NCBI GenBank assembly: GCA_948144175.1
Contig: CANXME010002010.1
Location: forward strand, 868,001 to 932,000
DNA: 64,000 nucleotides
Direction of reading: 5' to 3'
Source: Closterium sp. NIES-65
Taxonomy: Eukaryota; Streptophyta; Zygnematophyceae; Desmidiales; Closteriaceae
The notes beneath the pieces are model-generated. The model was not told where the DNA came from, did no database searches, and was given only the letters and a program-made list of their open reading frames with translations. Shown in pieces: positions 1 to 64,000 of the stretch (positions are counted from its first letter, which is position 1; every line of letters begins with the position of its first letter). Both the position numbers and the translations under genes were made by a program.

Positions 1-832
1 TCTTCGTCGCGGCACTGCCGCCCTACCTACGGCCTGCCCGCCGCCCTACTTCGCGGCCCGACCGCCGCCCTACTTCGCGGCCCACCTGCCGCCCTTGCTA
101 GCGGCCCCGCCACCCAGCCGCGGCCCCGCTACCCCTTCGCGCGGCCCCGCCACTCCGTCGCGGCCCCGCCACCACTTCGAGCGGCCCCGCCACTCCGTCG
201 CAGCCCCGCCACCCAGTCGCGGCCCCGCTACCCCTTCGCGCGGCCCCGCCACTTCGTCGCGGCCCCGCCACCCCTTCGAGCGGCCCCGCCACTCCGTCGC
301 GGCCCACCCGCCGCCCTACCTGCGGCCGTCCCGCCGCCCTACCTGCGGCCCGTCCGCCGCCCTACCTGCCGCCGTCCCGCCGCCCTACCTGTGGCCCACC
401 CGCCGCCCTACCTGCGGCCCACCCGCCGCCCTACCTGCGGCCGTCCGCCGCCCTACCTGCGGCCCACCCGCCGCCCTACCTTCGCGGCCCGGCCGCCCTA
501 CCTACGCGGCCCAGCCGCAGCCGAGCCGCCCAGCAGCAGTCGAGCCGCCGCGCCGCCCAGGAGCAGCCGAGCCGCCCAGGAGCCGCCGAACCGCCCAGCA
601 GCAACCGAGCCGCCCAGCAGCAGCCGAGCCGCCCAGGAGCACCCGAGCCGCCCAGGAGCCGCCGAGCCGCCCAGCAGCAGCCGAGCCGCCCAGCAGCAGC
701 CGAGCCGCCCGGGAGCCGAGCCGCCCAGCAGCCTAGCCGCCGAGTCGCCAGGCGACCTTCCTCCCGAGCCGCCCGACCTGCCCTGCCCGGTGAGCACTGC
801 ACCACTGTCACTGCGTACCCTTCCCCTACTGC
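1..832 (+). repeat. Tandem-repeat leader of element A
   Basis: This stretch lies between the expected 5' LTR and gag. It has three successive GC-rich arrays: units around CGGCCCCGCCAC at about 100-300, units around CGCCGCCCTACCTGCGGCC at about 300-500, and units around GAGCCGCCCAGCAGCAGCC at about 500-740. Long open frames on both strands here come from base composition and are not genes. The repeat units differ from those in the leaders of B and E although their coding regions are very similar. Confidence 0.85.
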
Positions 833-856
833 TTGCACTGCTCCACTGTTGTCGTC

Positions 857-2400
857 ATGGCTACACCCAGTGTCCTCGCTTTTGACGCTGAGGGTCGAGC
901 CATTGACTTTGAGGTCTGGCTCGACGACCTGCAGCTGTTTTTACAGTGCGATAGGGCGGACGGTCTGTCTCTCTTTGACCTCACCTCTGGCGCCGTCCCT
1001 GCCCCTGTTGCTGATGCTCATGCTAGTGTTCGCTCTCAGTGGGCCACGCGCGATGCTGCTGCACGTCTTGCTGTGCGTCGCCACCTGCCTACCGCTGAGC
1101 GCGCGCACTTTAGCCAGTACAAGAGTGCTCAGACCTTGTACGACGCTGTAGTTGCGCGCTACTCCTCCCCTGCCACTGCTGCACTGAGCCGCCTCATGCT
1201 CCCCTTCCTCTTCCCTGACCTTGCCGCCTTTCCCACTGTCGTTGATCTCATCACGCACCTCCGCACTAGTGACACTCGCTACCGCGCTGCGCTTCCTGCT
1301 GACTTCTGCGCCAAGAACCCCCCCCCCATGTACATCACTCTCTACTTCTTAGTCACTCGCCTCCCTGACTCCCTTCGTGTAGTCCGGGACCACTTCCTCG
1401 CGGTCTGTCCCACCACCCTCACAGTCGACAGCCTCGAGAAGGCCCTCCTTGCAGCAGAGAAGAGCATAGTTGTTGTAGGAGCCTCTCGAGATGACCCCCG
1501 CGCCCCCATCTTTGAGGGGTGTTCTCCTTCCCCTCTCCTGCCCTCTGTCGCCTCTGCCGCTGCGGCCGACCTCGTTGGTCTTGAGTCGGTCGGTGCGGCG
1601 TCTGCCCCTAGCGGGAGACGCCGCTCTGGCAAGGGCAAGGGGGGCAAGGGAGCGGGTGGGGCCAGTGGGGGCGGTGGCGGTGGAGGTGGAGGCGGCGGAG
1701 GGAGTGGGGGTGGCGGTGGAGGTGGTAGCGGGGGTGGGGGTGCTAGTGGCGGCAGTAAAGGCGGGGGTGGCGGCGGTGGTGGCGGTGGTAGCGGAGGTGG
1801 CGGAGGTGGCGGCGGTGGAGGCGGAGGCGGGGGCGGTGGAGGTGGAGGCGGGGGTGGCGGAGGTGGAGGTGGTCGGAGTGGAGCTTCGCAGCGGAGCGGC
1901 ACTGGGGGAGGTCAGCGCCAGCAGCAGCAGCAGCAGCGTTCTCGCGACGTCCCCACCCCTCAGCAGCTCCGTGAGTGGTACACGCAGCGTCAGCGCGGTG
2001 GGGGTTTTGGTCCCTGCACCTACGTTCTCGGCACTGGCGACCGCGCTGGAGAGCAGTGTGGGGGTGCCCATCCCGCCCAGCGCTGCTTTGGTCGCCTGAC
2101 GGACGCTTGGCGCCAGCAGTTCCCGGAGGCCGCGGAGATCCCCCGCTGGGGAGAGCTGTCTAGGGCTGGTGTAGCTATCTTTGATCTTGATTTTGATGCT
2201 ATCCTTGCTGCCATGTATGCTGTGACCATTAGTGATGAGGGTGACTGTTACCGGTGTTTCCCGCCCGATCCGGGCATTGGTACTGCTGCTCTAGGTACCG
2301 GTGAGGCTTCTGCTCTAGGTGCCAGTGCGTCTGTGCTCTCAGGTGCTGGTGAGGCTGCTCTTTCAGGTACTAGTGCGTCTGCGCTCTCAGGTACTGCGTC
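857..2400 (+). pseudogene. gag region of element A
   Basis: The start chosen is the ATG at 857 (MATPSVLAFDAEGRAIDF), because B and E have the same start. The N-terminal half is a copia-type Gag with a conserved WLDDLQLFLQC stretch and an RYSSPATAALSRLMLPFLFPDLAAFPT block. A poly-glycine tract (about 1655-1880) follows, then a Q-rich stretch and a cysteine/histidine cluster (C-x13-C-x3-H-x4-C) that may replace the usual CCHC knuckle. Gag would form the virus-like particle and bind the element RNA. Treated as a fossil. Confidence 0.85.
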
Positions 2401-2409
2401 GGCTTCGGC

Positions 2410-3900
2410 CTCCCACACCTTCACCCTCGACTCTGGATCGTCTCGCTCTTTCTTTCGGGACCGCACCACACTCACGCCGCTTAGTCGGCCGGTTGCGGTT
2501 TCCCTGGCTGACCCCTCAAGGGGTCCTGTCATGTCTCGCTTCTCCACAGTCCTCCCGTGTCCGGCGGCTCCCTCTGGCACCCTGTCTGGTCTCTACCTCT
2601 CGTCGTTCTCTACAAACTTGGTGAGTGGTGCTGACCTACAGGATGCGGGAGTCCACCAGTTCACCCCTGCTCGTCAGCGGGTGACGCACTGCACAGAGGC
2701 TAGCACGGGTCGTCACCTGGCTACGTTTACACGTCAGCCAGGGTCGAGCCTGTACACACTGACCACTGCTTCTCCTCCAGGTGCTGAGCCTGGTAGAGTC
2801 CCTGTGTCTGGTCAGGTGTTTGCTGCAGCGTCCAGGTCTGGTCCTGAGTCTGCCCCCTGTTCGTGTCGCCGTCTGTCTCACGAGACCCTCCTCTGGCACC
2901 ACTGCCTTGGCCACCCCTCTCTGCTTCGGCTCAGAGGCATGGCCTCCCGTCTTCTTGTGTCTGGTCTCCCCCGGTCCCTCCCTCCCCTTCCTCAGGGCCC
3001 TGGCCCTGCCTGTGTCCCCTGTGTCGAGGGGCGCCAGCGTGCTGCCCCTCACTCCTCCCAGTTTCCTCCGACAGAGGCTCCGTTGCAGACGCTTCACATG
3101 GACGTGTGGGGCCCTGCCCGCGTCCGTGGACTCGGTCACGAGCGCTACTTCCTGTTGGTGGTTGACGACTACTCGCGTTACACCACAGCCTTCCCCTTGC
3201 GCAGCAAGGGTGATGTCACTGAGGTGCTGATCGACTGGATCCGCGCAGCTCGTCTCCAGCTCAGGCAGAGCTTTGGCTCGGACTTTCCTGTGTTGCGTCT
3301 GCACTCGGACAGAGGCGGAGAGTTCTCCTCTGGCCTTCTGCGTGCCTACTATCGTGCGCGAGGCATCCGCCAGACCTTCACGCTTCCGGACTCCCCGCAG
3401 CAAAATGGGATTGCAGAGCGCCGCATTGGCATGGTCATTGACGTCGCTCGTACGTCTATGATGCATGCGGCTGCCCCCCATTTTCTGTGGCCGTTTGCGG
3501 TCAGGTACGCGGCGCATCAGATCAACCTCCACCCCAGGGTCTCCAGGCCGGAGACCTCCCCAGCCTTGCTGTGGACGGGGAAGGTTGGCGGTGCGTCGGC
3601 GTTCCGGGTCTGGGGATCTCGGGCGTTTGTCCGCGACTTGTCTACGGACAAGCTGTCCCCTCGCGCTGCTCCCTGCGTCTTCCTGGGGTTCCCCCCCGAC
3701 GCCCCTGGGTGGCAGTTCTACCACCCCACCTCTCGACGTGTTCTGTCCTCCCAGGACGTCACCTTCGACGAGTCGGTACCCTACTACCGCCTCTTCCCCT
3801 ACCGCACTCCGTCCCTCCCCCCGCCCCCGCTCTTCTTGGTACCAGGTCCCCCCCCGGTAGACCCCCTCCCCCCTCAGGGTCCTGCCCCTTCAGGTGTGTC
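2410..3900 (+). pseudogene. Protease and integrase region of element A
   Basis: The aspartic protease motif is LDSGSSRSFF near 2426. The pre-integrase zinc-binding segment follows (LLWHHCLGHPS near 2890, then CVPC near 3010). The integrase core has its three acidic residues in MDVWGPAR (near 3100), LHSDRGGEFSS (near 3300) and NGIAERR (near 3405). The C-terminal part ends in the FYHPTSRRV and VTFDESVPYYRLFPY motifs that are shared with B, E, I and K. These enzymes would mature the polyprotein and insert the cDNA. Treated as a fossil. Confidence 0.9.
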
Positions 3901-3949
3901 CCAGGTAGACGCGGTCGAGCCTGTCGAGGTCACTGGTGACTCTGGTGCT

Positions 3950-4140
3950 GCTGCGGGAGCTGAGCCTGGGGGTGCTGAGCCTGGAGGTGCTACGCTTGGG
4001 GGTGCTGAGCCTGGGGCTGCGCAGTCTAGAGGTGCTGAGCCTGGGGGTGCTGAGTCTGGGGGTGCTGAGCCTGGGGGTACTGAGTCTGGGGGTGCTGAGC
4101 CTGGGGGTGCTAAGACTGGGGGTGCTCCGCCTAGAGGTGC
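3950..4140 (+). repeat. 15-bp coding repeat array between integrase and RT (element A)
   Basis: About a dozen imperfect copies of GGTGCTGAGCCTGGG encode repeats of the type GGAEPGGAEPGG. Equivalent arrays lie in B (about 52610-52800), E (about 61760-61980), K (about 21010-21230) and I (about 17090-17260). Copy number and unit order differ between the elements. The stretch joins the integrase to the reverse transcriptase and looks like a flexible, fast-changing linker. Confidence 0.85.
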
Positions 4141-5179
4141 TTCGTCTCGCCGAGAGCCACTCTCCCCACAGGAGCTGCGAGAGTGGTTTGCCTGGCGCTG
4201 GAGGCGTGCTGCTGGTGCTGGAGGTTCTTCGGCTGCAGAGGGTGCTGCTGCCGAGCGTCCCGGAGGTGCTCGTCCTGTGGGTGCTGGAGCTGCTGGGTCT
4301 GAGGGTTCTCCTGGAGCTGGTGCTGCTGAGGGTGTTGGCGCTGAGAGTACCGCTGGCGGTCCGACTGGCAGTGCTCCTGGTGGTGTTGCTGGAGGTTCCG
4401 GAGCTACTGGAGGTGCTGCTGGAGGTGCTCCTGGAGCGGGTACTCCTGCTGGGGGTACTGGTGCTGTCCCTGCTGTTTCTGGCGTCGCCACGCGGCCTCG
4501 ACCGTACTTCGTTCCGCTCCTGCAGCAGGTTCTTGGTCTTACACCTTCTCCTCGTCCTCCTCCTCCTCCCTTAGAGGGTCCACAGCCAGACCCGTCACAG
4601 TCACAGCTACAGCCTGCCTCCCCTTTGCCTGCTCCTTCTCCCTACGCTGGTCCGACTTGAGGTCTTACTGAGCGTCGTGAGCCTGCGTCTCGTCCTGCGT
4701 CGCCTGTTCGTCCTGCGCGCACTAGTGGTCGCGGTTCGCATCAGCGTCCTCCTCCTGTCCCTGGCACGCACCGGATGTCTCTGCGTCCGTCCACTGCTCC
4801 TTTACGTGCCCCTTTGCCTTCTCCTCCTGCTTCCTCTCTTCCTGCTCTTGCTGACCCGGAGTCGGACTCCCTTCGTGCTGCCAGTCCTACTGTCACGCGT
4901 CTCCTTGCTACTGCTGTCACTGACCCTTCTTTTGAGTCTTCTGCTGCGTCTGCCTTTGTCACTGAGCTCGTCGACTTTGCTGCGCGCTGTCGTCTAGACT
5001 ACGCTGCTAGTCTTGTTGCTGCGTCTGAGTCAGCCTGTCCTCCGTCCGTCGGGGGTGAGTGTGCCCTTGGCACGGACGTCCTTGAGGACAGGCAGGAGGA
5101 GTTCCAGTGTCTGGCCGCCGATTCACCTCATCTCGCGTCTGTACTGCTAGCCCCTGAGGGAGACCCGGATGCACTTGAC

Positions 5180-6760
5180 ATCCCGACTCCGCGCTCTTAC
5201 GAGGAGGCGATAGAGGGTCCCTACTCCTCTCAGTGGCAGGCAGCTATGGATGCAGAGATGGCTTCCTGGAAGTCCACAGGCACCTACGTTGACGCTCTTC
5301 CCCCTCCTGGGGCGAACATAGTCAGTGGCATGTGGATCTTCAGGGTGAAGCGGCCGCCGGGTTCTCCGCCTGTCTTCAAGGCGCGTTACGTGGCTCGTGG
5401 CTTCAGTCAGCGGCAGGGGGTTGACTACTTTCAGACCTTCTCCCCCACCCCGAAGATGACCACTCTTCGGGTACTGCTGCACGTTGCTGCTCACCGTGAC
5501 TACGAGCTGCACTCTCTTGACTTCAGCACAGCTTTCTTGCAGGGCAGCCTGCACGAGGAGATCTGGCTGCGTCGCCCACCTGGCTTCACTGGGTCTTTCC
5601 CTCCTGGTACCCAGTGGAGTCTCCGGCGTCCAGTCTACGGTCTCCGCCAGGCGCCACGTGAGTGGCACGACACACTGAGGACTACGCTGGCGGCACTCGG
5701 GTTTGCTCCTTCTACTGCCGACCCGTCGCTGTTTCTACGCACCGACACCTCCCTGCCACCGTTCTACATCCTCGTGTACGTCGACGACTTGGTCTTTGCC
5801 ACAGCTGACACTGCTGGACTCGCCTACGTGAAGTCCGAGCTGCAGAAGAGACACACGTGCACTGACCTGGGTGAACTGCGCAGCTACCTTGGCTTGCAGA
5901 TCACCCGGGACAGAGCACGCCGCACCATTACCCTGACTCAGTCACACATGGTGCAGCAGGTCCTTCAGCGCTTCGGCTTCACGTACTCCTCGCCTCAGGC
6001 CACTCCTCTGCCTACTCGCCACTCGCTCTCAGCTCTGCCTTCGGATGAGTCCGTAGAGTCGAGTGGCCCGTATGCAGAGCTTGTTGGCTACCTCATGTAC
6101 CTGATGACCTGCACACGACCTGACCTTGCATACCCTCTTAGCATTCTCACACGCTATGTTGCTCCTGGGAGACACCGACCAGAGCACATGGCTGCAGCGA
6201 AGAGGGTGTTGCGCTACTTGTGCAGTACGTCGGGCATGGGGCTAGTGCTTGGAGGGCGCAGTCCAGTGGTCCTCACTGGGCACGCGGACGCTTCTTGGGC
6301 TGACGACCAGGCTACGCAGCGGTCGTCACAGGGTTACACCTTCAGCCTTGGTTCCGGCTCTGTTTCGTGGCGGGCTACCTGCTCGTCTTCTGTTCTCGGC
6401 TCCAGTTGTGAGGCTGAGATCTACGCCGGGGCTATGGCTGCTTAGGAGCTTCGCTGGCTCACCTACCTGCTGACCGACCTTGGAGAGCCGCCTCGTTCTC
6501 CTCCAGTCCTGTACGTAGACAACAAGGCCATGCTGGCCTTGTGTCGAGAGCAGCGACTGGAGCACAGGAGAAAGCACATTGCTCTCCGCTAGTTTCTTGC
6601 TCGTGAGCTACAGCAGCGTGGACAGTTGCGACTTGCGTACGTGGCCTCTGAGGCCAACACTGCTGATGTCTTCACCAAGGCACTTGCGCCTTGTGATCAT
6701 CAGCGTTGCTGCACGCAGCTGGGTCTTGTGCCTGTCTTGCCTCACTTGCTCACTTCTTGA
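5180..6760 (+). pseudogene. Reverse transcriptase and RNase H region of element A
   Basis: RT begins near AMDAEMASWKSTGTYVD and shows FSTAFLQGSLHEEIWLRRPPG, VYGLRQAPREWHDTL and the catalytic box YVDDLVF near 5777. RNase H follows with HADASWADDQ, SCEAEIYAGAMAA and LYVDNKAMLALC, ending near LPHLLTS at 6758. The domains would copy the element RNA into DNA and remove the RNA strand. The region is broken but all main motifs are recognisable. Treated as a fossil. Confidence 0.92.
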
Positions 6761-6972
6761 CCTTCCGTGTACTTTCACCTATATATACTCTTGCTCTTGC
6801 TTGCTTGACTCTTGTATATCTCTATATATGATCTTGCATGTGAACTGGCCTTGTGGCCTTTGAACTTGTGCTCGGAATGTGTGGTGACTTTGTGATCTAC
6901 CCTGAGCTTTGCTTTGCTTTGCTTGACTGGTCTTGTGACCCCTTGTTCTCCCCCACTTTGCCTATGGGGGTG
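6761..6972 (+). other. 3' untranslated block and polypurine tract of element A
   Basis: An AT-rich stretch with several TATATA steps is followed by a conserved block (GCTCGGAATGTGTGGTGAC... near 6872) and then by CCCCCA (about 6950) facing TATGGGGGTG (6963-6972) as an inverted repeat that touches the LTR. The purine-rich TGGGGGTG is the probable plus-strand primer. The block recurs before the 3' LTRs of B, F, I and K, and in the non-coding element C; the terminal part also recurs in L and M. Confidence 0.75.
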
Positions 6973-7104
6973 TGTCAGAACATTGTAGCTTACTTATTTG
7001 TGTAGGCTATAGTGGGGTATCCCATAGGGGGTACAACCCAATTAGGGTTTCCTATTTGTACTCACTTTGTTCATAGTTATTCCATTCACGTTCCTTTCTT
7101 CACA
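6973..7104 (+). repeat. 3' LTR of element A
   Basis: The LTR begins TGTCAGAACATTGTAGC and ends ...TTCACA, 132 bp. It matches the LTRs of B (49639-49773, 56872-57006), E (57600-57731) and F (62400-62535). The flank at 7105 (CAGTG) continues G's LTR, as shown by the second copy of that LTR near 38268. The left copy of the target duplication is outside the window. Confidence 0.9.
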
Positions 7105-7529
7105 CAGTGCACTCCCGACCGCAGCAAAAGAAGCATGCAGTATCGAGAACGAATGTGAAGAGTCAGAATTGACTCGAAACGTCAGATGGTTGAGATGCAT
7201 CGGGACCGTCGGAGCAGATGATATCGGGCAGTTGCAGGTAGAAGGATTCTGGCGGGAACAGTTTCGTAACTGTACGCACCGCACAGTTTCGTAACTGTAC
7301 GCACTGCACGCTTTGAATAAGGGAATGTACCCCTTAGAGTACATGGCTAGCTAGGTTGATTCGTATTCCCCTGTACTCTTATTTATATCGTTATATTTGC
7401 ATGTTTTTATTATCTCAAGCATCTTACATTCACTCTGCTATTGAGATCAAGGGCCCACCACTACTAGACTAGAAGTGCGCAAAACTTTCTGAGGTGATCC
7501 TGGTTACAATCTATTATCTAATCGCAGCA
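7105..7529 (+). repeat. 5' LTR of element G (part right of element A)
   Basis: It matches the interrupted 3' LTR (38248-38514, 41444-41506, 41753-41851). It contains GTACTCTTATTTATA near 7374, a likely TATA region shared with D's LTR, and ends GCAGCA just before the primer-binding site. A direct repeat of about 23 bp (GCACAGTTTCGTAACTGTACG near 7260-7305) is present here but not in the 3' LTR. Confidence 0.85.
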
Positions 7530-7541
7530 TGGTCTGAGAGC
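7530..7541 (+). other. Primer-binding site of element G
   Basis: TGGTCTGAGAGC lies immediately after the LTR end. It is a variant of TGGTATCAGAGC, complementary to the 3' end of initiator tRNA-Met, which primes most plant copia elements. Confidence 0.8.
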
Positions 7542-7622
7542 GACGCAGGAATCCTTCGCACTGCCATCTCCAAAATCCACGACATTTGGAAAGCGGCGTC
7601 CGGCACACGCTCACGTGTTAGA

Positions 7623-8951
7623 ATGGCCGGAGGATCTGGTGGTCAGACCAATCTGACGGCTGAAGCGCAACCCAGCCCGGCTGCGACAAGCGAGGAACCG
7701 ACGACGATTGGCACCGAAGTCCTCGAACAACTTCTTCAGCGACTCACCAGCTTGGAGCAACGGCTCCAAACATTGCGGAACGACGACGCGGGAACATCCT
7801 CGCAACCCTCTCAACCAGCCCCAATTGGCCAGAACGCCGCCCCGCACACATTCTCCCTCGACTCAAACGGTTGAACCCCCAAGACTCCCCGTCCCAGTGA
7901 AGAGGCAATTCTCTCTGCGCAATCAAGGTTTCTCAGTATATCAAATATAAAGACAAGTGTGTGTTTTGACGGCAGAGATTTCTACACCTGGAGCTTCGAG
8001 CCGGAGCTCCTCCTGCAGAACGCTCATATTTTTCACTATTTCGACGGTAGTTATGCGAAGCCTGCTGAGGACACCGACGACGCCAAGGCGAGATATTACA
8101 ATGAATCTCTTATGGTGTACGGGGTGCTCCTGCGGAACATGTCGCCGGCGGAGCAATTGAGCATCCGCTCATACAAAACATCGGCCGCTCCAGCCCTCAA
8201 CGCCTGGCGCCATCTCAATGGCGTGTATCAGCCGAAGGACTCAGTCTCTTCGCGCCGGCTGCTCCAGTAGCTACTGGAAACTAAAATGGCCCCAAGGGAG
8301 AAGGCCAACAGCTACATCAATCGTTGTCGGAGCCTTCGCGACCAAATCGCGAAGCTAGGAAGCTCGGAAAAAAGATTCGTTAATATCGTGCTTCAAGGGC
8401 TCTGCCTAGAGTGGCGGCCCTGCAAGGCGCTTCTCCGACAGCAGGGGGTCATCTCGGAGGCCGCCCTTTGCGCCGCCCTTCTTGTCGAACAAAGGGATAT
8501 GGATCAGTAGCAACCAGCGCCACGACGAGAACGCGAACGGCTCGCCTTCTACGCCGACAACAACGAAGAGCGAAGACCGTGGCGCCTCTACTGCAAAATC
8601 TGCAGAAACTTCGGGCATTTGGCGGATCAATGCAAGTCCCGATCTCGCCCTCGCCAGACCAATCTGAGTAACTGGTCCGGCCGACAAGACGCACGAGGCG
8701 ACGTGCGTCCAACCCAGGGGTACCAACCCCCACCCGCGCGCAACCTGAACCCAGCGGTTCAGCATCAGCAGCAGCAGCCGTCATCGACTACCCCAGTACC
8801 CAACGTCATGAGCAACATGGCCATGACGGGCGAGTCGCGTCGTCGCCGCGTGCGCTCACCTTCACCTGAGCAGGCACCGCACCCCATTGGCGCGTTCTCC
8901 AACAACAACCCGTTCAGTCCGCGCCGTGACTTCACCGACGACGATGACTAG
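7623..8951 (+). pseudogene. gag region of element G
   Basis: The proposed start is ATG 7623 (MAGGSGGQTNLTAEAQ). The central domain has FDGRDFYTWSFEPELLLQ, VYGVLLRNMSPAEQLSIR and AWRHLNGVYQPKDSVSS, which align with D's Gag (DFFTWSFEFELMIEG, AYTILLRNITATQQRNIR, AYNHLKNLYQATDSVNQ). A classical CCHC knuckle, CKICRNFGHLADQC, lies near 8590-8635. The region is broken in several places. Treated as a fossil. Confidence 0.85.
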
Positions 8952-9051
8952 GATTGGAATCTTCCAGTCCCGCTGCTTGAAAGTCCCCTGCACGTACTTG
9001 ATATGCGGGTGGCGCCACTCGACTGGCTCTCGCGCGAGCAATTTCTGAAGT

Positions 9052-10330
9052 TTGACACCCCGCACATCGTCACGCCGTGACTTGCATTGCTTGCACGTGA
9101 TGACAACAAGCGTTACAACACCTAGCACCTGGACAGCTGCTGCGGCCAGCATATGGTGGGCTCCGAGCGTTACATATCCAACGCCGTTGCCACCCCCGCA
9201 GTCACCTACGTTACTGTGGCCAATAACACCCGCCTGCGCGCAAGGCATCGTCGTGCTGAAGGCACGCGGAAGCCGCACGCACATCACACTTAATCATGTG
9301 CTGATCGTCCAGAACCTAAGCTTTAACTTGCTTTCAGCCGTACAGCTCATGGACTGCGGCATTGATCTCAGCACGGACCGCACAACACGCGACATCCTGC
9401 TGCACTACGAATCAAGGACTTTTCCCCGCAGGCAGATCGGGCGAGCGCATTCCGAAAATGGAGTGTACGTCTTGGACTTTGACATCCTCGACTGCAACGG
9501 CGATTCGCACAAGCTAATCGACCTCGTGCCACTGAGCTTCGAGCATATTTACTACAGGGACTGGAAGCACCCTGACGGCAGACCGTGGGTGCCGCATCAT
9601 CCCCACCCACGCGAAACAGCGCTACACAACCCTGACACAGACGACATCTGCAGGGATTGTCACACGCCAATGGCGTCAACTAGCGCCATCGCCGGCCGCG
9701 GACTTGCTGCCATCGTCGAAGCCGAGCGGCATGCGCCGCCAGAGGAAGGAATGTCACAGCTAGAGCTTGAAGTCACCACGCGGGGCGTGTTTGGCACGCC
9801 AGAACACCCTCTCATCGGACCCCCCTCCCAACACCTGCAAGGAATGCTGCGCGGCACTGGCGTCGGATCCTTTGATGCGCATGGCGTGCCGGGACCCTAC
9901 ACCCACGAGAAATTTTTGGAAATTTACCCTCATCAACGCGACCCGTCGAAGAACCTTACCGTGGATTAGGAAGAAGAACTGGCACGGCGCGAAGATGGGG
10001 AGCTTCGCCAACAAAGCCTCACCGAAGCGCACGGGACATTCGCTTGTGGCGCATGGGGAGCCGAAGCGGAAGAAAGCGCCTCCAATGAAGGGGGGTGGGG
10101 GAGCACTGGTGGATGGGGAACGAGTGATACCGGCGGATGGGGAACCAGCGGTGGAACCTAGGCCAACGCAAGCGGAGGATGGGGCGCCGCAACTAGCGCC
10201 GACAACAGCGGCTGGGGGACTTTCCGCGAAGAACAAAAGGGGGGAGAGGATGAAGCAGAGGAAACTGAGGTAACACCTGCAGTTGTTCCTCTTGGTCATC
10301 CCCCGCGCCACGCTCCACTCGCATTAGCTC
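9052..10330 (+). pseudogene. Protease region of element G
   Basis: The segment includes THITLNHVLIVQNLSFNLLSAVQLMDCGID near 9275-9365, which is the C-terminal half of a copia aspartic protease, followed by a poorly conserved spacer rich in acidic residues and glycine. The active-site end is degraded. Nothing else in 9500-10330 is recognisable. Treated as a fossil. Confidence 0.65.
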
Positions 10331-11000
10331 CTCTTGACAACCCACCACAGCGCAACCCCTGGGACACCACTCGACTGGGGCAACGAACCGTCAACTCCAC
10401 GTCGTACCGTCTACGGACCTACTCCCGAGTCGCGCGAACCGATCTTTTTCCCTGGAACTATCCCTGGGACTAACATTCCCCTCTCTGAGATTCGCGACAG
10501 AGAGTTTCTGGCGCTCATGCTGACAACCGCCAACGACGAAGACGAAGCAACAGAAGAAGCACTAGCAGCACCTGCCCCGGTACCTGATGAGGATCCCGAA
10601 GAAGCTCGCGCACGCTACATGCGCACTTCCGGTTTCCGCGCTGACGATGCGCTCTGGCATCAGCGTCTCGGACATCCTTCTCGCGCGACACTGAAGAACT
10701 GCATCGACGCAGGAGTCTTCGCTCCTGGAGCGCTGCTACGCCCAGACGGCACCGAAGTGAGAGGCACGACACATCCGCGCAACTGCACCGTCTGCCCCGA
10801 AGCTGCGCTAAGCCACCAGCCGTTCCTGTTGCTCGAGCCATGGACGAACCACTACCCCAAGCTGTACAAGGTGTACAGTGATTACCTGAACGTGGGGCAC
10901 TGCGGAGTCGACGACGAAATGTACACGCTTACCTTCATCGACGCCGGGACGCGCTATGTGTGGATCATGAACGTTGAAACACGCGACAGAGCCTATGAGG

Positions 11001-11344
11001 TGTCAGAGGTCCACTGGTGATCCCCGATTGACCCTAGGGAAGGGTTACAGGCTTATTGTACTGGGGGATTATGGGCGCACTGACCCGCTACTTAACAAGC
11101 CCTTTTATCCCTGTGGTCTAGTGGTTGGGATTCTGACATGGTATCAGAGCGAAGGTCTCGGGTTCGAATCCCGGTGTATGCACTTCGGGCATCCCGGTGC
11201 GGGGGGGTGTCAGAGGTCCACTGGTGATCCTCGATTGATCCTAGGGAAGGGTTACAGGCACGTTGGCCTGGGGGGTTATGGGCGCACTAACACGCTACTT
11301 TACAAGCCCTTTATCCCAATGGTCTAGTGGTTGGGATTCTGACA
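11001..11344 (+). mobile_element. H1: 344-bp TRIM element
   Basis: Two LTRs (11001-11138 and 11208-11344) flank only 69 bp of internal DNA. The internal part holds a perfect primer site, TGGTATCAGAGC (11139-11150), and ends in a GCGGGGGGG purine tract before the second LTR. The target duplication is TGAGG at 10996-11000 and 11345-11349. The two LTRs differ at about 14 positions, so it is old. It cannot encode proteins and must have been moved by another element's enzymes. A second copy (H2) lies at 36647-38242. Confidence 0.93.
11114..11171 (+). promoter_or_regulatory. tRNA-like Pol III A and B boxes spanning LTR and primer site of H1
   Basis: TGGTCTAGTGG (11114-11124) fits the Pol III box A of tRNA genes, and GGTTCGAATCC (11161-11171) fits box B, 36 bp apart. 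The surrounding sequence resembles a tRNA-Glu type D arm and a T arm (TCGGG TTCGAAT CCCGG), but no acceptor stem closes, so this is not a functional tRNA gene. The same pair sits in H2 at 36760-36770 and 36807-36817 with identical spacing. Confidence 0.65.
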
Positions 11345-12089
11345 TGAGGTGTTCCGGCTCTGGCTTGCGCACGAGCAACGGCAATCCGGGGAGAAGCTGA
11401 AAATCTGGCAATCTGACGGCGCAAAGGAGTTCAAGAGCAATCAGATGAAGAGTTACCTCGCGCAAAAGGGGATCGAGCACCATATTTCTCTCCCTACGCA
11501 CACAAGCAGCAGGGCATAGCTGAGCGGACGAACCGCACGCTGATGACGAAGATGCGAGCATTGATGAAGCATTCAAGACTGCCGCCGATCTACTGGACTT
11601 ACGCGATGCACCACGCCGTGCGGGTGCACAACTTACTGTCAACCACCGCCATCACCGGCAACCTGTCCCCGCATGTGAAGTGGACCGGGACCAAGGGGGA
11701 CACGTCCATGCTCCGCGTGTGGGGGTGCATGGTCTAATACCACCCGCCAACATCTACCATCGGCGAATTCGCCAGCCGCGCTCGTTGGGGCATTCGCCTC
11801 AACATCAGCAACGAGCACAAGGCGTGGATCGTGCTGGACCTGCTCAGTCAGAAAACCAGAGGAGGAATGGGTGGAACTGGCGAAAGCGGCAGCGGCGCAG
11901 CACCACCTGCACCACCTGAACTAGAGAGCGATGACGACGATGTGCAGGAAGTCATCCCGCAACGTCGCCACGACAGCACCGTTTCAGGATTACAGCTGCT
12001 TGGGCTTCACACCGCAACCTCGAAGGCGCCATGTGTCATCGAGCCGCGAAACCCCATGCCAAGCTCTCATAGGACCACACAGCAAAGAA

Positions 12090-12414
12090 TGGCATGAGGC
12101 GATGGACGCGGAAATCAAGGCGCTCGAATCTCGGGACACCTGGGTATTAGTTGACCGTGCAGCAATCAAAGGTGCAAGAGTTCTTTTGGGCAAATGGGCC
12201 TTCCGCGTGAAGACCGCAGCGGACGGAACAATCGAGCGCTTCAAGGCGCGTTGGGTGGTATGCGGATACGACCAGGCACGGCATCGACTTCGACCTGACG
12301 TTCGCCCCAGTCAGCCGCCACATCTCCGTCCGAATCCTGCTCACCATCGCAGCCGCAAGGCACCTGCCTCTCCGCCAGTTCGACGTGAAGAACGCGTTTT
12401 TGTACGCGTTAGTA
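12090..12414 (+). pseudogene. N-terminal reverse transcriptase fragment of element G
   Basis: EWHEAMDAEIKALESRDTWVL, KWAFRVKTAADGTIERFKARWVV and a downstream FDVKNAFLYA stretch mark the first third of a copia RT. The reading is cut by element I, whose target duplication GACGC lies at 12415-12419, and continues at 35436. Treated as a fossil. Confidence 0.85.
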
Positions 12415-12419
12415 GACGC

Positions 12420-12545
12420 TGTTAAGAATGAGAAGTGATTGGACTAGCAAGGTTGGGAGTACAAGTAGGAAAACCTAGAATATTGTACCCCCTAAGGCTA
12501 AACCCACTGTAGCCTACAAAATAGCAACATATATAATGTTTGACA
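12420..12545 (-). repeat. 3' LTR of element I
   Basis: On the minus strand it reads TGTCAAACATTATATATG...TCTTAACA. It is preceded on that strand by the TATGGGGGTG purine tract. It differs from the 5' LTR (35305-35430) at 4 of 126 positions. Confidence 0.92.
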
Positions 12546-12727
12546 CACCCCCATAGGCTAAGTGGGGGAGAGCAAGGGGCCACAAGACCAGTCAAGAAAG
12601 ACAAAGCAAGCTCAGGGTGGATCACAACGTCACCACACTCACTGAGCACAAGCAAAGAGCCACAAGGCCAGTTCACATGCAGAGGCATATATACAGTGAT
12701 CTCTGCCTAGCAAAGCAAGCATGCAGG

Positions 12728-12762
<35 letters not shown>

Positions 12763-12780
12763 CACAGTACAGGCAAAGTC
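12546..12780 (-). other. 3' untranslated block of element I
   Basis: It contains the conserved terminal block and the CCCCCA/TATGGGGGTG inverted repeat next to the LTR, plus an alternating TA tract near 12729-12762. It matches the equivalent block of A, B, F and K. Confidence 0.75.
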
Positions 12781-13899
12781 TACAGCAAGTGAGGAAAGGT
12801 GGGCACAAGCCCTAGCATAGTGCAGAAACGCTGATGATCACCAGATTGAAGTGCCTTGGTGAATATATCAGCAATGTTGGCCTGAGTGGCCACGTAACGC
12901 AGACGAAGCTGACCACGCTGCTGCAACTCTCGATCCAGGAAGTAACGGAGAGCGATGTGCTTCGTTCTGTGCTCCAGTCTGTGCTCCTCACATAAGGCAA
13001 TGGCAGCCTTGTTGTCGACATACAGCACTGGAGGAGAAAGAGGCACCTCTCCCAGGTCGGTCATGTGAAGATAGTAGCTAGAACGAGGAGCCATAGCTAG
13101 GTAAGCCCTAGCTAGGAAAGTGAAAGTTTAGGCAAAGAAGAAGGTTTCACTAGCAGCAATGAGGATACATATAGCAAACCCTATATGGGTTGTACTCGCT
13201 ATAGAGCACCCCACTACAGGCTAGAGAATAACATTCTGACACACCCCCATAGCCAAAGTGGGGTGTAATCAGTACAATGAGCAAGCAGATATATAGCAGG
13301 AGTTCACAAAGGTAAGTAAAGCTAGAGCTAATCACAGAGGGCAAGTGAGGAGGAGGAGAGACTGTGGGGGAGAGAAGATGGGAGGCGACTGCTGAAGCTG
13401 CAGACACACAGGAGCTGCTGGCTCAGTGGCTACCAAAGCAAAGGCCCAGACTACAGGAGTAACTGGCTCCGCGGAGATTGCAGCCTCCAAACTGGAGCAA
13501 CTGACCCACACGCGACTGGCGACTACCGGAGATTGTAGCCTCCGGACTGCTGGTGTTGCTGGCGACAAGTCTGCTGCCTCCACTCAACCTCCCCCAGCTG
13601 CCCCACGCCCCTCTCACACACCCCCTGCTCAAACCCTAGCTCCACTCCCACAGCACCCCCCTTAAACCCTAAACCCTAGACTCCCACACATCCACCCCCC
13701 GCAGCGACAGCTGCAGCAGTGGGAGACGAAGGAGGAGGAGGAGGAGAAGGGGACGGCGCGCACAACCGACACCCCCACAACCATCACCCCCACACTCCTC
13801 ACCCCCAAAACCCTAAAACGGGTGGGATAGGGGCAGGAGCGCGGGGGATGGTGAGGGGGGGACAGCGCGCGACCCCCAGGGCACCAGAACGGATGGGCT

Positions 13900-14220
13900 G
13901 GGCGGGTGGAGGGGGGTGGCGCGCGCTGCTCCCCAGGGCGCCGCGACGGCCTGACGGGGAGCGCGCGGGCTCCCGAGGGCGCCGCGACGAACTGGAGGGG
14001 CGCGCGCAGGCTCCCCATGACGTCGCGACGAACGGGCGGGGCGCTCGCGGGCTCCCCAGTGCGTCGCGACGGACGGGCGGGGCGCTCGCGGGCTCCCCAG
14101 GGCGTCGCGACGGACAAGCGGGGCGCTCGCGGGCTCCCCAAGGCGTCGCGACTTGCAGGGTGGGGGGCGCGCGTGCTCCCCAGGGCGCCACGACGGACAA
14201 GCGGGGCGCGCGCGGGCTCC
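13900..14220. repeat. GC-rich tandem array inside element L
   Basis: About nine imperfect units of roughly 36 bp are built around GCGCTCGCGGGCTCCCCAGG and GCGTCGCGACGGAC. Long frames on both strands follow from the repeat period and composition and do not look like a protein gene. Confidence 0.8.
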
Positions 14221-14234
14221 CCCACGGCAGGAAA

Positions 14235-14297
14235 CCGCCGCGCGCCTCGGGGCGCACGGCGGGCAGAAAACCGCCGCGCACCCCGAGCGCGCGGCGG
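14235..14297 (-). other. GC hairpins downstream of the primer site of element L
   Basis: Two inverted repeats at 14235-14262 and 14271-14297 have, on the transcript strand, arms CCGCCGTGCGCC/GGCGCGCGGCGG (one G-U pair) and CCGCCGCGC/GCGCGGCGG. They follow the GGGCCC at 14364-14369. The same arrangement occurs in C and N. Confidence 0.7.
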
Positions 14298-17200
14298 GAT
14301 GAAAAATTGGAGGTCGCGCGCCACGAACGCGTGACACAGAGTAGGGCAGCGGAAGCAGCAGTAGGGCCCACAGGCCGGGAGCGGGAGTGCTCTGAAACCA
14401 TGTGAAGAATAGTGAGGATAGTTAGGAGCCATAGCTAGGTGAGCCCTAGCTAGGCAAGTGAAAGTTTAGGCAAAGAAGAAGGTTTCACTAGCAGCAATGA
14501 GGATACATATAGCAAACCCTAGATGGGTTGTACTCGTTATAGAGCACCCCACTACAGGCTAGAGAATAACATTCTGACAGGTCAGCAGGTAGGTGAGCCA
14601 GCGTAACTCATGTGCAGCCATGGCTGTGGCGTAGACCTCAGCCTCACAACTGGAGCTCAGAACTGAAGACGAACGTGTAGAACGCCACGAAACTGAGCAA
14701 GAGCCAAGGCTAAAGGTGTAACCCTGTGACGACTACTGAGTAGCCTGGTCGTCAACCCAAGAAGCGTCTGAGTGCCCTCTGAGAACAACTGAGCTCCTCC
14801 CTCCAAGCACGAGCCCCATGCCCGATGTACTGCACAAGTAGCGCAGTACCTTCTTTGCAGCATCCCAGTGCACCTTTCGGTGCCTACCAGGAGCCACGTA
14901 GCAAGCCAAAAGGCCAAGAGGGTATGCTAGGTCAGGAAGAGTGCAAGTCATCAGGTACATGAGGCAGCCAACTAGCTCTGGGTAAGGACCACTCGGCTCT
15001 ACGAACTCGTCCGAAGGTGGAGCTGAGAGCGAGTGACCTGTAGCCAGAGGAGTGGCTTGTGCCGAGGACCAGGTGAAGCCGAAGCGCTGAAGGACCTGCT
15101 GCACCATGTGTGACTGAGTCAGTGTGATGGTGCGGCGTGCTCTGTCCGGGGTGATCTGCAAGCCAAGGTAGCTTCGCAGTTCACCCAGGTCTGTGCACGT
15201 GTGTCTCTTCTGCAGATCCAACTTCACGTTGGCGAGAGCCTCAGTGTCAGCAGTAGCAAAGACCAAGTCGTCGACGTACACGAGGATGTAGAATGGCGGC
15301 AGTGAAGTGTCGGTGCGCAGAAACAGCGACGGGTCAGCAGTAGAAGGCGCGAACCCAAGAGCTGCAAGAGTAGTCCTCAGTGTGTCGTGCCACTCACATG
15401 GCGCCTCGCGAAGACCTTAGACCGGCCGCCGGAGGCTCCACTAGGTACCAGGAGGAAAAGACCCAGTGAAGCCAGGAGGGCGACGCAGCCAGATCTCCTC
15501 GTGCAGGCTGCCCTGCAAGAAAGGTGTGCTGAAGTCAAGCGAGTGAAGCTCGTAGTCACGATGAGCGACAACGTGCAGTAGCACCCAAAGAGTGGTCATC
15601 TTTGGGGTGGGGGAGAAGGTCTGGAAGAAGTCTACTCCCTCTCGCTGGCTGAAGCCTCGAGCAACGTAACGAGCCTTGAAGACAGGCGGAGAACCTGGCA
15701 GCCGCTTCACCCTTAAATCCACATGCCACTGACGATGTTCGCCCCAGGATGGGGAACCTCGTCGACATATGTGCCTGTGGACTTCCAGGATGCCATCTCT
15801 GCGTCCATGGCTGACTGCCACTGAGAGGAGTACTCACTCGCGATCGCCTCAGCGTAAGAGCGCGGGGTCGGAATGTCTAGAGCATCTGGGTCTCCTTCAG
15901 GTGCAATCAGCATGGATACGAGATGAGGTACAGCAGCGGAAAAGCATTCAAACTACTCCTGCATGTCCTCAAGGACGTCCGTGCCAAGAGCACACTCACC
16001 CCCGACGGACGGAGGACAAACAGATTCAGACTCAGCAACAAGACTCGCGGCGTAGTCTAGACGACATCGAGCAGCAAAGTCGACAAGCTCAACAACTAAG
16101 GCAGACGCAGCGGCAGACTCAAAGGAAGGGTCAGTGATAGCCGTGGCCAGGAGACGCGTGACAGTAGGACTAGCAGCACGAAGAGAGTCAGACTCTGGGT
16201 CAGCAAGGGCAGGAAGAGAGGACGCAGGAGGAGAAGGCTGACGGACACGCTGTGGAGCAGTGGAAAGACGAAGCGTCATCTGGTGAGTGCCTAGGACAGC
16301 AGGAGGACGCTGACGCGGGACACAACGACCAGTGCGAGCAGCACGAACAGGTGATGCAGAACGAGACTCAGGCAACACAGGACGATACGCAGGCTCATGA
16401 CGCTCTGTAAGACCTCCTGTCGGACCAGTGTAGGGAGAAGGACCAGGGAGTGGCGAGGCAGGCTGTAACTGTGACTACGACTGGACAGGCGGAGGACACG
16501 CTAAGGAGGGAGCAGGACAAGAAGGAGGCGGCTGACCAAGAACCTGCTGAAGGAGTGGAACGAAGTACGGCCGCGACCGTGAAGCGCCCCCAGAACCAGT
16601 AGAGACAGCACCAGAACCCCCAGCAGCAGCTCCGACTCCTGTAGCACCACCAGTAGCTCCAGTAGTGCCAACTCTAGTACCCCCAGAAGTACCAGCTCCA
16701 GCCGCACCGTCGGCTCCAGCAACTACAGGACCAACCCCAGGGTCAGCAGCTACACCAACTCCAGTAGGCCAAGCGTCCTCAGCTCCTCTGGAAGCTCCAG
16801 CAGCTCCAGCACCAGCAGCTCCAACTCCAGTACCAGCAGCACCTCCAGCCGTACCAGGGCCTCCAGCGGGCGGCACCCTAGTGGTAGGTGCGCCGCTCAG
16901 GAGGCTGCAGCGCTGAGCGTACCAATCACGCAGTCGTTGTGGGGACGGCTGCGACCCAGCACCCGCAGCACCACCAGATCCAAATCCGGCAGAACCCCCA
17001 GCTCCAGCAGCCCCACGCCGGAGGCTGTAACGCTGAGAGTACCACTCACGTAGCTGCTATGAAGAGGGAGCGTCACCAGGCAAAGTACGGTCAGTCTCAG
17101 CTCCCCCAGGCTCAGCACCCCAAGGCTTAGCACCCCCAGGCTCAGCACCCTCAGTCTCAGCACCCCCAGGCTCAGCATCTCCAGTCTCAGTACCCCCAGT

Positions 17201-17480
17201 CTCAGCACCCCCAGACTCAGCACCCCCAGTCTCAGCACCCCCAGACGCAGTACCCCTCGCAGGACCAGAGTCGACAGCTACCTCGACAGGCTCGACCGGG
17301 TCTACCTGGGAAACACCTGAGGGAGCAGGACCCTGGGGAGGGATGGGGTCTACCAAAGCAGCACCTGGCGTGAGGAAGAGCGGCGGGGGGGGGGGGAGCG
17401 GCGCAGTGCGGTAGGGGAACAGACGGTAAAAGGGTACCGACTCATCAAAAGTGACGTTTTGAGAGGGGAAGACACGGCGC

Positions 17481-18015
17481 GAGGTGCCCTCGTGCGCCCT
17501 CTTTTTTTTTAGCGCCCTTGTTCGCCTCTTCTCTCGTGCGCCCTCGTGCGCTCTCCTCTCACGCTGCCCGTGTGCAGCCCGCTAGCAGCCCGAGCGCAGC
17601 CCTGCCGTTTTAGCGCGCGTATGAAAACAGCCGCCTAGGGCGGCTCGATTTTTTCTCGCGAGCCCCAGCAGGCCGTCGCCCGTAGGCCCCACTAGCCCCT
17701 AGGCCAACGCGCGACCCACAGCTGCCCGCCCGCAGGTCGCAGCCAGCGCGTCGCGGCGATCGCGCGTCGGCTGCTGCAGCCCGCGGTTAGCCGCCGCTAG
17801 AATGCAGCCGCGGCCCGCGCGCAGCCGCACCCTAGGCGCCGCTGCGCACCGAGCATAGGCCCGCCGTCGCGCCGCCTTACCCACCCGAGCTGCGCCGCCC
17901 GAGTCGCGCCGCCCGAATCGCGCCGCTCGAGTCGCGCCGCCCTGACCGAGTCGCGCCGCCCTACCTGCTCCTACTGCTATTACTGTTGCTACTGCTACTA
18001 CTGTTGCTACTGCTA
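17481..18015 (+). repeat. Leader of element K
   Basis: This GC-rich non-coding stretch has repeats of GCCCTCGTGCGC at the start and GTCGCGCCGCCC with CTGCTACTGCTA near the end. It matches the reverse complement of element I's leader (34652-35292) at several points, confirming the kinship of the two elements. Confidence 0.75.
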
Positions 18016-19530
18016 CCTGCTACTGCCACTATAGCCAGTCCCACTATTCTCACCTTGGACGACGAGGGCCGCCCGATTAAGTTTGATGTCTGGCTTGATG
18101 ACCTGCACCTGTACCTCCAGATCACTGCCAAGGACGATGTTTCCCTCTATGACCACACGTCCGGCGCTGCTCCCACACCTCCGGCTACTGCTGACAACAC
18201 TGCTCGCTCCCAGTGGCAGACCTGTGATGCTCACGCTCGCCTGGCCATTGGCAGGTACCTACCGTTAGATGAGCGCGAGCACTTCGGACAGCATAAGACC
18301 GCCAAGGAGCTGTACGACGAAGTATTCGCGCGCTACTCCTCCCCTGCCACTGCTGCTATAGGCCGTCTCTCATTGCCCTACCTCTTCCCCGACCTGTCCG
18401 CCTTTGCCACTGTAGCTGACCTCATCACCCACCTCCGTACCGGTGACCTCCGCTACCGTGCCGCGCTCCCCCCCGATTTCCTCGCCAAGAACCCCCCCCC
18501 CCCCCCCGATGTACCTCACACTGTACCACCTTGTCACCCGCCTCCCTGACTCCCTTCGCACAGTCAGGGACCAGTTTCTCGCCCTCTCCCCCACTGACCT
18601 CACTATCGACCTCCTCGAGAAGGAGCTCCTAGCAGCTGAGAAGAGCATTGTAGCCGTAGGTGCCTCTCGTGGTGACCCCCGCACCCCCTTCTTTGAGGGG
18701 TGCTCTCCCTCCCCCCTCCTTCCCTCCATTGCATCTGCTGATGCTGTCGACTACCTCGGAGCTGAGGGGGTCGGGGCCGCATCTGCTCCTAGTGGGCGGC
18801 GCAAGGGCGGCAGGGGCAAGGGGGGCAGGGGTGGTGGAGGTGGAGGTGGGGGCGGCGGCGGTGGAGGAGGTGGTGGGGGCGGGGGTGGTGGCGGAAGTGG
18901 GAGTGGTGCGGGTGGTGGTGGGGTCAGTGGCGGCACAGGGGGTGGTGGCGGCGGCGGTGGAGGGGGTGGTGGAGGTGGTGGTGGCAGTGGTGGCGGCGGT
19001 GGAGCGGGTGGCGGGCGCGGTGGAGCAGTGCAGCGTGGGGGGTTTGGCGGTGGCCAGAGGCAGCAGCAGCAGCGCCCCGGCGAGAATCCCTCGCCCCAGC
19101 AGCTCCGTGAGTGGTACTCTCAACGTGGGGGGTCTGGGGGGGGGGTCCTGCCCGTATGTCATCCGCACAGGTAACCGCACTGGCCAGACTTGTGGGAGGT
19201 TTCACACGGCGCAGCGCTTTTTCTTTTGCCTAGATGACGCCTGGCGCGAGTTGTTTCCTCACGCCTCTGAGCTGCCCCGCTGGGATGATCTGCTTATGAA
19301 GGGGATTGATATCTTTGCTCTTGATTATGATGCTATTCTTGATGCTATGTATGCATTAACTATTAGTGCTGAGGGTGACTGTTACCTGAGTGTACCGCCA
19401 GACCCGGGCATTGGGATCAGTAAGGTTGCAGCTCTAGGTGCTAGCGCGTCAGCTGCTCTAGGTCCTAGTGAGGCTGCTGCTCTAGGTGCTAGTGCGTCTA
19501 CGTCTGCTGGTGCCGCACCTAATGAGGCAC
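18016..19530 (+). pseudogene. gag region of element K
   Basis: It begins near ASPTILTLDDEGRPIKFDVW and continues with RYSSPATAAIGRLSLPYLFPDLSAF. The poly-glycine tract is at about 18830-19020. The Cys/His cluster CPYVIRTGNRTGQTCGRFH lies near 19150-19205, then the FALDYDAILDAMYALTIS block shared by I and A. Treated as a fossil. Confidence 0.83.
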
Positions 19531-19534
19531 TGCA

Positions 19535-20900
19535 CACCTTCACACTGGACTCAGGTGCTTCCCGCTGTTTCTTCCGCGACCGCACTGCCCTAGAGCAGCT
19601 TCCTCGACCGGTTGCTGTCTCCCTGGCTGACCCCTCAAGGGGTCCGGTCCTTGCGACCTCCACCACTGCCCTCCCTTGTCCTGCTATCCCGTCTGGCACG
19701 CTGTCGGGCCTCTACCTCCCCTCGTTCTCTACAAACTTGGTGGCAGGTTCTACGCTCCAGGACGCGGGTGTTCACCAGTTCACCCCGGCCTACGAGCGTG
19801 TGACGCACTGCACGTGTGCGCGGATGGGTCGTCACCTGGCTACCTTCACTCGGCAGCCGGGGTCTGACTTGTACACACTGACCACTGAGTCTCCACAGGT
19901 AGTTGCGTCTGTGTCTGCGTCAGGTCAGCTGACGGCCCCCTGCTCGTGTCGCTCCCTGTCGCACAGGACTGTCCTCTGGCACCACCGCCTTGGTCACCCG
20001 TCAGTGCAGCGTCTTCGTGGCATGCACTCCAGGTACCTTGTCTCTGGTCTTCCCAGGGTTCTCCCTCCTCTCCCACCCTCGCCTGCTCCTCCCTGTCTTC
20101 CCTGTGTCGAGGGGCGGCAGCACGCCGCACCTCACTCCTCCTCGTTCCCTCCCATAGAGGCTCCCCTGCAGACCCTCCACCTGGATGTGTGGGGCCCCGC
20201 CCGCGTCCGGGGATAGGGTCACGAGCGGTACTTTCTGCTGGTCGTCGGCGACTACACGCGCTACACCACGGTCTTCCCCTGATGTCTTGATCCCCTGGAT
20301 CCGCGCTGCTCGTCTCAAGCTCCGCCAGCGGTTCCAGTCGGACTTTCCTGTCCTGCGTTTGCACTCTGACAGAGGTGGCGAGTTTTCCTCTGACCTCTTG
20401 GCAGCCTAGTGTGAGAAGCACGGCATCACCCAGTCGTTCACACTCTCGGCCTCTCTGCAGCAGAATGGGGTTGCTGAGCGCCGCATTGGTCTTGTCATGG
20501 AGGACTCTCGTACCTCCATGATCCATGCGGCTGCCCCCCATTTCCTGTGGCCGTTTGCAGTGCAGTACGCCGCGCGTCAGCTCAACCTCTGGCCCCGAGT
20601 CTTTGTTCCAGAGACCTCACCTACCCTGCGTTGGACGGAGGAGGTTGGCGATGCGTCGGTGTTCCGCGTCTGGGGATGTCGAGCCTTTGTCCGCGATACG
20701 TCCGCGGACAAGCTCTCCTCCCGTGCTGTTCCCTGTGTCTTCCTTGGCTTTGTCCCTGACGCGCCTGGCTGGCAGTTTTACCACCCCACCTCTCGCCGGG
20801 TGTTCGTCTCTCAGGACGTCACCTTTGACGAGTCGGTCCCCTTTTACCGTCTCTTCCCCTACCGCACTGCCCCGCTCCCCCCTCCGCCGCTCTTCCTCAC
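19535..20900 (+). pseudogene. Protease and integrase region of element K
   Basis: Protease shows HTFTLDSGASRCFFRD near 19537. The pre-integrase segment shows VLWHHRLGHPSVQRLRGM near 19975 and CLPCVEGRQ near 20093. The integrase core shows HLDVWGPARVRG, LHSDRGGEFSSDLLA and NGVAERRIGLV, and the C-terminal region shows FYHPTSRRVFVSQDVTFDES near 20780. Broken in several places. Treated as a fossil. Confidence 0.87.
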
Positions 20901-22439
20901 GCCAGGTGCTGCTTCGGTAGACCCCCTGCCTCCCCAGGGTGCTGCTCCCTCAGGTGTTTCTCAGGTAGACCCGGTCGAGCCTGTCGAGGTAGCTGTTGAC
21001 TCTGGTCCTGTGCGAGGTGCTGAGCGTGCTGAGCCTGGTGGTGCTGGGCCTGAGGGCGCTGAGCCTGGGGTTGCTGGGTCTTGGGGAGCTGAGCCTGGGG
21101 ATGCTGAGACTGCGGGTGCTGGGCCTGGGGGTACTAGGACTGGGGGTGCGGAGACTGTGGGTGCTGAGCCTGGAGGTGCTGCGACTGGGGGTGTTACGCC
21201 TAGAGGCACTGAGGCTGGGGGCTTTGAGACTAACCGTACTGCGCCTACTGGCGCTCCTTCTTCACAGCAGCTGCGTGAGTGGTACTCCCAGCGTTGCAGC
21301 CTCCGTCGTGGGGCTCCTCGAGCTGAGGGGTCCGCTGGAGTTGAGGCTAGTAGTCCTGCGGGTGCCGTGTCGCAGCCGGAGCCCCCCTCCCCTCAGTGGC
21401 TGCGTGAGTGGTATGCTCGGTGCTGCAGCCTACGAAGTGGAGCTCCTGGTGTTGAGGTACTGCTCGCTGGAGACCCTACCGCTGCTGGAGGTCCTGGAGC
21501 CCCTGGAGGTGCTGCTGGTGCTGCTGGAGGTGCTGGCGGTGCTGTTGGAGCTGCTGGAGGTTCTACTGGAGCTGCTGAGGGTTCTGCTGGAGCTGCTGGA
21601 GGTGCTGGAGGTGCTGGAGGTGTTGCTGGAGCTGCTGGAGGTTCTGCTGGAGCTGCTGGAGGCACTATAGCTGCTGGAGGTTCTGCTGGAGCTGCTGGAG
21701 GTTCTGGTGCTGTCTCTGCTACTGCTGGGGGCACTTCACGGCCGCGGCTGTACTTCGTTCCACTCCTTCAGCAGGTTCTTGGTCAGCCGCCTCCTCCTAG
21801 TCCCCCCCCCTCCGTAGAGTGTCCTCCACCTGTCCAGTCGCAGTTACAGCTACCGCCTGCCTCGCCGCTTCCTGGTCCTCCTCCCTACACTGGTCCTACA
21901 GGCGGTCTTACAGAGCGTCGTGAGCCTGAGTCTCGTCCTGTCTCACCTGAGTCTCATCCTGTGTCACCAGTTCGTGCTGCTCGCACTGGTTGCCATGGTC
22001 CGCGTGAGCGTCCTCCACCTGTGCCTAGCACACACTTTATGACTCTGCGTCCTTCCACTGCTCCACAGCGTGTCCCTCTTCCGTCTCCTCCTGCGTCCTC
22101 TCTTCCTGTCCTTGCTGACCCAGAGTCTGGCTCTCTTCGTGCTGCCAGTCCTACTGTCACGCGTCTCCTGGCCACTGCTGTCACTGACCCTTCCTTTGAG
22201 TCGACTGCTGCGTCTGCCCTAGTTGCTGAGCTTGTCGACTTTGCTGCTCGCTGTCGTCTAGACTACGCTGCCAGTCTTGTTGCTGAGTCTGAGTCTATTT
22301 GTCCTCCGTCCGTCGGGGGTGAGTGTGCTCTAGGCACGGACGTCCTTGAGGACAGACAGGAGGACCTTGAGTGTGTTGCAGCCGCTGCGCCCCATCTCGT
22401 GTCCATGCTGATTGCCCCTGAGGGAGACCCGGATGCACC

Positions 22440-23960
22440 AGACAACCCGACTCAGCGGTCGTACGCTGAGGCGATCGAGGGTCCCTACTCCTCACAGTGG
22501 CAGTCAGCCATGGACGCAGAGATGGCTTCCTGGAAGTCCACAAGCACCTACGTCGACGAGGTTCCCCCGCCTGGGGCGAACATCGTCAGTGGCATGTGGA
22601 TTTTCAGGGTGAAGCGGCCACCGAGTTCTCCGCCTGTCTTCAAGGCTCGTTACATTGCTCGAGGCTTCTGTCAGCGAGAGGGAGTAGACTTCTTTCAGAC
22701 CTTCTCCCCCACCCCGAAGGTGACCACTCTTCGGGTACTACTGCACGTTGCTGCTCAGCGTGACTACAAGCTTCACTCTCTTAACTTCAGCACAGCCTTC
22801 TTGCAGGGCAGTCTGCACGAGGAGATCTGGCTGCGCCGCCCTCCTGGCTTCACTGGGTCGTTTCCTCCTGGTACCCAGTGGAGCCTCCGGCGGCCGGTCT
22901 ACGGTCTCCGCCAGGCACCACGTGAGTGGCACGACACACTGAGGACTAGTCTTGCGGCACTTGGGTTCGCTCCTTCTACTGCTGACCCATCACTGTTTCT
23001 ACGCACCGACACTTCGCTGCCACCGTTCTACATCCTCGTGTACGTCGACGACTTGGTCTTTGCTACTGCTGACACTGAGGGTCTCGCCCACTTGATGTCG
23101 GAGCTACAGAAGAGACACACGTGCACAGACCTGGGTGAACTGCGCAGCTACCTTGGCTTGCAGATCACCCGGGACAGAGCACGCCCTGACTCTGTCACAC
23201 ATGGTGCAGCAGGTCCTTCAGCGCTTCGGCTTCACCTGGTCCTCAGCACAGGCCACTGCTCTGGCTGTCGATCACTCGCTCTCAGCTATGCCTTCGGATG
23301 AGTCCATAGAGTCGAGTGGTCCTTACCCAGAGCTAGTTGGTTGCCTCATGTACATGATGACTTGCACTCATCCTGACCTAGCATACCCTCTTGGCCTTTT
23401 TGCCCGCTACGTGGCTCCTTGCAGGCACCGAAAGGTGCACTGGGATGCTGCAAAGAGGGTCTTGCGCTACTTGTGCAGTACATCGGGCATGGGGCTCATG
23501 CTTGGAGGAGGGAGCTCAGTTGTTCTCACTGGGCACTCAGACGCTTGTTGGGTTGATGACCAGGCTACTCAGTGGTCGTCACAGGGATACACCTTCAGCC
23601 TTGGCTCTGGCTCAGTTTCGTGGCGCTCTACGCGTTCGTCTCAGATCTACGCCACAGCCATGGCTGCACAGGAGTTATGCTGGCTCACCTACCTGCTCAC
23701 CGACCAGGGAGAGTGGCCTAGTTCTCCTCCAGTGCTGTACGTTGTCAACAAGGCTGCCATTGCCTTGTGTGAGGAGCAAAGACTGGAGCACAGAACGAAG
23801 CATATCGCTCTCCGTTACTTCCTTGCTCGAGAGCTGCAGCAGCGCGGTCAGCTTCGTCTACGTTACGTGGCCTCTCAGGCCAACACTGCTGATATATTCA
23901 CCAAGGCACTTCAGCCTGTTGATCATCAGCGCTTCTGCACTTTCTGGGGCTGGTGCCCAC
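22440..23960 (+). pseudogene. Reverse transcriptase and RNase H region of element K
   Basis: RT shows AMDAEMASWKSTSTYVDEVP, FSTAFLQGSLHEEIWLRRPPG and YVDDLVFATADTEG near 23041. RNase H shows HSDACWVDDQATQ near 23535, LYVVNKAAIALCEEQRLEHR near 23735 and ANTADIFTKALQ near 23880. Upstream, 21250-22430 is an alanine/glycine and proline-rich spacer. Treated as a fossil. Confidence 0.9.
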
Positions 23961-24208
23961 TTTTCCTCACTTTTTTAGGCTTTACGTGTACTGTGATCTC
24001 TATATATATACTCCTGCATGTCTGCTCTGCTAGGTTGAGATCACCCTTGTTGTTTGTGCTGCATATATACTTCTTCATGTGAACTGGCCATGTGGCCCTT
24101 TGCTTGTGCTCGGAATGTGTGGTGACGTTGTGATCCACCCTGAGCTTGCTTGCCTCTCTTGACTGGTCTTGTGACCCCTTGCTCTCCCCCACTTTGCCTA
24201 TGGGGGTG

Positions 24209-24333
24209 TGTCAAACACTATATGTGTTATTGTTGTGTAGGCTATAGTGGGTTAGCCTTTAGGGGTACACAAAGCTAGGATTTGGTACTTGTACTCCAAC
24301 TTTTCATAGTTCAATCACTTCTTGATTCTGACA
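24209..24333 (+). repeat. 3' LTR of element K
   Basis: 125 bp, beginning TGTCAAACACTATATGTG and ending GATTCTGACA. It is preceded by TATGGGGGTG. It is a diverged relative of element I's LTR. Sequence of I resumes at 24334. Confidence 0.85.
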
Positions 24334-25625
24334 AGAAAGACGCAGGGAACGGCACGGGAGGAGAGCTTGTCCGCAGACGTATCGCGGACAAAGGCTCGAC
24401 ATCCCCAGACTCGGAACACCAACGCATCGCCAACCTTCCCCGTCCAACGCAGTGTGGGCGAGGTCTCCAGAGCAGAGACATGCGGCCAGAGGTTGAGCTG
24501 ATGCGCAGCGTACTGCACAGCAAACGGCCACAGGAAATGGGGGGCAGCCGCATGTATCATGGAGGTACGAGCGACCTCCATGACTAAGCCAATGTAGCGC
24601 TCAGCAATCCCATTCTGTTGTGGAGAGGCGGGAAGTGTGAACGTCTGGCGGATGCCGTGCTCCGCACAGTAGGCTGCCAAGAGGTCGGAGGAAAACCCAC
24701 CACCCCTGTCAGAGTGCAGACGCAGGATTGGAAAGTCCGATTAGAACCGCTCGCGGAGCTGGAGACGAGCAGCGCGGATCCAAGGGATCAAAACATTAGG
24801 GACCTCACCCTTGGTGCGCAAGGGGAAGACCGTGGTGTAGCGCGTGTAGTCGTTGACGACCAGCAGGAAGTTTCGCTCGTGGCCCTATCCACGGACACGG
24901 GCTGGGCCCCACACGTCCAGGTGGAGAGTCGGCAGAGGAGCCTCTGTGGGAGGGAACGAGGAGGAGTGAGGAGTGGCGCGCTGCCGCCCCTCGACACAGG
25001 GAAGACAGGGAGGAGCAGGCGAGGGTGGGAGAACCCTGGGAAGACCAGAGACAAGGTACCAGGAGTGCATGCCACGAAGGCGCTGCACTGAAGGGTGACC
25101 AAGGCGGTGGTGCCAGAGGACGGTCTGGTGCGACAGGGTGCGACACGAGCAGGGGGCTGACAGCTGACCCGACGCAGACGCAGACGCAGCTACCTGAGGT
25201 GACTCAGTGGTCAGTGTGTATAGGTCTGACCCCGGCTACCGAGTAAAGGTAGCCAGGTGGCGACCCGTCCGAGCACACGTACAGCGGGTCACACGCTCAT
25301 AGGCAGGGGTGAACTGGTGAACACCCCCATCCTTGAGAGCAGAGCCCGCCACCAAGTTCGTAGAGAACGAGGGGAGGTAAAGACCGGACAGGGTGCCGGC
25401 CGGAACCGCTGGACAAGGGAGGACAGTGGAGGAGGTCGCAAGGACTGGGACCCCCGAGGGTTCGGCGAGGGAGACAGCATCTGACCGAGGTAGCTGCTCA
25501 AGGACAGTGCGGTCACGAAAGAAGCACCGGGATGCACCCGAGTCCAGTGTGAAGGTGTGCAGTGCCTCAGTAGTCGCCGTACCACTTGGAGCAGTAGACT
25601 CACTAGCACCTAGAGCAGCAGCCTT
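24334..25625 (-). pseudogene. Protease and integrase region of element I
   Basis: On the minus strand, HTFTLDSGASRCFF lies near 25560 (protease), then WHHRLGHPSVQRLRGMH (pre-integrase) near 25110. The integrase core follows with HLDVWGPARV, LHSDRGGGFSSDLLAAY and NGIAERYIGLVMEV near 24630-24580, ending in RVWGCRAFVRDTSADKLSSR near 24400. It is flanked by K on the left and J on the right. Treated as a fossil. Confidence 0.85.
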
Positions 25626-25630
25626 ACCAG

Positions 25631-26723
25631 TGCGGAGACAACTGCTGCAACGAGAGCTTGACTACGGGCTAGGCACTCTGCGTTCGTTAGTCCATAGTCG
25701 TTTTCCTTGTGCACACACTACTTGCTAGTTCACGGGGAAAGTTGGCAAGAGTTCCACTAGGAAAAGTTCAGAACAATGGTACAATGAAGTTGGCATAGCA
25801 AGACTACATCAGAGCAAGCATTCAGGTCGGCCAACTGCCAGCGCAGCTTGGTCGACCGCGTTCCAGCACGACTTGGTCGACCGCGCTTCAGCAAGGCAAG
25901 GTCGACGGCGTGCCAACATCGCAGGTTGACGGCGTGCCAGCGTTGCTCACGCAGGACAGCAGTGCACCCGCTTCGCAGGTGCGCGCAGATGATTGGCGTC
26001 TAGAGTCTCGTCACCTGCACAGCGCACACACCACGTCAACCTCGAGCTGACGACTGCCTCTTATCCGCCACGCCGACCTCGGGATACCACCACCGAGGTC
26101 AGGCTCGCCAACTTCGCCTGGGCGACCGTCGCACTCCTCCGCAGCACTTCCACACCCAGGTAACCTGGTCGACCGGGCAACCATGTCGACCAGCAGCTCC
26201 CGTACGTGCCCGTCGACCTCCCAAGTCGACGACCGTGCCCCTCGGTCGACCTCCTCCAGGTCGACGTCCCTTCTGGCCGACCAGCTCCACGTCGACAAGC
26301 ACTCCTGGTCGACATGCTCCTCGTGGACCAGCACAGTTGTCGACCGACCACTCACGTCGGCCACCCGAAGTTGACGCCCCGCTATTCGACGCCCAACTGC
26401 TCGGCATCCTGAGTCGAGGTCAACGTCGCACCCTCCTTCGTCGACCACCAGGTCCAGTCGACCACCCGCTGGTCGACCAGAAGTCCGTCAGCCGACCACC
26501 GAAGTCGGCTTCCCCAAGTTGACGTCACCAAGTTGACGTCCTCCGCAGGTCGACTCCCAAGTCGACATCCCCGAAGTCGGCGCCAGTGCAGTGGTCCCCG
26601 TGCAGGTCTCCTCCTCGTCAACCAGCTCGCCCACTGCTACAGGTCGGCTGCTCCCCTCACACCCCACCACGATGTCAGCTCCGCCCAAGCCAGGACGGGG
26701 CCAACACCCAACTCCCATTGACA
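25631..26723 (-). repeat. 3' LTR of element J
   Basis: On the minus strand it begins TGTCAATGGGAGTTGGG and ends GTCTCCGCA. It is full of the palindrome GTCGAC (about 17 copies, mostly 25850-26570). A purine tract (GGCAGGGGAG on the minus strand) abuts it at 26724-26733. Confidence 0.92.
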
Positions 26724-26869
26724 CTCCCCTGCCACGTTCACGCTTGGGCCCCCAGCCCACACGACAGTACTTCTCGGAGAAAAGCTCGTCGACGTGCACC
26801 CAACACACAGCACACCGGTCACCGCACCAGCCATGCAAGAGGGCATGGCACCTACTGCTGCACTTCGCT

Positions 26870-28400
26870 GTCGCTGTCGCCCACGTCGGCCAAGCGCACC
26901 TGGCCGATTGCGACGGAGCACCGGTTGAAGGCCGGATAGTGCAGCACCTTCGTCAGGAAGTCGGCCGGCTGCTCAGTGGTTGGGATGTACTGCAGCGAGA
27001 ACTTCCCGCGCTTCACCATGTGCTGCAGCCAGGCCTGTCGCCGCTCCATGTGCTTGAGGTTGCCTGTCAACCCCATTCCCTAGGCGACCGTGATGGCCGA
27101 CTTGTTGTCCACGCGCAGGACAGTCGGCTTCCCGGCGTCCAGCTGCCGGAACTCAGCGAGGAGGAAGCGAAGGCGGCGTCCTTCCTTGCCAGCTTCAGTG
27201 GCCGCCACGTACTCCGACTCGGTCGACGACAACGTTGTGCACTTGATGCGCTGGCTCGACCAGGAGACTGCAGCCCCTCCGTAGATGAACACGTAGCCAC
27301 CCGTGCTCGTCCTCTTCTGTTTGTCACCAGCGTCGTCGGCGTCCACGTAGCTGACCAACTTCATCGACTCAGGTCCACCGCCGAACTCCAGGGCAATGTC
27401 ACGTGTGTTGGCGAGGTAGGCGAGGCAGCGGTCGACCTTGCACCAGTGCTGGTCGCTCCTCACCGTGAGGCCACTCCCCAGCTTGCTGCAGGCGAAGGCG
27501 ATGTCCGGCCTCGTCGTCGTCGCCGCGAAATGCAGCGAGCCGACCTTCTGCCGGTACTCCTCCTCCTGCCGTTCCTGCGCCTCCTCGTCGTCGAAGGTGA
27601 GCTCGGCGTAGGCGCCGACCGAGACCGGTGTCTTCGGGGTGCGCCCGGTCTGCTCCTCGTCGATGAAGCGCCTACGCAGCTTGTCGGCGTAGTCCTGCTG
27701 GTGCAGCCACATCTTCCCCGCCGACCTGTCGCGCACGATCTCCAGCCCGAGGTACTTCTGCATCGGCGAGATCTCGCGCAGCTCGAAGGCGGCTTCCAGC
27801 AGCTCCTTCAGCTTCTTCAGCATCGCGGCGCTCCTGCTGGCGGCAAGCAAGTCGTCGACATAGACCAGCACCCAGCAGGCCACTCCACCCTCGCCGACCT
27901 TGAAGTAGAGAGCCTCGTCGACCTGGCTCTTCTTCCACCCGGCGCCGACCAGCACATCGTTGAGCGCCAAGTACCACAACAGCGGCGACTGCTTCAGCCC
28001 GTACAGGCTCTTCAGCAGCTTGCACACCCGGCCGGATCCGTCATTGAAGTAGTCCGGCTGGGACATGTATAGCACCCGATCGAGCTTGCTCTGCAGGAAG
28101 GCGTTCTTCATGTCGAGCTACATCAGGTTAAGGTCCAGGACGGTGACGATGCTAAGGAAGATCCTCAGCGTGACGTAGCTGCTTACCGGCGCAAACGTCT
28201 CATCGTAGTTGGCGCCGTACACCTGTGTGAAGCCCTTCACGACCAGCCTTGCCTTCTCTCGCTCGACGGTGTCGTCGATGTGGTACTTCGTCGTCAACAC
28301 CCACCGGTTCTTCATGACGTTCACCCCCGGCGGGCGTTCGACCAGCTCCCAAGTGCCCATGTTGATGAGGCTACGAATCTCCTCCTCCATAGCGGCCTTC
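26870..28400 (-). pseudogene. Reverse transcriptase and RNase H region of element J
   Basis: RT shows GTWELVERPPGVNVMKNRWV near 28365-28305, DMKNAFLQSKLDRVLYMSQPD, SLYGLKQSPLLWY and the catalytic box YVDDLLAAS near 27860. RNase H shows SYVDADDAGDKQKRTSTGG, TLSSTESEYVAATEAG and LRVDNKSAITVA, ending with EQPADFLTKVLHYP near 26950. The sequences are clearly distinct from the A/I families. Long opposite-strand frames over 26591-29177 are shadows. Treated as a fossil. Confidence 0.9.
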
Positions 28401-30600
28401 ACCGCCGGGCCCTTCCAGCTTGCCAATGCTTCTTTCACCGTCATCGTCGAGATGTCCCAACGGTGCTCGGGGTCGGCTAGCATGTCGGGGTCAAGCTCCG
28501 GAAACTCCTCATCCTCCTCGGCGTCGTCGTACAGCAGGTCGTCGTCATCATCGTCCACGTCGTACACCGTGGTGAAGGCAGCGGGGACGAAGAAGTCAGG
28601 CGGCCTCCGAATTCGGCCTGAACGCCGTGGTCCTGGCTGGACCTCCTCGGCGTCCCCTCCATCGTCGCTATCGTCGCTGCCCTCGGCGTCCTGCTGCTCC
28701 TTAGCCGGCGTCCCAGCCGACTGCTCCCCTGTGGTCGGCGTCCCAGCCGACTGCCCGGTCGCTGACTGCTCCTTGGTCCACGTCACTGCCGTCTGCTCCC
28801 CTGTCAGCTGTTGTTCTGCAGGCGGCGTCTCCTTCACTGGCCTCACCAAAGTCGGCTGCACCACCTGCTTCACGGCATCACGTCGGCCACCGGCGATGCT
28901 TGGGGCCGGCGCCACAGGTGACGCCCCACGTCTCCCCTCATCACCGGAGATCGACGTCGAGGCCAGCCCAGGCAAGTCGGCCACGAGGGGAGGGGCAGGA
29001 GTCGTAGGAGAAGGGGAAGGAGGACGGACGACCTCGGCGTCCTCAGCAGCAAGCTCACCGACCTCGGTGAGCAGAGGCAGCGTCGCCATCGAGGTGTCAG
29101 TCGGCGAGGTAGTAGGCGTCCGACCTAACACCGGCACGTGCTCCGACTTCCACACCTCCAGCGACATGTCCTCGTAGAACACCACGTCCGACGTGGTGAC
29201 CAACCGGTTGGCGTCGATGTCGAGGAGCTTCCAGCCCTTGCTCTCCCCCGACACGCCAAGGTGCAGGCCCTACCTGGTCTTTGGCTTCAGCTTCCCACCA
29301 CGCTGCTGCTCGGGGACAAGGAACTGGGCCATGCAGCCCCACACCCGCGCTAGCGACAAGTCGGGCTTTTGCCCGGTCAGCAGCAGGTGCGGTGTCGTCC
29401 CGGGCGGCAGCGTTGACCTCTAAAGGCAGTTGCGGACCCAGACGGCCTGCCGCAGAGCGAGGTGCCACCAGTGGTGCTGCACACCCATGTGCAGCAGCAT
29501 TGTCCGCACCGACTCCACCACCGTTCTTATCTCCCGCTCCGCCATGCCGTTCTGCTGCGGGGTGTACGGGCAGGTAAGGTCGTGGACGATCCCCTTTCCG
29601 ACCAAGAAGTCGGTGAAAATCTTCCCGAGGAACTCTCCTCCTCGATCTAAGCGCAGCATCAGTACCGACTTCTTCACTTGTCTCTCCACCAACACTAGCC
29701 ACTTCTGGAACTCCAGCAGCACATCCGACTTCTTGGCAAGCGTCCTTACCCACACGTAGCGGGTCTTGCGGTCCTTCAGCAACAAGAAGTACAAGCTGCC
29801 GTCCTTTAGCAGCCACGCGAAACGGCTCGCACAGGTTGATGTGCACAACGGCCAGCACTTCGTCGGCGTCGGAGCCTTTGTCGGGGAAGGAGTGTCGCGC
29901 CAGCTTCCCACCGATGCACGAGACACATGGAGAGTCGGCGCCCGTTGCCGACTTGAGGTCCAGCCCAATGGCGACCTCGTTCTTCGCCGAGCTCCGTAGG
30001 GTGTCCATGCCGACGTGCGCAAGCCTCGCATGCATCCGGTCCAGCGTCGACTTTGCCTTCGAGACGATCGCCCGAAGAGCCACGACCTCCAGCGTGGTCG
30101 ATGCTGACGACGTCGTGTAGGGACGCAGGTCGGTGCAGAGGACTCGCCCGGAGTACCTCGCCCGCCCGAGCACCTCCCCTGCTGCCGAGACGAGCAGCAT
30201 GCCGTCTCCGTCCTCCTGCAGCTTCACGCCGTGCTCCTTCAGCTGGCCGGCCGACAGCAGGCTGGCCCGCACACCCGGGACGTACAGCACGTCGGGGATG
30301 AGCACCTCCTTCCCGGCCTCTCCTTGCAGAGCGACGGTGCCACGGCCCTGGACGTCCTGCAGTGCCCCATTGAAGCCGCGCACATGCCTGATGGCGCCGC
30401 TCGGCTGCAGGTCGACGAAGGCTTCCTTCGTCCCCATCAGGTGGTGGGAGCAACCGCTGTCGAGCAGGACCACCGCTGGGTTCGCCTGCACAGCTGCCGC
30501 CACCGCCTGGAAGTCCTCTCCGGCCTCTGGCGCCAGAGAGATGGTCGGCTCCACGACGCCGACCAGCGAGCACAACGCCGTCTTGTCGTCTCGCCCCTTG
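28401..30600 (-). pseudogene. Protease and integrase region of element J with acidic spacer
   Basis: Protease shows VLLDSGCSHHLMGTKEAF near 30470. The pre-integrase segment shows RMHARLAHVGMDTLRSS near 30030 and SPCVSCIGGKLARHSFPDKG near 29930. The integrase core shows LRLDRGGEFLGKIFTDFLV near 29660 and YTPQQNGMAEREIRTVVESV near 29560. A spacer of about 700 bp rich in acidic residues and prolines (28450-29150) leads into RT. Treated as a fossil. Confidence 0.9.
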
Positions 30601-31984
30601 CCGCCTGCAGCGGAGTCGGCGTCCTTCGCCGAAGTCGATGTCTTGGTCGACTGCTTCTCCTTGCGCGGCTGGTTTCCTCCACGATGAGGACGATGGCTGC
30701 CAGACCTCCCACGGCCTCCCTTAGCGTCGTCGTCGTCAGAGTCACTGCGGTTGGGACACTCGAAGGAGAAATGGTCGGGGTCGCCACACAGCCAGCACTC
30801 CCGACATCGACCTCCTCCTCCCCGACCCTGCCCTTGGTCGACCTCTTCTTGTCCACCTCCTTGGCCGGCTTCCAGCCACCGCTCCCGCCGCCACCAGACT
30901 GTCCGCGCTGTCCTGGTCGGCCTCCTTGCTTCACCGGGGCGACGAAGTTGGCCTGCGCCAAGAGTTCCTGTTACCGCTCAGCCTCCTGCATCGCCTCGTC
31001 CTGCTGGATGTACGAGGTCAGGTTGTCCTCGTTGAGCGTCGCCCTCGTGCTCGGCGCCATGGACAGCCGCTTCAGCAGGTTATAGCTGCTAGAAAGTCCC
31101 TGCATGACATGGGTGATGTACGACGCCGTGGAGTACTGCGCGCCGGCCATCCTGATAGTGGCGAGAATTCGCCGGGCTCGGTTGCAGTAGTCAGTCGCTG
31201 TCTCCTCGTCACCCATACGCAGGTGCGTCAGCTATCCCTCCAGCTGGGCGATGAACAGGTCGTCGGTGACCTGGTACGTCAACTCAATGAAGTGCCACGC
31301 CCGGTGGCCGGCGTTGATGTACTCCCGGCACCACTTCAAAGCGATCTGCACGCCTAGCGAGCAGCGCCGCGAGATGACCGTGAAGGTCAACAGCTGCACG
31401 GCGCGAAACTCCGCCCGCAAGTCAGGGTGGTGCTCCCCCGACGTCGCCACGGTCCCTCGGGCGAAGCCGATCAGCCCGGCCATCTCCAGATGGGGCTCGA
31501 TAGCTTCCTTCCATGTGAGAATGTCGGGTCGACCGACCAGCGGAGGGGTGACGGAGATCCTGTCTGGCGTAAACTTGAAGTAGCCGTAGCTCGGCGCAAT
31601 CCCACCTGCCGTCACCTGGGACGCTGACATCGGCGACAGCCCACTCCGTCGACCTCCGACGTCACCCTGCGAAGAGCCTGCAGCCGCTGACGACTGCATC
31701 CCTCGCGCCTGAATGCCGCCGACTTCACCGGCGTATATCATACATCGCTGCCTCGACGTGCCTCCCGCACTGCTGCCGACCTGACCTCCACCGGCGTGGA
31801 TGCCCGCGTCGACGCTGCCGTCGTTGTTCACCGGTCGAGGAGAGGCAGGTCGAGAAGGGGGATGCTCTGCCGCCCACACACAGCGGAGTCCGGCTTCGAC
31901 GACTGCCCAGGGTATTGCCCCATACTCCTGGGCCTCATGGCATCTCATCGCATCCTCCAGCCGTCCCTCCAGGGTGTCCATCAC
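30601..31984 (-). pseudogene. gag region of element J
   Basis: The Gag shows RPDILTWKEAIEPHLEMAGL near 31530, AWHFIELTYQVTDDLFIAQLEG near 31290 and SSYNLLKRLSMAPSTRATLNED near 31080. A classical CCHC knuckle, CWLCGDPDHFSFEC, lies near 30800-30750, followed by a basic arginine/glycine stretch. The N-terminal limit is uncertain. Treated as a fossil. Confidence 0.83.
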
Positions 31985-32087
31985 CGCGGCGTCGCCTACA
32001 CATACGCTAGTGACTACACGGCTGCCGGTCTACGAACACGATCGGTATGTGCAAAGTCGGCTAGACTGAACTACGTCGTGGTGTTGT

Positions 32088-32104
32088 CCACGCTCACCGC
32101 ACCA
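32088..32104 (-). other. Primer-binding site of element J (tRNA-Phe type)
   Basis: The 17 bases on the plus strand, CCACGCTCACCGCACCA, equal the 3' end of plant cytosolic tRNA-Phe as I remember it, so the element RNA would anneal to that tRNA directly after the 5' LTR. All other primer sites in the window are tRNA-iMet variants. Confidence 0.72.
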
Positions 32105-33207
32105 TGCGGAGATAACTGCTGCAACGGGAGCTTGACTACGGGCTAGGCACGTGTGCTCGTGTGATCTCTGCGTTCGTTAGTCCTTAGTCGTTTTCCTTGT
32201 GCACACACTACTTGCTAGTTCACGGGGAAAGTTGGCAAGAGTTCCACTAGGAAAAGTTCAGAACAATGGTAAAATGAAGTTGGCATAGCAAGACTACATC
32301 AGAGCAAGCATTCAGGTCGGCCAACTGCCAGCGCAGCTTGGTCGACCGCGTTCCAGCACGACTTGGTCGACCGCACTCCAGCAAGGCAAGGTCGACGGCG
32401 TGCCAACATCGCAGGTTGATGGCGTGCCAGCATTGCTCACGCAGGACAGCAGTGCACCCGCTTCGCAGGTGCGCGCAGATGATTGGCGTGCAGAGTCTCG
32501 TCACCTGCACAGCGCACACACCACGTCAACCTTGAGCTGACGACTGCCTTTGATCCGCCACGCCGACCTCGGGATACCACCACCGAGGTCGGGCTCGCCA
32601 ACTTCGCCTGGGCGACCGTCGCACTCCTCCGCAGCACTTCGTCACCCAGGTAACCTGGTCGACCGGGCAACCACGTCGACCAGCAGCTCCCGTACGTGCC
32701 CGTCGACCTTCCAAGTCGACGAGCGTGCCCCTCAGTCGACCTCCTCTAGGTCGACGTCCCTTCTGGTCGACCAGCTCCACGTCGACCAGCACTCCTGGTC
32801 GACATGCTCCTCGTCGACTTGCACAGCCGACCACTCATGTCGGCCACCCGAAGTTGACGCCCCGCTTTTCGATGCCCAACTGCTCAGCATCCTGAGTCGA
32901 GGTCGATGTCGGCCCCTCATTCGTCGACCACCAGGTCCAGTCGACCACCCGCTGGTCAACCAGAAGTCCGTCAGCTGACCACCGAAGTCGGCTTCCCCAA
33001 GTTGACGTCACCAAGTTGACGTCCTCCGCAGGTCGACTCCCAAGTCGACCTCTCCGAAGACGGCGCCAGTGTAGTGGTCCCCGTGCAGGTCGACCTCCTT
33101 GTCAACCAGCTCGCCCACTGCTGCAGGTCGGCTGCTCCCCTCACACCCGACCACGATGTCAGCTCCGCCCAAGCGAGGACGGGGCCAACACCCCACTCCC
33201 GTTGACA
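32105..33207 (-). repeat. 5' LTR of element J
   Basis: Partner of 25631-26723, with about 18 GTCGAC palindromes. It reads TGTCAACGGGAGTGGGG... on the minus strand and ends ATCTCCGCA next to the tRNA-Phe type primer site. Confidence 0.92.
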
Positions 33208-33212
33208 ACCAG

Positions 33213-34651
33213 GACCTCGGGCAGCAGACACACTAGCACCTAGAGCGGCAGCCTCACTGGTCCCTATACCCGGGTCGGGCGGTACACTCAGGTAGCAGTC
33301 ACCCTCAACACTAATAGTCAATGCATACATAGCAGCAAGGATAGCATCATAATCAAGAGCAAAGATATCAATTCCCTTCTTGAGCAGATCAGCCCAGCGG
33401 GGCAGCTCAGAGGCGTCAGGGAACTGCTCGCGCCAGGCGTTGTCGAGGTTAAAGAAACCTCCCAGGTACGCAATGCGCCGTATGAAACCTCCCACAGGTC
33501 TGGCCAGTGCGGTCACCTGTGCGGATGACGTACGGGCAGGTACCTCCACATCCAGACCCCCCACGCTGAGAGTACCACTCACGGAGCTGCTGGGACGACG
33601 GGGTCTCGCTGGGACGCTGCTGCTGCTACCTTTGACCACCTCCGATCCCCCCACGCTGCACCGCTCCACCGCGCCCGCCACCGGCTCCACTGCCGCCACC
33701 ACTGCCACCACCACCCCCGCCACCCCCACCACCGCCGCCGCCACCACCCCCGGCTCCGCCAGTGACCCCCCCACCACCAGCACCAATCCCACCACCGCCA
33801 TCACCCCCGCCCCCTCCACCCCCTCCACCACCGCCGCCCCCGCCGCCACCTCCGCCACCCCTGCCCCCCTTGCCCCTGCCGCCCTTGCGCCTCCCACTAG
33901 GAGCAGACGCAGCCCCGACCCCCTCAGCACTCAGGTAGTCGACAGCAGCAGCAGATGCAATGGAGGGGAGGAGGGGGACGGGGGAGCACCCCTCAAAGAA
34001 GGGAGCGCGAGGGTCGCCACGAGAGGCACCTACAGCTACAATGCTCTTCTCAGCTGCTAGGAGTTCCTTCTCGAGCAGGTCGACAGTGAGTTCGGTGGGG
34101 GAGAGGGCTAGAAAGTGGTCCCTGACAGTGCGAAGAGAGCCAGGGAGGCAAGTGACTAGGTGGTAGAGTGTGAGGTACATCAGGGGAGGGTTCTTGGCTA
34201 GGACATCGGGGGGAAGCGCGGCACGGTAGCGGAGATCACTAGTACGGAGGTGTGTGATGAGGTCAGCTACAGTGGCAAAGGCAGACAGATCGAGGAAGAG
34301 ATAGGGCAGCGAGAGACGGCCTATCGCAGCAGTAGCAGGGGAGGAGTAGCGTGCAAATACAACATCGTACAGCTCCTTAGCGGTCTTATGCTGGCCAAAA
34401 TGCTCGCGCTCATCTAATGGCAGGTGGCTGCGAACGGCTAGGCGAGCATGAGCGTCACGGGTCTGCCACTGTGAGCGAGGAGTACTGTCAGCAGTAGCAG
34501 CAGGTGCGGGAGCGGCGCTGGACGTGTGGTCAAACAGGGAAACATCGTCCTTGGCAGTGATCTGGAGGAACAGGTGCAGGTCATCGAGCCAAACGTCAAA
34601 CTTAATCGGACGGCCCTCAGAGTCAAATGTGAGAACGGTAGGACTAGCCAT
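33213..34651 (-). pseudogene. gag region of element I
   Basis: Start ATG at 34651 (MASPTVLTFDSEGRPIKFDVW). Conserved RYSSPATAAIGRLSLPYLF lies near 34345, a poly-glycine tract at about 33880-33700, then the FALDYDAILAAMYALTIS block near 33360-33310. J's insertion lies just past the end of this region. Treated as a fossil. Confidence 0.87.
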
Positions 34652-35292
34652 AGTGGCAGTAGCAGTAGTAGCAGTAGCAGTAGCAGCAGTAGCAGTAGTA
34701 GTAGCAGTAGCAGTAGTAGCAGTAAGAGCAGTAGCAGAAGTTGCTGCAGGTGGGGCGGCGCGGCTCGGTCAGGGCGGCGCGACTCGGGCGGCGCGACTCG
34801 GGCGGCGCAGCTCGGGCAGGTAGGGCGGCGCGACGGCGGGCCTATGCACGGTGCGCGGCGGCGCCTAGGGTGCGGCTGCGCGCGGGCCGCGACTGTGTTC
34901 ATGCGGCGGCTAAGCGCGAGCTGCAGCAGCCGACGCGCGATCGCCGCTGCGCGCGGGCTGCGACCTGCGGGCGGGCGGCGGTGGGCCGAGCGTCGGCCTA
35001 GGGGCGAGCGGGGCCTACGGGCGACGGCCTGCTGGGGCTCGCGAGAAAAAATCGGGCCGCCCTAGGCGGCTAGCGAGCTATTCGCGCTAAAAACGCGGGG
35101 CCGCGCTCGGGCTGCTAGCGGGCTACAAACGAGCACCGTGAGAGGAGGGCGCGCGAGGGCGCACTAGGAGAGAGGCGCACGAGGGCGCTAAGACAGTAGG
35201 GCGCACGAGGGCGCTAAGACAGTAGGGCGCACGAGGGCACCTCTAGCGGAACGATGGGCCCTTAGGTAATCGGTCCTAGGTCCCTAACCTAG
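34652..35292 (-). repeat. Leader of element I
   Basis: A GC-rich, non-coding stretch between primer site and gag. It contains a (GTAGCA)n-like array at 34650-34740, GGGCGGCGCGACTCG repeats near 34750-34820 and AGGGCGCACGAGGGCGC repeats near 35130-35240. GGGCCC is at 35256-35261. Confidence 0.8.
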
Positions 35293-35304
35293 GCTCTAAT
35301 ACCA

Positions 35305-35430
35305 TGTTAAGAATGAGAAGTGATTGGACTAGCAAGGTTGGGAGAACAAGTAGGAAAACCTAGAATATTGTACCCTCTAAGGCTAAACCCATTGTAGCCT
35401 ACAGAATAGCAACATATATAATGTTTGACA
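35305..35430 (-). repeat. 5' LTR of element I with adjoining primer site
   Basis: 126 bp. On the minus strand it is followed by TGGTATTAGAGC (35304 down to 35293), an initiator tRNA-Met type primer site, and by a perfect CCTAGGT/ACCTAGG hairpin before GGGCCC. The right target duplication GACGC is at 35431-35435. Confidence 0.92.
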
Positions 35431-35435
35431 GACGC

Positions 35436-36600
35436 CGTGATTTACGTGGAGCAGCCGCATACATACGGCGAAGGGGATTCGCGCGTATGCCAGCTGCGCA
35501 AATCCCTGTACGGGATAAAACAGGTACCAAGGCTTTGGCAGCAGTATGTACACAACATCCTGCTTGAAATCGGGTTCAAACAGATGTCGCATGATCCAGG
35601 AATGTACCGCCGCGATTTCCGCGGTGAATACATTCTCCTCACGGTCTACGTCGACGACCTGCTTTATACGGGATCAAGCAACAAGTTACTCGAGCAGCTC
35701 GAGAAAAGCCTGGCAGGTCGCGTCGACATCACGTGCAACTACGAGGTGAAGCAGTTCATAGGCCTCAACATCTCCTACGCACCTGAGTCCATTCACCTTT
35801 CAGCAGCTAAGTACGCAGAGGAGTTAGGGAAGTCATTCAACATTTCACCTGCACCACTCTCCACTCCCTACCGAACTCCTTGACCGAACCACAAACCTGA
35901 CAACAAAGCCCTATCCCCTGCTGGAGTTCAGACTTACCAGCAGCAGCTAGGATGCCTGCTCTTTGGTTCTGTCACATGCAGGCCTGACCTTTCCTACATT
36001 GCAAGTCAGCTGGCCTAGTACTCACGCAAACCAACGGCTGAGAACCTTCTGGATCTGCAGCGCGCCCTATAGTTTTTCATTTCAACGCCCAAGATTGGGA
36101 TGTGCTACTCAACTGCACCAACCCCATCCTTCAACCTCATTGGCTATGTGGACGCCGATCACGTAGAAGATCCCGACAATCGACGGTCAAGGACTGGCTT
36201 CCTGTTCCGACTCGAACCAACGGGACCAATCTCGTGGAATTCGCAGAAGCAGGAGCTAGTTGCCCTGTCGTCAGCCGAAGCGGAATTCATCGCAGCAACC
36301 GCAGCAGTTCGCGAAGGCCTCTACTTGCAGGAACTCCTGCAGGAGGCGAAATTCCAGCTTCATCCACCTTTCGTCTTCACTGCGACAATTAGAGCGCGAT
36401 TCTCATCACGAACAAACCTGGTTTTGTCAACCGCACCAAGCACATTGCGTTGCGGTACTTCTTCGTGAAAGACGAAGTGGACAAAGGCAAGGTTAACTTG
36501 ACCTACTGCCCGACTGGTGACATGGCAGCAGAATTTCTCACGAAGCGACTGCCACGCCAGCAGTATCAGCATTGCTCCGAACTCAGCGGAGTGGTCAAAC
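35436..36600 (+). pseudogene. C-terminal RT and RNase H fragment of element G
   Basis: It resumes the RT interrupted at 12419: SRVCQLRKSLYGIKQVPRLW near 35480 and the catalytic box YVDDLLYTG near 35648. RNase H follows with GYVDADHVEDPDNRRSRTGF near 36145, ALSSAEAEFIAATAAVREG near 36265 and a TKHIALRYF-like stretch near 36440. Motifs match D closely. A purine tract (GAAGGGGGG) at about 36628-36636 precedes the 3' LTR. Treated as a fossil. Confidence 0.88.
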
Positions 36601-36944
36601 AGGTCAAGACGAGCTACGACCAGGAGTGAAGGGGGGTGTTACGAGATGTCAGAGGTCCACTGGTGATCCCCGATTGATCCTAGGGAAGGTTTACAGGCAT
36701 GTTGGCCTTCGGGGTTATAGGCGCACTGACCCGCTACTTAACAAGCCCTTTTATCCCAATGGTCTAGTGGTTGGAATTCTGACATGGTATCAGAGCGAAG
36801 GTCTCGAGTTCGAATCCCAGTGTGTGCACTTCGGGCATCCCAGTGCGGGGGGGTGTCAGAGGTCCACTGGTGATTCCCGATTGATCCTAGGGAAGGGTTA
36901 CAGGCATGTTGGCCTGGGGGGTTATGGGCGCACCGACCCGCTAC

Positions 36945-38187
36945 CAGGGCTGATTTTATCAGGGTAATTACCCTGATTTCAGGGTGATTACAGGCTTCTC
37001 ACTTGGTGGTCCCTGCAATTTCAGAATTTCCGACTTGATAATACTGATCCATTCAGAATAGTGCTTTAGCGAACCCTGAAATATTGTCTCTAGGCTCAGA
37101 GTAGTGTTCTTACTGACTTTGTCAATGTAGAGTACGCCGTCTGTGGACCCTGGATGCGAGGGTATCGGGACGAAAGTTCCTGGAAATTTCCTTCTGATAT
37201 CTCCCATGTGCGTTATCATGATTGCACTTGTACCCATGTGAGGGTGCCCTTTTTCCACAGTAATACTAACAAGTAACACTGAGAAGGTGGGGTGGATGTT
37301 TGGGGAGAAGGTGGGGTGGGGTGGATGTTTGTGGTGTCGTGCGAAGCGCAGCGTGCTGCAGGGATTTTCGGCTGAACACAGCAGATCTGGTGTGTCATGG
37401 TGAATATCTTGTCCTTGACAGGGCAAATTTCTTATGCGAATTTGCTCTGACAGGGCGAATCTGATGTGCCTGCAGATTTGCCCACGCAATAGCAATCTGA
37501 TATGCCATGTGCTGTTTTGTCGCATTTTTTTGTGAAGAAATGAGGAATGAATGATGAACTAGGAAATGAGTTGGGTACAAATATCAAACCCTAGAAAGCT
37601 GTACCCCATACTGTCTACCCCACTACAGCCTAGAAAGACTATAGCATATAAGTTTGATATTTTTGGCGCCAAATTTTTTGGGGGGTTGATTCGAGGTGGT
37701 TCGCTCACCGTTTGCAAATATACACTGTGGTTGACGGCGAACGTCCACTGTACTTTGGGTGGCACTGGGCAGTCAGTTCGCATGGGTGGCACATCGTGGG
37801 CGATATTCGTGGCTGTGTGGTGCCAAGTCACACTGACGTGTACTTTCGCGTACACTTGTCCAGATATGGCGGGCGAACTTCAGAAGAACCGTGATCTGAC
37901 CCGACAGTTTGTGTGACTTCAGTACAATAAAATCACGACTACCAACTTGGTTGTGTTTTCTGTTTGATTTCGACCGGCCAGGGAAGTGAGGCGTGGGAGG
38001 GAAATGGGAGAAATTTGCGTGATTGGCTGCAACACTGATTTCTTACTCTGAACCCTGACAACTCAGAGTAAGTCGTTGTTGGACACTGACCAGTCAGAGT
38101 AGCGAACCTACGAAAGATGTGCCCTCATAATCCAGGAAGAGTTTTTTTCCCGAAATCAGGGGGGCCCGAAATGAAATTTCAGCCCTG
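36945..38187. mobile_element. Non-autonomous hAT-like DNA transposon in H2
   Basis: Termini are CAGGGCTGATTTTATC at the left and ...ATGAAATTTCAGCCCTG at the right, giving an inverted repeat of about 9 bp that extends imperfectly. The flanking 8-bp duplication CCCGCTAC lies at 36937-36944 and 38188-38195. CAGGG ends plus 8-bp duplications are typical of hAT elements. The left subterminal region has several CAGGGT/ACCCTG motifs. No transposase is recognisable; the longest frames are short. It is more AT-rich than its surroundings and contains a solo LTR (37531-37659). A 10-bp hairpin, CTTACTCTGA/TCAGAGTAAG, lies at 38042-38072. Confidence 0.87.
37531..37659 (-). repeat. Solo LTR inside the hAT element
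   Basis: 129 bp. On the minus strand it reads TATCAAACTTATATGC..., with the core TAGGCTGTAGTGGGGTA and ending CTTCACA. The core matches the LTRs of A, I and K. It is flanked by TTTTT on both sides (37526-37530, 37660-37664). No internal region is present, as after LTR-LTR recombination. Confidence 0.68.
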
Positions 38188-38247
38188 CCCGCTACTTAAC
38201 AAGCCCTTTTACCCCAATGGTCTAGTGGTTGGGATTCTGACACGAGA

Positions 38248-38514
38248 AGCAATGAATGAAGATTACAGTGTACTCGCGACCGCAGCAATAGAAGAATGCA
38301 GTATCGAGAACGAATGTGAAGAGTCAAAATTGACTCGAAACGTCAGACGGTTGAGATGCATCTGGACCCTCGGAGCAGATGATATCGGGCAGCTGTAGGC
38401 AGAAGGATTCTAGCGGGAACAGTTTCGTAACTGTACGCACCGCACGGTTGGGAATGAATTTGAATAAGGGAATGTACCCCTTAGAGTACATGGCTAGCTA
38501 GGTCGATTCGTATT
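38248..38514 (+). repeat. 3' LTR of element G, middle part
   Basis: It continues the LTR that starts at 36637 and matches 7105-7370 of the 5' LTR. It is ended by M's target duplication GTATT (38510-38514). The remaining parts are 41444-41506 and 41753-41851. Confidence 0.87.
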
Positions 38515-39887
38515 TGTTAAAAGTATGAGGAAAAGTTTAGAACAAGAAAGAGGGGTTGCACTAGCAAGCAGTTGTGTACATATAGCAAACCCTAAGTTGG
38601 GCTGTACTCGCTATAGAGTACCCCACTGCAGGCTAGACAAATACAGCATTCTGACACACCCCCATGGCCAAATTGGGGTGTAATCAGCACAACAAGCATG
38701 CATAGGAATAGTTCACAATGATAACTAAAGCTAGAGGCTATCACATAAGGCAAGTGAGGAGGAGGAGAGACTGTGGGGGCGAGAAGATGGGAGGCGACTG
38801 CTGAAGCTGCAGACACACAGGAGCTGCTGGCTCAGTGGCTACCGAATCAAGGGCCCGGACTACAGGAGTAACTGGCTCCGCGGAGATTGTAGCCTCCTGA
38901 CTGGAGCAACTGACCCACAGGCGACTGGCGACTACCGGAGATTGTAGCCTCCGGACTACTGGCGCTGCTGGCGACACGACGGCCGCCTCCACTCAACCTC
39001 CCCCAGCTGCCCCACGCCCCTATCACACACCCCCAGCTGCACCCCTAGCTCCACTCCCACGACACCCCCTAGCACCACTCCTTCGGCTCCCACACACCCA
39101 CCCCCCTGAGCGGCAGCTGCAGCAGCGGGAGACGGAGGAGGAGGAGGAGTAGGGGACGGCGCACACAACCGGCACCCCCACAACCGCCACCCCCACACTC
39201 CCCACCCCAAACCCTAAAACGGGTGACACGGGGTAGGAGCGCGGGGGACGGCGAGGGGGACGGCGCGCGGCCCCCAGGGCGCCACCACGGGGCATCGAGG
39301 GGCCGCGTGTGGCTCCCCAGGGCGCCGCGACGTGGCAGCGGGGGGGTCGCGCACGGCTCCAGGGGCGGCGCGCGGGTCCCCGGGGGCGACGCGAGGGTCG
39401 ACGGGGTTGACGCGCGGGTACCCTGAGGCGACGTGAGGGTCGACGGGAGCGGCGCGCGAGTCCCTTGAGGCGACGCGAGGGTCGACGGGGTGTTGCGCGC
39501 AGGTCCAGCGGGGCCGGCGCGCTAGGAAGAAAAGGGGACGCGCGCCTCGGGGCGCGCGCCAGAGAGGAAATCGCCGTGCCGTCGTGTCAAAATGTAATTG
39601 TATACATCACTTTATAACTGCATGCAATGTAGACTTAGTGTAGTTATCTTTCTTGTTAGGTGGTGCACCTTTCTTCTCTTCTATCATATTTGTACCCTTG
39701 AGCCTACAGTGAAATCGTCCTTTTCTCCTTTGCAACTCACTCGATATTCCCCTTGAACCCTAAAACCTCAGCTACTAAGCTACCATAGCTATGGCTCCTA
39801 AGCCTACTTGTACTTAGTACCTTCACATGCTATCAGAGCATTTATACTCCTAGCCTGTGGGCCCATGATTCCGCTGCATTTCATCCT

Positions 39888-40015
39888 GCCGCGCGCCCGA
39901 GGCGCGCGGCGTATTTTTCTCGCCGTGCGCCCGGGGCGCACGGCGATTTTCTGCCCGCCGTGTGCTCGGGGAGCACGGCGGTTTTCTGCCCGCCGTACGC
40001 CCCGGGCGCGCGGCG
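39888..40015 (+). other. Array of GC hairpins downstream of the primer site of element N
   Basis: GCCGCGCGCC/GGCGCGCGGC (39888-39910, perfect 10-bp stem) and CGCCGTGCGCC/GGCGCACGGCG (39921-39945, perfect 11-bp stem, 3-nt loop) are followed by two less perfect ones near 39955-39981 and 39989-40015. They are separated by short T-rich spacers. Stem sequences differ between hairpins with pairing mostly kept. Confidence 0.75.
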
Positions 40016-40239
40016 TCTTCCTGTCCGCGCGCGGGCTTGTTTTGCCCGCCCGTACCCTGCCCTTCGCGGCGCCCTGCAGAGGCGCCGCTCCTGCTCGTCG
40101 CGACACCCCTGCGGGACCCGTGCGTCACCGCTCCTGCTCGTCGCGACGCCCCTGCGGGACCCGCGGGGCGCTGTCCCTGCTCGTCGCGGCGCACCCCCCC
40201 CCCCCCCTGGCCGCCGCCTCTGCCTCCCCTGCGCCCGCG

Positions 40240-40560
40240 CCTGCGTTGCAGCAACGCGCGGGCCTGCCCTGCACCAGCGACGCCGCCCCTGGAGCAGCCA
40301 CCCCTGGAGCAGCCGCCACTGCAGCAGCCGCCCCTGGCCCCTGGAGCAGCTGCACCAGCAGCCGCCCCTGGCCACTAGAGCAGCTGCCACTGCAAGAGCC
40401 ACCCCTGGCCCCTGAAGCAGCCGCCCCTGGCCCCTGGAGCAGCCACCCCTGCAGCAGCCGCCCCTGGCCCCTGGAGCACCCGCCCCTGCAGCAGCCGCCC
40501 CTGGCCCCTGCAGCAGCCGACCCTGCAGCTGCCAGCGACGCCGCTCCTGGACCCTGTGCA
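40240..40560. repeat. CAGCAGCCGCCCCTGG-type tandem repeats in element N
   Basis: Imperfect units of CAGCCGCCCCTGGCCCCTGG type give long open frames in several phases without any protein-like pattern. The internal part of element C has the same kind of array (about 48130-48800). Confidence 0.8.
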
Positions 40561-41506
40561 GCCGTGGGGGGAGGGTATGGGGGTGGCGGGTGTGGGGGTG
40601 ATGAGTGTGGGTGCTACCCTTCCCCTCCTCCTCCTACTTCGTCTCCCACTACTGCAGCTGCCGTTGAAGGGGGGTGGATGTGTGGGAGCCGAGGGGGAGT
40701 GAAACTAGGGGTGCGGCAAGGGGTGCGGCAAGGGGTGTGAACGGGGTGTGGGACAGGTAGGGGAGGTTGAGTGGAGGTGGCCGCCGTGAAGTCAGCAGCT
40801 CCAGTCGCCCGTGAGACCGTTGCGCCAGTCGCCCGTGAGCCCGTTGCTCCAGACGCCCGTGAGTCAGTTACTCCTGCCGCTCGTCTAGCCGCGGAGTCAG
40901 TTACTCCAGTTGCTCGTGTGCCAGTTGCTCCAGTTGCTAGTGTGCCAGTTGCTCCAGTTGCCCGTGTGCCAGTTGCTCCAGTTGCGCCGTGTGTCATCAG
41001 CTTAAGCTGCCGCCCACCACCTCCTCTCCTCTCATAGTCCCTCCTCCTCCTCACTTGCCCTCTCCGTCTGCTGCGCTCTGCTTGGTGTACCCCTTCCGGG
41101 GGTGTTTCTGCACGTGGTTCTTCACTGCAGGCAGTTAGAGGGTGTGTCAGAATGTAATTGTATACATCACTTTATAACTGCCTACCTGTACTTAGTACCT
41201 TCACACGTCGCACGCTACGGGGCGTGCGACAGATCTAGTAGCAGCGTAAGCAGGTTGGTGGGCCCACAGGCCAAGGAGGGACAGGCTCTGATAGCATGTT
41301 AAAAGTATGAGGAAAATTTTAGAACAAGAAAGAGGGGTTGCACTAGCAAGCAGTTGTGTACATATAGCAAACCCTAAGTTGGGTTGTACTCGCTATAGAG
41401 TACCAGACTGCAGGCTAGGCAAATACAGCATTCTGACAGTATTCCCCTATACTCTTATTTATATCGTTGTATTTGCATGTTTTTATTATCTCAAGCATGT
41501 TACATT

Positions 41507-41747
41507 TGTGAAGATAACCTAAGAGTAGGTAGGCTTAGGAGCCATAGCTTAGGAGCCTTGGTAGTTAAGTTCAAGGGTGAGGAGAAGTGTCGAGAAAGTT
41601 GTGAAGGAGAATGATGGTTTCACTATAGGTTCAAGGGTACAAATATGAAAGAAGTGAAACAAGGTGCACCACCTAACAAGCAAGATAACTACACTAAGTC
41701 TACATTGCAGGCAGTTATAAAGTGATGTATACAATAATATTCCGACA
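41507..41747 (-). repeat. Solo LTR of the N family in G's 3' LTR
   Basis: 241 bp. On the minus strand it begins TGTCGGAATATTATTG and ends TTATCTTCACA, and it aligns along its length with N's 5' LTR (39585-39827). Flanks are ACATT (41502-41506) and AAATT (41748-41752), a target duplication with one mismatch. No internal sequence remains. Confidence 0.8.
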
Positions 41748-41851
41748 AAATTCACTGTGCTATTGAGATCAAGGGCACACCACTACTAGAATAGAACTGC
41801 GCGAACGTTCCTGAGGTGATCCTGGTTACGATCTATTTTCTTATTGCAGCA

Positions 41852-42204
41852 GCAGCGAATTCAAACCATGCGGCGCGAGAACCCGTTTCAAACCTGTTCC
41901 CGCTCTTTTCACTTCAAATGTTTCTGCCTGCATCGGTCTTGGTCAGACGGTTGCTGCGTCGCTTCGACTCTTCTGACTCCTCGATTTCGTACCCGACAGA
42001 GTCGGCTCCTGCAGCATACAGGAATGCCTTCTCCAGGGCTGACGTTTCAAAAAACGCCTCCCTGTTTCTGACCCGCAATTTTTTTTTTCTACTCTGACGG
42101 CACTTGGGCCGCAAAATGGCCACTCTGAGAGTGTTAAGAGAATTCAGGGTTGAAAAAAACACAACCCTGGTCCTTCATTGTTGGGGAAATGAATTCAGAG
42201 TCGC

Positions 42205-42235
<31 letters not shown>

Positions 42236-42720
42236 CCTTCTGGTTTGTTGGTGAACTTCAAGTGGCGAGAAGGACTGTTGCAACATTGGCTCGATTTGGC
42301 GCAACTTTGCAAGTGCCAACCGGGCGACCTGCCACGCAGCTGAGCTGGCACAAGGCACGAACCACCACTTGGCGCGCGAGAATCTGCCGGTGCCTCCGCA
42401 ACATAAATTTTCAACCTACGAATCATGAACAATATACTTCAAGTGCTATGGTGCGGATAAATTTTCGATTTCAGCACCAAAAAGTGCGAAACATTACATG
42501 TGGCAAGATATCCTCTCCCACCGAAACGCCGATTTGTTGTGCTATCCGCTAAGATATCACTATTGGGCTTCTTTTTCTAGCCCGCTTCAACGGTTATCCT
42601 AAGTGGGACACAATTCAACCTCCGTGATACTGCCGCAGATAGAATGTATTCAAATATCGCAGCAGGTGCTGTGTGCTTTGCTCACGTGTTGGCATTCGCT
42701 GCCACCTCGGAGGTGGGTGT
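41852..42720. other. Stretch without a recognised gene or LTR element
   Basis: About 870 bp between the end of G and the start of D, less GC-rich than the elements. It contains a run of about 29 T (42207-42235), a CAGGGTTG/CAACCCTG inverted repeat (42147-42171) and a palindromic CCACCTCGGAGGTGG near 42700. I see no protein-like frame and no RNA gene. It may be original host DNA, or an older, unrecognisable element. Confidence 0.6.
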
Positions 42721-43154
42721 TGTTGGGAACAACAAGTCTTAAGCGCCCCTGTCGTGTCGAAACTCAGGACACAAGCGAAGCAGCTCAAATCGGAGCATCG
42801 CGAGTCAACCATCGGAAGTTAAAGTAACCGCTGGAGGTTACACGAAGGTCAAAGGTCAGCGACCTTTGACTTGACAAATGCAGCGCGACAGCAAGGACAT
42901 ACAACTGACTCGACATTGAGCAGTTGCCCGAGTCGCACTGTATCGAATCGCAACAGTAAAACAGTTTAATTATATCTATTCGTATTCCTTGTACTCTTAT
43001 ATAAACCTTTGTATTTGCTTGTTTTAATCAACTTACTTTGCCCTCACATACTAGCGCAAGGTGGTTCAAAGACTTTTTTTCAAACGCTTCCGCTATTACG
43101 TCATCCTACTCAGACTTTAACTCTACAAAGATCCTAGGGCACCTCAGCCCAACA
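42721..43154 (+). repeat. 5' LTR of element D
   Basis: It begins TGTTGGGAACAACAAGTC and ends GCCCAACA. A TATATAAA box (42998-43005) lies about 150 bp before the end and is the likely promoter; G's LTR has the same GTACTCTTAT context. It matches 57175-57599. Confidence 0.92.
42998..43005 (+). promoter_or_regulatory. TATA box in the 5' LTR of element D
   Basis: TATATAAA in the context TTGTACTCTTATATAAACC. It is conserved in the 3' LTR (57452-57459, with a one-base change after it) and in modified form in G. It would set the start of the element RNA. Confidence 0.6.
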
Positions 43155-43432
43155 TGGTATGAGAGCAAGTTAGAGTTTAAAGTTACCTTTTCTCTTCAAC
43201 ACTCAATACAAAGAAGACATGTCTGCTAGAAAGGAGAGGAGCTCCTCCAACGGCTCTCCAGGCACTACTCCACCTCCTGCCTCTGGCCTACAGACAGAGG
43301 AAGGGACAACCACGAGACCAGCAGCTGGGTTTACGGAAACACCCGCGGGCTTCGATCCAAGTATGATGGAGAAATTCTTCTCCTTCATGTCCTTCTACGA
43401 GCAGCATCAGCAAGAAGTACCTGCGCAGTCAA

Positions 43433-43584
<152 letters not shown>

Positions 43585-44404
43585 GTGACACCCATGAGTC
43601 TCGACGGCTCATCCTACGCACGAGGGAATCAACAACAACAACAGCCTATCTTCGCTCCGTACGAGCCTCAGCGTGGCTCCGTCAGCTTCATGCCGCAACC
43701 GCAATCTGCACCGGGACAAGAAAGAGCACTGGACGCATTACAAGTTCAATCGCAATTCGCGCATGTCCTAAAACTTCAAACGACAAAACCTTTCAACCGA
43801 AAGGATTTCTTCACCTGGTCATTCGAATTCGAGCTGATGATAGAAGGAGCACAGATTCTTGGCTTCTTCGACGGGTCCCTGCCATATCCAACAAACGGCA
43901 CGCAGTATGAGAAGCAGCAGTACACCTATCAATCAATGATGGCATACACAATACTATTGAGGAACATCACCGCGACCCAACAGCGGAACATCAGGACTTA
44001 CCGGGGCTACGGTAACTCCGCGGAGCTCGCGTACAACCACCTGAAGAACCTGTATCAAGCAACAGACAGTGTAAACCAAAGCCGGTTAATGGCGCAGCTG
44101 ACAACAATTGAAATGAAACCAGACAAGAAAGGCATAGCATATATCAGTCGCTGTCGCGAACTGCGCGACAAGCTTCTTCGATGTGGAGGATCAATTTCAG
44201 AAGACGCCTTTGTCACGGTGGTCATCGGCGGTCTTGGCCCCCACTGGCGCTCCACTCGCGCCATACTACGAACACACGGGAGAATCTCCGAAGCAGCACT
44301 CTGCGCCGAAATCCAGGCCGAGCAGCAGGACATGGACCTGCAAGAAGAACGACACAAGAAGAAAACGTTAGTACCCGAGTTCGCTTTTCACACTCAGCGA
44401 CGCT

Positions 44405-44560
44405 ACAACAACAACAACATCGGCAGCAGCAGAGACAACATCGGCAGCAGCAGAGACAACATCAGCAGCAGCAGAGACAACATCGGCAGCAGCAGAGACA
44501 ACATCGGCAGCAGCAGAGACAACATCGGCAGCAGCAGAAACATCATCGGCAGCAGCAGGA
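44405..44560 (+). repeat. 24-bp tandem repeat in element D
   Basis: About six copies of a unit like AACATCGGCAGCAGCAGAGA (plus four bases) encode NIGSSRDN-type repeats in frame. Confidence 0.9.
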
Positions 44561-44719
44561 CCAACGACACCAGTCCTCGTCGACGAAGCACCACCAACAC
44601 CCGCACAGCAGCTGAACCCGACTCAACGAGAAGTCCACAGAAGCGCAAACTTCGTCGCCAGCTTCTACTCCAACTCCGACGCGTATCAAAGCTCACCCGG
44701 ACATCGCGCTCCTGAAGAC

Positions 44720-45450
44720 ATCAGGCATGCACGTACAGGACATCCAAGCAACACAGTGTTAAACAATACAATACGAGCAGGAGTCCTAGACAAGGATTCG
44801 TTACTACTACCCGACGGCAGAGAACTTCAACGGGCACGAGGAACTTGCCTCATCTGCCCCGAAGCCGACTTACCACATCGACCGTTTACTTCTCACCACA
44901 ACCCGAGCGCACCCGTGTACTCACCACTCGAGAAGGTGTACAGCGATATTCTCTTCAATCGAGAACCAGGACAAGTTACTTACAACTACACGATAACCTT
45001 TATCGAAGCCGCCACTCGATACGTCTGGCACCGAAACCTACCCAGCCGCGACATGGCACTTGCAGCATTCGCCGCTTGGCTACCAGTAGCAGAGAGAGAG
45101 TCAGGAACACAGCTGAAAAGCTTCCAGTCAGACGGAGGAGGAGAATACACCTCTCAGCGATTCAAGCAGTACCTGGTGGAAAGGGGAATCAAGCAACTCC
45201 TCTCCCTTCCCTACGCCCATCAGCAGCAAGGTGTCGTAGAAAGAATGAACAGGACCTTACAGAACAGCATGCGCAAACTGCTACGTGGCATGCGGCTACC
45301 CAACCACCAGTGGCCTGCAGCAATGGACCATGATGTCATGCTGCACAACTTGTTGTCGTCGTCCTCACTTCCGAACAACGCATCACCGCATCTGCTGTAG
45401 ACAAGGAAGCAGGGCAGCACAAAAATGTTACGAGTTTTCGGATGCATGGT
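44720..45450 (+). pseudogene. Integrase region of element D
   Basis: It begins with a pre-integrase tail (CLICPEADLPHRPF near 44850). The integrase core shows YSDILFNREPG near 44940, FIEAATRYVWHRNLPSRD near 45000, FQSDGGGEYTSQRFKQYLVE near 45122 and HQQQGVVERMNRTLQNSMRK near 45220. The MLRVFGCMVQY motif follows near 45425. It is close to the integrase of G. Treated as a fossil. Confidence 0.88.
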
Positions 45451-45459
45451 ACAGTACCG

Positions 45460-47473
45460 ACCCCCAGAAGCACGAGCGGGAAGATTTTCACAACGGGCAC
45501 AGTGGGGACTACACCTCGGCATCGAAAAGAATTACAACGCGTGGAAAATCTTTGACGTCCACTCAAAGGAAACAGTAGCAGCACGTGACGTGATCTTCTA
45601 CGAGCGACTCACACTTCAGACGTACCTCGCCAACTTGCACGAAAATCAGGACCCCACAGGTGGTTTTCGTGGTGACCGAGCCTTCGCCTCAGCAGCGGAC
45701 GAAGCAGACTGGGACGAACAGAACGTCGACAACGCATCGGAAGAAGCCGGACCTCTCCCGTTCTGCTCCGTCGACGTCCCCATGGACAAAGAAAATCATC
45801 GCGACAGTGTCAACGCCGAAGTTTTCTACCACTTCGCCGACAACGGTTACGTAACACCTGCGACAGTCAACACAAACGAAGCAGAACGGATCGGGCTGAA
45901 TTTCATACCCGACCCAGAAGCGGGAGACGAAGCAGCTTATCCCGAGGACCCAACACTCCCCCGTTACTCACAGACTGGACTGCAGATTCTCGGCCTCGTC
46001 ACCGCAGTCCACGGCAACGCACTTCCTAAAGAGCCTGCGACGGTTCAGCAGGCTCTGGGGGGGGAACACAGGGAGAAATGGCGTGAAGCCATGGACAAAG
46101 AATTAAAGGCACTGGAGGAACGCAACACCTGGAAAGTTGTTCGCGCAAGCGTGGCAAGGAACAAGACCATTCTCACCAGGAAATGGGTCTTCCGCATCAA
46201 AACGAAAGCAGACAGCACGATCGAGAAATTCAAAGCACGCTGGGTCGTACGTGGATTCGACCAGGAGCACGGACGGGACTTCACCGAGACATTCGCCCCG
46301 GTTAGTCGACATACCTCTCTCCGAATTCTTCTCGCCATTGCCGCCATGAAGAAGAAGAAATTGCGACAAATTGATGTCGCCAACGCATTCCTCTACGCAC
46401 CCGTCGACGCCGAAATCTTCGTCGAGCTCCCACACGGTACCCACGGGAAACCCAATCGGGTTTGCCAGCTATTGAAATCGCTCTACGGAATCAAACAAGC
46501 CCCGCGGCTGTGGCAACATCACCTACACACTCGCCTCACTCGCATCGGATTCCGCCAACTGCCTCACGACCAAAGGATGTATCGACTCACTAAAAACGCC
46601 GACTACATCCTGCTGATCGTCTACGTCGATGACCTACTCTACATTGGCTCCACCGACGACATCACCACCTGGTTCGAAGGGGAGCTGCAGAAGGACCTCA
46701 CGCTCACGGTTTCCTCTACCGTCACTCAGTACCTCGGACTCAACATCCGTGAAGAAGAGAACGCGATCTACCTCAGCGCCGAAAAACATGCCGACACTAT
46801 CACCAAGCGCTTTTCGCTCACACCTACCACCATCTCCACGCCATACCGCTACTCGACAGGGAACGACAAGAGAAGTCCCACTCTACTCAAAACTGCCGGA
46901 ATACGCGACTACCAGAGGAAGCTGGGCTGCCTCCTCTTCGCAGTCGTCACCTGCCGCCCAGATCTGTCCTACTCTGCAAGTCAGCTCGCCACCTACCTCA
47001 AGAGACCTGAAGCAGAGCACCTGGCGGAACTCGACCGCGCACTACACTACTTCGTGAGCACTCCGACGATCGGCCTGACTTACTACAAGAGTGAAACTAC
47101 GTCAACGAAACTAATCGGCTACGTCGATGCCGATCATGCCGGCGATTCAGATAACAGGCGCTCCCGCACTGGCTACATCTACCGTCTCGAACCTATCGGA
47201 CCCATCTCCTGGCAGTCGAGCAAGCAGGAACTAATCGCTCTCTCTTCAGCTGAAGCAGAATATATCGCCCTCTGCTCAGCCACCAAGGAAGGACTCTACC
47301 TTCGCGAGCTGCTGGAAGAAGCAAAGTTAGCCGAGTTACCCAACTTCACCCTTTTCTGCGACAACCAATCTGCGATTCGCATCGCCAACAAGAGCGGATT
47401 CGCGAACAGAACGAAGCATATCGCTCTGCGATACTTCTTCGTGAAAGACGAGATCGAGAAAGGGAAACTCAAA
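45460..47473 (+). pseudogene. Reverse transcriptase and RNase H region of element D
   Basis: After an acidic spacer (45700-45960), RT shows EKWREAMDKELKALEERNTW near 46075, RKWVFRIKTKADSTIEKFKA, IDVANAFLYAPVDAEIFVELP, SLYGIKQAPRLWQHHL and YVDDLLYIGS near 46622. RNase H shows GYVDADHAGDSDNRRSRTGY near 47120, ALSSAEAEYIALCSATKEG near 47238 and TKHIALRYFFVKDEIEKGKL near 47410. It is cut by C at 47478 (duplication CTATC) and ends beyond it at about 57114. Treated as a fossil. Confidence 0.92.
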
Positions 47474-47718
47474 CTATCTGTCAGAATATATTTGTTGTCT
47501 AGCCTGCAGTGGGGTACTCTGTAATGAGTACAACCCTATTTAGGGCATTGTACTTGTATCCCAACTCTTGCTAGTGAAACGACTTCTCTTTCAAAAACCT
47601 CTCGACACTTGCCTCCTCACCCTCGAACTCGATCACCTAGGCACCTAAACTATGGCTTCTAAGCCTACCTTTGCTTAAGATTTTGAGATGGTATTAGAGC
47701 TTAACGCTCCTGGCCTGT

Positions 47719-47853
47719 GGGCCCACTCGATTCCGCTGCCCTATTGTGTGTCGTGCGCCCCGTGGCGCACGACCACCTTTTTTTCTTCCCGCCACGCGCT
47801 CGGGGCGCGTGGCGGTTTTCTGCCCGCCGTGCGCCCCGAAGCGCGCGGCGGGT
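47719..47853 (+). other. GGGCCC and GC hairpins downstream of the primer site of element C
   Basis: GGGCCC lies at 47719-47724. GTCGTGCGCC/GGCGCACGAC (47750-47773, perfect 10-bp stem) and CCGCCACGCGC/GCGCGTGGCGG (47789-47815, 11-bp stem) follow, then a looser one near 47824-47853. Spacers are T-rich, as in N and L. Confidence 0.75.
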
Positions 47854-48129
47854 ACCTACCTCGTCGCGGCGTCTTGGGAGCCCGCGCGCTGGCCCCGACC
47901 GTCGCCTCGTCGCGGCGTTTTGGGGGCCCGCACGCAGGTCCCTCCCGTCGCCTCATCGCGGCACTTTCGGGGCTCGCGAGCCGGCCCCTCCCGTTGCCTC
48001 GTCGCGGCGCCTTAGGGGTCTGCGCGCGGTCCCCTCTCGTCGCCCGTCGAGGCACTTTCGGGGACCTGCGCGGCTCCCTAGCACGTCACCCTTCAGGGCA
48101 CAATGGGGGCCGCGCCCTTGCCCTCCCCT

Positions 48130-48800
48130 CCGTCCTACTTTCAGCAGCTGCAGCCCCTGAAACGGCCACTGCAGCAGCAGCAGCTCCAGGAGCAGCCGCC
48201 CCAGCAGCAGCCCCTGGAGCCGCCCCAGCAGCAGCAGCCCCGGGAGCAGCCGCCCCAGCAGCTACTGCCTCTGGAGCGGCCACCCCAGCAGCAGCAGCTT
48301 GTGGAGCAGCCGCCCCAGCAGCAGCAGCCCCGGGAGCAGCCGCCCCAGCAGCAGCAGCCCCTAAAGCCGCCCCAGCAGCAGTAGCCCCGGGAGCAGCCGC
48401 CCCAGCAGCAACAGCTCCAGGAGCAGCCGCCCCAGCAGCAGCCCCTGGAGCCGCCCCAGCAGCAGCAGCCCCGGGAGCAGCCGCCCCAGCAGCTGCTGCC
48501 TCTGGAGCGGCCACCCCAGCAGCAGCAGCTTGTGGAGCAGCCGCCCCAGCAGCAGCAGCCCCGGGAGAAGCCGCCCCAGCAGCAGCCACTGGAGCAGCCG
48601 CCCCAGCAGCAGCTGCCTCTGAAGCGGCCACCCCAGCAGCAGCAGCCCCTGGAGCTGCTGCTACTGCAGCAGCCACCCCAGCAGCAGCAGCACGTGGAGC
48701 AGCAGCAGCAGCAGCCGCCCCAGCAGCAGCCCCAGCAGCAGCAGCCACTGGAGCAGCCGCACCAGCAGCAGCCGCCCCTGGCCCCTGCAGCAGCCGCTCA
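48130..48800. repeat. CAGCAG-rich tandem repeats in element C
   Basis: The repeats have a higher-order unit of about 250 bp: the segment near 48178-48400 recurs near 48416-48640. Long frames (poly-Ala, Gln/Pro-rich) exist in several phases on both strands, which is a composition effect. Confidence 0.85.
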
Positions 48801-48959
48801 TGGACCAGGTGCAGCCGTGTTGGGTGAGTGTGGGGGTGCTAGTTGTGGGGGTGTCGGTTGTGCGTGCCGTCCCCTCCTCCTCCACCTCCTTCGTCTCCCA
48901 CTGCTACAGCTCTCGCTAAGGGGGGTGGATGTGTGGGAGACTGGGGTTTAGGGTTTAAA

Positions 48960-49454
48960 GGGGGGGGGGTGGGAGTGGAGCTAGCGGTATAGCAGCGTGT
49001 GTGTGTCGGGGGGTGGGACTGTGTGCGGGAGGTTGAGCGGAGGTTGCCAGTTTGTCGTCCGCAGCACCTGTAGTCCGGGGCGTTGTCCCGGTAGCCCAGT
49101 GAGCTTGTCGCTTCGCCAGTCGCCTGTGGGTCCGTTGCCCGTCTGCCGCTACTTGAGCCGCGGGGCCTGTTACTCCTGTAGTCCGGGCGCTTAGTCCGGT
49201 AGCCACTGTGCTCACCACTCCTGTTGCCCGTGTGTCTGCAGCTTCAGCCGCCACCTTTTATCTCCTCTCCTCTCACTCTCCCTCCTCCTCCTCACTTGCC
49301 CGTTGTGACTACCACTAGATTTGCTGATAATTGTGCACTTTAACTATTGCTTCTTGAACTTGTGCTCAGAATGTGTGGTGACATTGTGATCCACCCTGAG
49401 CTTGTACTGCTTTGCCTGCTCTGCTGATTACACCCCACTTTGGCTATGGGGGTG
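48960..49454 (+). other. 3' part of element C, non-coding
   Basis: It contains a short poly-G run near 48960, a GC-poor stretch, the CTTGTGCTCAGAATGTGTGG block near 49350 and the CCCCA/TATGGGGGTG inverted repeat at 49430-49454 that abuts the 3' LTR. No gene is seen. Confidence 0.75.
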
Positions 49455-49638
49455 TGTCAGAATATATTTGCTGTCTAGCCTGCAGTGGGGTACTTTGTAA
49501 TGAGTACAACCCTATTTAGGGCATTGTACTTGTATCCCAACTCTTGCTAGTGAAACGACTTCTCTTTCAAAAACCTCTCGACACTTGCCTCCTCACCCTC
49601 GAACTCGATCACCTAGGCACCTAAACTATGGCTTCTAA

Positions 49639-49773
49639 TGAGAAAATTAGAACGAGAAATGGATGAACTATGAAATGAAGTGAGTACAAATATGAAACCC
49701 TAATTGGGTTGTACCCCCTATGGGATACCCCACTATAGCCTACAAAAAATGAGTAAGCTATAATGTTCTGACA
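49639..49773 (-). repeat. 3' LTR of element B
   Basis: On the minus strand: TGTCAGAACATTATAGC...ATTTTCTCA. No difference from 56872-57006 is seen. Confidence 0.95.
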
Positions 49774-50010
49774 CACCCCCATAGGCAAAGTGGGGGAGAA
49801 CAAGGGGTCACAAGACCAGTCAAGCAAAGCAAAGCAAAGCTCAGGGTGGATCACAAAGTCACCACACATTCCGAGCACAAGTTCAAGGGCCACAAGGCCA
49901 GTTCACATGCAGGGTCATATATAAAGATATACAAGAGTCAAGCAAGCAAGAGCAAGAGTATATATAGGTGAAGGTACAAGCAAAGTCAAGAAGTGAGCAA
50001 GTGAGGCAAG
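49774..50010 (-). other. 3' untranslated block of element B
   Basis: TATGGGGGTG purine tract next to the LTR, then the conserved terminal block and TATATA-rich spacer, as in A and F. Confidence 0.8.
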
Positions 50011-51600
50011 ATAGGCACAAGACCCAGCTGCGTGCAACAACGCTGATGATCACAAGGCGCAAGTGCCTTGGTGAAGACATCAGCAGTGTTGGCCTCAGAG
50101 GCCACGTACGCGAGTTGCAACTGTCCACGCTGCTATAGCTCACGAGCAAGAAAGTAGCGGAGAGCAATGTGCTTTGTCCTGTGCTCCAGTCGCTGCTCTC
50201 GACACAAGGCCAGCATGGCCTTGTTGTCTACGTACAGGACTGGAGGAGAACGAGGCGGCTCTCCAAGGTCGGTCAGCAGGTAGGTGAGCCAGCGTAACTC
50301 CTGTGCAGCCATAGCCCCGGCGTAGATCTCAGCCTCACAACTGGAGCCGAGAACAGAAGACGAGCTGGTAGCCCGCCACGAAACGGAGTCGGAACCAAGG
50401 CTGAAGGTGTAACCCTGTGACGACCGCTGCGTAGCCTGGTCGTCAGCCCAAGAAGCGTCCGCGTGCCCAGTGAGGACCACTGGACTGCGCCCTCCAAGCA
50501 CTAGCCCCATGCCCGACGTACTGCACAAGTAGCGCAACACCCTCTTCGCTGCAGCCATGTGCTCTGGTCGGTGTCTCCCAGGAGCAACATAGCGTGCGAG
50601 AATGCTAAGAGGGTATGCAAGGTCAGGTCGTGTGCAGGTCATCAGGTAAATGAGGCAGCCAACAAGCTCTGCATACGGGCCACTCGACTCTACGGACTCT
50701 TCCAAAGGCAGAGCTGAGAGCGAGTGGCGAGTAGGCAGAGGAGTGGCCTGAGGCGAGGAGTACGTGAAGCCGAAGCGCTGAAGGACCTGCTGCACCATGT
50801 GTGAGTGAGTCAGGGTAATGGTGCGGCGTGCTCTGTCCCGGGTGATCTGCAAGCCAAGGTAGCTGCGCAGTTCACCCAGGTCAGTGCACGTGTGTCTCTT
50901 CTGCAGCTCGGACTTCACGTAGGCGAGTCCAGCAGTGTCAGCTGTGGCAAAGACCAAGTCGTCGACGTACACGAGGATGTAGAACGGCGGCAGAGAGGTG
51001 TCGGTGCGCAGAAACAGCGACGGGTCGGCAGTAGAAGGAGCAAACCCAAGTGCCGCCAGCGTAGTCCTCAGTGTGTCGTGCCACTCACGTGGCGCCTGGC
51101 GGAGACCGTAGACTGGACGCCGGAGACTCCACTGGGTACCAGGAGGGAAAGACCCAGTGAAGCCAGGTGGGCGACGCAGCCAGATCTCCTCGTGCAGGCT
51201 GACCTGCAAGAAAGCTGTGCTGAAGTCGAGAGAGTGCAGCTCGTAGTCACGGTGAGCAGCAACGTGCAGCAGCACCCGAAGAGTGGTCATCTTCGGGGTG
51301 GGGGAGAAGGTCTGAAAGTAGTCAACCCCCTGCCGCTGACTGAAGCCACGAGCCACGTAACGCGCCTTGAAGGCAAGCGGAGAACCCTGTGGCCGCTTCA
51401 CCCTGAAGATCCACATGCCACTGACTATGTTCGCCCCAGGAGGGGGAAGAGCGTCAACGTAGGTGCCTGTGGACTTCCAGGAAGCCATCTCTGCATCCAT
51501 AGCTGCCTGCCACTGAGAGGAGTAGGGACCCTCTATCGCCTCCGCGTAAGAGCGCGGAGTGGGGATGTCAAGTGCATCCGGGTCTCCCTCAGGGGCTAGC
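50011..51600 (-). pseudogene. Reverse transcriptase and RNase H region of element B
   Basis: Nearly the same protein as in A and F: AMDAEMASWKSTGTYVDALP near 51500, FSTAFLQVSLHEEIWLRRPPG near 51220, YVDDLVFATADTAG near 50975, HADASWADDQATQ near 50465 and LYVDNKAMLALCREQRLEHR near 50240. Treated as a fossil. Confidence 0.93.
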
Positions 51601-52899
51601 AGTACAGACGCGAGATGAGGTGAAGCGGCGGCCAGACACTGGAACTCCTCCTGCCTGTCCTCAAGGACGTCCGTGCAAAGGGCACACTCACCCCCGACGG
51701 ACGGAGGACAAGCAGACTCAGACTCAGCGACAAGACTAGCAGCGTAGTCTAGACGACAGCGAGCAGCAAAGTCGACGAGCTCAGTGACAAGTGGAGACGC
51801 AGCAGTAGACTCGAAAGAAGGGTCAGTGACAACAGTAGCAAGAAGACGCGTGACAGTAGGACTGGCAGCACGAAGAGAGTCCGACTCCGGGTCGGCAAGA
51901 GCAGGAAGAGAGGACTCAGGAGGAGAAGGCAAAGGGGCACGCAGACGAGCAGTAGACGGACGCAGAGACATCCGGTGCGTGCCAGGGACAGGAGGAGGAC
52001 GCTGACGCGAACCGCGACCACTAGTGCGCGCAGGACGAACAGGCGACGCAGGACGTGACGCAGGCTCACGACGCTCAGTAAGACCTCCAGTCGGACCAGC
52101 GTAGGGAGAAGGAGCAGGCAAAGGGGAGGCAGGCTGTAGCTGTGGCTGTGACGAGACAGGCTGTGGACCCTCTAAGGGAGGAGGAGGAGGACCAGGAGAC
52201 GATGTAAGACCAAGAACCTGCTGCAGGAGCGGAACGAAGTACGGTCGGGGCCGCGTGGCGACGCCAAAAACAGCAGGGACAGCACCAGTACCCCCAGCAG
52301 GAGTACCCGCTCCAGCAGCACCTCCAGCAGCACCTCCAGTAGCTCCAGAACCTCCAGCAGCACCCCCAGGAGCACTGCCAGCCGTACCGACAGCGGTACT
52401 CTCAGCGCCAACACCCTCAGCAGCACCAGCTCCAGGAGAACCCTCAGACCCAGCAGCTCCAGCACCCACAGTACGGGCACCTCCGGGACGCTCGGCAGCA
52501 GTACCCTCTGCAGCCGAAGAACCTCCAGCACCAGCAGCACGCCTCCAGCGCCGGGCAAACCACTCACGCAGCTCCTGTGGGGAGAGTGGCTCTCGGCGAG
52601 ACAAAGCACCTCCAGGCGGAGCACCCCCAGGCCCAGCACCCCCAGGCTCAGCACCCCCAGGCTCAGCACCCCCAGGCCCAGCACCCCCAGGCCCAGCACC
52701 CCCAGACTCAGTACCCCCAGGCGCAGCACCCCCAGACCCAGCACCCCCAGGCTCAGCACCTCCAGTCTCCGCACGCCCAGGCTCAGCAACCCCAGGCTCA
52801 GCTCCCGCAGCAGCACCAGAGTCACCAGTGACCTCGACAGGCTCGACCGCGTCTACCTGGGACACACCTGAAGGGGCAGGACCCTGAGGGGGGAGGGGG

Positions 52900-54340
52900 T
52901 CTACCGGGGGGGGACCTGGTACCAAGAAGAGCGGAGGCGGGGGGAGGGACGGAGTGCGGTAGGGGAAGAGGCGGTAGTAGGGTACCGACTCGTCGAACGT
53001 GACGTCCTGGGAGGACAGAACATGTCGAGAGGTGGGGTGGTAGAACTGCCACCCAGGGGCGTCGGGGGGGGAACCCCAGGAAGACGTAGGGAGCAGCGCG
53101 AGGGGACAGCTTGTCCGCAGACAAGTCGCGGACAAACGCCCGAGATCCCCAGACCCGGAACGCCGACGCATCGCCAACCTTCCCCGTCCACAGCAGGGCT
53201 GGGGAGGTCTCCGGCCTGGAGACCCTGGGGTGGAGGTTGATCTGATGCGCCGCGTACCTAACCGCAAACGGCCACAGAAAATGGGGTGCAGCCGCATGCA
53301 TCATAGACGTACGAGCGACGTCCATGACCATGCCAATGCGGCGCTCTGCAATCCCATTTTGCTGCGGGGAGTCCGGAAGCGTGAAGGTCTGGCGGATGCC
53401 TCGCGCACGACAGAAGGCACGCAGAAGGCCAGAGGAGAACTCTCCGCCTCTGTCCGAGTGCAGACGCAACACAGGAAAGTCCGAGCCAAAGCTCTGCCTG
53501 AGCTGGAGACGAGCTGCGCAGATCCAGGCGATCAGCACCTCAGTGACATCACCCTTGCTGCGCAAGGGGAAGACTGCGGTGTAACGCGAGTAGTCGTCAA
53601 CCACCAACAGGAAGTAGCGCTCGTGACCGAGTCCACGGACGCGGGCAGGGCCCCACACGTCCATGTGAAGCGTCTGCAACGGAGCCTCTGTCGGAGGAAA
53701 CTGGGAGGAGTGAGGGGCACCACGCTGGAGCCCCTCGACACAGGGGACACATGCAGGGCCAGGGCCTTGAGGAAGGGGAGGGAGGTACCGGGGGAGACCA
53801 GACACAAGAAGACAGGAGGCCATGCCTCTGAGCCGAAGCAGAGAGGGGTGGCCAAGGCGGTGGTGCCAGAGGAGGGTCTCGTGAGACAGACGGCGACACG
53901 AACAGGGGGCAGACTCAGGACCAGACCTGGACGCTGCAGCAAACACCTGACCAGACAAAGGGACTCTACCAGACTCAGCACCTGGAGGAGAAGTAGTGGT
54001 CAGTGTGTACAGGCTCGACCCTGGCAGACGTGTAAATGTAGCCAGGTGTCGACCCGTGCTAGCCTCTGTGCAGTGCGTCACTCGCTGACGAGCAGGGGTG
54101 AACTGGTGGACTCCCGCATCCTGTAGGTCAGCACCACTCACCAAGTTCGTAGAGAACGAGGGGAGGTAGAGACCAGACAGGGTGCCAGAGGGAGCCGCCG
54201 GACACGGGAGGACTGTGGAGAAGCGAGACAGGACAGGACCCCCAGAGGGGTCAGCCAGGGAAACCGCAACCGGCCGACTAAGCGGTGTGAGGGTGGTGCG
54301 GTCCCGAAAGAAAGAGCGAGACGCTCCAGAGTCAGAGTGA
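52900..54340 (-). pseudogene. Protease and integrase region of element B
   Basis: Protease remnant near 54340-54100, the pre-integrase segment LLWHHRLGHPSLLRLRGM near 53870, and the integrase core with MDVWGPARVRG near 53665, LHSDRGGEFSSGLLRAF near 53460 and NGIAERRIGMVMDV near 53355. The glutamate/glycine repeat linker follows at about 52800-52610, then an alanine/glycine-rich spacer down to 51600. Treated as a fossil. Confidence 0.9.
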
Positions 54341-54369
54341 AGGTGTGGGAGGCCGTAGCCGACGCAGTA

Positions 54370-55910
54370 CCTGAGAGCGCAGACGCACTAGTACCTGAGA
54401 GAGCAACCTCACCAGCACCTGAGAGCACAGACGCACTGGCACCTAGAGCAGACGCCTCACCGGCACCTGGAGCAGCAGTACCAATGCCCGGGTCGGGCTG
54501 GAAACACCGGTAACAGTCACTCTCATCACTAATGGTCACAGCATACATGGCAGCAAGGATAGCATCAAAATCAAGATCAAAGATAGCGACACCAGCCCTA
54601 GACAGCCCTCCCCAGCGGGGGATCTTCGCGGCCTCCGGGAACTGCTGGCGCCAAGCGTCCGTCAGGCGGCCAAAGCAGCGCTGGGCGGTGTGGGTGCCCC
54701 CACACTGCTCTCCCGCGCGGTCGCCAGTGCGGAGAACGTAGGTGCAGGGACCAAAACCCCCACCGCGCTGACGCTGCGTGTACCACTCACGGAGCTGCTG
54801 AGGGGTGGGGACGTCGCGAGAACGCTGCTGATGCTGCTGCTGCTGCTGGCGCTGACCTCCCCCAGTGCCGATCCGCTGCGAAGCTCCACTCCGACCACCT
54901 CCACCTCCGCCACCCCCGCCTCCGCCTCCACCGCCCCCGCCTCCGCCTCCACCGCCGCCACCTCCGCCACCTCCGCTACCACCGCCAACGCCGCCGCCAC
55001 CCCCGCCTCCACTGCCGCCACTAGCACCCCCACCCCCGCTACCACCTCCACCGCCACCCCCACTCCCTCCGCCGCCTCCACCTCCACCTCCACCGCCCCC
55101 ACTGGCCCCACCCGCTCCCTTGCCCCCCTTGCCCTTGCCAGAGCGGCGTCTCCCGCTAGGGGCAGACGCCGCACCGACCGACTCAAGACCAACGAGGTCG
55201 GCCGCAGCGGCAGAGGCGACAGAGGGCAGGAGAGGGGAAGGAGAACACCCCTCAAAGATGGGGGCGCGGGGGTCACCTCGAGAGGCTCCTACAGCAACTA
55301 TGCTCTTCTCTGCTGCAAGGAGGGCCTTCTCTAGGCTGTCGACTGTGAGGGTGGTGGGATAGACTGCGAGGAAGTGGTCCCGGACTACACGAAGGGAGTC
55401 AGGGAGGCGAGTGACTAAGAAGTAGAGAGTGATGTACATGGGGGGGGGGTTCTTGGCGCAGAAGTCAGCAGGAAGCGCAGCGCGGTAGCGAGTGTCACTA
55501 GTGCGGAGGTGCGTGATGAGATCAGCGACAGTGGGAAAGGCGGCAAGGTCAGGGAAGAGGAAGGGGAGCATGAGGCGGCTTAGTGCAGCAGTGGCAGGGG
55601 AGGAGTAGCGCGCAACTACAGCGTCGTACAAGGTCTGGGCACTCTTGCACTGGCTAAAGTGCGCGCGCTCAGCGGTAGGCAAGTGGCGACGCACAGCAAG
55701 ACGTGCAGCAGCATCGCGCGTGGCCCACTGTGAGCGAACAGTGGCGTCAGCATCAGCAGCAGGGGAAGGGACGGTGCCAGAGGTGAGGTCAAAGAGAGAC
55801 AGACCGTCCGCCCTATCGCACTGTAAAAACAGCTGCAGGTCGTCGAGCCAGACCTCGAAGTCTATGGCTCGACCCTCAGCGTCAAAAGCGAGGACACTAG
55901 GGGTAGCCAT
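54370..55910 (-). pseudogene. gag region of element B
   Basis: Start ATG at 55910 (MATPSVLAFDAEGRAIDFEVW). The poly-glycine tract is at about 55130-54895. The cluster CTYVLRTGDRAGEQC-x3-H-x4-C lies near 54750-54680, then FDLDFDAILAAMYAVTISDES near 54590-54530. Treated as a fossil. Confidence 0.9.
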
Positions 55911-55974
55911 GACGACGACAGTGAAGCAGTGCAAGCAGTAGGGGAAGGGCACGCAGTGATAGCGGTACAGTGTT

Positions 55975-56820
55975 CACCGGGCAGGGCAGGTCGGGCGGCT
56001 CGGTAGAAAGGCGGCTCGGCTACTCAGCGACTCGGCTCCCGGGCGGCTCGGCTCCCAGGCGGCTCGGCGGTAGGGCGGCTCGGGCGGGGCGGCTCGGCTG
56101 CCGGGCGGCTTGGGGGCAGGGCGGCTCGGCTGCACTGCTGCTTGGCGGTCCGGCGGCTCGGCTGCTGCAGTTGGGCGGCTCGGCTGCTGCAGGTGGGCGG
56201 CTCGGCTGCTGCAGTTGGGCGGCTCGGCTGCTGCAGTTAGGCGGCGCGAGAGCAAGGGGCGGCGGGGCCGGGAGCGCTGGGGTGGCGGGGCCGCTAATCA
56301 GGGGCGGCGGGGCCGTGAGACCAGGGGCGGCGGGGCCGCGAGACCAGGGGCGGCGGGGCCGCGTAGCACGGGCGGCGGGGCCGGGAGTGCGGGGGCGGCG
56401 GGGCCGCGTATCACGGGCGGCGGGGCCGGGAGCGCTGGGGCGGCGGGGCCGCGTATTAGGGGCGGCGGGGCCGGGAGCGCTGGGGCGGCGGGGCCGCGTA
56501 TCAGGGGCGGCGGGGCCGGGAGCGCTGGGGCGGCGGGGCCGCGAGCGCTGAGGCGGCGGGGCCGTGAGATCAGGGACGGCGGGGGTCGCGGGCGCTTGGG
56601 CGTCGGGGCCGCGAGATCAGGGGCGGCGAGGGCCGCGATTTCAGGGCGGCGAGGCCACTAAGGCGGCGCGAGGGCGGGCAGCGGGGCGCGGGCTCTAAGG
56701 CGGCGCTCAAGCTGCTAGGGCGGGCGGCTCGCTAAGGCGGCGCTCGGGCCGTTAGGGCAGATCGAAAAAAAAGGTAAGAGCAAGGGCCGGAGCGCGTTCC
56801 GGGCAGAAAAAAAAAGGTTC
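55975..56820 (-). repeat. Tandem-repeat leader of element B
   Basis: Two arrays: GGGCGGCTCGGCTGC-type units at 55985-56240 and GGCGGCGGGGCCGCG-type units of about 20-40 bp at 56260-56680. It is non-coding. The units differ from those in A and E. Confidence 0.85.
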
Positions 56821-56871
56821 GATGTGGTGGGCCCTAAGCACAGTTCCCACGGGGGAACCTGCTCGATACCA

Positions 56872-57006
56872 TGAGAAAATTAGAACGAGAAATGGATGAA
56901 CTATGAAATGAAGTGAGTACAAATATGAAACCCTAATTGGGTTGTACCCCCTATGGGATACCCCACTATAGCCTACAAAAAATGAGTAAGCTATAATGTT
57001 CTGACA
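56872..57006 (-). repeat. 5' LTR of element B
   Basis: Identical partner of 49639-49773. The primer site TGGTATCGAGCA is read on the minus strand from 56871 down. Confidence 0.95.
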
Positions 57007-57174
57007 TCTAAGCCTACCTTTGCTCAAGATTTCGAGACTATCCTACTGTCCCACGTCCGAGATGGCAGCCGACTACTTGACCAAGAAGCTCGGAAAACAG
57101 AAGTTCGAGTAATGCATGCTGCTGACTGGACAAGGCTACGTCACCATCAGCGACACTCCAGAAGCGAAGGGGAG

Positions 57175-57599
57175 TGTTGGGAACAACAAGTCTTAAGCGC
57201 CCCTGTCGTGTCGAAACGCAGGACACAAGCGAAGCAGCTCAAATCGGAGCATCGCGAGTCAACCATCGGAACTTAAAGTAACCGCTGGAGGTTACACGAA
57301 GGTCAAAGGTCAGCGACCTTTGACTTGACAAATGCAGCGCGACAGCAAGGACATACAACTGACTCGACATTGAGCAGTTGCCCAAGTCGCACTGTATCGA
57401 ATCGCAACAGTAAAACAGTTTAATTATATCTATTCGTATTCCTTGTACTCTTATATAAGCCTTTGTATTTGCTTGTTTTAATCAACTTACTTTGCCCTCA
57501 CATACTAGCGCAAGGTGGTTCAAAGACTTTTATTCAAACGCTTCCGCTATTACATCATCCTACTCAGACTTTAACTCTACAAAGATCCTAGGGCACCTC
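57175..57599 (+). repeat. 3' LTR of element D (split by element E)
   Basis: It begins TGTTGGGAACAACAAGTC after the purine tract GAAGGGGAG and matches 42721-43145. Element E starts at 57600; the last bases of the LTR (AGCCCAACA in the 5' copy) would lie beyond E's right end, outside the window. Confidence 0.9.
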
Positions 57600-57731
57600 T
57601 GTCAGAACATTATAGCTTACTTATTTGTGTAGGCTATAGTGGGGTATCCCATAGGGTACAACCCAATTAGGGTTTCCTATTTGTACTCACTTCATTCATA
57701 GTCATTCCATTTTCTCGTTCAAATCTTCTCA
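57600..57731 (+). repeat. 5' LTR of element E
   Basis: 132 bp, TGTCAGAACATTATAGC...AAATCTTCTCA, matching A, B and F. Confidence 0.93.
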
Positions 57732-57779
57732 TGGAATCAGAGCAGGTCCCCTCCTAGGGACTGTTCCTAGGGCCCACCG

Positions 57780-58650
57780 AAGCGCGCCCCGAGGCGCGCG
57801 TTCTTTTTTTTAGCGACCCTGCGTGTCGCCCTTCCCTTCGGCCCCGCTTAGGCCCTGTCGACCCCACTTAGGCCCCGCTACGGCCCCGTGTCGGCCCCGC
57901 TTAGGCCCCGTCGGCCCCGCTTAGGCCCCGTCGGCCCCGCTTAGGCCCCGCTACGGCCCCTCGTCGGCCCCGCTTAGGCCCCGTCGGCCCCGCTCAGGCC
58001 CCGTCGGCCCCGCTTAGGCCCCGCTACGGCCCCGCGTCGGCCCCGCTTAGGCCCCGTTGGCCCCGCTTAGGCCCCGTCGGCCCCGCCTAGGCCCCGCCGA
58101 CCCTACTACGGCCCCGCTACAGCCCGTCGTCGGCCCCGCTACGGCCCCGCTACGGCCCCGCTTAGGCCCCGCTACAGCCCCGCTACGGCCCCCATTGCGG
58201 CCCCGCTGCCCGTGCTGCAGCCCGCCGCGCCACCCATGCAGCCGCCCGTGCGCCGCCCGGGCACCCGCCCGTGCAACCGCCCGTGCAGTCGCCCGTGCAG
58301 CCGCCCGTGCAGCCGCCCACCGTGCCGCCCGTGAGCCGCCCCAGCCACCCGTGAGCCGCCCGTGCAGCCGCCCCACCCGCCCGCGAGCCGCCCGTGCAGC
58401 CGCCCGCGCCGCCCGTAAGCCCCCCCCCCCCCCCCCCCCCCCCCCCCCGCGTCACCCGAGCCGCGCGAGCCGCCCGAGCCGCCCAAGCCGCCCGAGCCGC
58501 CCGAGCCGCCCGAGCCGCCCGAGCCGCCCGAGCCGCCCGATCCGTCTACGGTCCCGGGAGCCGGATCCTGTGGGGCTGCTGCTACTCCTGGGCTGGCGGA
58601 GTTGCTGAGCTGCTGTGCTGCTGTCCTACTGAGCTGCTCGACCCTTCTTC
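57780..58650 (+). repeat. Tandem-repeat leader of element E
   Basis: GGCCCCGCTTAGGCCCCGTC units fill 57840-58200, CCGCCCGTGCAGCCGCCCG units fill 58200-58410, then a run of about 29 C (58420-58448), and GAGCCGCCC units to about 58545. GGGCCC is at 57770-57775 and a GCGCGCC/GGCGCGC hairpin at 57783-57800. It is non-coding; the long frames are composition effects. Confidence 0.87.
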
Positions 58651-58675
58651 TCTGGTGAGACTGTCGACTGCTATC

Positions 58676-60220
58676 ATGGCCACCCCCAGTGTCTTGGCCT
58701 TTGACGCTGAGGGTCGCGCCATTGACTTTGCGGTCTGGGTCGAGGACCTGCAGCTGTACTTGCAGTGCGATTCGGTAGATGACATCTCTCTCTTTGACTT
58801 TGCCTCTGGCGCTGTCCCTGTCCCTCCTGCTGATGCTGACCCCACTGTTCGCTCCAAGTGGGCCACACGCGATGCTGCTGCACGTCTTGCTGTGCGTCGC
58901 CACCTCCCTTCCTCCGAGCGTGCCCACTTTAGCCAGTGCAAGACCGCTCAGGCCTTGTACGACGCTGTAGTTGCGCGCTACTCCTCCCCTTCCACTGCTA
59001 CACTGAGCCGCCTCATGCTACCGTACCTCTTCCCTGACCTTGCTGCCTTTCCCACAGTCACTGACCTCTTTACCCACCTTCGCGCTAGTGACACTCGCTA
59101 CCGAGCTGCGCTTCCTGCTTCCTTCCTCGCCGAAAACCCCCCTCCCATGTACATCACCCTCTAATTTCTAGTCACCCGTCTCCCTGAGTCCCTTCGTGCA
59201 GTTAGGGACCAGTTTCTCTCTGTCTGTCCCACCACCCTCACTGTCGACCTCCTCGAGAAGTCCCTGCTAGCGGCCGAGAAGAGCATAGTCGCTGTAGGGG
59301 CCTCTCGTGGTGACCCGCGCACCCCCATCTTTGAGGGGTGTTCTCCTTCCCCCCTGTTACCCTCTGTCGCCTCTGCTGCTGCGGCCGACCTCGTTGGTTT
59401 AGAGTCGGTCGGTGCGGCGTCTGCCCCCAGCGGTAGGCGCCGCTCTGGCAGGAGCAAGGGGGGCAAGGGAGCGGGTGGAGCTAGCGGGGGCGGTGGCGGA
59501 GAAGGTGGGGGCGGCGGGGGGAGTGGGGGTGGCGGTGGGGGTGGAGGCGGGAGTGGAGGTACTGGTGGTGGCAGTGGAGGCGGAGGTGGCTGCGGAGGTG
59601 GTGGCGGAGGTGGCAGTGGGAGCGGCGGGGGCGAGGGTGGCAGTGGCGGCGGTGGCGGCGGAGGCGGGGGTGGCGGTGGTGGAGGTGGTCGGAGTGGCTC
59701 GTCCCAGAGGAGCAGCACTGGGGGTGGTCAGCGCCAGCAGCAGCAGCAGCAGCAGCAGCGCTCTCGCGACGTCCCCGCCCCTCAGTAGCTCCGTGAGTGG
59801 TACTCGCAGCGTCAGCGTGGTGGGGCGTTCGGTCCCTGCACCTACGTCCTTCGCACCGGCGACGGCGCGGGTGAGCAGTGTGGGGGCACCCACACCGCTC
59901 GCCGCTGCTTTGCCCGCTTGACCGACGCTTGGCCCCAGCAGTTTCCGGAGGCCTCTGAGATCCCCCGCTGGGGAGAGCTGTCTAGGGCTGGTGTAGCTAT
60001 TTTTGATCTTGACTTTGATGCTATCCTTGCTGCCATGTATGCTGTGACTGTTAGTGATGATGGTGACTGTTACCGGTGTTTCCCGCCCGACCCAGGCATT
60101 GGTACTACTGCGTCAGGTGCCAGTGAGGCTGCTGCTCTAGGTGCCAGTGCGTCTGTGCTCTCAGGTACTAGTGAGTCTGCCCTCTCAGGTACTGTGTCGG
60201 CTTCTGCCTCTCACACTTTC
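58676..60220 (+). pseudogene. gag region of element E
   Basis: Start ATG 58676 (MATPSVLAFDAEGRAIDFAVW). Conserved RYSSPSTATLSRLMLPYLFPD lies near 58977, the poly-glycine tract at about 59465-59690, a glutamine run near 59735-59760, the CTYVLRTGDGAGEQC cluster near 59840, and FDLDFDAILAAMYAVTVSDDG near 60003. Treated as a fossil. Confidence 0.88.
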
Positions 60221-60224
60221 ACCC

Positions 60225-61700
60225 TTGACTCTGGAGCGTCTCGCTCTTTCTTTCGGGACCGCACCACACTCACGCCGCTCAGTCGGCCGGTTGCGGTTTC
60301 CCTGGCAGACCCCTCTGGGGGTCCTGTCCTGTCTCGCTTCTCCACAGTCCTCCCATGTCCGGCGGCTCCCTCTGGCACCCTGTCTGGCCTCTACCTCCCC
60401 TCGTTCTCTACGAACTTGGTGAGTGGTGCTGACCTACAGGATGCGGGAGTCCACCAGTTCACCCCGGCTCGTCAGCGAGTGATGCACTGCACAGAGGCTA
60501 GCACAGGTCGTCACCTGGCTACGTTTACACGTCAGCCAGGGTCGAGCCTGTACACACTGACCACTCCTTCTCCTCCAGGTACTGAGTCTGGGAGAGTCCC
60601 TTCGTCTGGTCAGGTGTTTGCTGCAGCGTCCAGGTCTGGTCCTGAGTCTGCCCCCTGTTCGTGTCGCCGTCTCTCTCATGAGACCCTCCTCTGGCACCAC
60701 CGCCTTGGCCACCCCTCTCTGCTTCGGCTCAGAGGCATGGCCTCCCGACTTCTTGTGTCTGGTCTCCCCTGGTCCCTCCCTCCCCTTCCTCAGGGCCCTG
60801 GCCCTGCCTGTGTCCCCTGTGTCGAGGGGCGCCAGCGTGCTGCCCCTCACTTCTCCCAATTTCCTCCGACAGAGGCTCCGTTGCAGACGCTTCACATGGA
60901 CGTGTGGGGCCCTGCCCGCGTCCGTGGACTCGGTCACGAGCGCTACTTCCTGTTGGTGGTTGACGACTACTCGCGTTACACCACAGTCTTCCCCTTGCGC
61001 AGCAAGGGTGATGTCACTGAGGTGCTGATCGACTGGATCCGCGCAGCTCGTCTTCAGCTCAGGCAGAGCTTTGGCTCGGACTTTCCTGTGCTGCGTCTGC
61101 ACTCGGACAGAGGCGGAGAGTTCTCCTCTGGCCTTCTGCGTGCCTTCTGTCGTGCGCGAGGCATCCGCCAGACCTTCACGCTTTCGGACTCACCGCAGCA
61201 AAATGGGATTGCAGAGCGCCGCATTGGCATGGTCATGGACGTCGCTCGTACGTCCATGATGCATGCGGCTGCCCCCCATTTTCTGTGGCCGTTTGCGGTC
61301 AGGTACGCAGCGCATCAGATCAACCTCCACCCCAGGGTCTCCAGGCCGGAGACCTCCCCAGCCCTGCTGTGGACGGGGAAGGTTGGCGATGCGTCGGCGT
61401 TCCGGGTCTGGGGATCTCGGGCGTTTGTCCGCGACTTGTCTGCGGACAAGCTGTCCCCTCGCGCTGCTCCCTGCGTCTTCCTGGGGTTCCCCCCCGACGC
61501 CCCTGGGTGGCAGTTCTACCACCCCACCTCTCGACGTGTTCTGTCCTCCCAGGACGTCACGTTCGATGAGTCGGTACCCTACTACCGCCTCTTCCCCTAC
61601 CGCACTCCGTCCCTCCCCCCGCCCCCGCTCTTCTTGGTACCAGGTCCCCCCCCGGTAGACCCCCTCCCCCCTCAGGGTCCTGCCCCTTCAGGTGTGTCCC
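60225..61700 (+). pseudogene. Protease and integrase region of element E
   Basis: HTFTLDSGASRSFFRD near 60215 (protease); LLWHHRLGHPSLLRLRGM near 60690 and CVPCVEGRQRAAPH (pre-integrase); integrase core MDVWGPARVRG near 60897, LHSDRGGEFSSGLLRAF near 61100, NGIAERRIGMVMDV near 61204; then VTFDESVPYYRLFPYRTPS near 61557. This is the best preserved copy in the window. Treated as a fossil. Confidence 0.93.
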
Positions 61701-61749
61701 AGGTAGACGCGGTCGAGCCTGTCGAGGTCACTGGTGACTCTGGTGCTGC

Positions 61750-62395
61750 TGCGGGAGCTGAGCCTGGGGGTGCTGGGACTAGAGGTGCTACGCCTGGTGG
61801 TGCTGACCCTGGAGGTGCTACACTTGGGGGTGCTGAGCCTGGGGGTGCGGAGTCTGGAGGTGCTGAGCCTGGGGGTGCTGAGCCTGGGGGTGCTGAGTCT
61901 GGGGGTGCTGAGCCTGGGGGTGCTGGGCCTAGGGGTGCTGAGCCTGGGGGTGCTGAGACTGGGGGTGCTCCACCTGGAGGTGCTTCGTCTCGCCGAGAGC
62001 CACTCTCCCCACAGGAGCTGCGTGAGTGGTTTGCCCGGCGCTGGAGGCGTGCTGCTGGTGCTGGAGGTTCTTCGGCTGCAGAGGGTGCTGCTGCCGAGCG
62101 TCCCGGAGGTGCTCGTGTTGTGGGTGCTGGAGCTGCTGGGTCTGAGGGTTCTCCTGGAGCTAGTGCTGCTGAGGGTGTTGGCGCTGAGACTGCCGCTGGC
62201 GGTCCGACAAGCTGTGCTACTGGAGGTGCTGCTGGAGGTGCTGCTGGAGCGGGTACTCCTGCTGGGGGTACTGGTGCTGTCCCTGCTAATTCTGGCGTCG
62301 CCGCGCGGCCCCGACCGTACTTCGTTCCGCTCCTGCAGCAGGTTCTTGGTCTTACACCTTCTCCTGGTCCTCCTCCTCCTCTCTTAGAGGGTCCA
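61750..62395 (+). repeat. Linker repeats and alanine/glycine spacer of element E
   Basis: 15-bp GGTGCTGAGCCTGGG repeats (61760-61980), then LSPQELREWFARRWRRAAG near 62010 and an alanine/glycine-rich stretch, followed by RPRPYFVPLLQQVLGL near 62305. It is interrupted by F at 62400. Confidence 0.85.
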
Positions 62396-62399
62396 CAGC

Positions 62400-62535
62400 T
62401 GAGAAGAAGTGAACGAGAGAAAATGAGTGAACTATGAACAAAGTGAGTACAAATATGAAACCCTAGCTGGGTTGTACCCCCTATGGGATACCCCACTATA
62501 GCCTACACAAATAAGTAAGCTATAATATTCTGACA
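62400..62535 (-). repeat. 3' LTR of element F
   Basis: On the minus strand it begins TGTCAGAATATTATAGC and ends CACTTCTTCTCA. It is a close match to the LTRs of A, B and E. Confidence 0.92.
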
Positions 62536-62734
62536 CACCCCCATAGGCAAAGTGGGGGAGAACAAGGGGTCACAAGACCAGTCAAGCAAAGCAAAGCAAA
62601 GCTCAGGGTGGATCACAAAGTCACCACACATTCCGAGCACAAGTTCAAGGGCCACAAGGCCAGTTCACATGCAAGATCATATATAGAGATATACAAGAGT
62701 CAAGACTATATATAGGTGAAGGTACAAGTAAGGT

Positions 62735-64000
62735 CAAGAAGTGAGCAAGTGCGGTAAGACAGACACAAGACCCAGCTGCGTGCAGCAACGCTGATGATCA
62801 CAAGGCGCAAGTGCCTTGGTGAACACATCAGCAGTGTTGGCCTCAGAGGCCACGTACGCAAGTCGCAACTGTCCACGCTGCTGTAGCTCACGAGCAAGAA
62901 AGTAGCGGAGAGCAATGTGCTTTGTTCTGTGCTCCAGTCTCTGCTCTCGACACAAGGCCAGCATGGCCTTGTTGTCTACGTACAGGACTGGAGGAGAACG
63001 AGGCTGCTCTCCAAGGTCGGCCAGCAGGTAGGTGAGCCAGCGTAACTCCTGTGCAGCCATAGCCCCAGCGTATATCTCAGCCTCACAACTGGAGCCGAGA
63101 ACAGAAGACGAGCGGGTAGCCCGCCACGAAACAGAGCCGGAACCAAGGCTGAAGGTGTAACCCTGTGACGACCGCTGCGTAGCCTGGTCGTCAGCCCAAG
63201 AAGCGTCTGCGTGCCCAGTGAGGACCACTGGACTGCGCCCTCCAAGCACTAGCCCCATGCCCGACGTACTGCACAAGTAGCGCAACACCCTCTTCGCTGC
63301 AGCCATGTGCTCTGGTCGGTGTCTCCCAGGAGCAACATAGCGTGCGAGAATGCTAAGAGGGTATGCAAGGTCAGGTCGTGTGCAGGTCATCAGGTACATG
63401 AGGCAGCCAACAAGCTCTGCATACGGGCCACTCGACTCTACGGACTCATCCGAAGGCAGAGCTGAGAGCGAGTGGCGAGTAGGCAGAGGAGTGGCCTGAG
63501 GCGAGGAGTACGTGAAGCCGAAGCGCTGAAGGACCTGCTGCACCATGTGTGACTGAGTCAGGGTAATGGTGCGGCGTGCTCTGTCCCGGGTGATCTGCAA
63601 GCCAAGGTAGCTGCGCAGTTCACCCAGGTCAGTGCACGTGTGTCTCTTCTGCAACTCGGACTTCACCTAGGCGAGTCCAGCAGTGTCAGCTGTGGCAAAG
63701 ACCAAGTCGTCTACGTACACGAGGATGTAGAACGGCGGCAGAGAGGTGTCGGTGCGCAGAAACAGCGACGGGTCGGCAGTAGAAGGAGCAAACCCAAGTG
63801 CCGCCAGCGTAGTCCTCAGTGTGTCGTGCCACTCACGTGGCGCCTGGCGGAGACCGTAGACTGGACGCCGGAGACTCCACTGGGTACCAGGAGGGAACGA
63901 CCCAGTGAAGCCAGGTGGGCGACGCAGCCAGATCTCCTCGTGCAGGCTGCCCTGCAAGAAGGCGGTGCTGAAGTCGAGAGAGTGCAGCTCGTAGTCACGG
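62735..64000 (-). pseudogene. Reverse transcriptase and RNase H region of element F (partial)
   Basis: RT motifs LHEEIWLRRPPGFTGSFPPG near 63935, VYGLRQAPREWHDTL near 63855 and YVDDLVFATADTAG near 63715. RNase H motifs HADASWADDQATQRSSQGY near 63215, SCEAEIYAGAMAAQELRWL near 63085 and LYVDNKAMLALCREQRLEHRTKHIALRYFLAREL near 62990-62890. The rest lies outside the window. Treated as a fossil. Confidence 0.93.

Follow-up and report, generated by a model that had tools for sequence, protein, structure and literature searches.

GGGCCC in the leaders of Closterium Ty1/copia elements is probably part of an extended primer-tRNA binding platform

The hexamer GGGCCC, which recurs just inside LTR elements of Closterium sp. 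NIES-65, is probably part of an extended binding platform for the primer tRNA in Ty1/copia leaders, one that would resemble the boxes of yeast Ty1 but use the anticodon stem. The conserved leader boxes 3′ of the 12-nt primer site are complementary to the body of this tRNA, follow its order and keep roughly its spacing. Only the hairpin that follows the primer site stands apart; the other conserved boxes match the reverse-complemented primer tRNA and keep its order. An earlier, sequence-only reading of this DNA had compared the hexamer with retroviral dimer-initiation loops. Judged from alignments, counts and predicted folds, this should be replaced by the putative primer-tRNA platform, the hexamer itself being real and widespread in this genome. 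GGGCCC is palindromic because the initiator tRNA itself has GGGCCC, and the arms of a stem, once joined with the loop left out, read as a palindrome.

The window, i.e., the whole 64,000-nt stretch of DNA that was analysed, is rich in Ty1/copia-like elements: seven of the nine reading frames scanned contained Pfam gag, integrase or RVT_2 domains, and Pfam domains were absent from the other two, one of them in N (the frames of C, L and M lay outside the scan). Primer sites complementary to the 3′ end of initiator tRNA-Met lie beside the 5′ LTR, with downstream LTR copies for C (98.9% over 184 nt), M (96.5% over 142 nt), L (97.4% over 156 nt) and B (100% over 135 nt); N gave short pieces only, and no LTR copy was found within 14 kb for E, I and D. 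The sequence-only reading had placed GGGCCC 30–43 nt from the start of the initiator-tRNA primer site in seven elements, with a distance of 30 or 31 in C, N, M and L, and this was confirmed to the nucleotide in all seven, the distances being 30 in C, 31 in N, M and L, 37 in B, 38 in E and 43 in I. GGGCCC occurs 20 times in the whole window, compared with 36 expected from shuffles, so that its presence in seven of seven leaders is unlikely to be an effect of composition. A cis signal common to several element families is thereby supported, and the claim that coding and non-coding elements have it in common stands in part: B's own frame carries RVT_2 (reverse transcriptase, Pfam) and the scanned frame of N carries nothing, but E and I count as coding only through the DNA similarity they show to other frames in the scan. 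Element D was correctly said to lack the hexamer; its primer site at 43155 (one mismatch) is followed by a gag frame starting 64 nt later, and no GGGCCC lies within 120 nt of that site. Since D has a primer site and a gag frame but no GGGCCC, the platform would not be universal.

Two leader layouts could be distinguished. In class 2 (C, N, M and L), CCTGTGGG lies upstream of the hexamer and CTTCCGCTGC, or nearly that sequence, lies downstream. The upstream box is complementary to the T-stem 5′ strand, the variable loop and the anticodon-stem 3′ strand, it abuts CCC, and the D-arm box comes next; GGGCCC is here the point where the two anticodon-stem complements meet, the complement of the loop being missing. 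In C (plus strand), the primer-binding site at 47689–47700, complementary to the initiator tRNA-Met 3′ end with one mismatch, is followed by the upstream box at 47708–47721, by GGGCCC at 47719–47724 and by a D-arm box at 47730–47739 that has nine of the ten letters of CTTCCGCTGC. N, also on the plus strand, has its primer-binding site at 39828–39839 (one mismatch), an anticodon-stem box at 39848–39864 that includes GGGCCC at 39859–39864, and a D-arm box at 39868–39877 (9/10 letters). On the minus strand, the corresponding features of M are at 41285–41296 (one mismatch), 41260–41277 (GGGCCC at 41260–41265) and 41241–41251 (one mismatch), and those of L are at 14389–14400 (one mismatch), 14364–14380 (GGGCCC at 14364–14369) and 14346–14356, where the D-arm box reads GCTTCCGCTGC.

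Class 1, represented by B and E and in similar form by I, places a hairpin between the primer site and GGGCCCACC, which reads GGGCCCA in I. This 9-mer is the complement of the anticodon-stem 5′ strand, the base preceding it and the CCC of the anticodon loop. The primer-binding site of E lies at 57732–57743 on the plus strand (one mismatch), directly followed by the hairpin at 57744–57763, and GGGCCCACC is found at 57770–57778. B, on the minus strand, has a primer-binding site with one base missing at 56861–56871 (start at 56871), a hairpin at 56841–56860 and, at 56824–56834, GGGCCCACCAC, 11 nt complementary to the tRNA that contain GGGCCC at 56829–56834; the hairpins of E and B were assigned by sequence, similar leaders having been folded. 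In I (minus strand), the primer-binding site at 35293–35304 (one mismatch) shares its last base with the inverted repeat CCTAGGT/ACCTAGG at 35275–35293, and GGGCCCA at 35255–35261 (GGGCCC at 35256–35261) is followed by TTCCGCT at 35245–35251, which by sequence is part of a D-arm box. The inverted repeats previously noted in B, E and I correspond to the hairpin of class 1 leaders. It was predicted at −6 kcal/mol or lower in 18 of the 24 representatives whose primer site and hexamer are 16 nt or more apart (z-scores relative to shuffles ran from about 0 to −3.0), and by inspection of the sequences its arms vary in concert between families (GTTCCC/GGGAAC, GGTCC/GGACC).

The 874-Mb assembly contains the 14-nt string CATGGTATYAGAGC 9218 times, and many of these sites are tRNA-derived repeats. 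Leaders were sampled from 100 listed places of this string and 40 of 80 further listed places, selected on the primer site alone and picked non-randomly, by order in the contig list; the 144 records were reduced to 138 by merging identical ones and to 97 by pattern removal of 41 tRNA-like repeats (28 and 13). The commonest of all 6-mers in these leaders was GGGCCC, present at 71 of the 97 primer sites, which formed 46 clusters with the hexamer in 26 of the representatives. Genome-wide, GGGCCC lies 15–45 nt beyond the exact primer-site string CACATGGTATCAGAGC at 993 of 1577 sites (repeat counts that may be lower bounds), and the observation thus extends across the genome. Its place had been called fixed; the location is indeed recurrent, but the sampled offsets run from 25 to 51 nt (median 38, in a search starting at base 20), for which that term is too strong.

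The primer-site string TGGTATCAGAGC also occurs in abundant tRNA-derived, SINE-like repeats, where GGTTCGAATCC follows it (41 of 138 sampled sites), and string-only counts of primer sites are inflated because of this. The primer-site strings at 11139 and 36785, the other two exact matches in the window, have no hexamer, are followed by the tRNA-like box GGTTCGAATCC and look like SINEs.

Conservation around the hexamer differs between the classes. In the class 1 sample, 59 of 60 hexamers are followed by ACC, the exception being L160, in which TAC follows; entropy at these three positions is 0.12, 0.12 and 0 bits and reaches 1.43 bits at the fourth base, whereas the base before the hexamer has 1.12 bits and the left flank is varied (CTA in 31 and CTT in 8 of the 60, others in the rest). 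Other neighbouring positions in class 1 show 0.6–1.8 bits. Across the genome, GGGCCCACC was found at 861 of the 1577 primer sites and its mirror GGTGGGCCC at 7. Class 2 behaves in the opposite way: 10 of 11 sampled hexamers come after CCTGT, conservation extends 5′ (CCTGTGGGCCC), and the right flank is varied (GCT 4, ACC 3, GCC 2, TAC 2). Conservation leaves the hexamer mainly on one side in each class and on opposite sides in the two, as the tRNA predicts and a palindrome would not. Entropy over 19 distinct class 2 rows (C, N, M and L among them) does not exceed 0.3 bits in CCTGTGGG or 0.49 bits in the D-arm box and is mostly 1–2 bits around the boxes; as the rows were picked with loose box patterns, this conservation of core letters is partly circular. 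The boxes lie 6–19 nt apart in 23 class 2 rows picked in the same way, 20 of which have CCTGTGGG and 19 CTTCCGCTGC. Many class 1 leaders carry the 9-nt box alone, without a D-arm box. Over all clusters, the commonest box is that of the anticodon stem; the exact D-arm box CTTCCGCTGC is present in 10 of 46 and CCTGTGGG, hairpin copies not counted, in 6 of 46, and class 2 leaders also match part of the T stem.

The host initiator tRNA-Met is represented by 25 genomic copies in a pattern search, all of them called tRNA-Met (CAT) by ARAGORN. These genes contain GGTGGGCCC, and the commonest forms contain GTGGTGGGCCCATAACCCACAGG, which we take to be of plant type. Counted from the start of the primer site in the reverse-complemented tRNA, CCTGTGGG, GGGCCC and CTTCCGCTGC start at 30, 42 and 54, and the median offsets in the sampled leaders are 26, 38 and 45.5. 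Order is kept in 17 of the 17 leaders with at least two exact boxes, the D-arm box being last in all 17 (a count that leaves out CCTGTGGG where it lies in the class 1 hairpin, in five leaders). When the 46 cluster representatives (88 nt past the primer site) were aligned locally to the reverse-complemented tRNA body, the summed score was 1288.5, compared with 738 ± 40 (maximum 878) for 500 dinucleotide-shuffled tRNAs, 732 for the tRNA sense strand, and 734.5 and 739 for the reverse complement and sense strand of tRNA-Ser; the clusters are incompletely independent, since the leaders share ancestry and a single genome supplied them all. Masking GGGCCC on both sides still left a score of 882 against 695 ± 35 (maximum 788) for shuffled tRNAs. 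Against 200 dinucleotide shuffles of their own sequence, 29 of 46 clusters reached P ≤ 0.01 and 33 reached P ≤ 0.05; 13 of 46 were above P 0.05, about a dozen of which we take, by eye, to be other than such leaders, and L059 does resemble one. An exact 8-mer match to the tRNA complement was found in 32 of 46 clusters; when the leaders were mononucleotide-shuffled 500 times, 3.9 clusters on average and at most 10 had one, and reverse-complemented leaders gave 10. Of 22 listed widely shared 6-mers, 13 belong to the tRNA complement, with GGGCCC, GCCCAC, GGCCCA and CCCACC, the top four, among them; the other nine include T runs and words from the hairpin (CCTAGG and GGTTCC, for example).

Duplex energies lend weaker support. 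The summed energy was −2422.6 with the initiator tRNA, −1829 ± 86.5 with 60 shuffled versions of it and −2155.6, in between, with tRNA-Ser; because tRNA-Ser also beats the shuffles, this test is less specific than the sequence test, and L005, L144 and L162 score better with tRNA-Ser than with initiator tRNA (among the 30 of 46 rows listed). As isolated duplexes, with the cost of opening the tRNA excluded, the 9-mer GGGCCCACC and its tRNA stretch reach −20.1 kcal/mol and the hexamer with itself −12.5 kcal/mol. The anticodon stem is stable and would need opening for such pairing, which counts against the platform, and in 20 of 26 predicted folds the hexamer is mostly paired within the leader, so that the leader, too, would need opening.

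Twelve of the 26 sampled sites that lack the hexamer retain a CCTGTG or CTTCCG box. Among these, L076, L080, L082, L136 and L146 have kept CCTGTGGG, ACCAC and the D-arm box (with one change in L146), whose retention in L141 and L158 goes with a GATCCT piece that corresponds to the T stem. When compared with L149 and L088, L160 and L133 have class 1 sequence up to GGGCCC (AGGCCC in L133) and class 2 sequence beyond it. Leaders of this type look recombinant, their sequence suggesting template switching at the common box.

If the extended primer-tRNA platform operates as proposed, element RNA would anneal to the opened initiator tRNA at several places, aided by a chaperone of the Gag type; annealing at several sites could select and package the right tRNA, and the annealed tRNA would be positioned to start reverse transcription, as with the boxes of yeast Ty1. 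A wider and rather unlikely possibility is that the copia leaders of this lineage, from coding and non-coding elements alike, act as antisense versions of the entire initiator tRNA built from modules (T stem, both anticodon-stem strands and D arm), which possibly began as reverse-transcribed primer tRNA and were trimmed to boxes that open and hold the tRNA and perhaps withdraw it from translation during packaging, with the anticodon-stem box as a common key for non-coding use of coding machinery. Were this so, that box would let non-coding elements use the machinery of coding ones. If many families carry tRNA-matching boxes, then primer choice, tRNA packaging and the borrowing of coding elements by non-coding ones become testable from sequence, and the roughly 1000 sites that this genome holds for a single exact primer-site string form a large natural variant set for finding the contacts that matter.

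That the boxes are a functionless remnant, left when reverse transcription read deep into the primer tRNA and its complement was built into an ancestral leader, is improbable. Plus-strand synthesis normally copies part of the tRNA, and the matches are collinear with the tRNA from the T arm to the D arm, nearly continuously in L147 and L076, as such a fossil would have it; reverse-transcribed tRNA may indeed be the origin of the boxes. A remnant without function does not fit the near-invariant class 2 boxes, set among flanks of mostly 1–2 bits with spacers of 6–19 nt, the retention of different boxes by the two classes, or the 59 of 60 class 1 hexamer sites that keep GGGCCCACC amid varied flanks.

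Retroviral dimer-initiation loops present a six-base GC-rich palindrome near the primer site, and the earlier proposal, in which GGGCCC in a hairpin loop would kiss the same loop of a second RNA copy, is very unlikely here. The hexamer is a perfect palindrome and the top 6-mer of the sampled leaders, its six G-C self-pairs are stable (the −12.5 kcal/mol above), and palindromes in Ty1 RNA have been proposed for dimers, as described in PMC4974528. Yet the conserved unit is asymmetric, as the counts for GGGCCCACC and its mirror show, and folding of the 26 hexamer-bearing leader representatives gave no consistent apical loop for GGGCCC, which the predictions placed in a hairpin loop for 6 of 26 only (5 of 26 with the primer site blocked). 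Dimerisation would also leave CCTGTGGG and CTTCCGCTGC unexplained, as well as the other boxes retained by 12 of the 26 hexamer-less leaders; unlike a retroviral dimer loop, the Closterium box is antisense to a tRNA. The few hexamer variants decide nothing on dimers, as AGGCCC, GGGCCT, GTGCCC and GGCCCC break the palindrome and AGGCCT (L150) keeps it. The hexamer may have a dual role in dimer formation and tRNA pairing. For other elements, the case advises caution: since complements of tRNA stems can look palindromic, a palindromic word close to a primer site does not have to serve dimerisation.

Sites of plant TCP transcription factors need no fixed strand. It is hard to believe, with very little probability in its favour, that the hexamer marks such a site, GGNCCCAC (TCP class I) or GTGGNCCC (TCP class II), acting as a DNA enhancer just inside the element. 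The GGNCCC core is present and is flanked on one side by CAC or GTG, a sequence match to a putative TCP site, and by the consensus in PMC4070083 GGGCCCAC fits class I and the GTGGGCCC of class 2 leaders fits class II. Against this, the strand is nearly fixed (861 versus 7), the boxes are arranged and spaced as in the tRNA, neither the D-arm box nor the anticodon 3′ box is a TCP site, and excess complementarity persists with the hexamer masked.

Half-tRNA priming is known from Drosophila copia, which primes with a half initiator tRNA. Least likely of all is that the box is a second primer site for an initiator tRNA cut in the anticodon loop: L011 (TATGGGCCCACC) and L109 (ATGGGCCCACC) match the anticodon side further and such priming is a copia habit (PMC6317226), but the box lies 25–51 nt inside in addition to a full 3′-end primer site at the LTR edge, where Hemivirus-type and other half-tRNA copia elements have their anticodon match, most class 1 leaders stop matching the loop beyond GGG (the left 3-mers CTA and CTT noted above), and class 2 is without the loop complement.

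The nearest known counterpart of the proposed extended primer-tRNA platform is yeast Ty1, likewise a Ty1/copia element with an initiator tRNA-Met primer and short tRNA-body boxes 3′ of its primer site (PMC5454406, PMC4974528). PMC5454406 presents Box 0, Box 1 and Box 2.1 of Ty1 as complements of the T or D hairpins and gives Box 0, Box 1 and the primer site a part in the initiation of reverse transcription; PMC4974528 describes regions 3′ of the Ty1 primer site as enabling tRNA packaging. The Closterium leaders differ in that their most conserved box corresponds to the anticodon stem, both strands of it in some leaders, and in that many families with two layouts are found in one genome. The Ty1 primer site lies within the GAG frame (PMC4974528), unlike that of D, whose gag starts past its primer site, and the leaders of the elements other than D also look untranslated. 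From its sequence, the anticodon-stem box platform would be a new variation on the known Ty1 principle, extending it to a new part of the tRNA.

Complementarity between a leader and the anticodon region of initiator tRNA-Met is also a property of the half-tRNA-Met copia elements (PMC6317226, PMC8515867). The plant survey gives full 3′-end tRNA-Met sites for most copia groups and half-tRNA-Met sites for Osser, Bryco and part of Gymco-II (PMC6317226), Hemivirus is described as using a short tRNA segment (PMC8515867), and anticodon-loop sites are reported for some fungal elements (PMC10886601); in the half-tRNA elements the anticodon match is the LTR-side primer site itself, in contrast to the extra box described here. 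In the titles and abstract openings listed from the open-licence literature, no report was found of anticodon-stem boxes added to a 3′-end primer site. The plant survey defines primer sites by a match of at least 12 bp to the tRNA 3′ end (PMC6317226), and where this match alone is the definition, further tRNA contacts go unseen.

A more distant parallel, for which no homology is claimed, is offered by HIV-1, which belongs to another virus group and uses another tRNA. Its A-loop/PAS contact lies in U5, upstream of the primer site. According to PMC1797187, primer choice there is guided by a second contact, made with the region of the anticodon, and the use of other tRNAs by HIV-1 is stabilised by U5 changes complementary to their anticodons.

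Further copies of GGGCCC, at window positions 3109, 20192, 24904, 53648 and 60907, lie inside large elements in the common context GTGTGGGGCCC or its complement; these copies are apparently coding and unrelated to the leader box. Element C contains, at 48112–48827, a long array of GC-rich repeats of 12–18 nt (CAGCAGCAGCC type), situated in a 379-codon open frame that starts at its primer site. In many class 1 leaders, and at 57770–57800 of the window, a GC-rich inverted repeat of the GCGCGCCCCGAGGCGCGC type comes right after GGGCCCACC and is followed by a T run.
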